Shown: positions 1 through 64,000 of the stretch, one piece after another | Numbering within the stretch: position 1 is the first letter of the stretch | How the letters are laid out: every line of letters starts with the position of its first letter | Origin: Thermaerobacter marianensis DSM 12885 | GTDB lineage: Bacteria; Bacillota; Sulfobacillia; Thermaerobacterales; Thermaerobacteraceae | Direction: 5' to 3' | Assembly (NCBI RefSeq): GCF_000184705.1 | Contig: NC_014831.1 | Coordinates: 2,108,001-2,172,000 of the forward strand | Length of the DNA stretch: 64,000 bases | Made by a program: the position numbers and the translations under genes | The notes under the pieces: model-generated | The model's input: only the letters and a program-made list of their open reading frames with translations | What the model was told of the DNA's origin: nothing | Databases searched by the model: none

Positions 1-376
1 CCGCACCGACCGGCGGTACCCGTCGACACCGACCCCGCCGGTGAAGACGGGTGTCTTGCCCCCATCGTACCACCGCGGCAGGGCCGTGGTGCGCCTTCTG
101 TTCACGCGGCCCCTGCCGGGTTCCCGGGTCTTCGTCGACGTCTTGCGTGGGCCGGTGTTCGTCGACTCTTGCTGCCGCGGCCGAGCATCGACGGGCGGAA
201 GAGCGCGGGGTGACGGGATGCGACGCGGCAGGCCCCCCGCGGGTCACTGCGGTCGGCGGGCCGGTCGACGGGCCCCCGCCGAACCCCTCGCTCCCACGGG
301 CGGCCGTGGGCAGGAGCCCCGTCCCCCGCGTTGAACTCTCGCTTGTCGCCAGCCACAACCAGGAGGAGGGAGGGCC
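1..376. other. Leading stretch, no gene supported
   Basis: No reading frame here looks like a protein; the open frames are short, overlapping and Arg/Pro/Gly-rich, as expected from GC-rich noise. A small perfect hairpin (CCCACGG, four-base loop, CCGTGGG) lies at 293-310 without a T-run. The last bases carry the AGGAGGAGGGAGG ribosome binding site of the next gene. Confidence 0.6.
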
Positions 377-1060
377 ATGGCGCACAAGCTGCGCTGGCTG
401 GGCCACGCCAGCTGGGAGCTGACCACGGCGGGCGGCAAGGTCATCCTGTTCGACCCCTGGATCAACGGCAACCCGAAGGCCGCCGCCCGCATCGAGGATC
501 TCAAGGCCGACTACATCCTCATCACCCACGACCACTTCGACCACGCCAGCGACGTGGTAGCGGTCCAGAAGCAGACGGGGGCGACGGTGATCCTGCAGCC
601 CGAGACGGCGGCCCGCTACCAGAAGGACGGCCTGCCGGCCGACAAGTGCATCGGGATGAACATCGGCGGTTCCGTGGAGCTGGGCGGCGTGGTGGTCACC
701 ATGACCGAGGCCTACCACTCCAGCGAGACCGGCGAGCCGGCGGGGTACATCGTCACCCTGGAGGACGGCAAGCGGGTCTTCGACGCGGGCGACACGGGTA
801 TCCATTGCAACATGGCCACGTGGGCGGAGCTTTACCCCATGGACGTAGCGCTCCTCCCCATCGGCAGCCACTTCACCATGGACCCGCGGCAGGCGGCCCA
901 CGCCCTGACCTTCCTCAAGCCCAAGGTGGCCATCCCCCAGCACTACGGCACCTTCCCGCTGCTGGTGCAAAGCGCCGACGACTTCGTCCACTTCGCCCGG
1001 CAGAAGGCACCCGGGGTCGAGGTCGTGGTCCTGGAGCCCGGCAGCAGCTTCGAGTTCTAG
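377..1060 (+). CDS. UPF0173 family metal-dependent hydrolase (MBL fold)
   Basis: A 227-residue metallo-beta-lactamase-fold protein of the UPF0173 family (like Bacillus YtkL). The family's opening pattern is present: His10 in LGHAS, DPWINGNP at 26-33, and the metal-binding HxHxDH motif THDHFDH with His51, His53, Asp55 and His56. Later metal-ligand candidates are in the GDTG region and near IGSHFTM, and an HYG close to the C-terminus is typical. Full length for the family, with a strong ribosome binding site (AGGAGG) just upstream of the ATG. The family is widespread but its physiological substrate is not known; a cytoplasmic hydrolase is all that can be said. Confidence 0.88.
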   Translation: MAHKLRWLGHASWELTTAGGKVILFDPWINGNPKAAARIEDLKADYILITHDHFDHASDVVAVQKQTGATVILQPETAARYQKDGLPADKCIGMNIGGSVELGGVVVTMTEAYHSSETGEPAGYIVTLEDGKRVFDAGDTGIHCNMATWAELYPMDVALLPIGSHFTMDPRQAAHALTFLKPKVAIPQHYGTFPLLVQSADDFVHFARQKAPGVEVVVLEPGSSFEF

Positions 1061-1369
1061 GCGCCCGTATTCCAGGCGCTGGTAGGGTTCGCGGTGCTCG
1101 TCCAGCGCGATCGGTCCGTGGCGGGGCGGGCTTCTGCCCCGGCCTGGGCGTCGGCCCTTCCCCACCGGCGGTCGCGATGGACGGTGCGAACGGCGGCCCT
1201 GGCCCCGGCGGTCGGCGCCTGCCGGGGCCAGGGCATCGTCGCCCTGGGGCAGGTCGTCGGAGGCGCGCTCCGGCGCCTTGAACCGGGAGCCGGGGCCTGC
1301 GGTGCACGCCAGGCCACGGCGGCGCGGGCGGGCATGCCCCGCTGGACGGCCGCGGGCTATGCCTGGCGC
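1061..1369. other. Convergent intergenic region, nothing recognised
   Basis: About 310 bases between the ends of the UPF0173 gene and the sirtuin gene. No convincing gene and no hairpin followed by a T-run was seen, so how the two converging transcripts stop is not visible. Confidence 0.4.
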
Positions 1370-2341
1370 CTAGCCCAGCACCACCGCCGGTTCCCCCGCC
1401 GCCGCCGTGCCGCCGGCTTCGAGCCGATCCACCACGGCAGGGAGCGCCTGCTCCGCGGGCGCCGCCAGGACGACCTCGGCTCCCAGCACCGGGTGGGGGT
1501 TGACCTCGGCCAGCACGGCTCCCGCCTCCCGAGCCCACCGGGGCAGGCTCGCCGCCGGTTCCACCTCGGCGGAGGTGCCCACCACCAGCAGGAGACCCGC
1601 GTTCTGTACCTCGGCCCAGGCGCGCAGGAAGGCGTGACGGGGCAGGTCCTCACCGAAGAAGACGATGTCCGGCTTCAGCCAGCCCCCGCACCAGCACCGG
1701 TGGCCACGGCCCCCGGACAGCCCGGCCAGCCGCCGCACGCTCTCGGCGGAATAGCGGCTGCCGCAGTCCAGGCACACCACCCGCTGGAAGCTGCCGTGCA
1801 GCTCGATGACGTCCCGGCTGCCCGCCGCCTGGTGCAACCCGTCGATGTTCTGCGTGATCACCGCCCGCAGGTAACCCAGCTCTTCAAGGCGCGCCAGGGC
1901 GCGGTGGGCCGGGTTGGGGCGGGCCGCCGCCAGGTGGTCGTGCAACTGGTCCAGCATGGCCCAGACCCGCTCCGGGTCGCGCCGGAAGGCATCGATGTGG
2001 GCGAACTCGTCGGGGTCGAACCGGCTCCACAGGCCGTCACGACCGCGGAAGGCCGGGATCCCGCTGGCCACGGAGATCCCTGCCCCCGTCAACGCCACCA
2101 CCCGCCCGCGGTGGCGGGCCAGCAGACGCGCCAGCTCGTCGGCCGCGCCGGTCAGGCCGCCGCCCGCACCTGGGGGCCCCTCGCCCGGCGCTCCGGTCGG
2201 GCCCGTTCGTCCTCGCCGGGAAGTCCTTCCGGGGAAGAGCCCGTGCGCGCCCGGCCCCTGGCGGGCATCTCGATCGCGATCACCCCGAGCCCCCTCCCCT
2301 CTCGCGCTCCCGGCCCCTCGCCGGGATGGCCGCCGCACCAT
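1370..2341 (-). CDS. Sir2-family NAD-dependent protein deacylase
   Basis: A sirtuin. NAD-binding motifs are clear: GAGIS at residues 86-90 followed by SGIPAFRG, TQNIDGLH at 163-170, and the catalytic His182 in ELHGS. The zinc site has Cys190 and Cys193 (CLDC) but the second pair is Cys216 and Cys218 (RCWCGG), one residue closer than the usual CxxC; KPDIVFFGE follows as expected. The enzyme removes acyl groups from lysines using NAD+, giving nicotinamide and O-acyl-ADP-ribose. About 65 residues before ELARLL are low-complexity, so the true start may lie further in, but no other ATG, GTG or TTG is in frame there. Confidence 0.9.
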   Translation of the reverse strand: MVRRPSRRGAGSARGEGARGDRDRDARQGPGAHGLFPGRTSRRGRTGPTGAPGEGPPGAGGGLTGAADELARLLARHRGRVVALTGAGISVASGIPAFRGRDGLWSRFDPDEFAHIDAFRRDPERVWAMLDQLHDHLAAARPNPAHRALARLEELGYLRAVITQNIDGLHQAAGSRDVIELHGSFQRVVCLDCGSRYSAESVRRLAGLSGGRGHRCWCGGWLKPDIVFFGEDLPRHAFLRAWAEVQNAGLLLVVGTSAEVEPAASLPRWAREAGAVLAEVNPHPVLGAEVVLAAPAEQALPAVVDRLEAGGTAAAGEPAVVLG

Positions 2342-2356
2342 ACCAACGTCCCCCCG

Positions 2357-2671
2357 TCACACGCCGCCGAAGCCGATGGGGCGCGGCCGGCGGCTCTCCC
2401 CGGTCACGACCACGTAACGCAGCCGCGGCCCGGGGATCCACACCGTCGCCTCGGCCGGCAACTGGCCCGGCTCCAGGCCGAGGGCCTCGGCAAGGGAATT
2501 CGCGCCGCCCGCACCTTCCACCTTGTCCACGGCTTCGACGGGAAGCAGCAGGCCGCCGTTGTGCCAGGCCCCGGCCTGCAGGCGCACATGAAGCCGCTGG
2601 CCGTCCTCCAGGACCACCACCGCCGGCACGCCGGGCAGGTTGGGGTCCACCATGGGGATGACGTCTTCCAC
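2357..2671 (-). CDS. Small protein of unknown function
   Basis: A 104-residue protein that I do not recognise. The GTG start at 2671 is chosen because AAGGAGG sits eight bases upstream on the minus strand and the frame begins VEDVIPMVDPN there; upstream codons are low-complexity. The middle alternates short hydrophobic stretches with charged residues (AVVVLEDGQRLHVRLQAG), suggesting a small beta-rich domain, and the C-terminus ends in IGFGGV. No signal peptide or membrane segment. It lies between the sirtuin and the FAD oxidase on the same strand with gaps of about 15 and 22 bases, so the three are probably co-transcribed. Confidence 0.6.
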   Translation of the reverse strand: MEDVIPMVDPNLPGVPAVVVLEDGQRLHVRLQAGAWHNGGLLLPVEAVDKVEGAGGANSLAEALGLEPGQLPAEATVWIPGPRLRYVVVTGESRRPRPIGFGGV

Positions 2672-2693
2672 CCCGTTTCCCTCCTTCCCCCCT

Positions 2694-4676
2694 TCACGCC
2701 CGGGTGAACCACCCCGGGTGAAAGGGGCGGCCCGGGCGCCATCGCCCGTCGCCCGGCACGCCCACGGCGGCGCCGGCGCCCGCCGAACCCGGCGCGGGGC
2801 CGGCGGCGCCGCCGGAGCCGTCCCCCAGGGTACCGCGGTGGTGCTGGGGAACCCGGGCCCCAGGGCCGCTACGGCCGCCCGCACCGCCCGTACCCGTGGC
2901 GATGGCGGGGTCTCCCTGGCTCGCAACACCGCGGCGGCCGGGGTCGCCGGCGTCGCCGGCGGGTGCATCCTCCCGCCGGGTCGCGACGGCGCCCTGGCCA
3001 CCGTCACCGCCTGGACGGCTGTGGACGATGACCACGCCGTCCCGGCGCTCCGGACCGTCCGTCCCGGGCGCAGCCCCGGGCTCCGGCGACGCCGTGGTCT
3101 CGCCCCACTTCCCCGGGTTCATCAGGTCCAGGGGGTCCAAGGCCCTCTTGATCTCGCGGATGACCTTCAGCGCCGGGCCGAACTCGTCCTGCAGGAGCGG
3201 CAGGAGCTTCAGGCCCGTGCCGTGCAGGCACTCCATGTTGCCCCCACGGGCCTGGGCCATGCGGAGAAGATCATGCATCAGCGCCTCCATGGCCGCGGCA
3301 TCTTCGGGGGTCCATTCCGCGGCCCAGGGGCCCGCTTCGTCCGCCGCGACCCCCGCCGCCGTGCACCCCTCCTCCGGCCCACCAGCGCCCCCGGACCCGC
3401 GGGCCGCCGTGCCTGCCGGGGCGGCGGCGGTGGCCGGGTACGCTGCGCTGACCAGCAGGGAGAAGACCTCCGGCCGGCCCCACAGCCCCGTCTCCCCAGC
3501 CCGGAAGCGCGGGTCCGCCGCGATGCGGGCCAGCGCCTCCCGGCGGTAGGGGATCACCTGGCTCGCCGGGAGGGCCAGGTTGATGTAGTCGAAGGCCCCC
3601 TGCTGCCAGCGGCGCCGGGCGTCGCGGGCCTGCAGGATGGGCAGGGCGAACTGCTCGGCGATCTCGTGGCGCCGCTCCCAGAACGCGCGGGCCGGTTCGT
3701 CCCCCAGGTCGCGGGCGCCGAACTGCTTGACGATCCGGTCGGCCGCCGCGGCCCGGCCCCGGGCCTCCTCGGCCACCCCGAAGAAGCCCAGGTGGAGCAG
3801 CCCGGTGCGGCCCAGGTCGTCCTCGTAGCCGGGCTCCAGCTCCACGGCGGCGGGCACGTCGTCGGTGAAGTCCAGCAGGTCCGGGATGACCCCGGCCCGC
3901 CACAGGGCCCGCACCGCCTCGAAGCCCGGCTCGAAGCCGCGGAAGCGGTAGCTGCGGAAGAGCATGACCTCCGGCGCACCCACGGCCCGGATCCAGGCCC
4001 GGGTGACGATGCCCAGGGTGCCCTGGCTGCCGGCGAACAGGGCGCGCAGGTCGGGGCCCGCGGCCGGCTTGGGGACGGGCCGGGTCCGCACCACCTGCCC
4101 GTCGGGCAGCACCGCCTCGATGGCCACCACCTGCTGCCCCATGCTGCCCCAGCGGCCGGCCAGATAGCCGACGCCGTCGGTCCCGATGGCGCCGCCGACG
4201 GTGGCGATGCCCACGCTCCACGGGTCGTGGGCCAGGGCCAGGCCGTGGCGGCGCAGGGCGGCGTCGACGGCCGCCAGGGTGGCGCCGGCGCCGGCCTCCG
4301 CCAGCAAGTCGTCGGGATGGACCACGATGTCGTCAAGGCGCGTCAGGTCGACGACGACAGCCGGGTGCTGGGGCACCGCAGAACCCATCACCCCGGTGCC
4401 ACCGCCCCGGGGCACCAGGGGGATGCGGTGCCGGGCGGCCCAGAGGACCAGCTGGCGCACGTCCTCCACGTCGCCGGGCCGCACCACCGCCAGGGGCCGC
4501 CGGGCGCTCCGGCCGGTTCGTCCAAGGCGGTAGCCGCCGGTGAAGTCCATGGCGGCCCATTCCAGGTCGTGGGGATCTACCGAGACGTGGTGGGTCCCCA
4601 CCAGGTCGCAAAGTTCCTTCAGCAGCGGCTCGGGTAAGGCGACAGGCTCGGTCACGAGGGAACCCTCATCGTCCAT
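2694..4676 (-). CDS. FAD-linked oxidase, GlcD / D-lactate dehydrogenase type
   Basis: A flavin oxidase of the FAD_binding_4 family oxidising a 2-hydroxy acid such as glycolate or D-lactate; the substrate cannot be fixed from sequence. The FAD-anchoring segment PRGGGTGVMG is at residues 89-98, followed by VGGAIGTDGVG and SQGTLGIVT, and the FAD-oxidase C domain ends in the usual DPLDLMNPGKWG near residue 525. After that comes a 135-residue Gly/Ala/Pro-rich tail with no family counterpart. The ATG at 4676 is chosen for the GGAGGG six bases upstream and the MDDEGSLVTEP start; the frame stays open further upstream but only as noise. Confidence 0.85.
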   Translation of the reverse strand: MDDEGSLVTEPVALPEPLLKELCDLVGTHHVSVDPHDLEWAAMDFTGGYRLGRTGRSARRPLAVVRPGDVEDVRQLVLWAARHRIPLVPRGGGTGVMGSAVPQHPAVVVDLTRLDDIVVHPDDLLAEAGAGATLAAVDAALRRHGLALAHDPWSVGIATVGGAIGTDGVGYLAGRWGSMGQQVVAIEAVLPDGQVVRTRPVPKPAAGPDLRALFAGSQGTLGIVTRAWIRAVGAPEVMLFRSYRFRGFEPGFEAVRALWRAGVIPDLLDFTDDVPAAVELEPGYEDDLGRTGLLHLGFFGVAEEARGRAAAADRIVKQFGARDLGDEPARAFWERRHEIAEQFALPILQARDARRRWQQGAFDYINLALPASQVIPYRREALARIAADPRFRAGETGLWGRPEVFSLLVSAAYPATAAAPAGTAARGSGGAGGPEEGCTAAGVAADEAGPWAAEWTPEDAAAMEALMHDLLRMAQARGGNMECLHGTGLKLLPLLQDEFGPALKVIREIKRALDPLDLMNPGKWGETTASPEPGAAPGTDGPERRDGVVIVHSRPGGDGGQGAVATRREDAPAGDAGDPGRRGVASQGDPAIATGTGGAGGRSGPGARVPQHHRGTLGDGSGGAAGPAPGSAGAGAAVGVPGDGRWRPGRPFHPGWFTRA

Positions 4677-5169
4677 GCCGATCCCTCCGCTCACCGCTAT
4701 CTTTAGCTTACTCCGGGAGCGGGTTACCAGGGCAAGACCGGTCGGCGCGGCGGTTCCCGTGGGGCCGGGCAGGATGGGAGATGCCTGGCGGATGTGGAGG
4801 AGAGTCCGTCTCCGGGACCCACACGAGGTGCGATCCGGCGCGGACCCGCCGCACCCACCGGATCCGGCTGGGCTCGGGTGCGGCGGCCGGGCGACGGTCG
4901 GGGAACAGGCCAAGGAGGGTGCAGGGCGTGAGCGGCCAGCATGGCGATGAGCTCCCGGGCCGTACTGGGGGCGCCGAGCGAAGGCTGGACCGCCCCGTCC
5001 AGGGACCGGGGCCGGTGCGTTCCAGGTCCTGGACGCGCAGGAGGCAGAGAGGCGGGCGGGACGACCAGGGATCGCCTCCTGACGGAAGCAGGATGTGAGC
5101 GGCACGGGGCGGCCCCCGGGGGAGCGTTCCAAGCCGAGGCAGCGCCCGTGGGGATGGTTCGACACCGCG
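4677..5169. other. Divergent intergenic region before pheA
   Basis: About 490 bases between the divergent FAD oxidase and pheA genes. On the minus strand a TTGCCC followed by TAAGCTAAAGAT lies just upstream of the oxidase and could be a weak promoter. The rest is GC-rich with several local inverted repeats but no convincing gene or known RNA family. Confidence 0.35.
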
Positions 5170-5198
5170 GGCTGTGTTACCTTGGCAGGTAACAAGCC
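5170..5198 (+). promoter_or_regulatory. Hairpin in the pheA leader
   Basis: TGTTACC (5175-5181) and GGTAACA (5188-5194) form a perfect seven-pair stem with loop TTGGCA; with a single bulged G it extends by GGCT/AGCC to eleven pairs. It ends about 90 bases before the pheA start. The symmetric, AT-containing core in GC-rich surroundings would also suit a dimeric repressor. There is no T-run, so it is not a simple terminator. Confidence 0.4.
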
Positions 5199-5289
5199 GG
5201 CACGGGTCCGGACCTATGGCAAGCCGGCGCCTGGACGGAGCTGCCCACTGCCGGCTCCGCGTTGCACCCCACGGGAGGGAGGTTGGGCG

Positions 5290-6339
5290 GTGGACGGTCC
5301 CGTTGCGGACGACGTTCCCCACGAGGTTTCCCGCGCAGCAGCAGCGGCGAAGCGGTCTTTCCGGGTGGCCTTCCAGGGCGAGCGCGGCGCCTTCAGCGAG
5401 GCAGCGGTCTTGACGTACTTCGGCCCGTGGGCCGAACCCCTGCCCTGCCCCACCTTTCCCGATGTGTTCGACCGGCTGGCGTCGGGCAGTGCCAGCGCCG
5501 CCATGGTACCCGTGGAAAACTCGTACGCCGGCGACGTGGGGGAGACGTACGACCTTCTGCGGCGGCACGCGGTGCGGATCTGCGGAGAACTCCAGCTCCC
5601 CGTCCGCCACTGCCTGCTGGCCCTGCCCGGCACCCGACTCGGCGACCTGCGGGTGGTGCGGTCCCACCCCCAGGCCCTGGCCCAGTGCCGGGAGTTCCTC
5701 CACCGCCACGGCCTCATCGCCGAGCCGGCCTACGATACCGCCGCCGCCGCCCGCCAGGTGGCCGAAGCCGGCCGCCGGGACCTGGGGGCCATCGCCTCCC
5801 ACCAGGCCGCCCTCCACTACGGTCTCGCAGTGCTGGCCGAAGACATTCAGGACTCGGCCGGCAACGTGACCCGGTTCTACCACCTGGAACGGGACGAACC
5901 GGCCGGCACGGCGCCACCGGCGTCGGCGGACCCGTCCGAGGTGCGCCATCCGCCTCGACCGCAAGACCTGCCAGCGGCCAGCCCGCGACGCGGCCATGAT
6001 GGCCCGGAACCGCCCGGAGCCCCCCGCCCCAATGCGAGCTCCCGTCTCGTCCCGGCCGGGGTCAAGACCTCCCTGCTCTTCGTCGGAGAAGATCGTCCCG
6101 GCGCTCTCTACCGCTGCCTGGGCGCCTTCGCCCGGCGGGAGATCAACCTGACGAAGCTGACGGCCCGGCCGGAACCAGGTGGGTCCTGGCAGTACATGTT
6201 CTTCGCAGACCTCGAGGGGAGCCTTGAGGAGCCGCGGGTCCAGGAGGCGATCGACGAGCTGCGACGTCAGGCAACCTACGTCCGCATCATGGGCAGCTAC
6301 CGCGTGTGGCAGGTCCATGATGCTGACGCCGGGCATTGA
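5290..6339 (+). CDS. pheA: Prephenate dehydratase with ACT domain
   Basis: Converts prephenate to phenylpyruvate in phenylalanine synthesis. The dehydratase domain shows GERGAFSEAA, VPVENSYAGDV and the catalytic TRF motif in NVTRFYHLER; the C-terminal ACT domain begins near KTSLLFVGEDRPGALY. The two are joined by a roughly 55-residue Pro/Ala-rich linker that is longer than usual. In the ACT domain the phenylalanine-binding GALV and ESRP motifs read GALY and TARP, so feedback control may differ. The GTG at 5290 is used because AGGGAGG lies seven bases upstream; a GTG 195 bases earlier adds only low-complexity sequence. It appears to be a single-gene unit. Confidence 0.9.
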   Translation: MDGPVADDVPHEVSRAAAAAKRSFRVAFQGERGAFSEAAVLTYFGPWAEPLPCPTFPDVFDRLASGSASAAMVPVENSYAGDVGETYDLLRRHAVRICGELQLPVRHCLLALPGTRLGDLRVVRSHPQALAQCREFLHRHGLIAEPAYDTAAAARQVAEAGRRDLGAIASHQAALHYGLAVLAEDIQDSAGNVTRFYHLERDEPAGTAPPASADPSEVRHPPRPQDLPAASPRRGHDGPEPPGAPRPNASSRLVPAGVKTSLLFVGEDRPGALYRCLGAFARREINLTKLTARPEPGGSWQYMFFADLEGSLEEPRVQEAIDELRRQATYVRIMGSYRVWQVHDADAGH

Positions 6340-6691
6340 CTGGGAACATTCATCGGAGCCGTCCTCGAATCGACATTGGATGGGGTGGACGCTGGGGACC
6401 GCCTGGCGGTCCTCCCCGAAGACGTTGATCATACCGGCCGCCAGGACCGTGCCGATGTCTTTCATGGGTCGGCGCCTGCACCAGGGTCTCAAGCTGCTGG
6501 TGACAGGCCTCGAGCTCGCGGCAGACGGCTTCGAGCTGATCCACCAGAAAGACCATGCGGCGAGCCCACAGCGCCATGGTGGCCCTGCCAGTCGGCTGCC
6601 ACACCTTGCTTAACTGCCCCGTATGCCTCGCGTCCTCGAAAACAAACTCAGCACACCTGCGATGACATTCCGCCCGCCAACCCGCGGACAA
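6340..6691 (-). pseudogene. Decayed IS110-like transposase fragment
   Basis: Minus-strand remains split over two frames. One frame reads a helical stretch (ARRMVFLVDQLEAVCRELE and beyond) like the linker of IS110-family transposases; the next frame continues with IGTVLAAGMINVFG, like the IGPxxAAxLLAEIGD signature of the Transposase_20 domain. A frameshift lies between them and there is no N-terminal DEDD domain or intact end. It adjoins the AT-richer scar to the right. The match rests on short motifs only. Confidence 0.4.
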
Positions 6692-6768
6692 CGGCCCGTC
6701 ACGCCCACGCCCCTTCGGTTACTCTCACGGTGCACTCCTATAGAAATCCCGCAGGTGGCGATTTCTCC

Positions 6769-7557
6769 TCATCTCACCCGCCGTCGTACCCACCAGAGTG
6801 ATCCGACAATAACTGCCAGCGCACCCGCTCCAAATCCGGCCCATACCGGATTCGGCATAGCATGCTCGGGTTCTGAACTAACAGTTACACCAGTAGGCCC
6901 ACCAACAGCACCCTTATCAGAAGACGACTGTATTCTCTGTCGAACCTCACTCACCAACCGCTCCATATCCACGACTTGCGACGAGGGAAGATTATACAAG
7001 GTTATGTCACGCATAGACGCAAACCGGCTGTTGCCACGGCTGTCGACCCCCACAAGACCAACTATTCTATATCCCTCATCATAGACCAATCGCATTTGCC
7101 TAATCATACCATTGGCTACAAGCATCCGTTGAGCCTCTCGTACGTCATTCGCAAACCGCGAGTCACTTGATACCCGAATAATCTTCCACTCATCACCGAC
7201 CCTTTGTGCCCATGCGATGCCAACCGGATTTGCATTCACGTAAATTGGGAAAATATGGAGGCTTGGATAGGGCTTAATGATGTCATCCACGTCCGTTGAT
7301 CCGTCGATAACACCTTGCTCAGAGACATAGTGGACGCGAAAGCCCTCGCCGAATGTTACGTTATCCGCATCACTCAGTTTTGTAAGCCCAAAATGTTGCG
7401 GTTCGCTTGCCAACACAACCCGCACATATGGGATGTCGTCCTTAATGCCCTGGACAACATCAGGCGATGCGTCAGCGTAGGACTTATTAACAACTGAAAA
7501 AACTACCACTGCCACCAGCACAGAAACTCGAGCGACAACTGAGGTTGACCGACACAT
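6769..7557 (-). CDS. Secreted, membrane-anchored protein of unknown function
   Basis: A 262-residue protein with an N-terminal signal peptide (hydrophobic residues about 8-24, likely cut after SYADA), an exported domain of about 200 residues, and a C-terminal anchor (PNPVWAGFGAGALAVIVGS, then WWVRRRVR). The exported part is not recognised; it contains a possible Asp-rich segment around GSTDVDDIIKPYPS. Its start codon lies two bases beyond the TGA of the upstream peptidase gene, and its AGGAGG overlaps that stop, so the two are translationally linked. The gene is clearly AT-richer than its neighbours, which suggests foreign origin. A partner, inhibitor or processing target of the peptidase is a guess from linkage. 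Confidence 0.65.
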   Translation of the reverse strand: MCRSTSVVARVSVLVAVVVFSVVNKSYADASPDVVQGIKDDIPYVRVVLASEPQHFGLTKLSDADNVTFGEGFRVHYVSEQGVIDGSTDVDDIIKPYPSLHIFPIYVNANPVGIAWAQRVGDEWKIIRVSSDSRFANDVREAQRMLVANGMIRQMRLVYDEGYRIVGLVGVDSRGNSRFASMRDITLYNLPSSQVVDMERLVSEVRQRIQSSSDKGAVGGPTGVTVSSEPEHAMPNPVWAGFGAGALAVIVGSLWWVRRRVR

Positions 7558-7561
7558 ATTT

Positions 7562-8281
7562 TCACCTCCTGGTATTGTTCATAAAGGTCCATTTCCAGTA
7601 AAAGCTTTCATTAGAAACAAAGTCGCTGTATAGCATCCAGTTCCACATAGCCGACGTGGGCCAAGGATCCATATATGATACGTTTTTATAAACGCCATCT
7701 TCGTAGTATCCATATATTACAAAGTCGTGGCCACTACTCTTGCCCCTCCATTGGATACTCGCCTTGATGGGCTGATTTTGGTCAATATCAATCTTAACGT
7801 CTGTCCACGGTATACTGCGATCCCGTGCGGTCGTACTGATACCAGCGACGTTGAGAGATTTAATTTCGTCGGAGTAATACGCAGCGACATCGGGACAGGT
7901 AGACAGCCCTGTCGTGCCCGCCACGATTGCACACTGAGTTGGGGCGCTCCCTAAGACATAATATGCAATCGCCCTTGTAGTTGCTGCCCAACACCATTTA
8001 GATTTTTCTTGTTTCATTCCTGTAATTGGTAAATACCGAGACGTAGCAGCCTGAACCCGCAAGAAGGCCGCCACCTGAGGGTACCGGGAGCCAAGCTCGT
8101 CGGCCAGCTGCTGGACCCGCTGCCGAGCCGTGACCGCGTCCGGCTGGGCGAAGATGCTGCGGACCTGGGCGGCCACCGCCGGCTGGGCGTGCTTGGGGAC
8201 CCGAGCCAGGAGGTTGCGCATGAAGTGGACCCGGCACCGCTGCCAACTCGCTCCCGTCAACACCTCGGCGATGGCCCGCAA
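7562..8281 (-). CDS. Papain-like cysteine peptidase (C70/C39-like) fused to IS256 fragment
   Basis: A 239-residue chimeric frame. Residues 1 to about 79 are the middle of an IS256-family transposase (VLTGASWQRCRVHFMRN, then ARVPK). From about residue 80 it is a papain-like peptidase of the AvrRpt2 type: Gln91 and Cys97 in KQEKSKWCWAAT, His185 in GHDFVIYGYY and Asp205 in YMDPWP form the expected catalytic set. Relatives are normally exported; this one has lost its own N-terminus, probably including a signal peptide, when the IS sequence arrived. Whether the fusion is translated is uncertain. The peptidase part is AT-rich and the IS part GC-rich, so the junction near 8041 is visible in composition. 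Confidence 0.65.
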   Translation of the reverse strand: MRAIAEVLTGASWQRCRVHFMRNLLARVPKHAQPAVAAQVRSIFAQPDAVTARQRVQQLADELGSRYPQVAAFLRVQAATSRYLPITGMKQEKSKWCWAATTRAIAYYVLGSAPTQCAIVAGTTGLSTCPDVAAYYSDEIKSLNVAGISTTARDRSIPWTDVKIDIDQNQPIKASIQWRGKSSGHDFVIYGYYEDGVYKNVSYMDPWPTSAMWNWMLYSDFVSNESFYWKWTFMNNTRR

Positions 8282-8330
8282 TCACAATGTGAACCCCCGC
8301 GTCCAGTTGACCACCATCATGAAATAAAAA
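8042..8330 (-). mobile_element. IS256-family transposase remnant
   Basis: A fragment from the centre of a mutator-type (IS256) transposase. The intact stretch runs from AIAEVLTGASWQRCRVHF to RYPQVAAFL. Upstream on the same strand another frame reads GVHIVI, matching the preceding GVxLVISD region, but the residues that should join them are missing, so a small frame-breaking deletion lies near 8285. No terminal inverted repeats or target duplication were found; both ends of the element are gone. Confidence 0.7.
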
Positions 8331-8700
8331 AATTACTCGGTGTTTCGAGTCCTCCTCCATCAAGGTCACCAGCCTTGGAACTATTAAAACAATACTGTAT
8401 TCAGAGCAATTATTCCTTCCATCGGAGCCTGTTTCATCAACTCAGAATCAGGAACGGGGCCTCTCGTTGTAGCATAGGGTGAGAAGGGAGCCCACCACAT
8501 TAGCGCACAAATATCGTTAGAGGCGGTTCGTTCAAGAGACTTATAGACACCAAAATGTTATCCGAGTCGTCTCGACACATTACGACAGGATCAACGGGTA
8601 TCTTGGCGGGCCATACGCATACTATCATGTGGATTTACTATCATGTGGATACTGGCCATTCAGTCCCACCCACGATTTAGCTTGAATTGATGAGCCTGTT
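8331..8700. other. AT-rich scar without a gene
   Basis: About 370 bases, distinctly AT-richer than the rest of the window, between the IS256 and IS1182 remnants. No protein is supported. It holds two diverged copies of an IS-end-like sequence (one at 8425-8455, the other running to 8733) and a 14-base tandem repeat. It looks like debris left by several insertion and deletion events. Confidence 0.5.
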
Positions 8701-8733
8701 TCACTGACTTTGACGATTCAGAAGTAGGGGAAC
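8425..8733. repeat. Two diverged copies of an IS-end-like sequence
   Basis: GAGCCTGTTTCA occurs at 8425-8436 and again at 8692-8703, each followed within 30 bases by a related ...TCAGAA...GGAAC tail (ending near 8455 and 8733). The second copy abuts the C-terminal end of the IS1182-like transposase, so this is probably the 3' end of that element, and the first copy marks a second, otherwise deleted insertion. About 255 bases separate them. Confidence 0.45.
8621..8650. repeat. 14-base tandem repeat
   Basis: ACTATCATGTGGAT is present at 8621-8634 and 8637-8650, a 16-base period. It lies in AT-rich sequence between two IS remnants. Replication slippage or a trace of an excised element are both possible. 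Confidence 0.6.
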
Positions 8734-9102
8734 GTAGCGGGTCGAATCGGCCATGTCCCATGGGCTGACGGTCAGGATTGCGCCGGCCAGTGTCCCGGTC
8801 GTTCCCCTTCTAGGCCAACCCCGTCGCCGTACACCAAAGGGCACAGGTGCAGATCGCCCCCTTACCCTCCGCCGCAGCTTCAGCAAGTTGTGGGTCAAAC
8901 AGAGTAGCTTCCACTCGTGGTCACACGCCGCCAGATCCCGTTGGAGAAAGCGGTTGGCTCCTGGCACCGCCTTGATCTGCTCGAACACCGGCTCGACGGT
9001 CTGGAGCAACACGAGGAGTGGCTGGCCTCCCGACGCGACTTCGGATCCGAGTCGCTGGCCACGCTCCAACCACTCTCCGAAGGGGGTGAAACCGTTCGAC
9101 AC
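8701..9102 (-). pseudogene. IS1182-like transposase C-terminal remnant
   Basis: The stretch from about 8998 to 8870 encodes VEPVFEQIKAVPGANRF, then LQRDLAACDHEWKLLCLTHN and LLKL, the conserved C-terminal block of IS1182-type DDE transposases. Upstream of it the frame is not recognisable, and the N-terminal DDE residues are absent, so the gene is truncated. The stop codon lies next to the GAGCCTGTTTCA end repeat. GC content is higher than in the AT-rich scar immediately beside it. Confidence 0.7.
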
Positions 9103-9499
9103 CAGGCACCTGCCGAGGCAAGGGAATGATAATCCAACGACCCGAAGCGGACCCGGTTTTTACACCAGTTGCCGAGACATGACCGAACCGCTCTCTCCTG
9201 GTGCACCTGCGTGCGCACTTGCATGCCCGGTACGGATCCCCATCGGCATCGTCGTGCGCCATCTCGTCCATAACGCGAATCTCGTCAACCACATGCCGAA
9301 GGGCCGGGTTCCTCCCCGGCCCTTCCCACGTCCGTTGCGCTGCGGCACACCCCTCTTCGCCGATCCTTGTGGACCTCGGTTGGGTTGGATTCATGCGGTC
9401 CCGTTCTGCCGGCTTTCTCCGCGGTGCATCGGAGACTCCCCACCCGTCGGGCCCGGGCCGGCGGTTGGCAACCAACCGGCGTGGCCGCCCGGCGTCGCT
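9103..9499. other. Intergenic region with strong hairpin, downstream of aceA
   Basis: No gene is supported. A perfect ten-pair hairpin, AAGGGCCGGG (9299-9308), loop TTCCTC, CCCGGCCCTT (9315-9324), lies about 175 bases beyond the aceA stop, and a second imperfect stem (around GGTTGGCAACCAACC) lies at about 9460-9482. Neither has a T-run on the minus strand. Either could protect or end the aceA message. Confidence 0.45.
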
Positions 9500-10879
<1,380 letters not shown>

Positions 10880-11198
10880 GGGGATCCTCCTCCCGGTAGG
10901 TGTGGCGTGTCGACCGTTCTCTTCCCTCGTACGGCGGAGCGGCCTCCATGGGCAATGGACGACCGGCGAACGGTGGCCGTGGAGCACCGAAGGGGCCGGG
11001 GACGGCGGTGGACGGAGGGCGGGGGATGGGCGGAATGGCCGTGGTCGACGCAACCGGCAAGTCCATCGCCGCCAGCGAGCGCCCGCGGGACCTGGGGACG
11101 GCCGGTGCCCCGTCCCCATCCACCGCGGCCGATTTCGCCAACCGGCTGCGGTCGCAAGACCGGCATCCGCCGGGATCGGCCGGCCCCGCGACGCTTAC
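10880..11198. other. Divergent intergenic region, aceA and ilv operon
   Basis: About 320 bases upstream of both aceA and the ilv/leu leader. No gene is supported. The promoter of aceA must be here or in the first bases of the ilv regulatory block, but no clear minus-strand sigma-A pair was found. Confidence 0.35.
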
Positions 11199-11218
11199 CG
11201 AACGTTAACGAACCTTAA
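11199..11218 (+). repeat. Tandem decamer CGAAC(G/C)TTAA upstream of ilv promoter
   Basis: CGAACGTTAA (11199-11208) is followed directly by CGAACCTTAA (11209-11218), then AACAAACAG. One helical turn apart and ending 24 bases before the -35 box, they are placed where an activator or an AT-rich UP element would act. The regulator, if any, is unknown. Confidence 0.5.
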
Positions 11219-11242
11219 ACAAACAGCTTTCGGTGGCATGGG

Positions 11243-11270
11243 TTGACACCCCCGGCCCGGGTGCTATAAT
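11243..11270 (+). promoter_or_regulatory. Sigma-A promoter of the ilv/leu operon
   Basis: Consensus -35 TTGACA (11243-11248) and consensus -10 TATAAT (11265-11270) separated by 16 bases. Transcription should begin near 11277, giving an untranslated leader of about 750 bases before ilvN. A full-consensus promoter fits an operon whose control is mainly by transcript termination. Confidence 0.92.
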
Positions 11271-11328
11271 CCAGGTCAAACCTGACACGGACAGCACCGT
11301 TGCTCACCGGCACAGAGCGGTCCGAGTC

Positions 11329-11520
11329 GGTTTGGGAAGTGCGCCTAGGGTTCCGCATCGCAGGCACCAGGGTTCCTCGACTTGCCGGTCGGGGATCAGA
11401 CCGTGGACGGTCGGGCCGCGCAGCCTGACCGGGGCGATGGTCTGGACCAAGCGGCGCAACCCGCCGGTTGGCCGGCGGGACACCGTGGGGATAAAAGCCC
11501 CGAGCGGCAGGTTCCCAACC
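11329..11520 (+). promoter_or_regulatory. ykkC-family riboswitch aptamer, probably ppGpp type (2a)
   Basis: The conserved ykkC elements appear in order: AAGTGCGCCTAGGGTTCC (11337-11354), GGACCAAGCGG (11444-11454), a P3 hairpin CCCGCC/GGCGGG (11460-11479), then ACACCG and GGGGATAAAAGCCCCGAG (11480-11504). P1 closes by pairing GGTTTGGGAA (11329-11338) with TTCCCAACC (11512-11520), one base bulged. The P2 arm is unusually long, about 88 bases. ykkC RNAs sense guanidine, ppGpp, PRPP or nucleoside diphosphates; the ppGpp subtype is the one known in front of branched-chain amino acid genes, so that ligand is inferred from context. The aptamer shares CCCCGAGCGGC with the terminator, giving an ON switch. 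Confidence 0.82.
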
Positions 11521-11555
11521 CCGGTTGGCGCCTTCGCCGCTCGGGGTGTCTCTTA
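11498..11555 (+). terminator. Intrinsic terminator, expression platform of the ykkC riboswitch
   Basis: CCCCGAGCGGC (11498-11508) pairs with GCCGCTCGGGG (11536-11546), eleven perfect pairs, followed by TGTCTCTTATT. The left arm is part of the conserved AAAAGCCC region of the aptamer, so ligand-bound aptamer and terminator exclude each other. Confidence 0.85.
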
Positions 11556-11614
11556 TTACCGCGCCGGTAGCCGGCGCGTCCCCGGTTTGACAACTTCATC
11601 CGATCAACGGCCGT

Positions 11615-11998
11615 GAAGGGGAGCAGTACCCGGCCGTCCCGGCTGCAGAGAGCCGGTGGCTGGTGCGAACCGGCGCCGCGGACCCGGCGAACTCGCCCCG
11701 GAGCCGTTCCGGTGAAGACCCCGGGCCCGACAGGGCCAGGGATCCTAGCCGGATCCGGCGGCCTCCGTAACCCGGCAGCGCGCCCTGCCGAAAGGTCGCG
11801 GGCGAGCGCGCAAGAAGCCCGCGGGGGACCCCGCGGGCCGTCCGGGAGAGGGGGTCGTCGTTAGCCAAAGGGTGGCGGCATCCGCCACCCGCCGAGGCAG
11901 CTGCCGCGAGGCGGCGGCAACCGGGGTGGTACCGCGAAGAGGGCGCTCTTCGCCTCCGGCCCTGTACGGGTCGAGGGGCGGAGAGCGCCTTTGGTTTT
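11615..11998 (+). promoter_or_regulatory. T-box leader, leucine specifier CUC
   Basis: Stem I features are present: GAGCAGTACC (11621-11630), the AG-rich distal motif GCAGAGAGCCGG (11645-11656) and TGGTGCGAACCGG (11661-11673). The specifier loop GAACTCGCC places CTC, a leucine codon, at 11692-11694. Two perfect stems follow (11819-11839 and 11870-11890), then the T-box antiterminator bulge GGGGTGGTACCGCG (11923-11936). Uncharged tRNA-Leu should stabilise the antiterminator and let transcription into ilvN. It lies directly behind the ykkC terminator, so polymerase must pass both switches. Confidence 0.9.
11942..11998 (+). terminator. T-box-controlled intrinsic terminator
   Basis: GGCGCTCTTCGCC (from 11942) pairs with GGGGCGGAGAGCGCC (ending 11989), followed by TTTGGTTTT. 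It competes with the T-box antiterminator immediately upstream and ends about 27 bases before the ilvN start. Confidence 0.85.
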
Positions 11999-12024
11999 CC
12001 GGCCCCGGAAAGGAGGTGAGACCT

Positions 12025-12705
12025 GTGATCCACGTCATGGTGCTGGCCGCCGACCGGCCCGGGGTCCTCCGCCGCATCCTGGGCGTCTACGAAAGCCGCC
12101 GCTACCAGGTCCGCTCCCTGGCCGCCGGCCCCGCCGGCCCGGCCGGGTTCCTCCGGATCAACCTGGCGCTGGACGAACCGGCCCCCCGGGCCCAACGGCT
12201 GGCCGCCCAGCTGGGGCGCCTGGTCGACGTGGTGAGCGTCGAGGTGGTCGAACCCTCCCGCGCCGTAGGGCGGGAGCTGGCCCTGGTCAAGGTGCTGCTG
12301 GACCATCCCGGCCGGCGGGCCGACGTCCTGCAGGTGGCCCAGGTCTTCCGCGCCCGGGTGGTGGACGTGGCACCCCGGTCGCTGGTGCTCGAGGTGACAG
12401 GCGACCCCGCCAAGGTCGAGGCCTTCCTCAACCTGGCTGAGGACTTCGGCCCGGTGGAGGTCATGCGCACGGGGGTGGCGGCCCTGGGCCGGGGCGGCCG
12501 GCTTCTTCCCGGTGGTGTCACCGGGCCCGGGCCGGACCGGGCCGGCACCACGCCTCCCGCGGATGAAACGGCCCCCGCCGTGGCCGGTGGGGAACCCCAG
12601 GGGGCCGCTACCGCCCACCCCGCGGCTGCAGTCGAGGCGCACGCGTCTGCCGGCGGCCGCATACCAGCCTTCGCTCCGGTGGTGGCGGCCGGCCCGCACC
12701 CGTAG
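12025..12705 (+). CDS. ilvN: Acetolactate synthase small (regulatory) subunit
   Basis: ACT-domain regulatory subunit of acetohydroxyacid synthase; it binds valine-type effectors and stimulates the IlvB catalytic subunit. The family start [18 protein letters not shown] matches the first ACT domain, and [20 protein letters not shown] marks the second half. The core ends near residue 157, as in usual 160-170-residue proteins; about 70 further residues are Ala/Pro/Gly-rich tail. The GTG at 12025 has AGGAGG ten bases upstream. It is the first gene after the tandem leader, while its partner ilvB is the last gene of the operon, an unusual order. Confidence 0.92.
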
Positions 12706-12829
12706 GGGCCGGGCCGGCAAGCCCGGACACGGCCCGACGGTTCGGGCCATCCGGGGCCGCCCGCGGGAAGGGTTCCAGGTCCGCACTCCCGGGCCCATCG
12801 CCCGGAGCAGCCAGCAAGGAGGGATTCCC

Positions 12830-13882
<1,053 letters not shown>

Positions 13883-13935
13883 CCGGGCCGGACGAACCGG
13901 CCCCAGACCCCCACTCCCAAAGGGAGGGATGCCCC

Positions 13936-15222
13936 ATGGCGGATGGGGTTGGCGAGGTTACGAGGACCCCCGTGACGAGCACCGCCGGAAGCGGCCGCGA
14001 CGGCCGGGGTGCCGGTTCCGACCCCGACCGGGTGCGGATCTTCGACACCACCCTCCGGGACGGCGAGCAGACGCCGGGGGTGGCCCTGACGGTGGACGAG
14101 AAGGTGGAGGTGGCCCGCTGGCTGGCGGCCCTGGGCGTGGACGTCATCGAGGCCGGTTTCCCCGTGGCCTCCGACGGGGAGTTCGAGGCGGTCAGCCGGA
14201 TTGCGGGGGAAATCGAGGGGCCCGTGGTGGCGGCCCTGGCCCGCACCGCGACCCTGGACATCGACCGGGCCTGGGCGGCCATCCGCCATGCCCGGCGGCC
14301 GCGGATCCACGTGTTCGTCTCCACCTCCCCCATCCACCTGGAGGCCATGCTGCGCATGACCGAAGACCAGGTGCTGCGGCTGGTGGAGGAGATGGTGGGC
14401 TACGCCCGGTCCCTCTGCGAGGACGTGGAGTTCTCCGCCCAGGACGCCACCCGCAGCGACGTGGGCTTCCTGGCCGAGGTGACGGCGGCGGCCATCGAGG
14501 CCGGGGCGACCACCATCAACCTGCCCGACACCGTGGGCTACGCCACGCCCTGGACCTACGCCCGCATGTTCCAGGAGGTCATGGCCCGGGTGCCGGGGTC
14601 GGACCGGGTGGTCTTCAGCGCCCACACCCACGACGACCTGGGCATGGCCGTGGCCAACGCCCTGGCGGCTGTGCGGGTGGGGGTCCGCCAGGTGGAGTGC
14701 ACCATCAACGGCATCGGCGAGCGGGCGGGCAACTGCTCGCTGGAGGAAGTGGTCATGGCCCTGGCGGTGCGGGCGGATGTCTTCGGCGCCACCACCGGGG
14801 TGGACACCCGGCAGCTGGTCCCCGCCAGCCAGGTGGTCTCCCGCCTGACGGGGGTGGTCGTTCCGCCCAACAAGGCGGTGGTGGGCGCCAACGCCTTCGC
14901 CCACGAGTCGGGCATCCACCAGGACGGGGTGATCAAGAACCCGCTGACCTACGAGATCATCCGGCCCGAGGCGGTGGGCGCCGGCGGATCCCAGCTGGTG
15001 CTGGGCAAGCACTCGGGGCGCCATGCCGTGCGGGTGGAACTGGAGCGGCTGGGCTTCCACCTGCCCGAGGAAGCCTTCCGCGAGGTCTTCCGCCGCTTCA
15101 AGGCCCTGGCCGACCGCCGGGAGTTCGTCAGCAAGGAGTCCCTGGCGCGGCTGGCCACCGAGGTGCTGGAAGAACGGCAGCAAGAGAGCGGGGCCGCGTC
15201 CCGGCTCGCCCACGGCGCCTGA
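13936..15222 (+). CDS. leuA: 2-isopropylmalate synthase, short form
   Basis: Condenses 2-oxoisovalerate with acetyl-CoA, the committing step of leucine synthesis. Start of the HMGL barrel is RIFDTTLRDGEQTPGV; metal ligands are in SAHTHDDLGMAVAN and catalytic-domain markers in NGIGERAGNCSLEE and NAFAHESGIHQDGV. At 428 residues it stops after the subdomain-II region (FVSKESLARLATEVL), lacking the roughly 120-residue C-terminal LeuA dimer domain through which leucine inhibits the long enzymes. The ATG at 13936 has GGGAGG upstream. A homocitrate or citramalate synthase role is possible for short forms, but the leuCDB neighbours favour leucine. Confidence 0.88.
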   Translation: MADGVGEVTRTPVTSTAGSGRDGRGAGSDPDRVRIFDTTLRDGEQTPGVALTVDEKVEVARWLAALGVDVIEAGFPVASDGEFEAVSRIAGEIEGPVVAALARTATLDIDRAWAAIRHARRPRIHVFVSTSPIHLEAMLRMTEDQVLRLVEEMVGYARSLCEDVEFSAQDATRSDVGFLAEVTAAAIEAGATTINLPDTVGYATPWTYARMFQEVMARVPGSDRVVFSAHTHDDLGMAVANALAAVRVGVRQVECTINGIGERAGNCSLEEVVMALAVRADVFGATTGVDTRQLVPASQVVSRLTGVVVPPNKAVVGANAFAHESGIHQDGVIKNPLTYEIIRPEAVGAGGSQLVLGKHSGRHAVRVELERLGFHLPEEAFREVFRRFKALADRREFVSKESLARLATEVLEERQQESGAASRLAHGA

Positions 15223-15360
15223 CCCCCCGAAGCGGGCCGTGGAGAGCGGGCGCGACCCCCGCCACCGGGCGTGCGGCCGGGCCCCCAGCCCGGACGGCCG
15301 GCCGCATGCCCAGCCTATGAAGATTCGCCGGCCGGGGTACCGGCCCCTGCGCAATCCCAT

Positions 15361-15395
15361 CCGCCGGCGGCCGGCGGGAGACCGGCCGCCGGCGG
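15361..15395 (+). repeat. Perfect 14-pair hairpin in the leuA-leuC gap
   Basis: CCGCCGGCGGCCGG (15361-15374), loop CGGGAGA, CCGGCCGCCGGCGG (15382-15395). It stands in a 240-base gap within an operon whose other gaps are short. A smaller GGCCGGGGTACCGGCC stem is just upstream. With no T-run it is unlikely to end transcription and could instead set mRNA stability between leuA and leuC. Confidence 0.65.
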
Positions 15396-15462
15396 AGACA
15401 GCCGGTCAGCCTGACCGCCCGTGACCCGGGCACGTCGCTTGCGACCAAAGGAGGTTCATCCC

Positions 15463-16764
15463 ATGGCGGCCCAGCGCCCCATGACCATCACCGAGAAGAT
15501 CCTCGCCGCCCACGCCGGCGTCCCGTGGGTCGAACCCGGCCAGCTGGTGGAGGTCCGGGTCGACTTCCTCATGGCCAACGACATCACCGCGCCCCTGGCC
15601 ATCCGGGCCTTTCGGGAGATGGGCGCCACCCGGGTCTTCGACCCCGAGCGGGTGGCCATCGTCCTCTCCCACTTCGCCCCCAGCAAGGACATCCGCAGCG
15701 CCGACCAGTGCAAGGTGGCCCGCGAGTTCGCCCGGGAACAGGGGCTGGTCCACTACTACGAGATGGGCGAGGGCATCGAGCACGCCCTCCTGCCCGACCG
15801 CGGGCTGGTTCTTCCCGGGGAACTGGTGCTGGGCGCCGACTCCCACACCTGCACCTACGGCGCCGTGGGCTGCTTCTCCACCGGCGTGGGCAGCACCGAC
15901 CTGGCCTACGCCATGGCCACCGGCGAGACGTGGCTCAAGGTGCCCGAGACCCTGAAGTTCGTCTACTACAACCGGCTGCAACCGTGGGTCACGGGGAAGG
16001 ACCTGATCCTGTACACCATCGGGCGCATCTCCTGCGACGGCGCCACCTACAAGGCCATGGAGTTCACCGGCGAGGCGCTGGCCGACCTCAGCATGGACGG
16101 GCGGCTGGCCATGGCCAACATGGCCATCGAGGCCGGCGGGAAGAACGGCATCTTCAACCCCGACCAGCGGACCCTGGACTACGTGGCCCAGCGGGCCCAG
16201 CGGCCCTTCAGCCCCGTGTGGTCCGACCCCGACGCCGAGTACGCCGAGGTCTACGAATTCGATGCCGCGCAGATCGAGCCCCAGGTGGCCCTGCCCTGGT
16301 CGCCCGACAACGTGCGGCCCCTGAGCCAGGTGGAGCGGGTGCCCATCGACCAGGTGTTCATCGGCTCCTGCACCAACGGCCGCCTGGACGACCTGCGCAC
16401 CGCCGCCCGCATCCTCCGCGGCCGCCGGGTTCATCCCGAGGTGCGGGCCATCGTGATCCCCGCGTCGCGGGACATCTACCTGCAGGCGCTCAAGGAGGGC
16501 CTCATCGAGATCTTCATGGCCGCGGGGTGCGTGGTCAGCGCCTCCACCTGCGGGCCGTGCCTGGGCGGCCACATGGGCGTGCTGGGCAAGGGCGAGCGCT
16601 GCGTCAGCACCTCCAACCGCAACTTCGTCGGCCGGATGGGCCACCCCGAATCGGAGTCGTACCTGGCCAATCCGGCGGTGGCCGCGGCCTCGGCGGTGGC
16701 GGGCCGGCTCTGCCATCCGGAAGAACTCGGCATCCGGTACGAAGAGGTGGCCGGGGTGGCGTGA
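15463..16764 (+). CDS. leuC: 3-isopropylmalate dehydratase large subunit
   Basis: Aconitase-family subunit carrying the [4Fe-4S] cluster; with LeuD it interconverts 2- and 3-isopropylmalate. Cluster cysteines lie in FIGSCTNGR and in [36 protein letters not shown]-type sequence around 15830 is the active-site loop. At 433 residues it belongs to the short LeuC/HacA group that pairs with a LeuD of about 165-175 residues, as here. The ATG at 15463 has AAAGGAGG eight bases upstream. Confidence 0.95.
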
Positions 16765-16884
16765 GGGCGGCCGGCCGGTGCAGGCGCAGGCGGGCCGGCC
16801 GGCTGGCCGGTGCGTGCCCAGGCGGGGACGCCGGCCTGCAGGTGCAGCCGCAGCCGGCCATGCCGGCCGGCAGGTGGGCCGGCC

Positions 16885-16902
16885 GGTTCGTCCGGTTCGT
16901 CC
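16885..16902 (+). repeat. Tandem GGTTCGTCC pair
   Basis: Two directly adjacent copies of GGTTCGTCC, 16885-16893 and 16894-16902, just before the leuD start. The same nonamer recurs about twenty times in the window on either strand, often as GGCCGGTTCGTCCGG; this is the only tandem case. Confidence 0.6.
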
Positions 16903-16927
16903 CATGAAGGATGAGGAGGTGGCGGCC

Positions 16928-17452
16928 GTGGGCCGCGTGTGGAAGTACGGCGACGACGTCAACACCGACGTGATCATCCCGGCGCGATACCTGTTCACCA
17001 CGGATCCGGCGGAGCTGGCGGCCCACTGCATGGAGGACCTGGACCCCAGTTTCGCCGCCAACGTCCGGCCCGGCGACGTCATCGTGGCCGGCCGCAACTT
17101 CGGCTGCGGTTCGTCCCGTGAACACGCCCCCGTCGCCATCCGGGCGGCCGGGGTGGCGTGCGTCATCGCCGCGTCCTTTGCGCGGATCTTCTACCGCAAC
17201 GCCATCAACGTGGGCCTGCCGATCCTGGAGTGTCCGGAGGCGGTGGCCGCCCTGGAGAACGGCGAGGAAGTGGAGGTCGACGTGGCGGCCGGCACCATCC
17301 GGCGGGTGGCCACGGGGGAAACCTTCCAGGCGGCCCCCTTCCCGCCGTTCATGCAGGAGATCCTGCGGTGCGGCGGGCTGGTGGAGTACGCCCGGCGGAA
17401 GCTGGCGGCGGCCGCGGCCGGGGGAACCGGCGGGACGGAGGGGGCACGGTGA
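16928..17452 (+). CDS. leuD: 3-isopropylmalate dehydratase small subunit
   Basis: Swivel subunit of isopropylmalate isomerase. It opens with [20 protein letters not shown] and carries the substrate-binding [14 protein letters not shown]. The 174-residue length matches the short LeuD type that partners LeuC here. The GTG at 16928 is preferred since GAGGAGG stands eight bases upstream; the in-frame ATG 24 bases earlier has no ribosome binding site. The last 20 residues are Ala/Gly-rich. Confidence 0.94.
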
Positions 17453-17596
17453 CACGGTGCCCCCTCGCAACCGGCGCAAGGCATGGAAGAGATTGGGTAT
17501 TCGCCCGCAAGGCGGCGGCGATCGCCGTCATGCGACCGTAGGGACGCAAGCTTGCCGGGATGCCATCCCGTGACGGATTCAGAGGGGGCGGGCAGC

Positions 17597-19099
17597 ATGA
17601 CGTACCGCATCGCCGTCCTGCCCGGGGACGGCATCGGCCCCGAGGTGACGCGGGAAGCCGTGCGGGTGCTGGAGGCGGTGGGGGCGGCGGCCGGCATCCG
17701 CTTCGAGTTCGCCGAGGCGCCCGTCGGCGGTGCCGCCGTCGATGCCACCGGCGACCCCTTCCCGCCCGAGACCGAGCAGCTGTGCATGGCCGCCGACGCT
17801 ATCCTCCTGGGCGCGGTGGGAGGCCCCCGCTGGGACCGCGAGCCGGTTCCCCGCCGGCCGGAGTCGGGCCTGCTGCGGCTGCGCAAGGCCGTGGGCGCCT
17901 ACGCCAACCTGCGGCCGGTGCGGGTTCATCCGGCCCTGGCGGGGCGCGGCCCCCTGCGCCCGGAGGTGGTGGGCGGCGGCGTTGACATCCTGATCGTCCG
18001 CGAGCTCACCGGCGGCCTCTACTACGGCGAGCGCGGCGTGCAGCAGGAGCCCTTCGGCGAGCGGGCCTATGACACCATGGTCTACACCACGCCCGAGATC
18101 GAGCGGATCGTGCGCATGGCTTTCCAGCTGGCCCGGGGCCGGCGGCGGCGGGTGATCTCCGTCGACAAGAGCAATGTGCTGGAGACCTCGCGCCTCTGGC
18201 GCCGGGTGACCGAAGCCGTGGCGGAGGACTTCCCCGACGTGGAGCTGGAGCACATGCTGGTGGACAACGCCGCCATGCAGCTGGTCCGCAACCCCCAGCG
18301 CTTCGACGTGCTGGTGACCGAGAACACCTTCGGCGACATCCTGAGCGATCTGGGCGCGGCCCTGGCCGGCTCCCTGGGGCTCCTGCCCTCGGCCAGCCTG
18401 GGGCTGCCGGGCCGGCCGCCGCTGTTCGAGCCCGTTCACGGCTCGGCGCCGGACATCGCGGGCCGGGGGATCGCCAACCCGCTGGGCGCCATCGCCTCGG
18501 CGGCGATGATGCTCCGTCACGCCTTCGGCCTCCAGCGGGAGGCCCAGGCGGTCGAGGAGGCCATCGACGACCTGCTGGCCGCGGGGCCGTGGACGCCCGA
18601 CATCGCACCGCCCGGCGCCCCGGTGGCCAGCACAGAAGACGTGGGACGGGCCATCGCCCGGCGGGTCCGGGAGCGGCTGGCCCCCGGGCCGCTGGAGCCG
18701 CTGGGGCCGGTGGCGGGGCGGGACGGCCGGGGCACGCAGGACGGCCGCGGCTCCCAGGATGGCAGCGGGCTCGCCGGCGATCCGGTGGCGGCGGTGTGGA
18801 TCGCCGGCGAATACGGCTTCCGACCGCTTCCTCCGGACGAACCGGCCCCGCCGGCCGCGGCGCCCGCGGCCACCGGCACGGTGCGCGCCGGTGACCCTGC
18901 GACCGGCGCATCCCGCGACGCCATGACCCCAGACGCCCTGGCCAACGGTCCGACCGCCGCCGGCGGGACCGCCGCCGACACGGCCACCGGCACCAACGGC
19001 ACCGCGACCCGGAGCGAGAGTCCTGTCAGGACGCCTGCGCGCCGGGGCACCGGAGCGGGCACCACCCGCCGCCGGGCCCGGGCTCGGAAGGGAGCGTGA
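17597..19099 (+). CDS. leuB: 3-isopropylmalate dehydrogenase with C-terminal extension
   Basis: Oxidative decarboxylation of 3-isopropylmalate with NAD+. Family motifs: [17 protein letters not shown] at the start, [13 protein letters not shown], the catalytic-Lys region [17 protein letters not shown], metal-binding [13 protein letters not shown], and the NAD-binding [18 protein letters not shown]. The enzyme proper ends near residue 364; a further 136 residues rich in Ala, Thr, Gly and Pro follow, ending in [10 protein letters not shown]. The tail has no recognised domain. The ATG at 17597 starts the conserved [12 protein letters not shown]. Its stop overlaps the ilvD GTG. Confidence 0.93.
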
Positions 19100-20898
19100 A
19101 TCGGGTGACCTTCCAACAGGGGACCACGGCGGAGAGGGCGACCCAGGCGGAGGCTACCAAGACGGTGCCCCCTGTGACGGGTACGGGGACGAACGGCTTC
19201 GCCGCCCCCCTCCGCAGCCGGGAGGTGGTGGAGGGGTTCCACCGCGCCCCCCACCGCTCCTTGTTCAAGGCCATGGGCTACACCGACGAGGAACTGCGCC
19301 GGCCGCTGATCGGGGTGATGAACAGCCGCAACGAGATCATCCCCGGCCACGTGCACCTGGACAACATCGCCCGGGCGGTCTGCGACGGCATCCGCATGGC
19401 CGGCGGCACGCCGATCCAGTTCGGCGTCATCGGGGTCGACGACGGCATCGCCATGGGCCACCGCGGCATGCGCTTCTCTCTGCCCAGCCGCGAGCTGATC
19501 GCCGACTCCATCGAGACGGTGACGGAGGCCCACCAGCTGGACGGCCTGGTGCTGATCCCCAACTGCGACAAGATCACGCCGGGGATGCTCATGGCCGCAG
19601 CCCGCCTGAACCTGCCCACGGTGGTCGTCAGCGGCGGGCCCATGATGGCCGGCAACGTCTACGGGCGGGCGGTCAACCTGGCCACGGTGTTCGAGGGCGT
19701 GGGCGCCTTCCAGGCCGGGCGCATCACCGCCGAGGAACTGTTCGAGCTGGAGGAAGCAGCCTGCCCCACCTGCGGCTCGTGCTCCGGCATGTTCACCGCC
19801 AACTCGATGAACTGCCTGACCGAGGCCATCGGCCTGGGGCTCCCCGGCAACGGCACCATCCCGGCGGTGGAAGCCGCCCGGCTGCGGCTGGCCAAGCAGG
19901 CCGGCATGCAGGTGATGGAGCTGGTGCGCCGGGGCCTGCGCGCCCGGGACATCCTGACCGAGGCCGCCTTCCGCAACGCCCTGGCCGTCGACATGGCCCT
20001 GGGCTGTTCGACCAACACCGTGTTGCACCTGCTGGCCATCGCCCACGAGGCGGGACTGGGGGACGTGATCACCCTGGACCTGATCGACGAGGTGAGCCGC
20101 TGCACGCCCCAGCTCTGCAAGCTGGCCCCCGCCGGTCCCCACCACATCCAGGACCTGCACCAGGCCGGCGGCATCCAGGCGGTGCTGGCCGAGCTGCTGC
20201 GGGGCGGGCACATCGACGGCTCGGTCCTGACGGTGACGGGCCGGACCGTGGCCGAGAACCTGGCCGCCGCCGAGCGGCGCATCCTCCGGGCCCGCGCCTG
20301 GCGCTCCGACGTCATCCGGCCCATCGAGGAACCCCACAGCCCCGAGGGCGGCCTGGCCGTTCTGCGCGGCAACCTGGCTCCCGACGGCGCCGTGGTGAAG
20401 CAAGGTGCGGTGGACCCGGCCATGCTGCGCCACCGCGGCCCGGCCCGGGTCTTTGACAGCGAGGAAGATGCCGCCGCCGCCATCCGCCAGGGCCGCATCC
20501 GTCCCGGGGACGTGGTGGTGATCCGCTACGAGGGGCCGCGAGGCGGGCCGGGCATGCGGGAGATGCTGGCCATCACCGCCGCCCTGGCCGGCATGGGCCT
20601 GGACCGGGAGGTCGCCCTGATCACCGACGGGCGCTTCTCGGGCGCCACCCGCGGCGCCTCCATCGGCCACGTCTCGCCGGAAGCCGCCGCCGGCGGCCCC
20701 ATCGCCCTGGTGGAGGACGGCGACGAGATCGAGATCGACATCCCCGGCCGGCGTCTGGAGCTGCGGGTTCCTCCGGACGAACTGGCCCGCCGCCGCGAGC
20801 GCTGGCAGCCCCGGCCCCCGCGGGAAACCCGGGGCTATCTGGCCCGCTACGCCCGGGCGGTGACGTCAGCGAACACGGGCGCGGTGCTGATGGGCTGA
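19096..20898 (+). CDS. ilvD: Dihydroxy-acid dehydratase
   Basis: Iron-sulfur enzyme dehydrating 2,3-dihydroxy-isovalerate and -methylvalerate to the 2-oxo acids. Cluster and metal ligands sit in [12 protein letters not shown] and [40 protein letters not shown] near the C-terminus is the family hallmark. At 600 residues it is slightly longer than usual because of about 35 low-complexity residues ahead of [13 protein letters not shown]. The GTG at 19096 overlaps the leuB stop (GTGA) with GGAAGGGAG upstream, so translation is probably coupled; a second GTG three codons on is an alternative. Confidence 0.95.
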
Positions 20899-20927
20899 TG
20901 GGATGAGACGACGAGGAGGGACGGAGC

Positions 20928-22823
20928 GTGTCCCAGCCGGCGAAGCAAGCCACTGCCACTGCCACCGTCACCGCCGCAGGCGGGCCCCCACCGGCGGCCC
21001 GGCCTCCGTCCACACCACCGCACGCCATGACCGGTGCCGGGCTGAGGCCGGGTACCGAGACCCCGCCGGTCAACCGGCGTGGGCCGATGAGCGGTGCCGA
21101 CGTGGTGGTCCAGGTCCTGCTGGAACAAGGTGTGGAGTGGGTGTTCGGCATCCCGGGCGGTGCCGTGCTGCCCCTCTACGACGCCCTGTATGGCGCTCCC
21201 ATCCGCCACGTCCTGGCCCGGCACGAGCAGGGTGCCGCCCTGGCTGCCGACGGTTACGCCCGGGCCAGCGGGCGGGTCGGGGTGTGCATCGCGACCTCCG
21301 GCCCCGGGGCCACCAACCTGATCACGGGCCTGGCCACCTCCTACCTGGATTCGGTACCCGTGGTGGCCATCACCGGCAACGTGGGGCGAGCGTTCCTCGG
21401 CACCGACGCCTTCCAGGAGGCGGACACCTTCGGTGTCAGCATGCCGGTGACCAAGCACAACTACCTGGTGCTGGACCCCGAAGAGCTCCCCGCCATCCTG
21501 CGGGAGGCCTTCGCCGTGGCTGCGTCCGGCCGGCCCGGGCCGGTGCTGGTGGACATCCCCAAGGACATCTTCACGGCCACCATCTCCACTGGGGCCTGGG
21601 ACCGGCCGTTGCGGCGTTCGGTATCTTGTTTCGGGCGCACCGCCGCGGATTCTGGGACGCCGCACATCCCCGACCTCCCTGGGCGCTCGCACCTCACCGG
21701 CCGCCTGGAAGAGGCCGCCAGGCTCATCGCCCGGGCCCGCCAGCCCGTGCTCTATGCCGGGGGCGGGGTGATCGTCGCCGGCGCCGCCGAGGCCCTGCGC
21801 CGGCTGGCGGAACAGGCGGTTCTTCCGACCACCACCACCCTCATGGCCCTGGGGGCCATGCCCGGCGACCACCCCCTCTTCCTCGGCATGCCCGGCATGC
21901 ACGGGACCTACGCCGCCAACATGGCCCTGACGGAGACCGACTGCCTGGTCGCCGTCGGCGCCCGCTTCGACGACCGGGTCACCGGCAAGGTGTCGGCCTT
22001 CGCCCCCGATGCCGCCATCATCCACATCGACGTCGACGCCGCGGAACTGGGGAAGGTCAAGGCGCCGCGGGTGGCCATCCCCGCCGACGCCCGGGAGGGG
22101 CTGGAAGCCCTGCGGGAGGCCTTGGGCCGGGTTCCTCCGGACGAGTGGGCCGACCGCAGCCCGTGGCTCGAGCGCGTGAACGGCTGGAAGCGGGACCACC
22201 CCTACCGGTACGACCGGGAGCGCGCCCGCCGGGAGCTGCTTCCCCAGGCGGTGATCGAGGAACTGGAGCGGGCCACGGGCGGTGACGCCCTCGTGGTCAC
22301 CGGCGTCGGCCAGCACCAGATGTGGGCGGCCATGTTCTACCGCTACCGGCGGCCCCGCCAGTTCCTGACCTCCGGGGGCCTGGGGACCATGGGGTACGGC
22401 CTCCCCGCGGCCATCGGCGCCCAGCTAGCCCGGCCGGACGCCCGGGTGCTGTGCATCGACGGCGACGGCAGCTTCCAGATGAACGTCCAGGAGCTGTCGA
22501 CCCTGGCCGAGCTAGGGTTACCGGTGAAAGTGTTCATTATTAATAACCGCGCCCACGGCATGGTGCGGCAGTGGCAGGACCTGTTCTACGGGCAGCGGCT
22601 GTCGGCCAGCGTCTTCGAGCACCAGCCGGACTTCGTCAAGCTGGCCGAGGCCTACGGCATCGCCGCCTTCCGGATCACCCACCCGGACGAACTGGCCGGG
22701 ACGGTGCGCGAGGCGCTGGCCCGCCCGGGGCCGGTGGTGGTGGACTGCGTCGTGCGGCAGGAGGAGAACGTGCTGCCGATGGTGCCGCCGGGGGCGGCGC
22801 TGCGGGAGATGATCGTGGGGTAG
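20928..22823 (+). CDS. ilvB: Acetolactate synthase large (catalytic) subunit
   Basis: ThDP-dependent enzyme making acetolactate from pyruvate and acetohydroxybutyrate from pyruvate plus 2-oxobutyrate. Catalytic Glu100 is in RHEQGAALAADGYAR; the FAD-binding central domain follows, and the ThDP motif GDGSFQMNVQELSTLAELGL is in the C-terminal domain with HGMVRQWQDLFYGQRLS after it. The first 50 residues are an Ala/Pro/Thr-rich extension before MSGADVVVQVLL; an internal ATG at that point is a possible alternative start, but GGAGGGACGGAGC favours the GTG at 20928. It is the last gene of the operon and its stop codon lies inside a terminator-like hairpin. Confidence 0.95.
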   Translation: MSQPAKQATATATVTAAGGPPPAARPPSTPPHAMTGAGLRPGTETPPVNRRGPMSGADVVVQVLLEQGVEWVFGIPGGAVLPLYDALYGAPIRHVLARHEQGAALAADGYARASGRVGVCIATSGPGATNLITGLATSYLDSVPVVAITGNVGRAFLGTDAFQEADTFGVSMPVTKHNYLVLDPEELPAILREAFAVAASGRPGPVLVDIPKDIFTATISTGAWDRPLRRSVSCFGRTAADSGTPHIPDLPGRSHLTGRLEEAARLIARARQPVLYAGGGVIVAGAAEALRRLAEQAVLPTTTTLMALGAMPGDHPLFLGMPGMHGTYAANMALTETDCLVAVGARFDDRVTGKVSAFAPDAAIIHIDVDAAELGKVKAPRVAIPADAREGLEALREALGRVPPDEWADRSPWLERVNGWKRDHPYRYDRERARRELLPQAVIEELERATGGDALVVTGVGQHQMWAAMFYRYRRPRQFLTSGGLGTMGYGLPAAIGAQLARPDARVLCIDGDGSFQMNVQELSTLAELGLPVKVFIINNRAHGMVRQWQDLFYGQRLSASVFEHQPDFVKLAEAYGIAAFRITHPDELAGTVREALARPGPVVVDCVVRQEENVLPMVPPGAALREMIVG

Positions 22824-22856
22824 CCGGGAGGCTACCCCACTTCGCTGCCCTCTTCT
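22815..22856 (+). terminator. Hairpin at the end of the ilv/leu operon
   Basis: GTGGGGTAGCC (22815-22825), loop GGGA, GGCTACCCCAC (22830-22840): eleven perfect pairs that include the ilvB stop codon. It is followed by TTCGCTGCCCTCTTCTTC, pyrimidine-rich rather than a clean T-run. It is the likely end of the operon. Confidence 0.7.
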
Positions 22857-23360
22857 TCTCCCTTGCCCAATCTGCCGCCATTCCACCGTCTATTTCCGCC
22901 GCCCCGAGTTCCTTGGGCAATAGCGCTGTAGCTTCGCCCACCGGATCGCGTCCATGGTCCCGCGGGAGCACTCGTTCGTTACGGGTTCCACCCCAGGAAG
23001 ATGCCGGCCGTATCCCGGTGCTAGGCCACTCCCGGTTTCTCGATCAACGGCAAGCGCGTGCCCATTGTCCACGACGCGCTACTCCATGCGGGCGGCGTCG
23101 GCAAGACGGCCTATGACCAGGCATCCGGGTCGGTGTCCGCCAGTAGCCCCTTTCCTTTTGAGCCGAGAACCCGCCTTGAACGTGTCTACTTGTGGCGCCC
23201 CTGCACCCTCCTGTAGACGGTCTCCGCCGACCAGGCCTCCGCCAGTAGGATCCGGAACGGTGCCATCCCAAAATTGGGCTACTAAGCATGCGAAACATCG
23301 TTCTGGATATGCGAACGGCTTGGTTCCCGCTCGCGAGCAGGGGTTCTAACATGGGGGGCG
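22857..23360. other. Intergenic region upstream of the IclR gene
   Basis: About 500 bases with no supported gene. A short frame around 23035-23130 (reading ...INGKRVPIVHDALLHAGG...) has protein-like composition but is neither long nor recognised and may be debris. Near the regulator, CCCAAAATTGGG (23268-23279) is a palindrome, and GAAACATCGTTC (23292-23303) with CGTTC...GAACG (23299-23316) are candidate operators for autoregulation. No good sigma-A pair was seen. Confidence 0.4.
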
Positions 23361-24125
23361 ATGGGGATGCTCAAGACACTGGCACGGGCCGGTGCGGTGC
23401 TGGATTTGTTCACCCGCGAGCAGCCCGAACTGGGTGTCACCGAGATCGCGCGCAGGCTAGGGATACCCAAGTCCAACGCCCATGCCCTCGTCCATAGCCT
23501 GTGCAAGATCGGGCTGCTACGGCGCACCCCGGGCAATCGCTATGCCCTGGGATGGAAGGTCTTCGTCCTCAGCCAGCGACTGCTGCAGAGCACGGAGCTC
23601 AGGACCGAGGTCCTCCCGGTGATGCAGGCGCTGGTAGACCGCTTCGGGGAGACGGTACATCTTGCGGCGCTGCAGGAAGGCCACGTCGTTTACGTCGAGA
23701 AGCTGGAGGGCACCCGCGCGGTTCGCATCTCGGTCTCGGCAGTCGGTGGCGAGCTCCCGCCCCATTCCAGCGGCGTGGGCAAGGTCCTCCTGGCCTATCT
23801 CCCCCGGGAACAGGTGCGCGCCATCGTCGATCGCCAGGGCCTCCCTCCCTTTACCCGGCGGACCATCACCAGGTGGGAGGAATTGGAGCGCGAGCTGGTC
23901 GCCGTCCGGGAGCGGGGATACGCCTACGACCTGGAGGAAACGCTGCCGGAACTGTGCTGCGTGGCGGCGCCGGTGCGCGATCACAGTGGACACGTGATCG
24001 CGGCCATGAGCATTTCGGCGCCGGCCCACCGGTTCCGGCGCTACCGCGACACCTACACCCAGGCCATCCTGCAAGCGGCCCGGAAGGCATCCCAAAACCT
24101 GGGCTACATCCCCAATGGGAGGTAG
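23361..24125 (+). CDS. IclR-family transcriptional regulator
   Basis: A 254-residue regulator with an N-terminal winged helix (about residues 8-62; [20 protein letters not shown] is the recognition region) and a C-terminal IclR effector domain ending in the usual [12 protein letters not shown]. IclR proteins commonly control aromatic degradation operons and bind small aromatic acids. The gene is first in the plus-strand catabolic operon, with the acetaldehyde dehydrogenase start five bases after its stop, so it most likely governs this pathway and perhaps the convergent hpa-type operon. ATG at 23361 is preceded only by a weak GGGGGG; an ATG six bases later is equally possible. Confidence 0.85.
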
Positions 24126-24130
24126 GGAAC

Positions 24131-25063
24131 GTGCCGGGAAAGGGAGGCCGGGATGGGCGGGTTCCCGTGGCCATCCTGGGCTCGGGGAACATCGGAACGG
24201 ACCTCATGTATAAGCTTCTCAAGCGACCGGGGCACATGGAGCTGGTCCTCGTAGCGGGGATCGATCCCCAGTCCGAGGGGCTGGCCCGTGCCCGCAGCCT
24301 GGGCCTTCGCACCAGCACCCGGGGGATCGAAGCCGTCCTGGAAGCCCCGGAGATCCGCATCGTCTTCGACGCCACCAGCGCCAAGGCCCACGTGCGCCAT
24401 GCTCCCCGTCTGGAACGGGCCGGAAAGATCGCCATCGACCTGACGCCGGCCGCCCGCGGGCCCTATGTGGTCCCGCCGGTGAACCTGGGTGCCCACCTCG
24501 ACAAGCCCAACGTCAACCTCATTACATGCGGCGGCCAGGCGACCATCCCGCTGGTGCACGCCGTGGCCAGGGTCACGCCGGTGCAGTACGCGGAGATCGT
24601 CAGCACCATCGCCAGCCGCTCGGCGGGCCCGGGCACGCGCCAGAACATTGACGAGTTCACCTACACCACGGCGAGAGGGCTGGAGGTGATCGGCGGGGCG
24701 CGCCACGGCAAGGCCATCATCATCCTGAACCCCGCCGAGCCGCCCATCCTCATGCGCAACACCGTGTACGTCGTGCCCGAGGCGGACGACATCGACGAGG
24801 ACGCAATCAGGACCTCCCTGGAGTCCATGGTACGGGAGGTCCAGGAGTACGTCCCGGGCTACCGCCTGAAGCCCCCGGTCTTCGACCGGCGGTGGACGCC
24901 GTGGGGCGAGAAGCCCGTGGTCGTCCTCCTGCTGGAAGTCGAGGGGGCCGGTGATTTCCTGCCCACCTACGCCGGCAACCTGGACATCATGACGGCCTCG
25001 GCCGTCCGGGTCGGGGAAGTGTTCGCCCGGCACCTTCTGGGATTGCGGGAGGTGGTCGCTTGA
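24131..25063 (+). CDS. mhpF: Acetaldehyde dehydrogenase (acylating)
   Basis: Converts acetaldehyde, CoA and NAD+ to acetyl-CoA, the last step of meta-cleavage pathways; works as a channelling complex with the aldolase next door. Nucleotide-binding [19 protein letters not shown] is at the N-terminus, the catalytic cysteine is in [15 protein letters not shown], and [17 protein letters not shown] is the family signature. 310 residues, standard length. GTG at 24131 with GGGAGG about eight bases upstream. Equivalent to DmpF/XylQ/BphJ. Confidence 0.93.
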
Positions 25064-26082
25064 ACCCGCCACGCCTCACGGATACCACCCTGCGCGACGG
25101 GTCCCACGCCATGAAGCACCGTTTTACATCCGAGCAGGTGCGAGCCATCGTCACCGCCCTGGACGAGGCCGGCGTGCCCGTCATCGAGGTCTCCCATGGG
25201 GACGGCCTGGGCGGCTCGTCCATCCAGTACGGATTCTCGCTGGAACCGGAGTTGGACCTGATCGCCGAGGCCACCCGCACGGCCCGGCGGGCCCGCATCG
25301 CAGTGCTGCTCCTCCCCGGTATTGGGACCAAGGACCTCCTGGAACGGGCGGCCGAGCTGGGCGTGAGGGTGGCGCGCATCGCCACCCAGTGCACCGAGGC
25401 GGACATCTCCGAGCAGCACTTCGGCATCGCCAAGAAGCTGGGCCTGGAGGCCGTCGGCTTCCTCATGATGGCCCACATACGGCCGCCTGAGGTCCTGGTA
25501 GAACAGGCGAAGCTGATGGAATCCTACGGGGCCGACTGTGTATACATCGTGGACTCCGCCGGCGCCATGTTGCCGCCGGACGTCAAGGCGCGGGTCAGCG
25601 CCCTCAAGGAAGCGCTGTCCATCCAGGTCGGCTTCCACGCCCATAACAACCTGGGTGCCGCCATCGGCAACACCCTCGCCGCCCTGGAGGCCGGCGCCGA
25701 CCAGGTGGACGGCAGCCTGCGGGGTTTGGGGGCGGGGGCAGGCAACGCGGCCACCGAGGTCCTGGCGGCTGGGCTGGACAAGCTCGGTCTCAACCCCGGG
25801 CTGGACGTCTTCCGCCTGATGGACGCGGCCGAATACGTGGTGGCCCCCCTCATGCCGTACCAGCCCGTGCCCGATCGCGACTCCCTGACCATCGGCTATG
25901 CCGGCGTCTACTCCACCTTCCTGCTGCACGCCAAGCATGTGGCTTCCCGCTTCGGCCTCGACGCCCGAGACATCCTGGTGGAGCTGGGCCGGCGGCAGGC
26001 CGTGGCCGGGCAGGAGGACTGGATCGTCGACGTGGCGGTGGACCTGGTGGAGCAGGAAGCGGGGCAGCGCCATGCGTCCTGA
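25060..26082 (+). CDS. mhpE: 4-hydroxy-2-oxovalerate aldolase
   Basis: Divalent-metal aldolase splitting 4-hydroxy-2-oxovalerate to pyruvate and acetaldehyde. The HMGL-like barrel opens with [15 protein letters not shown]; the metal-binding histidines are in [14 protein letters not shown], and [19 protein letters not shown] is conserved. 340 residues, full length. The start is TTG at 25060, overlapping the dehydrogenase stop, with GGGAGG seven bases upstream, so the two channelling subunits are translationally coupled. Equivalent to DmpG/BphI. Confidence 0.93.
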
Positions 26083-26818
26083 GCACGAGGTGCAGTTGAC
26101 GCCGCAGGAGCAGGAACTGCTGGCCGCCATCCGGGCCGCCCGGCAGGAACGCCGGTCCCTGCCCAGCCGGGGCGACGCCTGGGGGGTGGACCTGGCGGGG
26201 GCGTATCGCGTCCAGGCCGCATCGCGGCAGGCGCCGGTGAAGGGATACAAGATCGGGCTCACCAGCCCCGCCAAGCAGGCCCAGATGGGCATCGACCAGC
26301 CCATCTGGGGGCGCATCGATGCCACCATGCTGGCCGACGGCCCCCTGTCCCTCCGCCGGTTCGTCCAGCCCAGGCTCGAGCCGGAACTGGCCGTCCTGCT
26401 AAAGGCCCCGGTGCCGCCCGGCGCCTCTCCCGGCGCCGCCTGGGCGGCGGTAGCAGGGTTCCTCCTGGCCGTAGATCTGCTGGACAGCGTTTGGGAGGGC
26501 TACCGCTTCACCGCCCCCGAGGTGGTCGCCGACAACGCTTCCGGAGGCGCCTTCGTGCTGGGGCAGCGCCTGCTTCAGCCCGCGGAGGTCAGGGGCACGC
26601 TACGTCTCTACCTCAACGGGCGCCCGGTCACCGAGGGGCCCGTGGAGGCCCTGGCCGACACCGGGCAACAGCTTTGCTGGCTGGCCACGCAAGCTGGCGG
26701 GCTGACCGCCGGGCAGCTCGTCGGGCTCGGCTCGCCAGCGGCCGCCGTGCCGGCGGAGCCGGGTGTTCTCGAGGTCACCTGGGGCGACGCCTATCTCACC
26801 TGCCGCCTGGAGGAGTGA
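26072..26818 (+). CDS. Fumarylacetoacetase-fold hydratase/decarboxylase, probably 4-oxalocrotonate decarboxylase
   Basis: One of two related members of the 2-oxopent-4-enoate hydratase / 4-oxalocrotonate decarboxylase family in this operon. It shows [27 protein letters not shown] (metal-binding Glu residues) and [14 protein letters not shown]. Because the other copy looks more like the hydratase, this one is assigned by elimination as the decarboxylase (DmpH/XylI type), which acts after the tautomerase; the two roles could be swapped. 248 residues. The ATG at 26072 overlaps the aldolase by eleven bases and has only a weak ribosome binding site. Confidence 0.75.
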
Positions 26819-26824
26819 CAGCCC

Positions 26825-28279
26825 ATGGACAGGCCGTTCTTCCGCGTCCAGCACTACATCGACGGCCGCTTCGTCGAGGGCAAGAATCACTTCGACGTGC
26901 TCTACCCCGCCACCAACGAGGCGATCGGCACGGCGCCCGAGGCCGACCAGGATACCGTGGACGCTGCGGTGGAAGCGGCGGCCCGGGCCTTCCGGACCTG
27001 GGGACGGGCACCCGCGGCGGAGCGCCGGCGCGTCCTGAAGCGCTTCGCCGACCTGATCCGGGAGAACAAGGAGGAACTGGCCCGCGTCGAGACCCTGGAC
27101 GTGGGCCGGCCGCTGCGGGACAACCTGCACGGCTACATCGACCGCGTAGCCAACAACATCGAGTTCTTCGCCGACTTCGCCGTCACCCACGCCGGCGAGG
27201 CCTACCCGATGGACAACGGGTACGTCAACTACGTGCTGCGGCAGCCGGTAGGCGTGGCGGCCCTCATCACGCCGTGGAACGTGCCCCTCATGCTAGAAAC
27301 GTGGAAGCTGGGCCCCGCCTTGGCCTTCGGCAACACGGTGGTGCTCAAGCCGGCCGAGTGGACGCCCATCGGCGCCTGGAAGCTGGCCCAGCTGGCCCAT
27401 GAGGCGGGGCTGCCGCCCGGGGTCTTCAACGTGGTCCACGGGTTCGGCCCCGATTCGGCCGGCGAGTTCCTCACCCGCCACCCGCTGGTGAAGCTGATCT
27501 CCTTCACCGGGGAGACCACCACTGGCAAGGCCATCATGGCGGCGGCCGCGCCCACGCTCAAGCGGCTCTCCTTCGAGCTGGGCGGCAAGGGGCCGAACAT
27601 CGTCTTCGCCGACGCCGACCTGGACCGGGCCGTGGAGATCAGCGTGCGGGCGGCCTTCTTCAACCAGGGCGAGTTCTGCCTGGCGGGGTCGCGCCTGCTG
27701 GTACAGCGGGCGATCTACGACACCTTCCTGGAGCGCTTCGTGGAGGCGGCGGCGCGGCTGCGTCCCGGTGACCCCATGGACCCGGAAACGACGCTGGGTG
27801 CCCTCATCCATCCCGAACACCTGCAGCGGGTGCAGGGGTATCTTGACCTCGTCCGCGACGGCAACGGCGAGATCGTCCTGGGCGGCCAGCGGCCGGACCT
27901 GCCGGCGCCCTTCGACCGCGGCAACTTCCTCCAGGCCACCGTCATCACCGGTGTGGGCCCGGAGGACCGCGTGTGCCGCGAGGAGATCTTCGGGCCGGTC
28001 GTCACGGTGACGCCCTTCGACACGGAGGAGGAGGCCCTCGAGATCGCCAACGGGGTGATCTACGGCCTCTCGGCGGTGGTCCTGACCCGCGACGTGGGCC
28101 GGGCCGTGCGCGTCGCCGAACGGCTGGAGGCCGGCACGGTGTGGATCAACGACTTCTTCGTCCGCGACCTGCGCGTGCCCTTCGGCGGGATGAAGCAGAG
28201 CGGCATCGGCCGAGAGGGCGGCCACCACAGCCTGGAATTCTTCACGGAGGCCAAGACGGTATGCCTGAGCAACCGGTGA
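26825..28279 (+). CDS. 2-hydroxymuconic semialdehyde dehydrogenase (or HpaE-type)
   Basis: Aldehyde dehydrogenase oxidising the ring-cleavage semialdehyde to 4-oxalocrotonate enol. NAD fold and active site: TPWNVPLMLETWKLGPALA, ELGGKGPNIVFADAD (general base Glu) and the catalytic Cys in NQGEFCLAGSRLLV. The C-terminal VRDLRVPFGGMKQSGIGREG, then HHSLEFFTE, is the signature shared by DmpC/XylG and HpaE (5-carboxymethyl derivative) enzymes, so substrate cannot be settled by sequence alone; the tautomerase and decarboxylase neighbours favour the 2-hydroxymuconate route. 484 residues, standard length. It starts six bases after the preceding stop. Confidence 0.88.
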   Translation: MDRPFFRVQHYIDGRFVEGKNHFDVLYPATNEAIGTAPEADQDTVDAAVEAAARAFRTWGRAPAAERRRVLKRFADLIRENKEELARVETLDVGRPLRDNLHGYIDRVANNIEFFADFAVTHAGEAYPMDNGYVNYVLRQPVGVAALITPWNVPLMLETWKLGPALAFGNTVVLKPAEWTPIGAWKLAQLAHEAGLPPGVFNVVHGFGPDSAGEFLTRHPLVKLISFTGETTTGKAIMAAAAPTLKRLSFELGGKGPNIVFADADLDRAVEISVRAAFFNQGEFCLAGSRLLVQRAIYDTFLERFVEAAARLRPGDPMDPETTLGALIHPEHLQRVQGYLDLVRDGNGEIVLGGQRPDLPAPFDRGNFLQATVITGVGPEDRVCREEIFGPVVTVTPFDTEEEALEIANGVIYGLSAVVLTRDVGRAVRVAERLEAGTVWINDFFVRDLRVPFGGMKQSGIGREGGHHSLEFFTEAKTVCLSNR

Positions 28280-29052
28280 CCATGCTGGCCCGCCTGCTGG
28301 AGGAGGCCTGGGAAAAGCGGAAACCCGTCCCGCCCCTGAGCGAGACCCACGGCCTGCGCACGCCCGAGGAGGCTTACGCGGTCCAGGCCGCGTGGACCGA
28401 GCTGCGCCTAGCCCGGGGCGAGCGGGTGGTGGGCCGCAAGATCGGCCTCACCAGCCGGGCCATGCAGGAACAGCTGGGCGTGCGGGAGCCCGACTACGGC
28501 AGCCTCTGGGCGTCGCGGTACTTCCCCGCGGCCGGCGGGCGGGCCACCTTCCCCGCGGGCCTCTTCCTCCAGCCCCGGGTGGAGGGGGAGATCGCGTTCC
28601 TCATCGGGCGCCGGCTGCAGGGTCCCGATGTCACCCTGCAGGAGGTGCTGGCCGCCACAGACGCAGTCGCGCCCGCCATCGAGGTGGTGGACAGCCGGAT
28701 CGCCGACTGGCGCATCACCCTGGCGGACACCGTGGCCGACAACGCATCCTTCGGTGCCTTCACCCTGGGCCCGTGGAGCCGCCAGTGGCTGCACCGGGAC
28801 CTCCGGCTCACGGGGATGCTGGTCAGCCACAACGGCGTGGAAGCCGTCCAGGGCGTGGGCGCCGCCGCCTTGGGCCATCCGGCCCGGGCGGTGGCCTGGC
28901 TTGCCAACAAACTGGCAGAGTTCGGTGTGAGCCTGGAGCCGGGCGACATCGTCCTGTCAGGTGCCCTGGGGCGGGCCGTTCCCGTGGACTGCGGCGACAC
29001 GATCAGCGTGGAATTCGACGGCCAGCCGGCCCTCGTCGCCCGGTTTGAGTAA
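28261..29052 (+). CDS. 2-oxopent-4-enoate hydratase (MhpD/DmpE type)
   Basis: Adds water to 2-oxopent-4-enoate to give 4-hydroxy-2-oxovalerate, the aldolase substrate. Family features: VVGRKIGLTSRAMQEQLGV, EPDYGSLWASRYFP, VEGEIAFLIGRRL (metal-ligand acidic residues), APAIEVVDSRI and TVADNASFGAFTLG. 263 residues. It overlaps the end of the semialdehyde dehydrogenase gene by 19 bases; GGAGG ten bases upstream supports the ATG at 28261, and an ATG seven codons later is a weaker alternative. Paralogue of the gene at 26072. Confidence 0.82.
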   Translation: MPEQPVTMLARLLEEAWEKRKPVPPLSETHGLRTPEEAYAVQAAWTELRLARGERVVGRKIGLTSRAMQEQLGVREPDYGSLWASRYFPAAGGRATFPAGLFLQPRVEGEIAFLIGRRLQGPDVTLQEVLAATDAVAPAIEVVDSRIADWRITLADTVADNASFGAFTLGPWSRQWLHRDLRLTGMLVSHNGVEAVQGVGAAALGHPARAVAWLANKLAEFGVSLEPGDIVLSGALGRAVPVDCGDTISVEFDGQPALVARFE

Positions 29053-29113
29053 CAGCCCTTACGCCGCAGGGCCCTCGGGTCGAAAATAACGAGGAAGAAG
29101 GAGAGACGGTCCC

Positions 29114-29341
29114 GTGCCCATCGTGCACATCCACATGCTGGCTGGCCGCACTCCCGAGCGGATCCGGGAGCTCATGGCCCGCGTCACGGAGGCCGTCAGC
29201 ACGGCGCTGGACGTGCCTCCCGAGCGGGTACGCGTCATCGTGTCGGAGATCCCGCGAACCCACTGGGCCGTGGGCGGCCGGCCAATGGCGGGCGACGCGC
29301 CCGCAGCCGATCCTCCCGGCGCGGAGAAGGCATCGCCGTGA
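29114..29341 (+). CDS. 4-oxalocrotonate tautomerase
   Basis: Tautomerase-superfamily enzyme isomerising 2-hydroxymuconate to its 2-oxo-3-ene form. After removal of Met, Pro1 is the catalytic base (PIVHIHMLAGRT), with Arg11 in the expected place. The core, ending at THWAVGGRPM, is the usual 62 or so residues; about 13 more Ala/Pro-rich residues follow. GTG start with AAGGAGAG nine bases upstream. It is the last gene of the plus-strand operon; a perfect CCGGCCCGGGCCGG palindrome at 29343-29356 lies between it and the convergent amidohydrolase. Confidence 0.9.
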   Translation: MPIVHIHMLAGRTPERIRELMARVTEAVSTALDVPPERVRVIVSEIPRTHWAVGGRPMAGDAPAADPPGAEKASP

Positions 29342-29368
29342 GCCGGCCCGGGCCGGTCGCGGGGGCGA

Positions 29369-30361
29369 TCACGACCGGGACGGTGCCAGCAAGGCCTCGG
29401 CGCCCCGCTCCCCTACGGCGACCGGCGGCCACGCGCTGAGGTCGAACGGGTAATCGGACCCCGGCACCACACGGTCCTCTCCCACCAGCGCCACGAGAAA
29501 GCGCAAGGCCTTCGGGTTCCACAGGACCGAATCGAACCAGAAGCGGCGCAAGTACTCCTGCGGCGGCGCTGCCAGCGCGGCCGCCACCGCGGGCCACCGC
29601 TCATATCCGCTGTCCAGCCGGCCGATCTGGTAAGGGAGGAACCCTCCCCCGTGGGCCAGGAGGACCCGCACACGGGGGTAGCGGTCCAGGAGCCCGCCCA
29701 GGAGGATGTCCGCCGCCGCCACCGTGGTTTCCCAGGGCACGCCGATGAGATTGGGCATCCTGGGGCGGCGCAGGCGCGGGTCCCGGCTGAGGAGCGGGTG
29801 CAGGAAGACGATGGCCTCCAGCCGGTCGGCCTCCTCCCAGAAGGGCCGGAAGGCGTCGTCGGTCAAGAGGCGCTCACCGCACCCCGGCCCCACGATGGCC
29901 CCGCGCAGGCCCAGCCCCACGGCCCTCCGCAGCTCGGCCGCCGCCGCCTCGGGGTCGTTCAGGGGTACCGTCGCCAGCGCCGACAGTCGGGCGGGGTTCT
30001 GCCGGGCCCACGCCGCCAACGCATTGTTGTAGAGGGTAGCGAGCTCCGCTGTCAGCGCCGCTGGCGCCTCATACAGGAACAGCTGGGGAACCGGCGAGAC
30101 CAGAATATGCGACACTCCCGCCGACTGCTGGTCCTCCAGGAACCGGCCCGGGTCCGTGAAGGCGGGCTTGAGCTCGAAGGTCCACCTACCGCCCACGGTA
30201 AGGAATTCCGCCCCCGCCGGTCCGGCCCGTTCCCAGCGGGCGTCCACCTCGGCGGCGTGCTCGCGCAGCCACGTCAGTACCACCGGCGGGATGAAATGGG
30301 CGTGCAGGTCGTGCAGTGGGAACACCCCCTCGCGCGGCCTTCCGCAGGAACGCCTAGGCAC
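29369..30361 (-). CDS. Amidohydrolase-2 family decarboxylase (ACMSD-like)
   Basis: A metal-dependent (beta/alpha)8 enzyme of the ACMSD / gamma-resorcylate decarboxylase family. HDLHAHFIPP supplies the HxH metal motif, FLHPLL and LLAHGGGFLPYQIGR the further histidines, and GSDYPFDL the catalytic Asp. Such enzymes decarboxylate ring-cleavage semialdehydes; in the known protocatechuate 2,3-cleavage pathway, an enzyme of this family (PraH) turns 5-carboxy-2-hydroxymuconate semialdehyde into 2-hydroxymuconate semialdehyde, which would fit here. GTG at 30361 overlaps the livF end by eight bases and lacks a clear ribosome binding site; a GTG opening VFPLHDLH is an alternative. Confidence 0.8.
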   Translation of the reverse strand: MPRRSCGRPREGVFPLHDLHAHFIPPVVLTWLREHAAEVDARWERAGPAGAEFLTVGGRWTFELKPAFTDPGRFLEDQQSAGVSHILVSPVPQLFLYEAPAALTAELATLYNNALAAWARQNPARLSALATVPLNDPEAAAAELRRAVGLGLRGAIVGPGCGERLLTDDAFRPFWEEADRLEAIVFLHPLLSRDPRLRRPRMPNLIGVPWETTVAAADILLGGLLDRYPRVRVLLAHGGGFLPYQIGRLDSGYERWPAVAAALAAPPQEYLRRFWFDSVLWNPKALRFLVALVGEDRVVPGSDYPFDLSAWPPVAVGERGAEALLAPSRS

Positions 30362-31076
30362 TCGCCCCGAGGAAACGGACTTGGGTGGCCTGGTCCCGGG
30401 CCAGTTCCCCGGGCAGGCCCTGATACACCACGCGCCCGTCGTCGATGATGTAGACGTAATCCGCCACGGAGAGGGCCACCTCCAGGTTTTGCTCGACGAG
30501 GAGGATGGCCAGGCCGGACTTCTTCAACGTCGTAAGCACCCCGGCCACCCTCTCCACCATGATGGGGGCCAGGCCTTCCGACGGCTCATCGCAAAGAAGG
30601 AGCTCCGGCTGGGTCATGAGGGCGCGGGCAATGGCTAGCATTTGTTGCTCGCCACCGCTTAGACGGGTTCCCCCGATGCGGTCCCGTTGCCGGAGGACGG
30701 GGAAGATCTCGTAGATGCGCTTGAGGGTCCAGCCGCCCCCCGTCGCCCCCTCCTCCCCCGTTTGGCGCTGCCGGGCCGCGATGAGGAGATTCTCCCTTAC
30801 CGTCAGGGAAGGGAAGATGCGGCGCCCCTGGGGCACGAGGGCGATTCCGCGGCGGGAGATCTGATGGGGTTGCAGGCGGTGGATGGGCTCGCCGCGCCAG
30901 GTGATCTCCCCCCGCTGGATGGGAAGAAGACCCATGATGGCGCGCAAGGCTGTCGTCTTGCCGGCGCCGTTCCGCCCCAGGAGAGCTACCACCTGCCGCT
31001 CCCGCACCTCCAGGGAGAGACCTTTCAAGACCAGCCCTTCGCTGTAACCCGCGTACACGTCCACGAGCCTAAGCAT
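30354..31076 (-). CDS. livF: Liv-type ABC importer ATPase LivF
   Basis: Second ATPase of a branched-chain amino acid type (HAAT) importer. Walker A GRNGAGKTT, signature LSGGEQQML, Walker B LLLCDEPSEGL and the H-loop region LLVEQNLEVAL are intact, and the C-terminal end YQGLPGELARD is typical of LivF. 240 residues. It follows livG with an eight-base overlap. Located in an aromatic degradation operon, the transporter more likely imports an aromatic acid or phenol-derived compound than leucine; that is inference. Confidence 0.92.
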   Translation of the reverse strand: MLRLVDVYAGYSEGLVLKGLSLEVRERQVVALLGRNGAGKTTALRAIMGLLPIQRGEITWRGEPIHRLQPHQISRRGIALVPQGRRIFPSLTVRENLLIAARQRQTGEEGATGGGWTLKRIYEIFPVLRQRDRIGGTRLSGGEQQMLAIARALMTQPELLLCDEPSEGLAPIMVERVAGVLTTLKKSGLAILLVEQNLEVALSVADYVYIIDDGRVVYQGLPGELARDQATQVRFLGASA

Positions 31077-31824
31077 GACTCGTCGTCACCGACCCCAGAT
31101 AGGCGGCCTGGATGGCCGGGTTGTCCCGGATCTCCTCTGGTGTTCCCTCGGCCAGCAGTTGACCGTGATGCAACACCGTGATGCGGTCGGCCACCGAGAA
31201 CACCGCTTTCATGTTGTGGTCGATGAAGACCACGGTTACGTCCCGGGGAATGCGGCCCAGACGCTCCGCGATCTCCTCCAGGTCGGAAGCCGCCAGCCCG
31301 GCGGTGGGTTCATCCATCAAGAGCACCCGCGGCCGGGCCACAAAGGCAAGGGCTAGCTCGAGGCGGCGCTGGAGCCCATAGGGAAGGTGGCGGACCTGCT
31401 GCCGGGCGCAATCCGCCAGTCCCCACTCCTGCAGCACAGCCAGCGCCCGCTCCAGTGTGGCACGATCGCGGTGGACGAGGGTCCCCATGCCCAGGAGCCG
31501 GTGCCGCCCTTGTAGGAGAACCAGTAGGACGTTCTCCAGGACCGTGAGCTCGAAGAAGGCCGAGGTCTGCTGGAAGGTACGGATTAGTCCGCGGCGGGCC
31601 CGCCGGTAAGCAGGAAGCCGGGTCATCTCCTCGCCGAAGAAGAAAATGCGCCCGGCCGTCGGCGCCAGCTCCCCGGCGACGATGCGAAAGAGGGTAGTCT
31701 TCCCCGCTCCGTTGGGCCCGATGATGGCGCGCCGCTCGCCCTGCCGCACCGTGAGGCTCACGTTCTCCAGGATGCGCACGCCGGCCACGGCCTTGCTGAC
31801 ACCCTCGACGCGCAGCGCCTCCAT
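31069..31824 (-). CDS. livG: Liv-type ABC importer ATPase LivG
   Basis: First ATPase of the importer. Walker A GPNGAGKTTLFRIVAGEL, LivG-typical RTFQQTSAFFELTVLENV, a signature region LPYGLQRRLELALA (LSGGQ replaced by LPYGL, common in LivG), Walker B VLLMDEPTAGL and H-loop FIDHNMKAVF. 251 residues. The ATG at 31824 overlaps the livM stop (TAATG) and has GGAGGAGG upstream, so livM and livG are coupled. Confidence 0.92.
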   Translation of the reverse strand: MEALRVEGVSKAVAGVRILENVSLTVRQGERRAIIGPNGAGKTTLFRIVAGELAPTAGRIFFFGEEMTRLPAYRRARRGLIRTFQQTSAFFELTVLENVLLVLLQGRHRLLGMGTLVHRDRATLERALAVLQEWGLADCARQQVRHLPYGLQRRLELALAFVARPRVLLMDEPTAGLAASDLEEIAERLGRIPRDVTVVFIDHNMKAVFSVADRITVLHHGQLLAEGTPEEIRDNPAIQAAYLGSVTTSHA

Positions 31825-32873
31825 TAGTCGGACCTCCTCCGCAGGAAAGCCGGCACGGCCTGGCTTCCGGCCCAGACGCGGTCCAGGGAGGCCGCCCGCC
31901 CCGCCGGCCAGCGCAGCTTCCGCACCAGGCCGGCAAGCCCGTGCGGAGCGAACAATACGGTCAGGACGAAGGTCAGACCGAGGATGGCCAGCCAACGATC
32001 CGTGAAGGAACTGACCACGTACTTGAGCACCAGGACCAGCGCCGCCCCCAACGCGGGCCCCCACAGGGTGCCTGCCCCGCCCAGGATGACCATCACCATG
32101 GCCTCGCCCGAAAGCGCCCAGCTCAGGTTGTGCGGGCTGACGTAGCCTGCATAGTACGCGTACAGGGTACCGGCGAGGCCTGCGTAGCCGGCCGCGATCA
32201 CGTAGATGGCGTATTTGTACAGCCAGGTGTGGTAGCCGAGGCTCTCCAGCCGCAGCTCGTTGTCCCGGATGCCGCGCAGCGTCAGCCCGAAGGGAGACGT
32301 TACCAGCCAGGCCATGCTGAGGGCCGCCACCCCCGTGCACACGAGGGTGAAGTAGTAGAAGGCCACGTTGTCCCACAGGATGCCGCCCAGCAGCGGCAAC
32401 TCCGGCCGTGGGAGCCCCGGGAGCCCATCATCGCCCCCTGTGACAGGCCGCCACAGCCAGACCATGCCGTACAGCAACTGGCCGAGGGCCAGGGTGAGCA
32501 TCAGGAAATAGGCTCCGGATGCCCGTAACACCACCGGTGCGAACAGAGCTGCCAGCAGCACCCCCGCCAGGATACCCGCCACCAGCCCGGGCCAGGATGT
32601 GAGCCCTAGATGGCGGGCCAGTAGCCCGGCCGCGTACCCGCCTGCCCCGAAGAAGGCGGCGTGCCCGAGGGAAACGAGACCTGCATGACCGATCAGCAGG
32701 TCCAGGCTCATGGCGAAGACCCCGAAGACGAGCATCTCGGTCAGCAGGCCGAGACCGTACTCCCCGATGATCGCCGGTGCCAGCAACAGGAACGCCGCCA
32801 GCGCCGCCAGCACCCCCAGTTGCACCCGGCTCCTTTTTGCCGTCAGGTCTTCCTTGAGGATCACCATCACCAC
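31824..32873 (-). CDS. livM: Liv-type ABC importer permease LivM
   Basis: Integral membrane permease with about eight to ten hydrophobic segments. Family landmarks: SLDLLIGHAGLVSLGHAAFFGAGGY, SPFGLTLRGIRDNE (the EAA-like coupling loop) and LGGAGTLWGPALGAA. 349 residues. It starts GTG nine bases after the livH stop. The short basic C-terminus is normal. Confidence 0.92.
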   Translation of the reverse strand: MVMVILKEDLTAKRSRVQLGVLAALAAFLLLAPAIIGEYGLGLLTEMLVFGVFAMSLDLLIGHAGLVSLGHAAFFGAGGYAAGLLARHLGLTSWPGLVAGILAGVLLAALFAPVVLRASGAYFLMLTLALGQLLYGMVWLWRPVTGGDDGLPGLPRPELPLLGGILWDNVAFYYFTLVCTGVAALSMAWLVTSPFGLTLRGIRDNELRLESLGYHTWLYKYAIYVIAAGYAGLAGTLYAYYAGYVSPHNLSWALSGEAMVMVILGGAGTLWGPALGAALVLVLKYVVSSFTDRWLAILGLTFVLTVLFAPHGLAGLVRKLRWPAGRAASLDRVWAGSQAVPAFLRRRSD

Positions 32874-32882
32874 CCTGCCCGA

Positions 32883-33749
32883 TCAGCGGGCGGCCCGGCC
32901 TAGCAGTCCCTCCGGCCGCACGATGAGAATGCCCGCCATGATGGCGTACAGCACGATCAACGACGCCTCCGGCCACAGTTGCCGGACCAAGCTGTCCAGT
33001 ACCCCCAGCACCAGGCTGCCGAGGATCGCCCCCGAGACGGACCCCAGGCCTCCCAACACCACGACCACCAGTGCCAGGATCAGCATCTCGAAGTCGGTGC
33101 CGGGGGCCACGCCCGTCACGGGCGCCCCGAGGACCCCGCCGAGCCCGGAAAGGAAAGCCCCCAGGGCAAAGACCACGGCGAAGACCCGGGAGGTATTGAT
33201 GCCGAGGGAGGCCAGGGTTTCCAGGTCGTCCACGCCCGCCCGGACGTAGGCACCCACCCGGGTGCGTTCCAGCAACACCCAGACGATCGCCGCCAGGACC
33301 GCGCCCGCCGCCAGCAGGCCGAGGCGGTAGGCTGGGATCGTGGCACCTGCCACGGTGACCGAACCCGCCAGCATAGGGGGCGGCGGCAGGGCCTGGGGCT
33401 CGGCACCCCAGATCCAGCGGGCCACGTCCTGGAAGAGGTAGGCCAGGCCCAGCGTCAGTAAGACCTGCTCGAGCAGTCGCCCGTGCAGGTGCCGCAACAG
33501 CCCCCGTTCCATCACCGTGCCCAGTACGGCCACCACCAGCCCGCCGCCCAGTAGGGCGAGCCAGAAGTTGCCCGTGGCCCGGCTGATGGAAATACCCACG
33601 TAGGCACCGAGCATGTAGAAGGAGCCGGTGGCCAGGTTGACCAGGCGCATCATGCCGAAGATGACGGACAACCCGACGGCCACCAGGAACAGCAGGCACC
33701 CGTAGGAGATGCCGATGACCAGGCTCGGTACTAGCTCCGAGAGGCCCAA
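32883..33749 (-). CDS. livH: Liv-type ABC importer permease LivH
   Basis: Integral membrane permease partner of LivM, with about eight hydrophobic segments. Landmarks: GISYGCLLFLVAVGLSVIFGMMRLVNLATGSFYMLGAY at the start and LGGLGSVSGAILGSLVLGV near the end (quoted in part). 288 residues. The start is TTG at 33749 with GGGGGAG five bases upstream. Located between the binding protein and livM. Confidence 0.9.
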   Translation of the reverse strand: MGLSELVPSLVIGISYGCLLFLVAVGLSVIFGMMRLVNLATGSFYMLGAYVGISISRATGNFWLALLGGGLVVAVLGTVMERGLLRHLHGRLLEQVLLTLGLAYLFQDVARWIWGAEPQALPPPPMLAGSVTVAGATIPAYRLGLLAAGAVLAAIVWVLLERTRVGAYVRAGVDDLETLASLGINTSRVFAVVFALGAFLSGLGGVLGAPVTGVAPGTDFEMLILALVVVVLGGLGSVSGAILGSLVLGVLDSLVRQLWPEASLIVLYAIMAGILIVRPEGLLGRAAR

Positions 33750-33826
33750 GCTTGCTCCCCCACGTTCCTACGGGCCGACAGGGCCCGGGCAAGCCCGCTC
33801 CCGCCCGGCCCCGCCTCACCCGCGCT

Positions 33827-35056
33827 TCAGAAGTCGTCGCTTACATCCGGGAACTGGTCGATGACGACGTTGCCCAGTGTGCCGTCCGGCAGCTTTTCCA
33901 CCCGCCGGATGTACACGGTGAAGACGACGTTCTGGGATTCGGGGTCGAACCGGAAGGGACCCGCCGGGCCGACGAACTCCACCTTCTTCAACGCAGCCAG
34001 GAAGGCGTCGGTATCCTCCACGTTGCCGTTGACCGCCTTGATGGCCTCGGCGATGACCCGCGCCGTTAGATAGCCCTGGTAGGCGAATTGATTGGGCACG
34101 GTGTCGTACTTCTCCCGATAGGCCTTGACGAACGCCTCGTTCTCCTGCGTTTCGATGAGCGGGCTGTAATGGAGCGAGGTCACGACGCCAAGGGCCGCGT
34201 CTCCGATTTCCTCGAGGTACGCCTCATCCACCATATCGCCCGCCCCGATGAGCGGTACCTTCTCCTTCAGCCCGGAGAGGGCATACTGCTGGACGAAGCG
34301 GATGGCGTCCGTACCCGCGAAGAAGGCCCACACGGCGTCCGCCGACGTCTGCTGCAGCCGCTGCAGGTACGGCGCGAAGTCATTGGTTCCCAGCGGCGGG
34401 TAGACCTCATTGACCACCTGGCCGCCGGCCTTCGTGAAGTACTGCTTGAAAGCCTCGGCCTTCTCGTGCCCGGCGCTGTAGTCGGGCGCGATCACGGCCA
34501 CCTTCCGGTAGCCCAGCTTCTCGTAGGCATAGGTGCCCATGACGGACTCATACTGGCCGTTGGCGAACGAGGTGCGGAAGATGAAGGGGCTGCGGCGGTT
34601 GGGATCCCGCGTCAAGGATGCGGCCCCCGCGTTGGCGATGACCAGCGGGATGCGCTGGTTGTGAACGTAGTCGCGGATGGCGTCCGCCACGCCGCTGTGT
34701 ACGATGCCGGCCAGCAGGTGCACCTTGTCCCGCTCCACCAGCTGCCTCGCCTTGGGCAGGCCCTGCTGCGGGTTACCCTGGTCGTCCTCCTTCTTCAGTT
34801 CCACCTTGCGGCCGGCCACCTCGTAGCCGATCTCTTCGAAATACAGCTCCATGCCCCGCGTGATGTTCTCGCCCAGGCTGGTGTAGACGCCGGAATAGGG
34901 CAGCAGGACCCCGATGCGGATAGGCCCCGAGGGCTGTCCGCCGCCACCACCCCCGGCGGTACCGGCGGGAGCCTGTCCACCGCACGCGACCAGGAAGAAG
35001 GAACCGGCCGTCAGCAACCCCACGACGGGGTGCAGGATCCGCCGCATCGCGCTCAC
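33827..35056 (-). CDS. livK: Liv-type substrate-binding lipoprotein
   Basis: Periplasmic-binding-protein type I lipoprotein feeding the LivHMGF importer. A lipoprotein signal peptide ends in the lipobox FLVAC, so the mature protein is anchored outside the membrane by Cys, followed by a Gly-rich spacer. The mature domain begins IRIGVLLPYSGVYTSLGE and keeps the family's ligand-pocket order. The GTG at 35056 is chosen for GGAGGAAAGG upstream; an ATG three codons on is possible. It lies directly after the ring-cleavage dioxygenase, which supports an aromatic ligand. Confidence 0.9.
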   Translation of the reverse strand: MSAMRRILHPVVGLLTAGSFFLVACGGQAPAGTAGGGGGGQPSGPIRIGVLLPYSGVYTSLGENITRGMELYFEEIGYEVAGRKVELKKEDDQGNPQQGLPKARQLVERDKVHLLAGIVHSGVADAIRDYVHNQRIPLVIANAGAASLTRDPNRRSPFIFRTSFANGQYESVMGTYAYEKLGYRKVAVIAPDYSAGHEKAEAFKQYFTKAGGQVVNEVYPPLGTNDFAPYLQRLQQTSADAVWAFFAGTDAIRFVQQYALSGLKEKVPLIGAGDMVDEAYLEEIGDAALGVVTSLHYSPLIETQENEAFVKAYREKYDTVPNQFAYQGYLTARVIAEAIKAVNGNVEDTDAFLAALKKVEFVGPAGPFRFDPESQNVVFTVYIRRVEKLPDGTLGNVVIDQFPDVSDDF

Positions 35057-35086
35057 GTTCCTTTCCTCCCCTTCTCCAGGCATCCT

Positions 35087-36094
35087 TCAGTCGCCAGCCA
35101 CCCGCCGCTCGGGAGCCGTCGCCGGTTCCGCCTGCACGTCGGGCGTGCCGTAGGTGTAGAAGGTCGGTGGCAGGTTGGGCCCGAACCAGATGCTGCTCTT
35201 CTCCAGGTCCGCCTCGTTGGCCACATCCCACACCACGGTCTGCCAATCGGGGTCGAAGATCAGGTATCCGGTGTCACCGAACAGCTCGACGCGGTTACCC
35301 CCGGGCTCGAAGACGTAGAGGAAATATGCTTGCGTCGTCCCGTGCTTGCCCGGTCCCGCCTCGATGCGGACGCCGTGATCGCAGCAGAGCTCCGCCAGGT
35401 CAAAAAGGTGTTGCGGGAAACCGTACCAGTAGGCCACGTGGTGGAACCGGCCCCCTACCCCCGTCGCGTCCCGCATGAAGGCGATCTCGTGGACGAGGGG
35501 GGAGACGCTGAGCCACGCCCCGACTTCCCGCCTCTCGCGACCGATCTTGACCTCCCGGACGTGGAAGCCGAGGTGATCCACCAGGAACTGCTTGTGCACC
35601 TCTACTTCGGACACCATCAGGTTGACGTGGTCGATGCGGCGGACGGGAACGCCCCGCAAGGGCCGCTTCTGCGGGCGGTTACGGAGGAGACTGCGCTGCT
35701 CGGGAGGCGCCTCATAGTACCCGACCTCCCACAGCAGTTCCATCGCGTGCCCGTCGGGCGTTCGGAACCGGTAGGCGGGGCCGTGGCCGAGGTCCCCATC
35801 GGACCAACCGAGCCCGAAGCCCGCGGCCTCCAGGCGGGCGACCGCTTCCGAGAGCGCCTGGGGCGAGGAGGCCCGCCAGGCCACATGCCCCAATCCCGCT
35901 GCCGGCGCCTCGGTCACCTTGAGGGTATGGTGATAGAAGTCCTCGTACGCCCGCAGGTAAACGGACTGCCCCTCTCGGTCCGTCTCCGACATGCCCAGCA
36001 GCTCCTTGAAGAACCAGAGGGTTTCCTCCGGCCGTGGCGTCAGGATTTCCACGTGGGCCAGCTGGGCGACGTATGGGACCTTCCTCTCCGCCAC
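35087..36094 (-). CDS. Type I extradiol (catechol 2,3-type) dioxygenase
   Basis: Vicinal-oxygen-chelate dioxygenase opening a catechol next to its hydroxyls. Two tandem VOC modules; in the second, Fe ligands are His156 (IDHVNLMV), His218 or 219 (GRFHHVAYW) and Glu270 (GNRVELFG), and the extradiol signature [19 protein letters not shown] is intact with Tyr259. Product would be 2-hydroxymuconic semialdehyde or a carboxylated form, matching the plus-strand operon. Catechol, homoprotocatechuate and protocatechuate are all possible substrates. GTG at 36094 is chosen because GGGGG lies at the right distance; a GTG nine bases upstream is also in frame. Confidence 0.88.
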
Positions 36095-36176
36095 CCGTAA
36101 CACCCCCAGCGAGCTGGATTTCCGGCCTCGCGGCCCGGCAACGGCTTCCGGGCCGTTCCTCGCCTGTCCCCGCTAC

Positions 36177-37709
36177 TCACCCATCCCAAGCCCAGGCGGG
36201 ATCCTTCCAACCGTCCAGGTCGTAGTCGGCCAGGCACTGGTCGACCAGCTCCTTGAACTGGTCCGTCAGCTGGCGCGCCCGCGCCCAGTTCAGCGTGTCC
36301 AGGTACTTCTGCTCGTGGTTGCCCGCATAGTTCAGCTCGTACAGGCCGTGCCGCCCGGCGAACTCCGAGTACACTGCGTCCCAGACGAGCTTGAACAACT
36401 TGATGCGTTCCTTGGCGGGCATTCCTGTGCCGCGCAGGTAGCGGTCCAGGATCGGCCGCAGGTCCGGATCCCGGAGATCCTTGTAGCTGGAGACGTTGAG
36501 GATCGGGCTACCGCCCAGAACCCGCTCGAAGATCTGCCGGATCCGGTCCCATGCGAAGTTGGTGTACACCCGGGCAGCCGCGGCGTACTCCAGCCGGGGC
36601 ACGACGCTGTCCCCGAGGCTCGGCTCGGGGTCGTGGGCCATGGCCGCCACCAGCGCCCAGAAGAGGTGGCGCATCGCTACAATCTCCCCGGCCAGCACCT
36701 GGTTGCCCCGGAAGTCCACCGTCCCGTTGCACTCAAGCCCCTTAAGCAGTAGCCCGGCCATGAACTCTGTCTTGATGGCCATGCGGATGGTGGCCTGGAA
36801 GTTGAAGCGGTTGAAGAAGCCGGAGTCGGCGTAGAAAGCTTTGAGCTTCTGGACGTCCCTGTAGATGAGCACGTCCTCCCACGGGATGAAGGCGTTGTCG
36901 AACACCAGGATGGCGTCGTTCTCGTCGAAGCGGCTGGACAGCGGGTAGTCGAAGGGGCTCTCGGCCTTGAGCTCGTAGGAGGCACGGGAGATGAGGACCT
37001 GCCCTGGCGTGTTCATCCTCGCGATGAACACCAGGGCGAAATCCTCGTCCTTGCCCTCCTGCAGGCGGGCGGCGCTGCCGCTGTTGGCGGCGACGAAGGT
37101 GGCGTGGGTGAGAGCCGAGGCTGTTGCAACTTGCTTCGCCCCGCTGACGTAAATGCCCCCATCGGTCTCTTTGACCACGTGCACGTACACGTCGCGGACC
37201 TCGTGGATCGGGCGGTGCCGGTCCACAGGCGGGTCCACGATGACGTGGTTGAGGAACAGAACGCGGGAGGCGGCCTCGTTGTACCAGCGCCGGGCGTTGT
37301 CCCCGAAGGGCTTGTAGTAGTCCGGATCGGCGCCGAGGGTGGCCATGAAGGATGCCTTGTACTCCGGCGTGCGGCCCATCCAGCCGTAATTCAGCCGCTG
37401 CCACAAGGCAATGGCGTCCCGCGCCTCGAGGAGATCCTGAGCGGAATAGGCGGGCGCGAAGAACTTGTGGGTGAGGTTCCCGTAACGGTCGACCTTGGTT
37501 AGGATGTCCTTGAAGCGCGGGTCGTGAAGGGCGTCGTACAGGCGCGCGATGGACCGGGCCGCGTTCCGGAACGCGGGATGGGTGGTAACGTCCCGGACCC
37601 ACTCCCCCCGGAAGTAGACCCGGCGCCCGTCCCGGAGGCTCTCCAGGTACTCGCTCCCCGTCATGGGCCGGCCCGTCGTGACACCCGCCCTGGGCTGCTC
37701 CACTGCCAA
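36177..37709 (-). CDS. HpaB-family FADH2-dependent aromatic monooxygenase
   Basis: Large component of a two-component flavin hydroxylase that adds an ortho hydroxyl to a phenolic ring (4-hydroxyphenylacetate 3-hydroxylase, phenol or 4-hydroxybenzoate-type hydroxylases). It opens with MTGSEYLESLRDGRRVYFRGEW and DVTTHPAFRN, and keeps the acyl-CoA-dehydrogenase-like core: NHVIVDPPVDR, VSGAKQVATASALTH, FIPWEDVLIYRD and ELNYAGNHEQ. 510 residues, standard. TTG at 37709 is used since AAAGGGGG stands about seven bases upstream. It needs FADH2 from the reductase encoded just before it. The lower pathway suggests phenol or a 4-hydroxybenzoate-like substrate. Confidence 0.9.
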   Translation of the reverse strand: MAVEQPRAGVTTGRPMTGSEYLESLRDGRRVYFRGEWVRDVTTHPAFRNAARSIARLYDALHDPRFKDILTKVDRYGNLTHKFFAPAYSAQDLLEARDAIALWQRLNYGWMGRTPEYKASFMATLGADPDYYKPFGDNARRWYNEAASRVLFLNHVIVDPPVDRHRPIHEVRDVYVHVVKETDGGIYVSGAKQVATASALTHATFVAANSGSAARLQEGKDEDFALVFIARMNTPGQVLISRASYELKAESPFDYPLSSRFDENDAILVFDNAFIPWEDVLIYRDVQKLKAFYADSGFFNRFNFQATIRMAIKTEFMAGLLLKGLECNGTVDFRGNQVLAGEIVAMRHLFWALVAAMAHDPEPSLGDSVVPRLEYAAAARVYTNFAWDRIRQIFERVLGGSPILNVSSYKDLRDPDLRPILDRYLRGTGMPAKERIKLFKLVWDAVYSEFAGRHGLYELNYAGNHEQKYLDTLNWARARQLTDQFKELVDQCLADYDLDGWKDPAWAWDG

Positions 37710-37749
37710 GGACGCATCCCCCTTTCTGCAGGTTCTGCTGCCGCGACTT

Positions 37750-38241
37750 TCACCGCACCTGCCGGGACAGGACCTCCTGCCCAACCTCCCCCAGCGGACC
37801 AAGAACGCCGGCGAAGAAGACCAGTGGCTCACCGTCGCCGTGGGAGAACGCCTCTACCCGGCCCAGGTAGAGGACGTGGTCGCCCCCGTTGTAGGCCTGC
37901 CACGGCGAGCACTCAAGGTAGGCCAGGCAGCCGGCCAGGCGGGGGGCCAGGCGCCCGTCCTCCCAGGGGATCTCAAGGCCCCCCTGCGGCCTGCCGGCGA
38001 AGTGCAGGGCCAGCTCGCGCTGGTGGGCCCCAAGGATGTTGACCGCAAACGACCGCTCGGCCAGCAACTCGCACGCCTTGGCCGACCGGGCGATGGAGAC
38101 CAGCACCAGCGGCGGTTCCAAGGAGACGGAGGTAAAGGAGTTGACTGTGATCCCATGCACACGGTCGCCATCCCGGCAGGTCACCACCGTGACCCCCGTG
38201 GTGAACCGGCCGAGACACTGGCGCAATGCCCGGGTGTCCAC
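37750..38241 (-). CDS. Flavin reductase component (HpaC type)
   Basis: Flavin reductase-like (FMN-binding split barrel) protein supplying reduced FAD to the monooxygenase. It opens with LRQCLGRFTTGVTVVTCRDGDRVHGITVNSFTSVSLEPPLVL (quoted in part), the family hallmark, and includes FAVNILGAHQRELALHFAG. 163 residues. GTG start with GGGAGGG upstream. First gene of a nine-gene minus-strand operon that runs to the amidohydrolase at 29369. Confidence 0.9.
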   Translation of the reverse strand: MDTRALRQCLGRFTTGVTVVTCRDGDRVHGITVNSFTSVSLEPPLVLVSIARSAKACELLAERSFAVNILGAHQRELALHFAGRPQGGLEIPWEDGRLAPRLAGCLAYLECSPWQAYNGGDHVLYLGRVEAFSHGDGEPLVFFAGVLGPLGEVGQEVLSRQVR

Positions 38242-38302
38242 CCGTTACCCTCCCGTTCCCGAGACGCCGCCAGGCCCTGGCGGGACCATCCCGGCGGAAT
38301 TC

Positions 38303-38345
38303 GGAACAAATGACGATAAGATTCCGCTTTGAATGAAACAAATGA
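38303..38345 (-). promoter_or_regulatory. Promoter with flanking direct repeats, upstream of the flavin reductase operon
   Basis: On the minus strand TTGTTT (38341-38336) and TATCGT (38318-38313) stand 17 bases apart, a moderate sigma-A pair, giving a leader of about 65 bases. On the plus strand GGAACAAATGA (38303-38313) and GAAACAAATGA (38335-38345) are direct repeats 32 bases apart, overlapping the -10 and -35 boxes. This placement suggests a repressor site; the IclR protein at 23361 is the obvious candidate but is unproven. Confidence 0.5.
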
Positions 38346-38604
38346 GGATAGACTGACATCCTCCGCAGCTTTCCATGGCTCTACGTTATGAAGGGATGCG
38401 ATGCGCAGGAATAGTCTTGTTCAGCAATTCCGAACATCGTTCGAGCAAGAAAGAATGTCCGCATAGCGGATCACGACCATATCCGTTCCTCATTTCCAGC
38501 AACAGGATCGGCCTACAGACCATCCGGCAAGGGAGTGTCGGTGCATCGAGTCCCGTTGCTCACCGGTGGACGGCGGCAGGAGGCCCACGGGGGTGCCTGG
38601 TACT
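38346..38604. other. AT-richer intergenic region
   Basis: No gene is supported between the promoter and the aldehyde dehydrogenase remnant. Base composition is lower in G+C than the surroundings. GAACATCGTTC (38432-38442) is a near-palindrome that resembles GAAACATCGTTC in front of the IclR gene. Confidence 0.4.
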
Positions 38605-39955
38605 GACGGGAAAACCCCCCTGACGGGTGAGGTGATCACCCAGGCGGCGGCAGCCAGCGTCGATGATGCGGGGGGGGGCCGCCGACGCTGCCGCGGCCGC
38701 CTTCCCCGAGTGGTCGGAGACGGGCCCCGGCGAGCACCGGCGATTGCTGCTCAAGGCAGCGGACCTACTGGAGGAGCGGGCAGCCCCTTCGTCGAGGCCA
38801 TGACGGAGGAGATCGGGACCACGGAGGCATGGGCCCGCTTCAACGTGGAGCTGGCGTCCGGTATGTTCCGGGAGGCCGCGTCACTGACCACGCAAAGCAC
38901 GGGTGAGGTCATTCCTTCCGACCGCCCCGCACGTTCGCCTTCTCCGTCCGCCAACTCGTCGGCGTGATTCAGAGCATCGCACCCTGGCATGCTCCCGTCA
39001 TCCTCGACGCGAGGGCCATCGCCACGCCGCTGGCCTGCGGCAACACTTGGTGTTCAAGACGTCGGAGGTATGCCCGCGCACCCACTATCTCATCGCCGAG
39101 GTCGTCGAGGAGGCGAGCTTCCCCGCCGGGGTGCTAAACGTATTGCGCAACACCCCCGAAGACGCCGCCCAGGTGGTCGGCGCTCTGATCGATCACCCGG
39201 TGGTGCGGCGCATCAACTTCACCGGTTCGACCCGCATGGGGCGGGCCATCGCGGAACGGGCGGCGAGGCACCTCAAGCCCGTGCTCATCGAACTGGGCGG
39301 GAAAGCCCCGGTGCTGGTCCTTCATGACGCTGACCTGAAGAAATCCGCCAAGGCGACCACCTTCGGCGCCTTCGCCAACCAGGGGCAGATCTGCACGTCG
39401 ACCGATAGAATCATCGTCGGCCGGAGGGTCGCTGATGACCTGGTCGAGCGCGTGGCGATCCGGACCTCGCGGCTGGTGACCGGGGACCCCCGCAGCGGGA
39501 ACACACCCCTCGGGTGCCTGGTGAGCCACCAGGCGGCTGCCCGCATCCACCGGCTGCTCGACGATGCTCTGGCCCAGGGAGCCCGTCTCGTCACGGGAGG
39601 GCGGCCCGATGGCCTGCTGATAAACGCCACGGTCATCGAGGATGTGACGCTGGCCATGGACCTGTTTCCTGTTTGATGAAAAAGCTTTCGGGCCGGTGGT
39701 TGCGTGACCCGCTTCGGCTCCGAAGAGGCCGTGCGGCCGGTCAACGACAGCGAATACGGCCTGGCCGCCGCCATCTGCACCAGGGACGTGGGGCGAGCAC
39801 TGAACATCTCCAGGCGCATTCGCTCCGGCATCTGCCACATCAACGGCCCGACGGTACTTGACGAGGCCCAGATGCCCGTCGGCGGCGTGGGCGCCAGCGG
39901 GTATGGTCGCTTTGGCGGCAAGGCCACCATCGCTGAGTTCACGGAGTTGCGCTAG
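38605..39955 (+). pseudogene. Frameshifted aldehyde dehydrogenase (benzaldehyde/vanillin DH type)
   Basis: Recognisable ALDH sequence spread over several frames: TGEVITQAAAASVDDA, a break at a run of eight G (38671-38678), PFVEAMTEEIGTTEAWARFN, another break near 38930, then VGVIQSIAPWHAPVIL, VFKTSEVCPRTHYLIAEVV, ELGGKAPVLVLHDADL and the catalytic Cys in NQGQICTSTDRIIV, a further break with a stop near 39676, and finally MPVGGVGASGYGRFGGKATI. At least three frame breaks and a missing N-terminus mean it is not functional. The QICTSTDRIIV type is seen in benzaldehyde, salicylaldehyde and vanillin dehydrogenases, so it once fitted the aromatic cluster beside it. Confidence 0.85.
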
Positions 39956-39980
39956 ATCACGATTCAGATGCATCCACTCT

Positions 39981-40021
39981 AGTACCCTCTGGGGTTAAGC
40001 CGCTGCAGTACCCTCTGGGGT
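39981..40021. repeat. 26-base tandem duplication
   Basis: AGTACCCTCTGGGGT occurs at 39981-39995 and again at 40007-40021, embedded in a longer similar unit (GTTAAGCCGC versus GTGAAACCGC after it). It lies between the ALDH remnant and the end of the peptide-importer operon. Origin unknown; it could be the scar of an excised element. Confidence 0.6.
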
Positions 40022-40107
40022 GAAACCGCACCCCCGGCCGCAAGCCGCCCCCGGCGGGAGCCGCCAGTTGGAGCGGTCTGCGGACGATGCAAGTGCGGGA
40101 ACTGTGG

Positions 40108-41199
40108 CTACCCCATTCCTTTGGGGGCCCCCGCGTCCTGGGCCGCGACGTCCCGCTCCCCAACCGTCGGCACCCCCTCCCCAGCCCGCAGGTGGCAGGC
40201 GACCCAATGACCGCCGCCGATGTCCACCAGCGGCGGCTCCTTCTCGCGGCAGACCGCCTCTGCCAGCGGGCAGCGGGTGTGGAAGCGGCAGCCCTGCGGC
40301 GGGTTGAGGGGGCTGGGCACGTCGCCCTGGAGGATGATGCGCTCCCGCTTCACGGTGGGGTCGGGAATGGGGATGGCCGACAGCAGCGCTTCGGTGTAGG
40401 GGTGCCGGGGATTTCGATAGAGCTCCTGCCTGTCGGCAAGCTCCACTAGCTTACCCAGGTACATCACGCCGACGCGGTTGGAGATGTGCTTCACGGCCGC
40501 AAGGCCGTGGGCGATGAACAGGTAGGTGAGGCCAAACTCCTTCTGCAGGTCGGCCAGGAGGTTGAGGATCTGGGCCTGGATCGAGACGTCGAGAGCCGAC
40601 ACCGGCTCGTCGCAGACGATGAGCTTCGGGTTCAGGGCGAGGGCCCGGGCGATGCCGATGCGCTGCCGCTGGCCGCCCGAAAACTCGTGGGGGTAGCGGT
40701 GGGCGTGGGCCGGAGACAGCCCGACCACTTCCAAGAGCTCCTTGACGCGCTTCCGCTTGGCCGCGCCCCGGGCCACGCCGTGGACCTCCAGAGGCTCTCC
40801 GATGATGTCCTCCACCGTCATCCTTGGGTTGAGTGAAGCGTAGGGGTCCTGAAAGACGATCTGCATCTCGCGTCGCAGCCGCCGGAGTTCCGCGGGCTTC
40901 ATCTTGAACACGTCCCGGCCCTCGAACAGTACCGAACCGCCGGTGGGTTCCTGCAGCCGCAGGATCACCTTGCCCAGGGTGGTCTTGCCGCACCCCGACT
41001 CGCCCACCAGGCCCAGGGTCTCCCCGCGGAAAATGTCGAAGCTGACGCCGTCTACCGCCTTGACGTAGCCGATCACGGTGGAAAACAGCCCGCCCCCGGT
41101 GACGGGGTACCACTTACGCACATCCCGGACCTGCACCAGGACCTCCTGCTGCGGCCGCACGGCCTCCTCCGGGAATCGCGTCGCCGCTTCCGCCGCCAT
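40108..41199 (-). CDS. dppF: Peptide ABC importer ATPase DppF/OppF
   Basis: Second ATPase of a dipeptide/oligopeptide importer. Walker [10 protein letters not shown], signature [15 protein letters not shown], Walker [18 protein letters not shown], and the C-terminal oligopeptide-transporter extension with [15 protein letters not shown] (iron-sulfur-type cysteines). The H-loop reads [13 protein letters not shown], with Gly where SHDL normally has Asp after the switch His. 363 residues. The ATG at 41199 overlaps the dppD stop region, with GGGAGGGGG upstream, so the ATPases are coupled. Confidence 0.92.
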
Positions 41200-41200
41200 C

Positions 41201-42205
41201 TCAAACCACCCCCTCCCCGGCCAGGCGCTCCGCCGCCAGGTGGCAGGCCGCGGCCCGTCCCTCGCCCAAGGGTTCCAGGCGCGGTTCGACCTCTCGGCAG
41301 GTGTCCGTGGCGTACGGGCAGCGAGGGTGGAAGGGGCATCCCCGAGGCATCTGCCCGGGACTTGGGACAGTGCCCTCGATGGCGGGTAACCGTTCGCGGT
41401 CCTCATCCAGGCGCGGGATGGAGCGCAGCAGCCCTTCCGTGTACGGGTGGACGGGATTGCGGAAGACCGAGTACACGTCCCCTTCCTCCACCACCCGGCC
41501 GGCGTACATGACGACGACCCGCTCAGCCATCTCCGCCACCACGCCCAGGTCATGGGTGATGAGCAGGATGGCCATGCCCAGCTCCTCCTTGAGCCGACGC
41601 ATCAGGTCGAGGATCTGGGCCTGGATCGTGACATCCAGGGCCGTCGTCGGCTCGTCGGCGATCAACAGCTTGGGGTGGCACGCGAGGGCCATGGCGATCA
41701 TGACCCGCTGCCGCATGCCGCCCGACATCTGGTGCGGGTATTCCCGTACGCGCCGCTCCGGCGCCGGGATGCCCACGTGTCGTAGCATCTCTACCGCGTG
41801 CTCCAGGGCTTCCCGACGGCCCATTCCCCGGTGGAACATGAACACCTCGGCGATCTGGTCTCCGACGGTGAAGACGGGGTTCAGGGAGGTCATGGGCTCT
41901 TGGAAAATCATCGCGATCTCGTTGCCGCGAATGCGCCGCATCTCCTCCTCCGGCAGGCGGAGGAGGTCGCGGCCCTCGAACAGGATCTCGCCGGCCTCGA
42001 TGCGGCCTGGCGGTGAGGGAATCAGGCGCATGATGGAAAGAGCCGTCACGCTCTTACCACAGCCCGATTCCCCTACCACCGCCAGGGTCTCGCCACGGCG
42101 GATGGTGAGATCAACGCCGCTGACGGCGGGAATGGTTCCTTCTTCGGTATGAAACGTCGTTCGCAGACCCCGGATCTCCACCAAATATTCCTGCCCCATA
42201 CTCAT
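41201..42205 (-). CDS. dppD: Peptide ABC importer ATPase DppD/OppD
   Basis: First ATPase of the importer. Walker [16 protein letters not shown], the Q-loop [18 protein letters not shown], signature [15 protein letters not shown], Walker [19 protein letters not shown], intact H-loop [16 protein letters not shown], and the C-terminal [15 protein letters not shown]. 334 residues with an ATG at 42205; a second ATG two codons in is equally plausible. About 210 bases without a gene separate it from dppC. Confidence 0.92.
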
Positions 42206-42417
42206 ATGGATCTCACGCTCCGTTCCCCCGGCCCCGGGACACGGGGCGTACGTGGCCCCACTGCCGCCCCCGTCCTCTCGCGGCAGGACCCAGCCCAGCC
42301 CCACCTGCGCGGCGGGACGTGGACCTGCCCCCTCCACGCACAGCGCGGCCCCTTTGGGATCTAGCGACTCCCACGTGGTGCGCCACCGGCGAGCCTGGCG
42401 TTGAAGAGCCCCTACCC

Positions 42418-43344
42418 TCAGGAAGCCTTGACATTCCGCAGGCGCGGGTCCAGGGCGTCACGCAGCCCATCGCCGACCAGGTTGAAGGCAAGCACGGCCA
42501 GGAAGATGGCAATACCGGGGATGGTCGCCAGGTGGGAGGCGCTAAAGATGTACTGCCGGCCGTCGCCGAGCATCGCCCCCCATTCGGGCGTACCGGGGGG
42601 TACACCCAGACCCAGGAAGCCGAGGCCCGCGGCGACGAGGATGGTCGTACCCATGCTAAGGGTCGCCTGCACGATGACGGGCGGCCATGCGTTGACCAGA
42701 ATATGGCGAAAGATTACCCGCCCGTCCGATGCCCCGATGGAACGCGCCGCTTCAACGTAGGGCTGCTCTCTGAGCACGAGTACGACCCCTCGCACGATGC
42801 GCACAAAAGCCGGTATTGTCCCGATGCCCACGGCCAGGACGGCATTCTCGACCCCGACCCCCAGCGCCGCGACCAGCAACAGAGCCAAAAGGAAGGTGGG
42901 GAAGGAAAGCAAGATGTCCGTGACCCGCTGGATGACCAGGTCGACGAAACCTCCGTAGTACCCGGAGACCACGCCCAGAGGAATCCCCACGGCAAGGCCG
43001 ATCGCCACCGCCAGGGCGCCGATGGACAGGGAGTATCGCGCCCCATAGAGGAGCCGCGCAGCCATATCGCGTCCCAAGTGGTCCGTCCCCAGCGGATGCT
43101 CCCGCGAGGGCGGCTGGAAGACCGCCGACAGGTTCTGCTCCTGGGGGTCGTAAGGCGTCAGCACCGGCGCCAGGATCGCCAGGGCCGTGAGCAGCACCAC
43201 GATACCCAAGCCGACCACGGCCGGCCTGTTGCGGCGGAAGCGCCGCCAGAGCTCCACCCGCCGGCCTCGCCCGGGTTCCCTGCCGGAGGGTGCCGCCGGC
43301 GCCCCGACCTCAGCTGTAGCGGATGCGCGGGTCAATGTAGGCAT
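42418..43344 (-). CDS. dppC: Peptide ABC importer permease DppC
   Basis: Integral membrane permease of the OppC/DppC family, with a cytoplasmic N-terminus and about six hydrophobic segments. [24 protein letters not shown] is the family's periplasmic signature and [19 protein letters not shown] the EAA loop contacting the ATPases. 308 residues from the ATG at 43344, which overlaps the end of dppB by 35 bases. No strong ribosome binding site is visible, so the start is uncertain. Confidence 0.88.
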
Positions 43345-44230
43345 AGAGGAGATCCACCCCAAGATTGAGCAGGATGATCATGGTCGAGTAGACCAGGACG
43401 ATGCCCTGCACCATGGGAAAGTCCCGGGCGAAGATGGAGTCCACGAGCAGGAGGCCGATACCCGGCCACGCGAACACGGATTCGGTGAGGACCGCACCAC
43501 CCAACAGGGCACCGAACTGCAAGGCCACCACTGTGATGATGGGGACCAGCGCGTTACGCAGGGCGTGCCGGTAGATAATGCGCCGTCGCGGTAATCCCTT
43601 GGCCCACGCCGTCCGTACGTAGTCCTGCTCCAGCACCTCAAACATCGTGGCCCGCGTCATCCGTGCCACCAGCGCAACCGTGTAGGCGGTGAGCGTGAGC
43701 GCAGGCAACACGATGCTCCCTAGCCCCTCCGCGCCGGCGGCCGGCAGCCACTGCAGGCGCACGGCAAAGAGCACGATGAGCAGGAGGCCCAGCCAGTAGA
43801 CCGGCATCGAGACACCGAGCAGGGTACCAAAGGAGGCCAGGTAGTCGAACAGCGTGTAGCGGCGGGTGGCGGCGATCACCCCCGCCGCCACCCCCGTTAC
43901 CGTCGCCAGGGCACCGCTCACCAATGCCAGTTCCAGGGTGTAGGGCAGCCGCGCCAGGATCTCACGCAGCACCGGTTGCTGGGTACGGGCCGAAACGCCC
44001 AGGTCACCCCGGACCAGCCGGGAAAGGTATGTCCCGTACTGCTCCAGGAACGGCCGGTCGAGTCCCAGCTGCGTGCGGATGCGCTCGACCTCCTGAGCGC
44101 TCGCCATGGGGCCGGCGATCACCACCGCCGGGTCGCCCGGAATGAGCCGCACGGTCAGGAACACGGCGAAGGTGACACCGAGCAAGGTGATCACGGCTGC
44201 GAACAGGCGCTTGATGATGTACCGCTTCAT
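43310..44230 (-). CDS. dppB: Peptide ABC importer permease DppB
   Basis: Integral membrane permease of the OppB/DppB family: MKRYIIKRLFAAVITLLGVTFAVFLTVRLIPGDPA at the N-terminus (quoted in part), six hydrophobic segments, and the EAA loop VRTAWAKGLPRRRIIYRHALRNAL. 306 residues, standard. It starts about 34 bases after the binding protein stop. Confidence 0.93.
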   Translation of the reverse strand: MKRYIIKRLFAAVITLLGVTFAVFLTVRLIPGDPAVVIAGPMASAQEVERIRTQLGLDRPFLEQYGTYLSRLVRGDLGVSARTQQPVLREILARLPYTLELALVSGALATVTGVAAGVIAATRRYTLFDYLASFGTLLGVSMPVYWLGLLLIVLFAVRLQWLPAAGAEGLGSIVLPALTLTAYTVALVARMTRATMFEVLEQDYVRTAWAKGLPRRRIIYRHALRNALVPIITVVALQFGALLGGAVLTESVFAWPGIGLLLVDSIFARDFPMVQGIVLVYSTMIILLNLGVDLLYAYIDPRIRYS

Positions 44231-44263
44231 GGGCGATCGAGGCTGCCCCCTCCCGCATACCCG

Positions 44264-45862
44264 TCACTGAACCGGCCGCGCGTAGATGGCATCGAACTTC
44301 TCATTGGGCAGGTACGAGATGTTGGTCACCTCGGCCGAGTGCACGATGGGGAACCGCTGCACCCAGAGGAAGATCCAGGGTGCGTCCTCCCAGATAATCT
44401 TGGCCGCCTCACAATACAGTTGCTGGCGCTTCGCCTGGTCAACCTCGCGGTTCGCCTGGGCCACCAGTTCCTCCACCCGCGGGTTGGTGTAGTAAGAGGA
44501 CGCGAGACCCTTGGGCGGGTGGTTGTCCTTGGTGAACTGCAGCATCTGCTGCTGGGCGTCCAAGAAGGTCGGTGCCCAGCCCAGGATGTGGAGCTGCACC
44601 GTTGCCTGCTCGGGCGGTACCTGTACCGTGGCCGTGTAAGTCGGCCAGTCCATGGTCGACAGGGTGGTCTTGACACCGACCTGCTGCAAGAAGTTGGCGA
44701 TGGCCTGGGCGGCCTGATAGTCCTGCAAGTACCGCCCCGTCGGCGTGACGAACTTCAGCTCCAGGTTCGTCGCCCCGGCCTCCTGCAGTAGCTGCTTTGC
44801 CTTCTCGGGGTCGTAGGGGTAAGGGCCCGTCTGGCAATACCCCACGAGCGGCTTGGCCATGGGCGCATCCATGACGTCGGCGGCGCCGAAGAGCACGTTC
44901 TTGATGATCTCTTCCTTATTCACTGCGTAGTTGAGGGCCTGACGCACCCGCTTGTCCTTCAGCGCCGGGTGCTGGGTGTTGATCGCAACGAAGATCGTCC
45001 GGTCGCTGGGCGCAAGCAAGACCTTAACCTTCGAGTTCTTCTGCAACGCCGGAATGTCGGAGGTGGGCGGCAGGATGATCATGTCCACCTGCCCAGCCAG
45101 CAGGAGGCTCTCCCGGGTCGCCGCCTCGGGCACGATCTGGAACACGACCTGGTCATAATAGGGTTTCTCGCCCCAGTAGTCCTGGAACTTCTCCAGGACG
45201 AGCTGGCTGCCTTTGGTGTACTCCTTCAACACGTATGGGCCCGTGCCCACAGGGTGCTGATAGGCCGTCATGCTGTTGCCGTGCTCGTTGACAGAATTCG
45301 GCGAGATCATCCCGGCCGCGGTGTAAGTGAGAGCGCCCAGCAGGTACGGCGCGGGCTCCTTGAGGCGGAGGGTCACGGTGTACTCATCCTTCACCTCCAC
45401 CCCCTGGATCACCGCATAACTCGCCCGCAGCGGCATCCGCACGTCGGGATTCAGGATCCGCTCGATGTTGAACTTGACCGCCTCGGCGTTAAACGGCGTG
45501 CCGTCGTGGAACTTGACCCCCTGCCGCAGCTTGAAGGTGATCGACCGCCCGTCGGCAGCCACCTGCCACGACTCTGCCAGAGCCGGTTGGATGTTCCCGT
45601 CCTTGTCGATCTTGACCAGCGTCTCGACGATGTAGTCCACCATGTTGGCCACGGTGGTCGTGGTCATGCCGGCAGGGTCCAGCGTATCGGGATCGATGCC
45701 CACGGCGATGCGGAAAGTCTTGTCCCCAGCCGCGCTGCTCCCGGACCCGCCCCCGGAGCTCCCGGACGGGGCGGCCCCGCCGCCCGAGCAGGCGGATAGC
45801 AGCAGGGCAGCAACCAGGACTACGGCCAACGTGACAACCCGCACAGACTTAAGCGGACGCAT
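44264..45862 (-). CDS. dppA: Peptide-binding lipoprotein DppA/OppA type
   Basis: Extracytoplasmic solute-binding protein family 5. Lipoprotein signal with lipobox LLLSAC then a Gly/Ser spacer; the mature domain shows FRIAVGIDPDTLDPAGMTTT and SITFKLRQGVKFHDGTPFNAEAVKFN, the family signature. 532 residues. The ATG at 45862 has GGAGGGAAG upstream. Family 5 proteins bind peptides, opines, nickel or sugars; the dipeptidase gene 65 bases upstream supports a peptide ligand. Confidence 0.92.
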   Translation of the reverse strand: MRPLKSVRVVTLAVVLVAALLLSACSGGGAAPSGSSGGGSGSSAAGDKTFRIAVGIDPDTLDPAGMTTTTVANMVDYIVETLVKIDKDGNIQPALAESWQVAADGRSITFKLRQGVKFHDGTPFNAEAVKFNIERILNPDVRMPLRASYAVIQGVEVKDEYTVTLRLKEPAPYLLGALTYTAAGMISPNSVNEHGNSMTAYQHPVGTGPYVLKEYTKGSQLVLEKFQDYWGEKPYYDQVVFQIVPEAATRESLLLAGQVDMIILPPTSDIPALQKNSKVKVLLAPSDRTIFVAINTQHPALKDKRVRQALNYAVNKEEIIKNVLFGAADVMDAPMAKPLVGYCQTGPYPYDPEKAKQLLQEAGATNLELKFVTPTGRYLQDYQAAQAIANFLQQVGVKTTLSTMDWPTYTATVQVPPEQATVQLHILGWAPTFLDAQQQMLQFTKDNHPPKGLASSYYTNPRVEELVAQANREVDQAKRQQLYCEAAKIIWEDAPWIFLWVQRFPIVHSAEVTNISYLPNEKFDAIYARPVQ

Positions 45863-45926
45863 TCGGCTTCCCTCCTCGTCCCGCATGGTAGCTGTCACAC
45901 CTCGCGACCCGGCCCGGGGCCCGCCG

Positions 45927-47300
45927 TCAGGCCTCCTCCCCCAGCCTCTGCAGCAACCGGACGTACCCTCGCTGCCCGCGGTCGAAGTTCGCCAGGCGGA
46001 AGAACTCGTCCGGCGCGTGGAAGCGCTCGTCCTCGACGCCGAAGGCCACGGTGATGGTGTGGGCGCCCAGGTGGGTGAGGAACAGGGCCAGGACGGGCAC
46101 GGTTCCTCCCGTACGGATCAGGTAGGGCTCCTTGCCGTACACCTCGGCCAGCACCTGGCGGGCCACCTGCAGGGCGGGCAGGTCCGGCGGCACCACGTAG
46201 GCCCGCGCGCTGCCGGGGAAGGGATGCACGCTCACCCGCACGCCCGGCGGGACGTGCCGCTCCACGTGGGCTTTGATGCAGGCGATGATCTCCTCCGGAT
46301 CCTGGTCGGGCACGAGGCGACAGGAGATCTTGGCGTGGGCCTCGTTGGGGAGGACAGTCTTGGTCCCCTCGCCCTGGAATCCGCCCCAGATCCCGTTGAC
46401 CTCCAGCGTGGGACGAACCCAGGCCCGCTCCAGGGTGGTGTAGCCGGGCTCGCCGAAGGTCGCCGGCACTCCCAGGTTCCGGGCGTAGGCCTCCTCGTCG
46501 AAGGGGATGCGGGCCAGCATCTCCCGTTCCTCGGAGGAAAGGGGCGCCACCCGGTCGTAGAAGCCCTCGACCAGGATCTTCCCGTCTGGACTGCGCATGG
46601 AGTCCAGCAGCCGGACCAGGGCGTGGATGGGGTTCTGGATCGTGCCGCCGTAGAGACCGGAGTGAAGGTCGCTGCTTGCCCCCTGCACGTCAATCTGGAG
46701 CGCGCACAGGCCGCGGGAGCCGACGGACAGGGAGGGCTGATCCTCCGCCCAGTTGGCGCCGTCGGTGCTGATCACCAGGTCGCAGGCCAGGAGATCCTTG
46801 TGCTGGGCGATGAAGGCGGGCAGCTGGGGGCTGCCGATCTCCTCCTGCCCCTCAAGGAAGAACTTGACGTTCAGGGGCAGCTGGCCCTCGCCGCGCAGGA
46901 GCGCCTCGACGGCGAACACCGCCAGGATGAAGTTGCCCTTGTTATCGGAGGCACCCCGGGCGTAGACGCGGCCGTCGCGAATCGACGGCTCGAAGGGCGG
47001 GCTCGACCAGAGCTCGAGCGGGTCGACGGGCTGCACGTCGAAGTGGCCGTAGATGAGCACGGTGGGCTTGCCCGGCGCGTGCAGCCATTCGCCATACACC
47101 ACCGGGTGCCCGCCGGTCTCCATCACCCGCACGCCCTCAAGGCCCGCGGACTCGAGCCGGCGTGCCACCCATTCTGCCGCCCGCCGTACGTCCTGGGCGT
47201 GCTCGGGCAGCGCGGAGATGCTGGGGATGCGCAGCAGGTCGAGGTAGTCTTCGAGGAACCGGGTGCGGTGGTCATCGAGATACTGCTGCCACGACGCCAT
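45927..47300 (-). CDS. M20-family dipeptidase
   Basis: Zinc exopeptidase of the M20 family (dipeptidase / PepV-CPG2 type). Metal and catalytic residues: IYGHFDVQPVDPLELW (His and Asp), ARGASDNKGNF (bridging Asp), LEGQEEIGSPQL (catalytic Glu pair), STDGANW, and a C-terminal His in FHAPDEFFRL. 457 residues. First gene of the operon ending in dppF, so peptides brought in by the importer would be split here. Cytoplasmic, no signal peptide. Confidence 0.92.
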   Translation of the reverse strand: MASWQQYLDDHRTRFLEDYLDLLRIPSISALPEHAQDVRRAAEWVARRLESAGLEGVRVMETGGHPVVYGEWLHAPGKPTVLIYGHFDVQPVDPLELWSSPPFEPSIRDGRVYARGASDNKGNFILAVFAVEALLRGEGQLPLNVKFFLEGQEEIGSPQLPAFIAQHKDLLACDLVISTDGANWAEDQPSLSVGSRGLCALQIDVQGASSDLHSGLYGGTIQNPIHALVRLLDSMRSPDGKILVEGFYDRVAPLSSEEREMLARIPFDEEAYARNLGVPATFGEPGYTTLERAWVRPTLEVNGIWGGFQGEGTKTVLPNEAHAKISCRLVPDQDPEEIIACIKAHVERHVPPGVRVSVHPFPGSARAYVVPPDLPALQVARQVLAEVYGKEPYLIRTGGTVPVLALFLTHLGAHTITVAFGVEDERFHAPDEFFRLANFDRGQRGYVRLLQRLGEEA

Positions 47301-47714
47301 GGGCGCGACCTCCTCGTGTCACGTCGGGGTTCCTTCGTAACAAGCCGTCGGCCGGACTCCTCGGGCGGGGACAGCGGTTCGGCCGACGGCTCTTCGGAAT
47401 TGGGCAACACGATTCACGTCGGCTCCCATCATGCCTGATGATCCGTATGCAGATTGTTGTGCGAATCACCCACTTCTCACCAATTTTCCCCCTCTTGGTT
47501 TCACATTTCGAAACAAAGGGGGTCACGTTGTTGTTTCACAGTCATACTCGGTACGTTGGGCAATTCCTGCTGGCGAGGTGTCGAGATTCCTGACCGGCCG
47601 TTGACGGCGGGAGGTGTTCCGTGCCGGAAGGTGTTACGTACAGCAGAGGTCGAAGGAAGGGGGTTGATCGCAGGAACCAGAAGGAACCGCATGTGGAGGA
47701 AGGGAGACGTGAAC
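47301..47714. other. Divergent regulatory region, dipeptidase and carbamoylase
   Basis: About 410 bases, AT-richer in the middle (47440-47560). GTTTCACATTTCGAAAC (47498-47514) is an inverted repeat, and GTTTCACA recurs at 47533-47540, 35 bases away. These are candidate operators shared by the two divergent transcripts. No clear sigma-A pair could be fixed and no gene is supported. Confidence 0.45.
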
Positions 47715-48974
47715 ATGGTGCCGGGGTCACGCCCGACGGTGCGTGCCGAGCGGCTCTGGGCCGACATCATGCAACTCGCCACCTTCACGGAACCGGATCG
47801 CCCGTACACTCGCCGCGCGTTCACGGAGGTGTACCAGGCGGGCCGACGCTGGCTCGCCGCCCGCATGAAGGAGGCGGGCCTGGCGGTCCGCATCGACGCG
47901 GGTGGCAACCTGATCGGCCGCTGGGAAGGGACCGAGCCCGGGCGGGCACCTTTGATGCTGGGATCGCATACCGACACCGTTCTCGGCGGTGGGCGGTTCG
48001 ACGGGGTGGTCGGCGTTCTCGGCGCCCTGGAGGCGGTGCGCGCCCTGCGGGAGGCAGGGGTCCGGCTGCGCCACCCGGTAGAGGTGGTCGACTTTCTCGC
48101 GGAAGAACCCAGCGACTACGGACCCTCTTGCATCGGCAGTCTGGCGCTGACCGGAGGGCTCACGCCGGAGATGCTGGCAGAGGTCAACCCGGCCGGCGAA
48201 ACCTTGGCCGCGGGCATCCGGCGCATGGGCGGGGACCCCCGCAGCCTCTCCGCGCCCCTGCGCCGGCCGGGCGACATCGCAGCGTATGTGGAGATGCACA
48301 TCGAGCAGGGGCCCGTGCTCGAGCAGCGCGGTATACCTATCGGGATCGTGACCGCAATCGCCAGCATGGAGTGGCACAGCGTGACCCTGGAGGGCCAGCC
48401 GGGTCATGCGGGGACGACTCCGATGGAACTGCGGCGCGACGCCCTGACGGCGGCAGCAGAGGTCATCCTGGCGGTCGAGCGTACGGGCCGTGAGCTTGCC
48501 ACCAGCGGCCATTGCGTCGCGACCACCGGCCGCCTGCTCGTCGAACCCAACAACGTCAACGTGATACCGGGACGAGTCGAACTCACGGTCGACGTGCGCA
48601 GCCACGACCCGCGCCGGCTGGCCGATGCTTGGACACACATCCGCACCGCCATCGAGGGAATCTCCCAGACAAGTGGCGTGCGGTGGACCAGCCGGTGCCT
48701 GGGCCGGGCCGAGGGAGCCGAGGCCGACCCGCAGGTGATGGAAGCCCTCGAGGGCGCGGCCCATGCGCTGGGCTATCCCACGCTGCGCCTGGCCAGTGGT
48801 GCCGGGCACGACGCCATGCACCTGGCACGCATCGCCCCCATGGGCATGCTCTTCATCCCCTGCCGCGGCGGGCGCAGCCACTGCCCGGAGGAGTGGGCCT
48901 CGCCGGAAGATGTCGCCCGGGGCACCGAAGTCCTGGTGGGGGCCCTGCAGTGGCTGGACCGCAGCCTGCCATGA
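47715..48974 (+). CDS. M20-family hydantoinase/carbamoylase-type amidohydrolase
   Basis: Zinc amidohydrolase of the allantoate amidohydrolase / N-carbamoyl-L-amino acid hydrolase / beta-ureidopropionase group. Metal motifs: LMLGSHTDTVLGGGRFDGVVG (His, Asp), DFLAEEPSDYGPSCIGS (Glu pair), HIEQGPVLEQ and a late GAGHDAMHLARIAPMGMLF with FIPCRGGRSHCPEEW, the family signature. 419 residues. ATG at 47715 is eight bases from GGGAG; a GTG six bases upstream is too close to it. Substrate (N-carbamoyl amino acid, allantoate or similar) is not determined. Confidence 0.87.
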   Translation: MVPGSRPTVRAERLWADIMQLATFTEPDRPYTRRAFTEVYQAGRRWLAARMKEAGLAVRIDAGGNLIGRWEGTEPGRAPLMLGSHTDTVLGGGRFDGVVGVLGALEAVRALREAGVRLRHPVEVVDFLAEEPSDYGPSCIGSLALTGGLTPEMLAEVNPAGETLAAGIRRMGGDPRSLSAPLRRPGDIAAYVEMHIEQGPVLEQRGIPIGIVTAIASMEWHSVTLEGQPGHAGTTPMELRRDALTAAAEVILAVERTGRELATSGHCVATTGRLLVEPNNVNVIPGRVELTVDVRSHDPRRLADAWTHIRTAIEGISQTSGVRWTSRCLGRAEGAEADPQVMEALEGAAHALGYPTLRLASGAGHDAMHLARIAPMGMLFIPCRGGRSHCPEEWASPEDVARGTEVLVGALQWLDRSLP

Positions 48975-49247
48975 CGGCAGGAGGGCGGGTCGGGGCGGAT
49001 CTCGGACTCTTGCTGAGGTCCGGTCTATGCCTTGCGACCGCCGCATGCAGGTGCGCAGCCGACCTGTCCTCGACATTGGCGCAGAAACCCCTTACCGTTG
49101 TTGAAGCCCTCGAACGTCCCCTGTTGCACTACGCTGACCCCAGCGGCCAACTCGTCTATCAAGCGCCAACGCCGCCGCAGGAGAAACGTGGGATACCTTG
49201 ACCACGTCAAGGCGCCGCTGACACCTGCGTTCATTCAGTTAAACGCG

Positions 49248-50681
49248 TCAGAGATTGAACACCACCAATCGCAGGTCCGTCAGGTGTTCGATCGCATACC
49301 GCGGCCCCTCGCGGCCGATGCCGCTGCCCTTGACGCCGCCGTAGGGCATCAGGTCCACCCGCCAGTTGGGGATCTCGTTGACCATCACGCCGCCGACCTC
49401 GATGCGCCGCGCCGCCTTCATCGCCGTGTTCAGGTCGCGGGTGTAGATGCCGGCTTGCAGGCCGTAGAAGCTGTCGTTGACCATGGCAATGGCCTCGTCC
49501 ACGTCGTCGAAGGGGACCACGGAGACCACCGGGGCGAAGACCTCCTGGCACACCACCTTCATGTCCGGCTGGACGTCCACCAGGACGGTGGGCTCGAGGA
49601 CGGGCCCCTTCCGCCGCCCGCCGGTCAGCACCCGGGCGCCGCGTTCGACCGCCTCGCGGATCCATGCCTCGGCCCGTTCCGCCTCGGCCTCGCTGATCAT
49701 GGGCCCCACGTCGGTATCAGGATCCAGGGGGTCGCCCACCTTGAGCTTGCGGGTCTCGGCCACCAGCTTCTCCAGGAACGCCTCGTAGACCGGCCGCTGG
49801 ACGTAGATCCGCTGCACCGAAAGGCAGATCTGCCCGGCGTTGGCGAAGGCACCCCGGACGCACCGGGCCGCGGCCAGGTCCAGGTCGGCATCGGAGCAGA
49901 CGATGGTCGCCGAGTTGTTGCCCAGTTCCAGCACCACCCGCCGCAGACCCGACGCCGCCTTGATCCGCTCGCCCACCGCCGCACTGCCGGTGAAGGTATA
50001 AGCGGCGATGCGGGGATCGGCCAGCAGCCACTCGCCCACCTCGCCGCCCGCGCCCGTGACCAGGTTGAGGTAGCCGGGGGGCAGGCCGGCATCCGCCAGG
50101 GCCTGGACCAGGTGGACGGCGCTGAGCGGCGTGGCGGTGGCGGGCTTGAGCACCACGGCGTTGCCCGCGGCCAGAGACGGCCCCACCTTGTGGGCGGCCA
50201 GGTTCAAGGGGAAGTTGAAGGGGCTGATGGCCGCCACCACTCCCACGGGAACCCGCAGGGTGAAGGCCAGCCGGTTCTCGGCCCCCGGCGCCGCCTCGAT
50301 GGGCACCTGCTCGCCGTGGATGCGCTTGGCTTCCTCCGCTGAGATCTCCAGGGTCTGGGTGCACCGGTCGACCTCGGCAAGGGCTTCCTTCAAGGGCTTG
50401 CCCGCTTCGGCGGCGATGGTGCGGGCCAGCTCGGGCTTGCGCTCCCGGATCAGCTCCGAAGCCCGCTTGAGGATCTCGTACCGCCGGTAGGGCGGCAGGG
50501 GGTTCTCCCGGTACGCCCGCTGCGCAGCCGTCACCGCCCGCTCGACGTCGTCTCGCGTCGCCCGGGCGACGTAACCGATGACCTCGCCGGTGTACTTGTT
50601 GCGCACGGGCAGGTTCTGGTCCCGTTCGATCCAATGCCCGTCGATGAACAGGCCATAGGTGCGAACTGCGACGGCAGCCAT
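49248..50681 (-). CDS. Aldehyde dehydrogenase, NAD(P)-dependent
   Basis: ALDH superfamily, closest in style to lactaldehyde/glyceraldehyde-3-phosphate (non-phosphorylating) and succinate-semialdehyde-like dehydrogenases. SPFNFPLNLAAHKVGPSLAAGNAVVLKPA (part) is the cofactor region, ELGNNSATIVCSDADLD holds the general base Glu and GAFANAGQICLSVQRIYV the catalytic Cys. The C-terminal MPYGGVKGSGIGREGPRYAI is standard. 477 residues. ATG at 50681 with AGGAGGTGG upstream. Next to the alcohol dehydrogenase, it may oxidise the aldehyde that enzyme produces. Confidence 0.9.
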   Translation of the reverse strand: MAAVAVRTYGLFIDGHWIERDQNLPVRNKYTGEVIGYVARATRDDVERAVTAAQRAYRENPLPPYRRYEILKRASELIRERKPELARTIAAEAGKPLKEALAEVDRCTQTLEISAEEAKRIHGEQVPIEAAPGAENRLAFTLRVPVGVVAAISPFNFPLNLAAHKVGPSLAAGNAVVLKPATATPLSAVHLVQALADAGLPPGYLNLVTGAGGEVGEWLLADPRIAAYTFTGSAAVGERIKAASGLRRVVLELGNNSATIVCSDADLDLAAARCVRGAFANAGQICLSVQRIYVQRPVYEAFLEKLVAETRKLKVGDPLDPDTDVGPMISEAEAERAEAWIREAVERGARVLTGGRRKGPVLEPTVLVDVQPDMKVVCQEVFAPVVSVVPFDDVDEAIAMVNDSFYGLQAGIYTRDLNTAMKAARRIEVGGVMVNEIPNWRVDLMPYGGVKGSGIGREGPRYAIEHLTDLRLVVFNL

Positions 50682-50773
50682 CGTCGCTCCACCTCCTGTC
50701 CCCGAAGGCCGGCCTTCGGCCATCCTCCTGACGCGGACCCTCGGCTTGCCCACCTTCCGCGGGGAATGCCACC

Positions 50774-51907
50774 TCAGCCCGCGTTGGGCAGCACCACCTG
50801 CCGCACCGCTTCACCGGCGGCCAGGCGATCAAAGCCCTGGTTGATTTCGTCAAGGCCGATGCGATGGGTAATCAACCGGTCCACGGGAAGCCGGCCCGCC
50901 CGGAACAGGCGGAGGAAACGCGGCAAGTCCCGCCGGGGTACGGCGGAACCCATGTACGAGCCACGGAGGACCCGCTCCTCCGCCGTAACCGTCACCGCCG
51001 GGATGGACAACGCCGCCTCGGGGTGGGGCAGGCCGACGGTGATGGTCGTACCACCGCGCCGGGTGGCCCGGTACGCCTGGGCGAGAACGTCGGCGTTGCC
51101 CGCAGCCTCGATGGCATAATCGGCACCGCCCCCCGTGAGATCCCGCACCGCCTCCACCGCGTCGGCCTCCCGGGCGTTCACGACGTGGGTCGCACCCAGG
51201 GCGCGGGCATGCTCCAACTTCTCCGGCAGCACGTCGACCGCCACCACGGGGTACGCCCCTGCCGCAACCGCGCCCATCACGGCGGCCAGCCCGACTCCCC
51301 CAAGACCGAACACCGCCACGGAACTTCCGGGTTCCACCCGAGCCGTGTTCACCACGGCACCGACACCCGTCATCACGGCACACCCGAACACGGCCGCGAC
51401 CTCGAAGGGGACGTCGGGATCGATCTTGATCAGCGACTCCTCGGCCGCCACGGTGAACTGCGAGAAGGCCGACACCCCCAGGTGGTGGTGCACGGGCTGG
51501 CCGTGGCGGTGGAACCGGCGTCCACCTCGCAGGAGCTCGCCGCGAGCATTGGCTGCGTTGCCCAGCTCGCACAAGGCGGGCCTGCCGCCGGTGCAGTACA
51601 TGCACCGCCCGCACATGGGAACGAAGGTGAAGACCACGTGGTCGCCCGGCTGCAAACTGGTCACACCGGGACCGGTCTCCCGGACGATGCCCGCCGCCTC
51701 GTGTCCCAGAACCATCGGCGTGGGCCGGGGCCGGCTCCCGTCCACCACGGAGAGATCCGAATGGCAGATCCCCGCTGCCTTGAGCTCGACCAACACCTCG
51801 CCGTATCCCGGGCCGTCCAAGTCCACCTCGTCCACGACCACCGGGTGGGACTCGGTGTACGGCCGCGGTCGTCCCATCTCGACCAGAATGGCGGCCCTGG
51901 TCTTCAC
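50774..51907 (-). CDS. Zinc-dependent alcohol dehydrogenase
   Basis: Medium-chain alcohol dehydrogenase of the class III / aryl-alcohol type. Catalytic zinc ligands lie in GICHSDLSV (Cys) and LGHEAAGIV (His); structural zinc cysteines in CGRCMYCTGGRPALC; the Rossmann motif is VFGLGGVGLAAVMGAVAAGA. 377 residues, GTG start behind a G-rich ribosome binding site. Located between an ALDH and an MBL lactonase-like gene on one strand with short gaps, it probably belongs to a small alcohol/aldehyde oxidation unit; the substrate is unknown. Confidence 0.92.
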   Translation of the reverse strand: MKTRAAILVEMGRPRPYTESHPVVVDEVDLDGPGYGEVLVELKAAGICHSDLSVVDGSRPRPTPMVLGHEAAGIVRETGPGVTSLQPGDHVVFTFVPMCGRCMYCTGGRPALCELGNAANARGELLRGGRRFHRHGQPVHHHLGVSAFSQFTVAAEESLIKIDPDVPFEVAAVFGCAVMTGVGAVVNTARVEPGSSVAVFGLGGVGLAAVMGAVAAGAYPVVAVDVLPEKLEHARALGATHVVNAREADAVEAVRDLTGGGADYAIEAAGNADVLAQAYRATRRGGTTITVGLPHPEAALSIPAVTVTAEERVLRGSYMGSAVPRRDLPRFLRLFRAGRLPVDRLITHRIGLDEINQGFDRLAAGEAVRQVVLPNAG

Positions 51908-51925
51908 GGCCGGCCCCCCCTCGGA

Positions 51926-52762
51926 TCACTCGTAGTAGCCCTCGGTCGACTTGATGAGCTGTGCAAACTGCTCGGCATCGTGTCCGAACCACACCTGGGA
52001 ACGGGTCGCTTCGGCCAGCCGGCGGATGCGCTCGACGGTCCGCGTGTAGCCCAGCGAGTCGTAGATGATGCCGGGCAAGCGCACGGGCGGACCGTAGTTG
52101 GCGGCGCAGTAGACGGCATCCGAGGCGAGAATGATGCCGCCGGTGCGGGGCAGCTGCACCTGCAGGCCGAGCATGCCGAAGGCGTGGCCGCTGCCCAGGT
52201 TGAGGATGTGAACCCCCTCCACCAGCGGCAGGTCTCCCTCGTCGCTGCGCACCGGCCGCCAGTGAAGCTCGTTGCGGATCCACGCATCGATGTCGTCCCA
52301 GATGTACGCTCCCAGGCGCTGGTGCATGGCGTACAGCTTCAAGGCTCCCGCCAGTTCGTCGTCGTGGACGATGATGGTCGACTTGCGGAAGTACTCAAGG
52401 CAACCGGCGTGGTCAAGGTGCAGGTGCGAGCACACCACGTAACGGATGTCGTCCGGGCGCACGCGCAGTTGCTCCAACCGGTGGGGCAGGTAACACTCCT
52501 CGCCACTGACGATGGGGAAGGTGTTCTGGGTCTGTTCCGGCCAGCGACCGTTCGGCCCCATGGAGTTCGGGTTGCAGCCGGTGTCAAACAGCACGTTGCC
52601 GTCGGGGTGGTCGATGAACACCGAATAGATGGGGAATTCGATCCACTCGGCGGGCCGGTTCGGGTTGTCCCGGGAGGCCAGGGTCGCCCCGGCGAGCATC
52701 AACGACTTGTCCATCTGCATCCGGCCACAGTCCAGAACGTACAGTTTCATCCGCACGGACAT
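51926..52762 (-). CDS. MBL-fold hydrolase, N-acyl homoserine lactonase-like
   Basis: Metallo-beta-lactamase-fold protein of the AttM/AiiA-like group. The dinuclear zinc motif HxHxDH is in VVCSHLHLDHAGCL, preceded by NVLFDTGCNP; further ligands are in LGSGHAFGM and LASDAVY, and WFGHDAEQF near the end. This group includes quorum-quenching lactonases but also lactonases of metabolism; with oxidation genes around it a metabolic lactone is more likely. 278 residues. ATG at 52762; an in-frame ATG four codons on (MKLYVLDCG) matches relatives equally well. Confidence 0.85.
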   Translation of the reverse strand: MSVRMKLYVLDCGRMQMDKSLMLAGATLASRDNPNRPAEWIEFPIYSVFIDHPDGNVLFDTGCNPNSMGPNGRWPEQTQNTFPIVSGEECYLPHRLEQLRVRPDDIRYVVCSHLHLDHAGCLEYFRKSTIIVHDDELAGALKLYAMHQRLGAYIWDDIDAWIRNELHWRPVRSDEGDLPLVEGVHILNLGSGHAFGMLGLQVQLPRTGGIILASDAVYCAANYGPPVRLPGIIYDSLGYTRTVERIRRLAEATRSQVWFGHDAEQFAQLIKSTEGYYE

Positions 52763-53202
52763 GGTTGCATCCCCCCAGACCAGCGCTCGATCAAGGTGTT
52801 CACGCCCTCATCGAGGGGTCCACCGCCTCTTCCGCCTCCTTGCCCGCCGGCGGGCATTGCGTGCGACGCAGGGTCTCGGATCACCCCCCATCTGGGGCCG
52901 CGCGGTGCCAGCCCGCGAGGCTCCGTACCATGGATTCCCTCCGTACCATGGATTCCATCGAACGAACCTCGACGACGACCTGTTCCTACATGGGTAACGT
53001 GGTGACGCCCTTCACCCAGGCCTGACACCCGCCCGTGCGTATCCCGCCATCCCCCGGTGTTTCCTGCATTCCCCAAGCGTCCGCCGAAGTCCTGTCGACC
53101 CCCAGATCCCCGGCGAGCCCCACTCCCACGCCGGACGAACCGCACCTCCCCTGTTGCATCCGCGGCAAGCGTCACCGCCGGCCTCCGTCGCCCCGGCCGG
53201 CC
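52763..53202. other. Intergenic region, 440 bases
   Basis: No gene is supported. It contains an 18-base perfect tandem duplication (see 52921) and a copy of GGACGAACC at 53133. The minus-strand promoter for the MBL/ADH/ALDH genes should be here, but no clear sigma-A pair was found. Confidence 0.4.
52921..52956. repeat. 18-base perfect tandem duplication
   Basis: CTCCGTACCATGGATTCC at 52921-52938 is repeated exactly at 52939-52956, upstream of the minus-strand lactonase-like gene. An exact pair suggests recent slippage. Confidence 0.75.
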
Positions 53203-54951
53203 TCACTGCCCCGCCCCCCGCTCCCGCAGCACCCGCCGCAGGATCTTGCCCGTCAGCGTCTTCGGCAGCTCGGGCACGATCTCCACCTGCCGCGGGTACT
53301 TGTAGGCCGCCATGCGCTCCCGGCAGAAGGCAATGAGCTCCTCCGGCGTTACCCGACCCTCGAACTCGGGCTTCAGGGACACCACCGCCTTGACGGTCTC
53401 GCCCCGGTAGGGGTCGGGGACGCCAATGACCGCGGCCTCCCGGACCGCCGGGTGACGGTACAGGACGTCCTCCACCTCCCGTGGCCACACCTTGAACCCC
53501 GAGGCGATGATCATGTCCTTCCTCCGGTCGATCACGTAGAACCAGCCCTGGGCGTCCATGCGGCCCACGTCCCCCGTGCGCAGCCAGCCGTCGCGAATGG
53601 CATGGGCCGTTTCCTCCGGCTTCTTCCAGTACCCCGGCACCACCATGGGTCCGCGGGTCACCAGCTCGCCGACCTCCCCCGGCGGCAGGTCCCGACCGGT
53701 CTCCAGGTCGACCACCTTGACCACCGTGTTGGGAACCGGAACCCCCACCGACAGAGCACCCGAATCGGGGTCCACCGGCGCCCGCCGGCCGAGGGGCACG
53801 GCGTGGGAGGGAGAGGTGGTCTCCGTCAGCCCGTAAATGTTGTGGATGTACGCCCCCGTGGCCGCCTCGAACCGTTCCACCACCGCCGCCGGGATGGGCG
53901 CGCCGCCGCTATACGCCTTGCCCAGCGACGACAGGTCGCGGCGGCCGAAGTCGGGGTGGTTCATCAGGGCGATGTAGGCAGTGATGGCCGCCACCATGAA
54001 GGTCCCCCGCCAGCGCTCGATGAGCCGCAGCATCTCCCCCGGGTCGAACCGGTACCCCAGGATCACCGGCACTCCGGCCAGCCCCGCCACGGCCAGGTGC
54101 CCGATGAGGCCGGTGATGTGAAAGAGGGGCGCCGCCCCCACCACCACGTCACCGGGGCCGAGCCGCATCCATGTGCGGTAGACCTCGGCGTTGAAGGCCA
54201 CGTTGCCGTGGGTGTTCATCGCGCCCTTGGGCGAGCCGGTGGTCCCGGAGGTGTAGGTCAGGAGGGCCACGTCGTGCGGCCCCGGCTCGGCGCCGGGGTC
54301 GGGGGCCCGCTCCAGCCGCTGGCAGAGGTGCACCAGGTCCAGGGTCTCGCTGAACCGCCGCTTGGACGAACCGGCCAGCCCCACTGGCTCGCCGACTCGC
54401 GGTCCCCGTGCCTGCCCCGGCGCCCGGGCCAGGAAATCCAGCTCCGACGTGGTGATCACGTGACGAACGTCGGTCCGTCCCAGAACGGGCCGGGCCACCT
54501 CGTCGTAGAGCGACTCCAGGCTCACCAGGGCCACGGCGCCGGAGTCCTGGAGGTGATAGACTAGTTCCTCCCCCTTGAACATGGGGTTCAGGGGGACGGC
54601 GATGGCCCCCGCTTTCCACGCGGCCAGCAGGGCGATCCAGAATTGGGGGATGTTTTGAAGGAACAGGGCCACCCGGTGGCCCGGTTCGACCCCCAGATCG
54701 CGCAGGGCGGCTGCCAGGGCGCTGCTCAGATGGTCCAGCTCCCCGAAGGTCATGACCCGGTCGAAGTAGTAGACCGCCGGATCCCCTGCCGCGCGCCGGG
54801 CGGTGGCCCGGAACTGGTCGACGGGCGACGGGGTGGGAAGAGGCAGGTCCGCCGGCACCCCGGCGGTGTATAGGGCAACCCATGGGCGACCGGCGTGCGA
54901 CTGACCTGGCACCTCGCCGGCCCGCCGGGCCCCGCCCGCTGGATCCCACAT
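53203..54951 (-). CDS. Acyl-CoA synthetase (AMP-forming)
   Basis: ANL-superfamily ligase making an acyl-CoA from a carboxylic acid, ATP and CoA. Motifs: LLTYTSGTTGSPKGAMNTHGN (P-loop), NIYGLTETTSPSH, DGWLRTGDVGRMDAQGWFYVIDRRKDM (part), KVWPREVEDVLYRHP and the catalytic Lys in LPKTLTGKILRRVLRE. 582 residues from the ATG at 54951; the conserved part begins at VDQFRATARRAAGDP, so up to 40 leading residues are doubtful, and no ribosome binding site is visible there. With the SDR and MaoC genes upstream it suggests catabolism of a fatty or aromatic acid. Confidence 0.88.
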   Translation of the reverse strand: MWDPAGGARRAGEVPGQSHAGRPWVALYTAGVPADLPLPTPSPVDQFRATARRAAGDPAVYYFDRVMTFGELDHLSSALAAALRDLGVEPGHRVALFLQNIPQFWIALLAAWKAGAIAVPLNPMFKGEELVYHLQDSGAVALVSLESLYDEVARPVLGRTDVRHVITTSELDFLARAPGQARGPRVGEPVGLAGSSKRRFSETLDLVHLCQRLERAPDPGAEPGPHDVALLTYTSGTTGSPKGAMNTHGNVAFNAEVYRTWMRLGPGDVVVGAAPLFHITGLIGHLAVAGLAGVPVILGYRFDPGEMLRLIERWRGTFMVAAITAYIALMNHPDFGRRDLSSLGKAYSGGAPIPAAVVERFEAATGAYIHNIYGLTETTSPSHAVPLGRRAPVDPDSGALSVGVPVPNTVVKVVDLETGRDLPPGEVGELVTRGPMVVPGYWKKPEETAHAIRDGWLRTGDVGRMDAQGWFYVIDRRKDMIIASGFKVWPREVEDVLYRHPAVREAAVIGVPDPYRGETVKAVVSLKPEFEGRVTPEELIAFCRERMAAYKYPRQVEIVPELPKTLTGKILRRVLRERGAGQ

Positions 54952-55112
54952 TGCGGTACACCCCCATGAGGCTGCGGCACCTCGGTGGATCGGCGCCGCG
55001 CCGGCGCTGCGGCCGTCACCGCGGCACGGCGACCACCGGCCCGGTGCGAATGACCGTCGTCGTGGGACGCATCCACCGCCTCCGGTAGCTGCTTGCTGTC
55101 ACGGGGCCCGTC

Positions 55113-56108
55113 CTAGACCGCCCCGTCGTCTCCCCCGAACAGCCGGGCCGGGTTGCGGGTGAAGATCCCGTCCAGCACCTCCGGCCGCACGCCGGCCTGC
55201 ACCAATGCGGGGACCACATCCTCGAACAGGTGGGTGGGGTGCCAGGCGGCCAGCAGGTCCCGCAGGGCGGGCGGCCACTGGACGGGGCGCCCCAGCCAGA
55301 AGTTGACCGAGTCGTGGGAAAGCATGATCCGGTCGCCGTAACCCAGGCTGATCAGCCCCGTGACCAAGGCGTTGCGAGCCGCATCGGAGGGCATGCCGAC
55401 AAAGGACTGGATGCCGTAGCGGTCGAAGGCGATGAAGACTCCGTGGGCCAGGGTCGCCAGGTGGTAGGCGATGTCGGTGTTGCCGTCCATATGGCCGATT
55501 ATGATGCGCCGCGGGTCGGCGCCCTCCCGGACCAGCAGCTCGGCCTGCTCCGGCCCCATGGTGCCCTCCTGGGTGTGGGTGATGATGGGCACCCCCGTCT
55601 CCCGCTGGGCGCGGGCGGCGGCGCGGAAGAACATCTGCTCGTACTCGGTGATCGCGCCTTTGCTCGACGCCAGCTTGATGACGCCCGCCTTGATGCCGGT
55701 GCCGCCGATGCCTTCGGTCAGCTCCCGCATGAACATCTCGTAGATCTCTTCCTCGGCGTTGCCGAAGGCCCCGCGGAACTTGAAGTAGGCCGGCGCCCCC
55801 TCGCCCTCGTAGTAGTAGCCCGTCGAGCAGATGATCTGCAGGCCCGTCCGCTCGCTGATCTCCCACAGGAGCTCCGGGTCGCGGCCGCAGTCGTTGGGCG
55901 TGGCGTCGACGACCGTACGGACGCCGTGGGCCATGACCCGCCTGGCGACATCGAGGCCCACATCCAACGCCCGCTGCCGGTCGTAGGGCGCCATCGTCAG
56001 GTCCCCGTGAAACCCGGGATACCCGAAGACGAAGTGCTCGTGGACCAGGGTTTTGCCCAGGTCCTCGGGACGAACCGGCCCCGTCACGGTGTTCACCGTG
56101 CGGCCCAT
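55113..56108 (-). CDS. Phosphotriesterase-family hydrolase
   Basis: Binuclear-metal (beta/alpha)8 enzyme of the phosphotriesterase family, most of whose members are lactonases or esterases. HEH metal motif at residues 23-25 (LVHEHFVFGY), the bridging carboxylated Lys in GVIKLASS, His in ITHTQEGT and IGHMDGNTD, and Asp in LSHDSVNFW. 331 residues, ATG with GGGGGTG upstream. Relatives include quorum-quenching lactonases (PLL), so the group of three hydrolases here may act on lactones; substrate unproven. Confidence 0.85.
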   Translation of the reverse strand: MGRTVNTVTGPVRPEDLGKTLVHEHFVFGYPGFHGDLTMAPYDRQRALDVGLDVARRVMAHGVRTVVDATPNDCGRDPELLWEISERTGLQIICSTGYYYEGEGAPAYFKFRGAFGNAEEEIYEMFMRELTEGIGGTGIKAGVIKLASSKGAITEYEQMFFRAAARAQRETGVPIITHTQEGTMGPEQAELLVREGADPRRIIIGHMDGNTDIAYHLATLAHGVFIAFDRYGIQSFVGMPSDAARNALVTGLISLGYGDRIMLSHDSVNFWLGRPVQWPPALRDLLAAWHPTHLFEDVVPALVQAGVRPEVLDGIFTRNPARLFGGDDGAV

Positions 56109-56374
56109 GGATCACACCCCCGCTGGCGGGCGGCTGCCCGCACCCACTTTCGGGACCGGGACGGTAGTCCGCGGAACGGCCGCCGGCGATGGGCCGCCGC
56201 CCGTCCCGCCGGTCGAACCCATTCCGGTAAAGGCGGCCGCACCGGGCACCTCCCCTTCCCCCGTCCGGGCTCCCCCAGCGGCCCGGCGGGAAACGGTCCC
56301 ATGGCATGTCTATTCGCCGCTTGTCCGCGACATGCTGGCCACCTTGTTGATGCCGCCCTGCCCGCTACGTCCGG

Positions 56375-57745
56375 TCACCGCCGGTACCAGCGTGCCGGCG
56401 CCTCTCCCTGACGGCCGACCAGCCCCTCGCTCTCCATCCACAGCAGGAAGGCCAGGGTCTCCGCCACCGCCCCACGTAACCGGTGGGGCTTTTCGCGGGC
56501 GTCCTCCGGGCGCCGGGCCGCCACGATCTCGAAGACCGTCGGGCCGGGTTCGTCCGGCAGACGGTTGCGCAGGGCGAGGGCGGCCTGGCGATGCCAGTCG
56601 ACGAGGGCCGCAGCCTGGGGCATCATGGGTCCGCTCCAGGGCAGGCCGTGACCGGGAAGAACCAGCCCGCGGGTGGCCCGGTCTTCGTCGGCTCCCGGCC
56701 TTGCCTCCCTCGCATCCATGCCCCAGATGCGGTCGAGGTGACGCACCGCGGCGAGGTTGTCCAGGTAGGTCCCCATGGGGTTGGCGAGGCCCACGGGATT
56801 CGCCCACACGTTGATCCCCGCCCGGGGCAGCACGTGGTCCCCGGTAAAGACCCACCCCGTCTCGGGGACCCGCAACATCACGTGGCCGGGCGAATGCCCG
56901 GGGGTATAGACGACTTCCAGCGGGAGGCCCGCCACCGAAAACGTCGTGACGGGGACTCGTTCCGCCCGTTCCGCCGTTTCGTCGCCCGCAGACAGACCCG
57001 GTACGGTGGCACCTGCCCCGTGCGCGTCCCCCGTCGGGGCATCCCCGGCGGAGGTCTCCCGGGGGGAAGCATCCAGAGGGGAGCAATCCGGCGCGACCCC
57101 GGAAGCTGACGGGACGTCCCCATCCGGCCGGCCACCCCCGCGGCCAACCCCGGCCGCTGCCGGCATGGCGGGGTACGGGATGGCGTCCGGCGGCAACGGC
57201 ATCCGCTCGGCCCGGCGCAGCAAGGTCTCCATGACCTCCGGAGGCATTCCGGTGAAGGCGAGCCATGCCGTCAAGACCCCCGGGTCCGCCCGGTCGAGCT
57301 CCCGCTCGGCAGGGTGGACGTACACGGTGCCGCCCCACCGCTGCTGCACCGCGATGACGTCGCCGGCGTGGTCGGGGTGGCGGTGGGTCAGCAGGATTGC
57401 GGTCAAGCCCCCCTCGGGGACCCCCACCGCCTTCAGGGCCCAGCCCAGCGCCCGCAGGCTGGCGGGGGTGTCCGCCCCCGCGTCGATCAGGATCCACCCG
57501 CCCGGTGCCCGGACGAGGTAGGCGTTGACAAAGGGCACGTCCCAAGGCAGGGGCAACAGGATGCGGTAGAGACCGGGCGCCAGCTCCCAGCAGTTCTCCT
57601 CGACGGGCCGTTCAAGCGGCATCCTTCGCGGCCCGTGGGAGGGGCGTGCAAAGGATCGCAGTCCGCCGGACGGATCCCGTGTCCCTTCGGCGATCGCGCC
57701 GGCGGAACGTTCACCGGATGGTCCATGGGGCCGATCGGACAACAT
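56375..57745 (-). CDS. MBL-fold hydrolase (glyoxalase II-like)
   Basis: Metallo-beta-lactamase-fold protein. LIDAGADTPASL, the zinc motif ILLTHRHPDHAGDV, TPGHSPGHVML, FTGDHVL and LPGHGLPW give the full ligand series. A roughly 65-residue Pro/Gly/Ala/Asp-rich insert sits between residues about 200 and 265. The C-terminus (AETLAFLLWMESEGLV) forms the winged-helix-like end seen in these MBL proteins. The ATG at 57745 follows AGGGGTGG; an ATG at 57622 (MPLERPVEENCWEL) starts where relatives do but has a ribosome binding site abutting it. Confidence 0.82.
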   Translation of the reverse strand: MLSDRPHGPSGERSAGAIAEGTRDPSGGLRSFARPSHGPRRMPLERPVEENCWELAPGLYRILLPLPWDVPFVNAYLVRAPGGWILIDAGADTPASLRALGWALKAVGVPEGGLTAILLTHRHPDHAGDVIAVQQRWGGTVYVHPAERELDRADPGVLTAWLAFTGMPPEVMETLLRRAERMPLPPDAIPYPAMPAAAGVGRGGGRPDGDVPSASGVAPDCSPLDASPRETSAGDAPTGDAHGAGATVPGLSAGDETAERAERVPVTTFSVAGLPLEVVYTPGHSPGHVMLRVPETGWVFTGDHVLPRAGINVWANPVGLANPMGTYLDNLAAVRHLDRIWGMDAREARPGADEDRATRGLVLPGHGLPWSGPMMPQAAALVDWHRQAALALRNRLPDEPGPTVFEIVAARRPEDAREKPHRLRGAVAETLAFLLWMESEGLVGRQGEAPARWYRR

Positions 57746-57902
57746 CGTCACCACCCCTGCCGGACGAACCGGCTCTCCGTCGCAACGGCGACGGGAAAGG
57801 AGCGCCTGTTCCGGGCACGCTGGCCGGCTCCCGCCGGGAAAGGCCGGGGCGACCCCGGGGCCACTTACCCGCGGGGCCGCCCCGCTGGAGGCCGGTTCGA
57901 CC

Positions 57903-58655
57903 TCACGGACCGCCGCGGACGTAGATCACCTGGCCGCTGACGTAGCTGGCGTCCTCGCTGCACAAGAAGGCGATCACGCCGGCGACGTCCTCGGGCTGGC
58001 CCACCCGGCGCAGAGCCGTCCGCTCGGCGGCCGCCTTCTTGAGCTCCTCGTAATCCACCCCCGTACGCTCGGCGACCGACCGGGTCATCCGGGTCTCGAT
58101 GAACCCCGGCGCCACGGCGTTGACGTTGATGTTGAAGGGCCCCAGCTCGATGGCCAGGGTCCGCGCCATGCCCTGGATCCCCGCCTTGGCGGCAGAGTAG
58201 TTGGTCTGGCCGCGGTTTCCCAGCGCCGACGTGGATGAGAGGAACACCATCTTCCCGTACCGCTGGGGCACCATCACCCGCTGGGCCGCCTGGGCGCAGA
58301 GGAAGGTTCCTTTGAGGTGGGTGTCGATGACCGCGTCCCAGTCGTCGTCGGTCATCTTGTGGATCAGGTTGTCGCGGATGATCCCGGCGCAGGTGACCAG
58401 GAAATCCAGCCGGCCGAAGGTCTCCACGGTGTTTTGCACCATGGCCTCGACCTGCCCGCGATCGCGGACGTCGCAGGCCACGCCGAGGGCCTTACCGCCC
58501 TCGGCCCGAATCTGCCCGGCCACCTCCTCCGCCGGGCCTTGGTCCACGTCGGACACCACCACGGCCGCCCCCTCCCGGGCGAACCGCCAGGCCGTGGCGG
58601 CGCCGATGCCGCGGCCGCCGCCGGTGACCAGGGCGACCCGATCAGCAAAGCGCAT
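57903..58655 (-). CDS. Short-chain dehydrogenase (3-oxoacyl-ACP/CoA reductase type)
   Basis: Classical SDR, 250 residues. NAD(P)-binding TGGGRGIG at 11-18, acidic Asp after the second strand (VVVSDVDQG), which favours NAD+, NNAG equivalent as TCAGI, catalytic Ser in FLSSTSALG and YxxxK in NYSAAKAG. Strong AGGAGGAAG ribosome binding site. FabG-like sequence; next to two MaoC-type dehydratase genes and an acyl-CoA synthetase, it probably handles a 3-hydroxyacyl-CoA. Confidence 0.9.
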   Translation of the reverse strand: MRFADRVALVTGGGRGIGAATAWRFAREGAAVVVSDVDQGPAEEVAGQIRAEGGKALGVACDVRDRGQVEAMVQNTVETFGRLDFLVTCAGIIRDNLIHKMTDDDWDAVIDTHLKGTFLCAQAAQRVMVPQRYGKMVFLSSTSALGNRGQTNYSAAKAGIQGMARTLAIELGPFNINVNAVAPGFIETRMTRSVAERTGVDYEELKKAAAERTALRRVGQPEDVAGVIAFLCSEDASYVSGQVIYVRGGP

Positions 58656-58887
58656 GCTTCTTCCTCCTCTCAAGGCGGCATCCCCAGGGCACCTTCCGGA
58701 AGACCGGGGGCGTGCCCCAGGATGCCGCTGCTTGCGTCCGGTGCCTTCAGCGGGGAACCTGGCGAACCAGGCAGAAGCCGCCACGACGGTGGGACCGCCG
58801 CCGCGACGCCCGCCGGCCGGCGGCACCCGTTCGCTCCGGCGCCAACGGCCGCTGATCCGGCGGGCTCCTCGGGCCGGGTCCTCGCCC

Positions 58888-59340
58888 TCAGCTGGTCCCG
58901 GCGGGCACCAGCACCTCCCCCTCGCCGGTGGTGACGGCTTCGCCCCTCTGGTTCTCGGCCCACACCTCCAGGCGAACCCGGCGGAGGCCGCCGCCCTCCT
59001 CGCCCAGCACCTCCGCCACCCGGCCCCTGCAAGTCAGCACGTCCCCCGGCCGCACCATTTGCCGGAACCGGACCTTCAGCCGCCGCACATTCTCGGGACC
59101 TGCCAGGTGGACCAGGTACTGGCCCAAGAACCCCATGCTCAGCATCCCGTGGGCGATGACGCCGTCCAGACCCACCCGCCGGGCCGTCTCGTCGTCGGTG
59201 TGGATCAGGTTGTAGTCGCCGGAGGCGCCGGCGTACTTGACCAGCTGCACCTTGGTGATGGGCTCCTTGACCAGGGGCGGCAGCTCCGCGCCAGGTTCCC
59301 ACCGCACCCCCGTCGCCCCCGCCGTGACCGGTTCCGCCAC
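58888..59340 (-). CDS. MaoC-like hydratase/dehydratase
   Basis: Hot-dog-fold (R)-hydratase, 150 residues. The hydratase-2 motif is intact: YAGASGDYNLIHTDDETARR with Asp and His, then VIAHGMLSMGFLGQYL. KVRFRQMVRPGDVLTCRGRV follows. GTG at 59340 is chosen for AAGGAGGTGG about eight bases upstream. Pairs with the gene at 59559, as HadB-type halves do with HadA/HadC types in actinobacteria. Confidence 0.85.
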   Translation of the reverse strand: MAEPVTAGATGVRWEPGAELPPLVKEPITKVQLVKYAGASGDYNLIHTDDETARRVGLDGVIAHGMLSMGFLGQYLVHLAGPENVRRLKVRFRQMVRPGDVLTCRGRVAEVLGEEGGGLRRVRLEVWAENQRGEAVTTGEGEVLVPAGTS

Positions 59341-59558
59341 CCGCTCCACCTCCTTCTTTGCCGACGCCGGCGCGCTAGGGTGCCCGCTGGGGCACCGTCC
59401 TGTGCCGGGTCTTCCCCCCGGCGTTGCGGCGCGCCGTGGCGCAGCGCCGGCCCTACGGCACGTCCTTGACGCGCCGGCGATGAGGGATCGCCCGGCCAGG
59501 TTCGTCCGGCACCGGCCTGCCAGCTTCGCCGGGTCCTGCCACAAGGGGCCCCCCGGCC

Positions 59559-59954
59559 TTACCGCACGATGATCGTGCTCCGCCCCGTGAAGACCAGCTC
59601 CCCCGCCTCATCCCGCCCCTCCATCTCGGTGACCAGGAAGGTCATCTTCCCCAGGCGGCCCTCCCGCTCGTAGACGTCGACCACCCGGGTCTTGCAGCGC
59701 AACCGGTCGCCGGCCCGGATGGGACGCCGGTAGCTGTACTCCTGTTCCCCGTGGAGGACCCGGCTGAGCTCCAGCGACACCCCCGGGATCGCCATGCGGA
59801 AGGTGGTGGGGAAGGTGGGCGGGGCGATCTCGCCGCTGCGGAAGGCGGGGTGGGGATCCCCGATGGCCTCGGCGAACTTGCGGATGGCTCCCTTTTCGAC
59901 CTCGAAGACCTCTTCCTCGGACTCCTTACCTATTAACGAGCGGTCGATGGCCAT
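59559..59954 (-). CDS. MaoC N-terminal-domain (FAS1 dehydratase-like) protein
   Basis: Hot-dog-fold protein, 131 residues, of the FAS1_DH_region type that lacks its own full active site and pairs with a MaoC protein. Features: VEKGAIRKFAEAIGDPHPAF, APPTFPTTFRMAIPG, LHGEQEYSYRRPIRAGDRL and VFTGRSTIIVR. ATG with GGAGG upstream. The gene precedes the catalytic MaoC half by about 220 bases on the same strand, consistent with a heterodimeric dehydratase. Confidence 0.83.
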   Translation of the reverse strand: MAIDRSLIGKESEEEVFEVEKGAIRKFAEAIGDPHPAFRSGEIAPPTFPTTFRMAIPGVSLELSRVLHGEQEYSYRRPIRAGDRLRCKTRVVDVYEREGRLGKMTFLVTEMEGRDEAGELVFTGRSTIIVR

Positions 59955-60314
59955 GACGTGACCTCCTCCCAGCCGTGCCCCTCGGCGGCCCTGCGGGCCG
60001 GTTCGTCCGGTGGAACCCGCCGTCGCCCGTCGGCTGGCGGGAGACCACGCGGTGCCCGCGGGTCCCCGTCCCCTGCCCGGACCAACGTCCCGTTCCGGCG
60101 CCCCGCCCGTGCTCCGTCGCACGTGCGTTGTCCAATGTGCAAGGCCCGACGGGGTCGATCTCGCCTCCGCCATCCTGTGCAGACGGGACGGTCCCGGATG
60201 TCCACGACGGCGGGCCCGCTGGTGGGCGGGGCCGCTCGGGGTTCCGAAGGCGGCTTACCCGCCCGGCCATGCTGCCGCCGGCTGCGATGTTCGGCCGCGA
60301 CACCCGGACACCGC
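59955..60314. other. Intergenic region, 360 bases
   Basis: GC-rich, no gene supported. Contains one GGCCGGTTCGTCCGG (59998-60010 region). No terminator or promoter could be identified with confidence. Confidence 0.4.
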
Positions 60315-60605
60315 CTACGGCTCGACCAGCCGGTAGAACCGGCGCTCCCGCCGCTCCAGCAGGGGCACCACGGTCTCCTCGATGATCCGGCGGAAGTGGG
60401 GCGACTGCCAGTGGGCCTTGAGAGCCCCCTCGTCGTCATAGACCTCGTAGAGGAGGAACTCGTCGGGGTTGTCCACCGAGCGGTTGACCTGATAGACTCG
60501 GCAGCCAGGCTCCTGCCGGCTCAGGAGGATCATCTCCCGGATGGCCGCCTCCACCTGGTCGCCCAGGCCGGGGCGAGTTACGTACCGGGCAATCAGGGCG
60601 ATCAT
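60315..60605 (-). CDS. ABM-domain monooxygenase (quinol monooxygenase-like)
   Basis: A 96-residue antibiotic-biosynthesis-monooxygenase fold protein (YgiN/YcnE-like): MIALIARYVTRPGLGDQVEA opening, EPGCRVYQVNRSVDNPDEF and LYEVYDDEGALKAHWQSPHF, then the closing helix. Members are cofactor-independent oxygenases on quinols or similar rings, or have no known reaction. GGGAGG ribosome binding site before the ATG. Role in the cluster unknown. Confidence 0.87.
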   Translation of the reverse strand: MIALIARYVTRPGLGDQVEAAIREMILLSRQEPGCRVYQVNRSVDNPDEFLLYEVYDDEGALKAHWQSPHFRRIIEETVVPLLERRERRFYRLVEP

Positions 60606-60622
60606 GCTTGCACCTCCCTGCA

Positions 60623-60652
60623 GGGGGTGAGCACCGGCCGGTGCTCACCCCC
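60623..60652. repeat. 30-base perfect palindrome
   Basis: GGGGGTGAGCACCGG (60623-60637) is followed at once by its exact complement CCGGTGCTCACCCCC (60638-60652). It lies between the binding-protein gene and the ABM gene, ten bases before the latter's ribosome binding site. No T-run; it could be an operator for a dimeric regulator or an RNA stem that insulates the two genes. Confidence 0.75.
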
Positions 60653-60723
60653 TGGACGTCCTGGGTGGCGGCGCACCCCACCGCATCCGATCCGGACCAT
60701 GGTTGGACGTGGAACGTCACGGC

Positions 60724-61956
60724 TCAATCGGCCAGGGCCCAGTCGTTGTTCTCCACCTTGATCATGACGGCTGCCCGCCGGTCTAGACCGTGGTGATCTT
60801 CAGGAGAATACGTGAAGATCCCGGAGATGCCGACCAGCTCCCGGGTCTGTTCGATGGCATCCCGCAGCGCCGAACGGAAGGCAGCCAGATCGGAAGGATT
60901 CGTCCCCGCCTCCACCGCCCGCTGGATCGCTTCCCGCAGGATCAGCATGGCGTCGTACGCATGCCCGCCGAAGGTGTTGGCCGAACCTTCGCCATAGCGC
61001 TCTTCGTATCGCCGTTTATACGCGAGCAAGATCTCCTTCTGCGGGTCACTGTCAGGAAGGTCTTCCGCCACGAGGAGCTTGCCGGCGGGCAGGAGCGTTC
61101 CCTCGACCGCCGTACCACCCAGCTCAAGGAAGTTACGATTGGCCACGCCATGACTCTGATAGATGGGTGCGGTGATGTTCATGTCCTTCATGTTTTGCTG
61201 CGCCACGTTGGCCCCCGGTGGAATGGCCCAGATCAGGTATGCATCCGGGTTCGTTGCCCGCATCCGCGAGATCTGGCCCGACACGTCCCGGTCCGTTCGA
61301 GCAAAGCTCTCTTCCGCGGTGATCTCGATCCCCTTCTGCGATGCCACCTCGCGAAACGCCTTTCGCCCTCCGTCACCGTAGGCATCGTTGAATCCGAGGA
61401 AGGCTACCCGCTTGATGCCACTGGCGACCATGTGGTCCACCAGGACCCCAACCATGAGCGCATCGTTTTGGGGGGTCTTGAAGACCCACTTCCGCTCGGA
61501 GGCCGGGGTCACGATCTGGGCTCCCGCGGCCAGGGAGATGTTGGGCACCTGCTGCTGCTGGACGGGTTCGAGGATGGCCATGCTGCTCGGCGTGGTGGTG
61601 CAACACACCACGGCCGCCACGCCTTCCTCCGCGATCAACCGGTTGACCTGCACCACCGACTGGGTGGGATCGCTGGCATCGTCACGGACGATCCACTGGA
61701 CGGGATACCCGCCGATCTCGCTGAACTCATCCTTGAACAGCTCCACCGTGTTGCGCTCCGGCTCCCCCAGGGAGCTGGCGTTGCCGGTGATGGATACGAC
61801 CACGCCGATCTTGATCGGGGTACCGGCCGGCCCGGGACCCGCGTTCCCTCCGCCCCCGCCAGTTTCCTCAGCGGGTTGTCCGCCCGTCCCTGCGCAGGCG
61901 GTGGCCAACAGCGCCACCATTCCGAGCATGGCAGCCGTTCGCGCAATGCGCCGCAT
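60724..61956 (-). CDS. Liv-type substrate-binding lipoprotein
   Basis: Periplasmic-binding-protein type I lipoprotein with lipobox LLATAC and a Gly-rich spacer, 410 residues. The mature domain starts IKIGVVVSITGNASSLGEPE and retains VNRLIAEEGVAAVVCC and FGGHAYDAMLILREA. A second, different paralogue of the one at 33827. Seventy bases after the LivMGF fusion on the same strand, so it serves that importer. Ligand unknown. Confidence 0.9.
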   Translation of the reverse strand: MRRIARTAAMLGMVALLATACAGTGGQPAEETGGGGGNAGPGPAGTPIKIGVVVSITGNASSLGEPERNTVELFKDEFSEIGGYPVQWIVRDDASDPTQSVVQVNRLIAEEGVAAVVCCTTTPSSMAILEPVQQQQVPNISLAAGAQIVTPASERKWVFKTPQNDALMVGVLVDHMVASGIKRVAFLGFNDAYGDGGRKAFREVASQKGIEITAEESFARTDRDVSGQISRMRATNPDAYLIWAIPPGANVAQQNMKDMNITAPIYQSHGVANRNFLELGGTAVEGTLLPAGKLLVAEDLPDSDPQKEILLAYKRRYEERYGEGSANTFGGHAYDAMLILREAIQRAVEAGTNPSDLAAFRSALRDAIEQTRELVGISGIFTYSPEDHHGLDRRAAVMIKVENNDWALAD

Positions 61957-62026
61957 CCCCCGCTCCCCCTTTCAACGTGTTGCCGCGTGGACCTTGGCGG
62001 CCTTGAGTCCCCCAACCGTCCTCCGA

Positions 62027-64000
62027 CTAGCCGGTCCCACCCCTTCCCCCAGACCGGTCGCCCAGAAAGGCTGTCTCCAGGCGGACCAGATCGCCGCAGG
62101 CGCCCGGCTCGACCTCCACCAAGCGGCCCGCCCGGCACACGTATACCCGCTGGGCAACCGGCAGGATGGCCGCCGCGTTCTGCTCCACGAGCACGATGGC
62201 CAGTCCCCGGTCCCGCAGTTGGACGACGGCTTTCAGGATACGGTCCACGGCTTGGGGCGCCAGGCCGAGAAGGGGTTCGTCGAGGAGCAGGACGCGCGGT
62301 TCGGCCATGAGCGCCCTGGCAATCGCCAGCATTTGCTGTTGCCCGCCCGAGAGGGTCATCGCCACTTGATGCTGGCGCTCGCGCAGGATCGGGAACAGGT
62401 CCCAGACCCAGTCCAGCGGCGCTGACCCGGTATGCCCCTTCCTGCTCCTGCGGGCAAAGGTGCTCAATGCGAGGTGGTCCGCCACGGTCATGGTCCAGAG
62501 CAACTGGCGCCGTTCCGGCACCAGCGAAAGGCCCATCGCCGTTCGATCTTCCGGACTCCGAGCCGAGACCGCCTGCCCCGCCAACTCCACCCGGCCCTGG
62601 GCGGGAATCAGGCCCATGACGCCTTTGAGCAAAGTGGACTTCCCGGCACCGTTGGATCCGACGATGGCCACCACCTCGCCTGCACGCACACGGAAACTGG
62701 CCCCGCACACCACTTCCAGGTTCCCATAGCCCGCCCGGAGATCCTCCACCACAAGCAGGAGCTCCCCGGGAACGGGACGGCGAAGGCGGGGAGCCGAAGG
62801 GATGGCCGAACCGGCTGTGGCTTCCGGTCGCAGATCCGGGGCATCCTCCGGTGCGCGCCCGAGATAGGCCTCGATGACCGCCGGATCTTCCCTCACCACC
62901 TCCGGTGTACCCTCGGCCAGTACCTGGCCGTGGTGCAGAACCAGCATCCGGTCCGCCACCTTCATGACCAGGGAGACGTCGTGTTCGACCAGGACCACCG
63001 TCGTGCCCTGGGCCCGTATGCGACGGATGATGTCGACGAGTTCCTCCCGTTCCTCGCCGCTCAAGCCCGAGGCCGGCTCGTCCATCAGAAGTAAGCGAGG
63101 CCGCCCGGCCATGCACCGTGCCACCTCGACGAGTCGTTGCAGGCCGAAGGGCAAGGACCCTGCCGGCGCGGAAGCCAGTCCGGACAGCCCCGTCAACGCC
63201 AGGATCTGTTGCACCTCCTGGGTCACCCGCCGGTGTTCGCGGCGTCCCAGCCCGAGCAGCGCCCCCGCGAACCCTGTCCGGAGGTGGCGGTGCATGCCGA
63301 TCAGCACGTTTTCCAGGACGCTCAGGTGGGGAACCAGCCGCGGTGTCTGGAAGGTCCGGGCAATGCCTAGAGCGGCCACCTGATGGGCCGGCCAGCCCCG
63401 TATCTCCTGGCCGTCAACGCGGACGGTGCCCGAAGAAGGCGCCAGCACCCCGGAGACCAGGTTGAACAGGGTCGTCTTCCCGGCCCCGTTCGGGCCGATG
63501 ATGGCGTAGATCTCGCCCGGCCGCACGGAGAAGCTCAGGTCCTGCAATGCGGTCAGGCCGCCGAAGCGCCGGCCGAGGCCCTGCACCTCCAACATGGGGC
63601 CGTGGTCTCCGCTCGCCGTCGGGATCGCGGCGGGAGGCATGATTCCGCCGGCGGCGGCCATGCTACCGGCCATCGGAGGAACCGGCAGCAGCGCGGGGAT
63701 CGACGACGGTGACTCGCCTGCTATCGGCTGGGCGGGCCGCGGGCCGGGCTGGGTTACCCGTCGGGACCACCACCGGGCGAGGGACGGCCACAGCCCGTCC
63801 GGTGCGAAGATGACCACGGCCGCCAGGATGAGGCCGTAGATGACCACCTCGTACTCTGCACCGGCACCGCCCGCCAGCCCGGAGATGATCGTCCGCAGTT
63901 GCTCCCTGAGGAGCACGGTGATGGCCGATCCGACAACCGCCCCCGGCAAGGAGGCCAGGCCGCCGATCACCGCCATGACCAGCAGTTCCACTGAAAAATT
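62027..64000 (-). CDS. Liv-type importer fusion: LivM permease + LivG + LivF (5' end beyond window)
   Basis: One uninterrupted frame that enters from the right edge with NFSVELLVMAVIGGLASLPGA, the C-terminal part of a LivM permease (two to three membrane segments ending near FAPDGLWPSLARWWSRR). After a 45-residue Pro/Ala linker comes LivG (Walker A GPNGAGKTTLF, RTFQTPRLVPHLSVLENV, LPFGLQRLVEV, LLLMDEPASGL, VEHDVSLVMKV), then a second linker and LivF (GSNGAGKST, LSGGQQQML, LLLDEPLLGL, VEQNAAAIL). Both ATPases look active. Fusion of a permease to both ATPases is unusual; no ribosome binding site or stop interrupts it. The LivH partner is presumably beyond the window. Confidence 0.9.
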   Translation of the reverse strand, partial: NFSVELLVMAVIGGLASLPGAVVGSAITVLLREQLRTIISGLAGGAGAEYEVVIYGLILAAVVIFAPDGLWPSLARWWSRRVTQPGPRPAQPIAGESPSSIPALLPVPPMAGSMAAAGGIMPPAAIPTASGDHGPMLEVQGLGRRFGGLTALQDLSFSVRPGEIYAIIGPNGAGKTTLFNLVSGVLAPSSGTVRVDGQEIRGWPAHQVAALGIARTFQTPRLVPHLSVLENVLIGMHRHLRTGFAGALLGLGRREHRRVTQEVQQILALTGLSGLASAPAGSLPFGLQRLVEVARCMAGRPRLLLMDEPASGLSGEEREELVDIIRRIRAQGTTVVLVEHDVSLVMKVADRMLVLHHGQVLAEGTPEVVREDPAVIEAYLGRAPEDAPDLRPEATAGSAIPSAPRLRRPVPGELLLVVEDLRAGYGNLEVVCGASFRVRAGEVVAIVGSNGAGKSTLLKGVMGLIPAQGRVELAGQAVSARSPEDRTAMGLSLVPERRQLLWTMTVADHLALSTFARRSRKGHTGSAPLDWVWDLFPILRERQHQVAMTLSGGQQQMLAIARALMAEPRVLLLDEPLLGLAPQAVDRILKAVVQLRDRGLAIVLVEQNAAAILPVAQRVYVCRAGRLVEVEPGACGDLVRLETAFLGDRSGGRGGTG

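Follow-up and report, generated by a model that had tools for sequence, protein, structure and literature searches.

A widespread gene pair encoding a secreted papain-like peptidase and a membrane-anchored partner, with a decayed copy in Thermaerobacter marianensis

In the accessible parts of the published descriptions, the gene downstream of that for staphopain encodes staphostatin, a small inhibitor that is cytoplasmic and lipocalin-like (PMC7863939, PMC3462683), and export is described for some Bti inhibitors, two of which are likely lipoproteins (PMC3462683). The papain-like toxin-immunity pair Cpe1-Cpi1 combines, according to the portion of its description that is available, a related peptidase fold with an adjacent partner gene and co-evolution of the two (PMC12136450). 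A further enzyme with a regulatory companion is SleB, whose partner YpeB has PepSY domains that may hold the enzyme inactive (PMC13393411, PMC6660665).

The locus described here likewise places a papain-like peptidase gene before a second gene, the product of which carries a signal peptide and a C-terminal membrane anchor. It lies in the window, by which is meant the whole 64,000-nucleotide stretch analysed, at positions 2108001-2172000 of the complete 2,844,696-bp genome of Thermaerobacter marianensis DSM 12885. Searches of the open-access full-text literature found no description of the pair. The value of the finding lies in the intact pair, which is widespread, and not in the local fusion of the peptidase with an IS256 fragment.

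The locus and the intact pair in other genomes

Both genes are encoded on the minus strand of an AT-rich island (46-52% GC, against about 70-75% in the surroundings) that is flanked by the genes for prephenate dehydratase and isocitrate lyase and lies amid transposase remnants. The peptidase domain, for which a papain-like fold is predicted, occupies 7562-8055 (-) within a fused open reading frame of 239 amino acids (7562-8281, (-)). Its catalytic residues are intact, with Gln at 8011-8009, Cys at 7993-7991, His at 7729-7727 and Asp at 7669-7667 (-). The partner gene (6769-7557, (-)) encodes 262 amino acids, and its ATG (7555-7557) is 4 nt from the peptidase stop codon, TGA 7562-7564. The ribosome-binding site of the partner, AGGAGG at 7565-7570 (-), coincides with the two final codons of the peptidase and is spaced 7 nt from the ATG. 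From its sequence and a predicted model, the partner comprises a signal peptide, a two-unit alpha/beta ectodomain (core residues 31-215; 6913-7467, (-)), a disordered linker and a C-terminal transmembrane helix (about residues 238-258; 6784-6846, (-)) followed by a cytoplasmic RRR. A preliminary description of this DNA had noted the AT-rich gene pair, the AGGAGG at the end of the peptidase, the Cys/His/Asp set and the signal peptide and anchor of the partner; all are borne out, and the catalytic glutamine is intact as well.

Just upstream of the pair, at 8701-9102 (-), is a remnant of the C-terminus of an IS1182-family transposase (NCBIfam E 4e-6). A frame at 6350-6691 (-) without a Pfam match is common to the window and genome G003 (L015 4156-4932, (-)), where an IS256-family transposase lies opposite it; this common frame may be a transposase remnant.

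The preliminary description had also proposed an undescribed secreted protease-partner pair, which it would have given up had the genes never been adjacent or the partner stood only beside unrelated genes. Intact homologous pairs were sought and found, with signal peptides on the intact peptidases. A scan of 84,980 genomes with the peptidase motif alone yielded 205 relatives, from which 80 loci were kept. A full-length partner of 250-333 amino acids, with signal peptide and C-terminal anchor, lies directly downstream in 75 of these 80 loci and starts between -43 and +30 nt from the peptidase stop. Viewed from the partner, 37 of 38 genes in 24 whole genomes directly follow a peptidase gene, the exception being a second partner in tandem; the unpaired peptidases in these genomes are mostly weak relatives. 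The pair is therefore a conserved one, and its partner, though common, has no family model.

Relatives recovered with a strict single motif are mostly from Actinomycetota, and nearly all of those examined carry the pair. Since it occurs across three bacterial phyla (Actinomycetota, Bacillota and Bacteroidota), the pair represents more than chance. In records of plasmids from Streptomyces, Embleya and Bifidobacterium, too, the peptidase is followed directly by a protein of 260-300 amino acids with signal peptide and anchor. Several divergent copies of the pair are found per genome, and the distances among peptidases follow those among partners with a mirror-tree r of 0.96 over 81 pairs (permutations ≤ 0.15), a value that shared host ancestry inflates.

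Among the exceptional loci, the partner lies across an assembly gap (L068) or is split in two frames (L043), or the locus stops at a contig end (L059). The Bacteroidales locus (L069) has a partner homologue without an anchor, recognised at E 1.1e-9 by a profile built without it. In Amycolatopsis xylanica (L041), the peptidase is accompanied by an 81-amino-acid protein (3489-3734) that has just a signal peptide and the anchor, joined by a short spacer, and looks as if its ectodomain had been deleted. In Paenibacillus massiliensis, two tandem partner genes follow one peptidase (L044 3490-4278 and the following ORF). A 179-amino-acid peptidase neighbour in Azospirillum was rejected as a partner, having no demonstrable homology (hhalign 0.14). 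No partner relatives were found in plasmids by tblastn or in viral contigs, the sequences being too diverged for such searches.

Among 61 relatives, the partner is confined to the genus Thermaerobacter. Three species of this genus (G000, G001 and G002) also carry a second, high-GC partner paralogue, about 29% identical and without a peptidase (L016 6931-7719, L017 8259-8999 and L018 8327-9067, respectively). The orphan paralogue is intact, with dN/dS of about 0.45 between diverged copies; the window partner is only weakly constrained, two methods giving dN/dS of 0.46-0.87. In L016 the orphan gene is immediately preceded by genes for a helix-turn-helix protein and a ParE/RelE-like toxin (6231-6829), and in G002 the orphan lies near a zinc carboxypeptidase gene.

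Peptidase, partner and the proposed split zymogen

The peptidase part of the fused reading frame matches Peptidase_C70 (E 1.6e-11; 44.7 bits, cut-off 19) and Peptidase_C39_2 (E 1.9e-8; 35.4 bits, cut-off 24). The catalytic Q, C and H are present in all 81 relatives and the D in 77 of the 81. Sequence searches of solved structures gave only weak matches for the peptidase, and its predicted model (pLDDT 96.6) was placed closest to the staphopains by both Foldseek and VIA-align (Z 17.8-18.4); C39 peptidases came next, and structures of papain-like toxins ranked lower. Intact peptidase ORFs consist of a signal peptide and the peptidase domain only; a delivery domain for T6SS or CDI is absent. The WCW active-site motif is separated from the signal-peptide core by a median of 22 residues; because the signal peptide thus runs almost straight into the active site, the peptidase is without a propeptide.

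No Pfam or NCBIfam family was found above cut-off for the partner (the window partner and a set of 35 partners having been scanned against Pfam), and Staphopain_pro (PF14731) was not among the Pfam matches of these proteins. Several members gave weak C-terminal matches to sortase- or anchor-type models, and the C-terminal anchor and long disordered linker are conserved among partners. By profile comparison, the Thermaerobacter and Bacillota partners match two actinobacterial groups (E 1e-11 and 2.8e-9), which match each other, and a direct match (E 1e-7) links the window partner to a partner from a Clostridia MAG. When the Thermaerobacter and Bacillota profile was run against 5,323 open segments, it found, beyond its own members, the Bacteroidales partner first and next actinobacterial ORFs directly downstream of peptidases. 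Judged by these profile matches, the partner groups are homologous to each other.

The AlphaFold2 model of the partner has a confident core at residues 31-215 (pLDDT mostly about 80-95) and a helix at 247-260. Foldseek returned no match for it below E 0.01, and sequence searches of solved structures gave no meaningful relative. The best VIA-align match of the model is prostaphopain B (1x9y) at residues 41-191 (Z 7.4, 132 residues aligned, rmsd 4.7), the second being YpmB (Z 4.6). Residues 41-191 lie in the propeptide half of 1x9y, whose mature part is covered by the match of the peptidase model, which starts at residue 223. A Z of 7.4 alone is weak and within reach of unrelated folds; it is persuasive here because the match is to the propeptide of the very family that the neighbouring peptidase resembles, and because the sequence profiles agree.

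A profile of five staphopain propeptides (A11) aligned by hhalign to that of the Thermaerobacter and Bacillota partners (A7) with a score of 48.8 (P 1e-6), in register over GEPFKIYKFN...YYFPV in the propeptide and GEGFRVHYV...IFPI in the window. Control scores did not exceed 17.0 for 150 column shuffles and were 13.6 for the reversed profile, leaving out a 5-column artefact; the few shuffle scores near 130 were set aside as numerical artefacts, the one inspected having aligned just 5 columns, with a summed probability of 0. With HMMER, the link between partner and staphopain propeptide was marginal (E 0.01 to 3.5). The Streptomyces partners alone did not match the propeptide profile and are linked to it only through the other partner groups. 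A stand-alone staphopain-propeptide match in Bacilli (L120) was discarded as a chance match to an unrelated, cytosolic-looking protein.

Since the partner resembles the staphopain propeptide in predicted fold and in profile, and the peptidase is without a propeptide, we consider it reasonably probable that the pair is a split zymogen, that is, a secreted protease whose propeptide-like inhibitor or folding helper is tethered to the membrane. The first gene would specify a small papain-fold cysteine peptidase that is exported by its signal peptide and, in contrast to staphopains and papains, has no propeptide. The second gene, sharing one transcript with the first and probably translated in coupling with it, would yield the propeptide-like protein, which would be held at the outer face of the membrane by its C-terminal helix. 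The anchored partner may then bind the emerging peptidase, aiding its folding and/or keeping it inactive next to the producer cell, until the enzyme is set free in active form, either by release or by cutting of the linker. Counting against the split zymogen are the Amycolatopsis locus, in which only signal peptide and anchor are left of the partner, and the retention in Thermaerobacter of partner genes without a functional peptidase.

The main rival is a pair of antibacterial toxin and immunity protein, in which the secreted peptidase would attack surface proteins or the cell wall of competitors and the anchored partner would protect the producer, a purpose compatible with the same molecular action. 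Adjacent, coupled and co-evolving genes in several divergent copies are in keeping with it, as is the match of the peptidase model to the Cpe1/Cpi1 toxin-immunity structure 9l5u (Z 15.4) and to a CDI toxin; orphan partner genes, which persist without a peptidase, would in Thermaerobacter be orphan immunity genes. However, the peptidase has only a signal peptide, with neither a delivery domain nor secretion-system genes seen, and both orphan and paired partners in Thermaerobacter are under weak constraint only (dN/dS about 0.45-0.9). Nor would one expect an immunity protein as such to look like a propeptide, although the two are compatible. This purpose is regarded as unlikely. A PADLOC search gave no match of the partner to a known defence component.

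Still less likely, and in our view improbable, is a partner that serves as tether, receptor or substrate, holding the peptidase at the surface or being cleaved by it, and does not inhibit. The conserved anchor and long linker would suit such a role, but neither a propeptide-like fold nor a propeptide-free peptidase is predicted by it, and the Bacteroidales homologue is without an anchor.

Were the split zymogen true, the pair would be a clear instance of a propeptide that acts in trans while fixed to the membrane. It would also give staphopain zymogens an evolutionary origin and supply protease-inhibitor pairs ready for testing in harmless Streptomyces. A more tentative suggestion, which could well prove wrong, is that these pairs form a widespread class of split zymogens, in which membrane-anchored trans propeptides serve as folding helper and safety catch at the outer membrane face, sharing one origin with the single-chain staphopains by fusion or splitting.

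Decay of the pair in Thermaerobacter

Residues 2-91 of the 239-amino-acid frame match Transposase_mut/IS256 above the Pfam cut-off (E 3e-18). Only positions 200-292 of the 338 in the profile are covered, and the transposase ORF is incomplete. The corresponding DNA, a 224-bp internal fragment at 8056-8279 (-), is 92%, 88% and 86% identical over 221-224 bp to other IS256 transposase copies in the genome, and insertion-sequence ends are absent from it. Its junctions are exact: homology to the sister genome G002 runs up to 8055 and resumes at about 8280. As the equivalent stretch of G002 holds the peptidase start codon and signal peptide, the fragment in the window has substituted the export signal.

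The window and G002 peptidases differ at 11 positions, spread 4, 4 and 3 over the three codon positions with no third-position excess. The fused ORF was judged to be a pseudogene and the local copy a decaying relic; the fusion is ordinary decay, not rewiring. The earlier reading of a damaged peptidase with its N-terminus replaced by a transposase segment is thus upheld and its limits made exact, while that of a captured or rewired one finds no support, the fragment being a headless internal piece and the remaining sequence showing no third-position excess. That the IS256 fragment instead rewired the peptidase, making the fused ORF a working novel protein of the cytoplasm, is highly improbable: the frame of the fused ORF is open and its catalytic residues are intact, but it begins in a headless transposase piece at an assigned TTG start with no clear ribosome-binding site, its differences from the sister copy are even across codon positions, and the peptidase gene is frameshifted or absent in sister species. 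In terms of the split zymogen, the window would contain a decayed Thermaerobacter copy in which the fragment has cost the peptidase its start and signal peptide.

The G002 peptidase has kept its signal peptide but is disrupted by a frameshift as well as an in-frame stop, G001 has the partner and no peptidase, and the G003 partner is split by IS256-family copies. The partners of G000 and G002 are 97% identical, with dS of about 0.05 against about 0.59 for the neighbouring pheA; on this synonymous divergence, the stretch was probably exchanged recently between Thermaerobacter species. Beside the pair in G002 are group II intron D1-D4 segments (Rfam RF02001, RF01998; L013 7303-7594, (-)), and L013 also has a Transposase-2 RNA at 3425-3494.

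Comparison with described systems

In SpeB-Spi (C10) and the Bacteroides C10 proteases with Bfi/Bti, as far as the accessible text of the reports goes, a papain-like protease gene is co-transcribed with a cognate inhibitor, a likeness to the present pair. C10 proteases have a propeptide of their own, unlike the peptidase here, and the Bacteroides C10 inhibitors (116-138 amino acids) are, as far as described in those parts, of another family and fold than the partner. Cpe1, by the available portion of its description, is delivered by T6SS or CDI, cleaves GyrB/ParE inside cells and has immunity proteins of 79-239 amino acids, whereas the peptidase here has a signal peptide only and its partner would be anchored outside. 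The accessible parts of these reports do not describe a membrane-anchored propeptide-like partner for staphopain-staphostatin, SpeB-Spi, the Bacteroides inhibitors or Cpe1-Cpi1 (PMC3462683, PMC7863939, PMC12136450). SleB differs in being a lytic enzyme of the spore cortex and no papain-fold peptidase, and the fold relation of the partner to YpmB is weak.

Peptidase_C70 (AvrRpt2) and Peptidase_C39_2, for which the Pfam cut-offs are passed, share the catalytic residues of the peptidase. AvrRpt2 is injected by type III secretion; the intact relatives have a signal peptide directly before the peptidase and, in bacteria such as Streptomyces, Paenibacillus and Bifidobacterium, combine export with a partner gene, unlike a type III effector.

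The closest comparison is with the staphopains (C47), whose papain fold is nearest to the peptidase model and whose propeptide (Staphopain_pro, PF14731) is nearest to the predicted fold of the partner. There too, a protease gene is followed by a second, regulatory gene. Staphostatin is small and cytoplasmic, whereas the partner has 250-333 amino acids with signal peptide and anchor and is not of the staphostatin type. Staphopain carries its propeptide in cis; here, the propeptide-like protein would be a separate, exported and membrane-anchored one.

Follow-up and report, generated by a model that had tools for sequence, protein, structure and literature searches.

A probable ppGpp-type ykkC-scaffold aptamer and a leucine T-box in tandem ahead of the eight-gene ilv/leu operon of Thermaerobacter marianensis

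The T-box of the Bacillus subtilis ilv-leu operon carries a CUC specifier, as does the leader described here, and to our knowledge no ykkC aptamer stands ahead of it. The closest described systems are tandems of a ppGpp riboswitch and a leucine T-box, which have been published as predicted AND gates (accessible text of PMC9481103 and PMC5912903); the former lists 15 ppGpp/T-box cases in the order found here and 16 in the reverse order. Three features bear on the ligand type of a ykkC-scaffold aptamer according to the accessible sections of PMC6031431: C75 pairs with the guanine of ppGpp, position 96 is a G in PRPP aptamers and A, C, U or nothing in ppGpp aptamers, and the P0 region is missing from guanidine-I aptamers.

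Here, we analysed a 64-kb stretch (the window) of the T. marianensis genome, which comprises 2,844,696 bases in one contig. The sequence-only reading had claimed for this locus a consensus promoter, a ykkC-class aptamer with a competing terminator, a leucine T-box with a second terminator, and eight ilv/leu genes, and this layout was borne out in each of its parts (Table 1). The TTGACA-16-TATAAT promoter gives 12/12 matches, against a mean of 0.1 in shuffles, and is kept in five genomes; the aptamer and its terminator overlap; the T-box is supported by its CUC (Leu) specifier, its T-box motif and a matching tRNA-Leu, and is followed by terminator 2; and all eight genes are named by NCBIfam models. 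All four examined genomes of the genus have this leader ahead of ilvN, as does G083, a genome of the sister genus. Save for a few changes, these five aligned leaders keep the ligand pocket, the P0 strands, the arms of terminator 1, the specifier and the T-box motif; variation is free in the P2 arm and in the central part of the T-box. Each half of the leader also folds better than 100/100 shuffles (z -4.8 and -5.6). At gathering level, Rfam returned zero matches across the 64-kb window; a permissive search of positions 11200-12050 additionally returned weak matches to miRNA, sRNA and other non-riboswitch families, which we dismissed as chance.

Table 1. Features of the ilv/leu leader and operon (window positions) and, in the last row, of a leuS leader outside the window.
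Feature	Position	Strand	Evidence or remark
Conserved motif TTAACGAACCTTAA 5' of the promoter; possible operator or UP-like element	11205..11218	+	
Sigma-70 type promoter TTGACA-16-TATAAT, TG before the -10	11243..11270	+	12/12 matches
Leader hairpin immediately 5' of P0	11276..11334	+	predicted fold
ykkC-scaffold aptamer, ppGpp (2a) type by sequence	11331..11521	+	R1 92.2, R2 65.9, RF00442 49.1 bits
P0 5' strand GGGAA; partner UUCCC 11512-11516	11334..11338	+	complementarity; up to 9 bp if one bulge is allowed
Expanded P2 arm, 84 nt between two conserved strands	11355..11438	+	
C75 equivalent	11481..11481	+	placed via ACAC motif
A at the G96 equivalent of PRPP aptamers; GAG replaces GGG/AGG	11503..11503	+	comparison of 73 matches
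Terminator 1, overlapping P4 and P0 3' strands; imperfect U-rich tail	11497..11556	+	
T-box Stem I	11604..11709	+	RF00230 53.9 bits, E 7.7e-11, gathering 93
Specifier CUC (Leu), context GAA-CUC-GCC	11692..11694	+	CUC in 5/5 genomes
T-box motif GGGGUGGUACCGCG and antiterminator	11923..11963	+	RF00230 second piece 11900-11957, 20.9 bits
Terminator 2 of the T-box, tail UUUGGUUUU	about 11942..11998	+	hairpin predicted very stable
ilvN, acetolactate synthase small subunit, GTG start; AAGGAGGTG at about 12010-12018	12025..12705	+	NF008864 133.2 bits
ilvC	12830..13882	+	NF004017 537.7 bits
leuA without C-terminal LeuA_dimer domain	13936..15222	+	NF002086 606 bits, to position 390 of 516
leuC	15463..16764	+	TIGR02083 648.2 bits
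leuD	16904..17452	+	TIGR02084 246.9 bits
leuB, C-terminal extension past the family model	17597..19099	+	TIGR00169 471.8 bits, residues 4-352
ilvD	19096..20898	+	TIGR00110 794.2 bits
ilvB	20928..22823	+	TIGR00118 761 bits
leuS leader with tRNA-Ala(GGC)	L001:1377-1880 (G000:C1 about 2654457-2654960)	minus	

The aptamer, the only ykkC-scaffold match in the whole genome, appears to belong to the ppGpp subclass, as the sequence-only reading had proposed; the assignment is supported by the pocket nucleotides, by a held-out subclass model, by the gene context across the class and by the presence of a rel gene. Judged from sequence, all four marks of subtype 2a are found, namely the scaffold, a C at 75, no G at 96 and the P0 helix, where in the five genomes compared a single A-to-G change (in G083) preserves a G-U pair. 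The marks of the PRPP subtype (2b) are lacking, with no G96 and no purine genes in the operon, and the guanidine pocket ACACGG is replaced by ACACCG. The proposed check against subclass models had a divided outcome: Rfam's single lumped model stayed below its cut-off, whereas a ppGpp-type model matched clearly. In particular, Guanidine-I (RF00442) was the only ykkC-scaffold Rfam family reported in 11200-12050, and its match at 11334-11506 (49.1 bits, E 1.4e-7) lies below the gathering score of 63. The subclass models R1 (ppGpp-type) and R2 (PRPP-type) are covariance models built in this analysis, not published ones. The training set of R1 comprised 45 of 54 ppGpp-type aptamers of the class, without the held-out loci L009 and L027, the irregular L220, L246 and L247, and four aptamers longer than 150 nt, and that of R2 comprised 11 of 13 PRPP-type aptamers, without L242 and L255. 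With the window aptamer and its family excluded from training, R1 gave 92.2 bits and R2 65.9 bits. Among the controls, R1 gave four PRPP-type aptamers 61.4-67.7 bits and five guanidine-type aptamers 26-40.2 bits, while R2 gave the same four PRPP-type aptamers 98.8-133.8 bits, though it had been trained on them. Three congeners with longer P2 arms scored 67.2-74.3 bits with R1, near the PRPP-type controls on that model, yet above their own R2 scores of 23.7-48.8 bits. In the class survey, whose filters were stricter, the Guanidine-I model found no match in these congener genomes (G023, G043 and G066), and their leaders were located by DNA similarity instead.

It seems to us extremely improbable that the ligand of the aptamer is PRPP, guanidine or a nucleoside diphosphate rather than ppGpp, a reading that would leave the T-box unchanged. 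Such a reading could draw on the near identity of ykkC scaffolds between ligand types, on the placement of this aptamer under Guanidine-I by Rfam and on the appreciable score that the PRPP-type model still yields. However, that score is 26 bits lower than the ppGpp-type one, the pocket lacks ACACGG and carries A rather than G at 96 and C rather than U at 75, and the aptamer precedes branched-chain genes.

The gene context of the ppGpp type was established by a survey of the class, in which the pocket of each of 73 Guanidine-I model matches in 101 genomes was read by a rule set down after part of the matches had been seen, though in line with the published rule. This gave 54 ppGpp-type pockets, 13 PRPP-type pockets and six with the guanidine motif. 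Of the ppGpp-type aptamers, 30/54 are followed by ilv, leu or ilvE genes and 0/54 by the purine genes sought; of the PRPP-type ones, 12/13 are followed by a gene for a xanthine/uracil permease or adenylosuccinate lyase and 0/13 by branched-chain genes; two of the six aptamers with the guanidine motif precede DUF1989 genes. The difference in branched-chain context (30/54 vs 0/13) has a Fisher p of 2.7e-4, to be read with the caveat that related genomes are not independent. One PRPP-type pocket (L242, G082:C1:999873-999977) lies upstream of a glutamate synthase gene, and the rule that links pocket to gene is thus not perfect. Gene labels came from tblastn with window and locus proteins, which left 12 of the 54 ppGpp-type matches unlabelled. 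Pfam analysis of nine of these gave part of a glutamate synthase (L220), weak glutamine amidotransferase matches (L234, L235), Pyr_redox (L243, L249, L252), TrmK (L216) and DUFs (L230, L240); the gene-context search for L025 gave no match, and L024 and L225 lay outside the Pfam set.

The tandem arrangement itself is common in the class. A T-box with the conserved motif follows 237-420 nt downstream in 16 of the 73 matches (13 found by the Rfam model, three by the motif), and all 16 combine a ppGpp-type pocket with a position ahead of branched-chain genes. No T-box motif occurs within 900 nt of the 19 PRPP- or guanidine-type matches. The T-box model search covered 71/73 matches, L256 and L257 being checked by motif only, and we discarded a T-box-like motif located 822 nt beyond L227, as the Rfam scan of that locus contained no T-box. 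When the three congeners are added, the specifiers of the 19 tandems, read by eye, are CUC in 16 and GUC (Val) in three. In the latter (L036, L038 and L223), a ppGpp-type aptamer is followed by a GUC T-box ahead of ilvE or ilvN-ilvC; the T-box partner can therefore be Val or Leu, and the published table, in the accessible text of PMC9481103, pairs ppGpp with T box Leu only.

Terminator 1 forms by pairing 11498-11508 with 11536-11546 in an 11-bp, GC-rich stem that is predicted in 5/5 genomes and is followed by an imperfect U-tract (UGUCUCUUAUU). Because this stem consumes the P4 3' strand, and the terminator contains the P0 3' strand, aptamer and terminator are mutually exclusive. The predicted energies are -142.3 kcal/mol for the aptamer fold and -151.3 kcal/mol for the terminator fold; with the aptamer thus 9 kcal/mol less stable in silico, kinetics and ligand would have to close the gap. 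For the Cba ppGpp riboswitch, the accessible part of PMC10687018 describes probing of ppGpp stabilising the terminal aptamer helix against the terminator. The P2 arm had been described as far longer than usual, at about 88 bases; it is indeed unusually long, but measures 84 nt. The median P2 length is 22 nt (59 measurable of 76 aptamers), the sister-genus aptamer has 23 nt and the congeners 116, 117 and 153 nt. With lengths this hypervariable inside one genus, the size of P2 says little about function, and we dropped it as a functional sign. The ppGpp-type aptamer L241, from a genome of a different family (G070), also has a long P2 arm (88 nt), apparently independently.

Downstream, UGGU at 11927-11930 complements the A73-CCA end of tRNA-Leu, and the genome encodes a tRNA-Leu(GAG) with an A73 discriminator. 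Stem I misses the Rfam gathering score (53.9 vs 93 bits), which says little here, since none of the ten T-box matches in the genome (E up to 0.001) reaches it. Terminator 2 is a T-box terminator of the usual kind. In one congener (L043 about 2214-2240, G066), the T-box terminator lacks the U-run present in the others. The genome further contains one rel/spoT homologue, whose 812-bit match covers positions 1-686 of 687, and a search of the genome for CodY (PF06018) gave no match.

Taken with this anatomy and its conservation, we infer a start site, a ligand, an ON direction for each switch and a joint behaviour that would make the leader a two-step transcription attenuator, allowing full transcription of the ilv/leu operon only when high ppGpp and uncharged tRNA-Leu coincide; we put the probability of this reading at roughly 0.85. 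Transcription would start near 11277. When ppGpp is lacking, terminator 1 would capture the P4 and P0 3' strands and the polymerase would stop near 11550, whereas with ppGpp bound, P0 and P4 would keep their 3' strands, terminator 1 would be blocked and transcription would enter the T-box. There, the second stop would form by default; an uncharged tRNA-Leu(GAG) paired to the CUC specifier would prevent it by using its free A73-CCA end to stabilise the antiterminator. The AND logic, also put forward in the sequence-only reading, would arise because two separate terminators stand in series.

Two switches in series might nevertheless fall short of a true AND gate if one stop were leaky or dominant, giving graded or single-input output; for example, the T-box could set the output while ppGpp only tunes it. 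The imperfect U-tract of terminator 1 fits such behaviour, as does the correlation of the two inputs, since leucine starvation raises ppGpp and uncharged tRNA-Leu together. We nonetheless judge it rather unlikely, given a terminator 1 stem of 11 GC-rich base pairs that is predicted in all five genomes and a T-box terminator hairpin that is predicted to be very stable.

The region ahead of the aptamer holds two further conserved elements. The pattern TTAANNAACCTTAA of the upstream motif was found in 5/5 aligned leaders and, even if one mismatch is tolerated, occurs only once in the genome. The leader hairpin has a basal stem predicted in 5/5 genomes, with differing loop lengths, and an equally good fold is reached by 7/500 shuffles of the window sequence. 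Its 3' foot (11329-11334) reaches into the 5' strand of the extended P0. This shared sequence, together with the recurrent basal stem and variable loop, might suggest that the hairpin is a third element, in competition with the extended P0 and determining the ppGpp threshold, so that a three-layer leader would mask the extended-P0 5' strand, thereby tune the ppGpp switch and through it gate the leucine T-box. If so, nascent RNA folding, ppGpp and tRNA-Leu charging would be read in sequence. We regard this as distinctly doubtful: the hairpin takes only one pair from the core P0 (-141.5 vs -142.3 kcal/mol) and may merely stack on P0 or shield the 5' end, and its stem is nearly invariant in the five genomes, leaving no covariation to speak of. 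The near compatibility with the core P0 in particular weakened its candidacy as a P0 blocker, and the two-step attenuator remains the preferred reading.

The operon itself offers a reason why control by the leader could carry weight. Apart from HMGL-like and HCS_D2, the leuA product has no Pfam domain, and it ends before LeuA_dimer, the leucine feedback domain. As the operon's leuA thus lacks this domain, RNA control may matter more here. The sole LeuA_dimer (PF08502) match in the genome lies elsewhere (C1:1715169-1715543).

A separate observation concerns the leuS gene, outside the window: within its Leu (CUC) T-box leader, after Stem I and ahead of the antiterminator, lies a complete tRNA-Ala(GGC) (Table 1). 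Across four genomes of the genus (including L093, L094 and L095), this embedded tRNA shows no difference over 74 nt, and the preceding sequence varies. A pattern scan of the genome collection returned at least 120 stretches, of which 80 loci (L096-L175) were analysed. Among these listed matches, tRNA-Ala(GGC) stands directly 5' of the T-box motif in 66/80, the other 14 being chance matches or not judgeable. The 66 listed loci show a GAACTC specifier motif upstream in 62 cases (two of the other four end at a contig edge) and leuS within 1 kb downstream in 52; L108 (Pseudonocardia), with neither the motif nor leuS, is probably a chance match. By record titles, the phyla among the matches listed include Bacillota, Chloroflexota, Armatimonadota, Coprothermobacterota and Caldisericota. 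In the class sample, the pattern was found in 15/101 genomes and a reversed control pattern in none.

Alanyl-tRNA synthetase needs G3:U70. All 66 listed embedded tRNAs have G3:U70 and A73, and CCA is encoded in 49 of them. The free-standing tRNA-Ala(GGC) of this genome (L081:2188-2264, G000:C1:16087-16163) has G3:C70 instead, and the T-box-embedded copy may therefore be the working one. A non-exhaustive single-tRNA query of six further genomes matched four, in each of which the sole tRNA-Ala(GGC) seen was the embedded one. The regulatory leader may well serve as a tRNA precursor too, one that would be produced even under attenuation of leuS. We found no report of an embedded tRNA-Ala in a leuS leader in the open-licence literature searched, nor in the accessible part of PMC2494555; these leaders are potentially more novel than the ilv/leu tandem leader and merit a study of their own.

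With respect to known systems, the leader shares its scaffold with the Guanidine-I riboswitch (RF00442) but lacks the ACACGG/GGGAG pocket and has P0 strands; it shares scaffold, P0 helix and C75 with the PRPP riboswitch of ykkC subtype 2b but differs in its missing G96 and in an operon devoid of purine genes. For the AND gate, so far a prediction in the accessible literature, it provides a compact test object in a single complete genome with one ykkC-scaffold match. It most resembles the published ppGpp-T box(Leu) gate (PMC5912903, PMC9481103), with which, as far as the accessible text of these sources describes it, it agrees in elements, order, separate expression platforms and branched-chain genes, and from which it differs in its expanded P2, in a conserved hairpin before P0 and in being very GC-rich. 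As both the order and the AND logic have already been published, the T. marianensis leader represents a further example of this control rather than a new kind.
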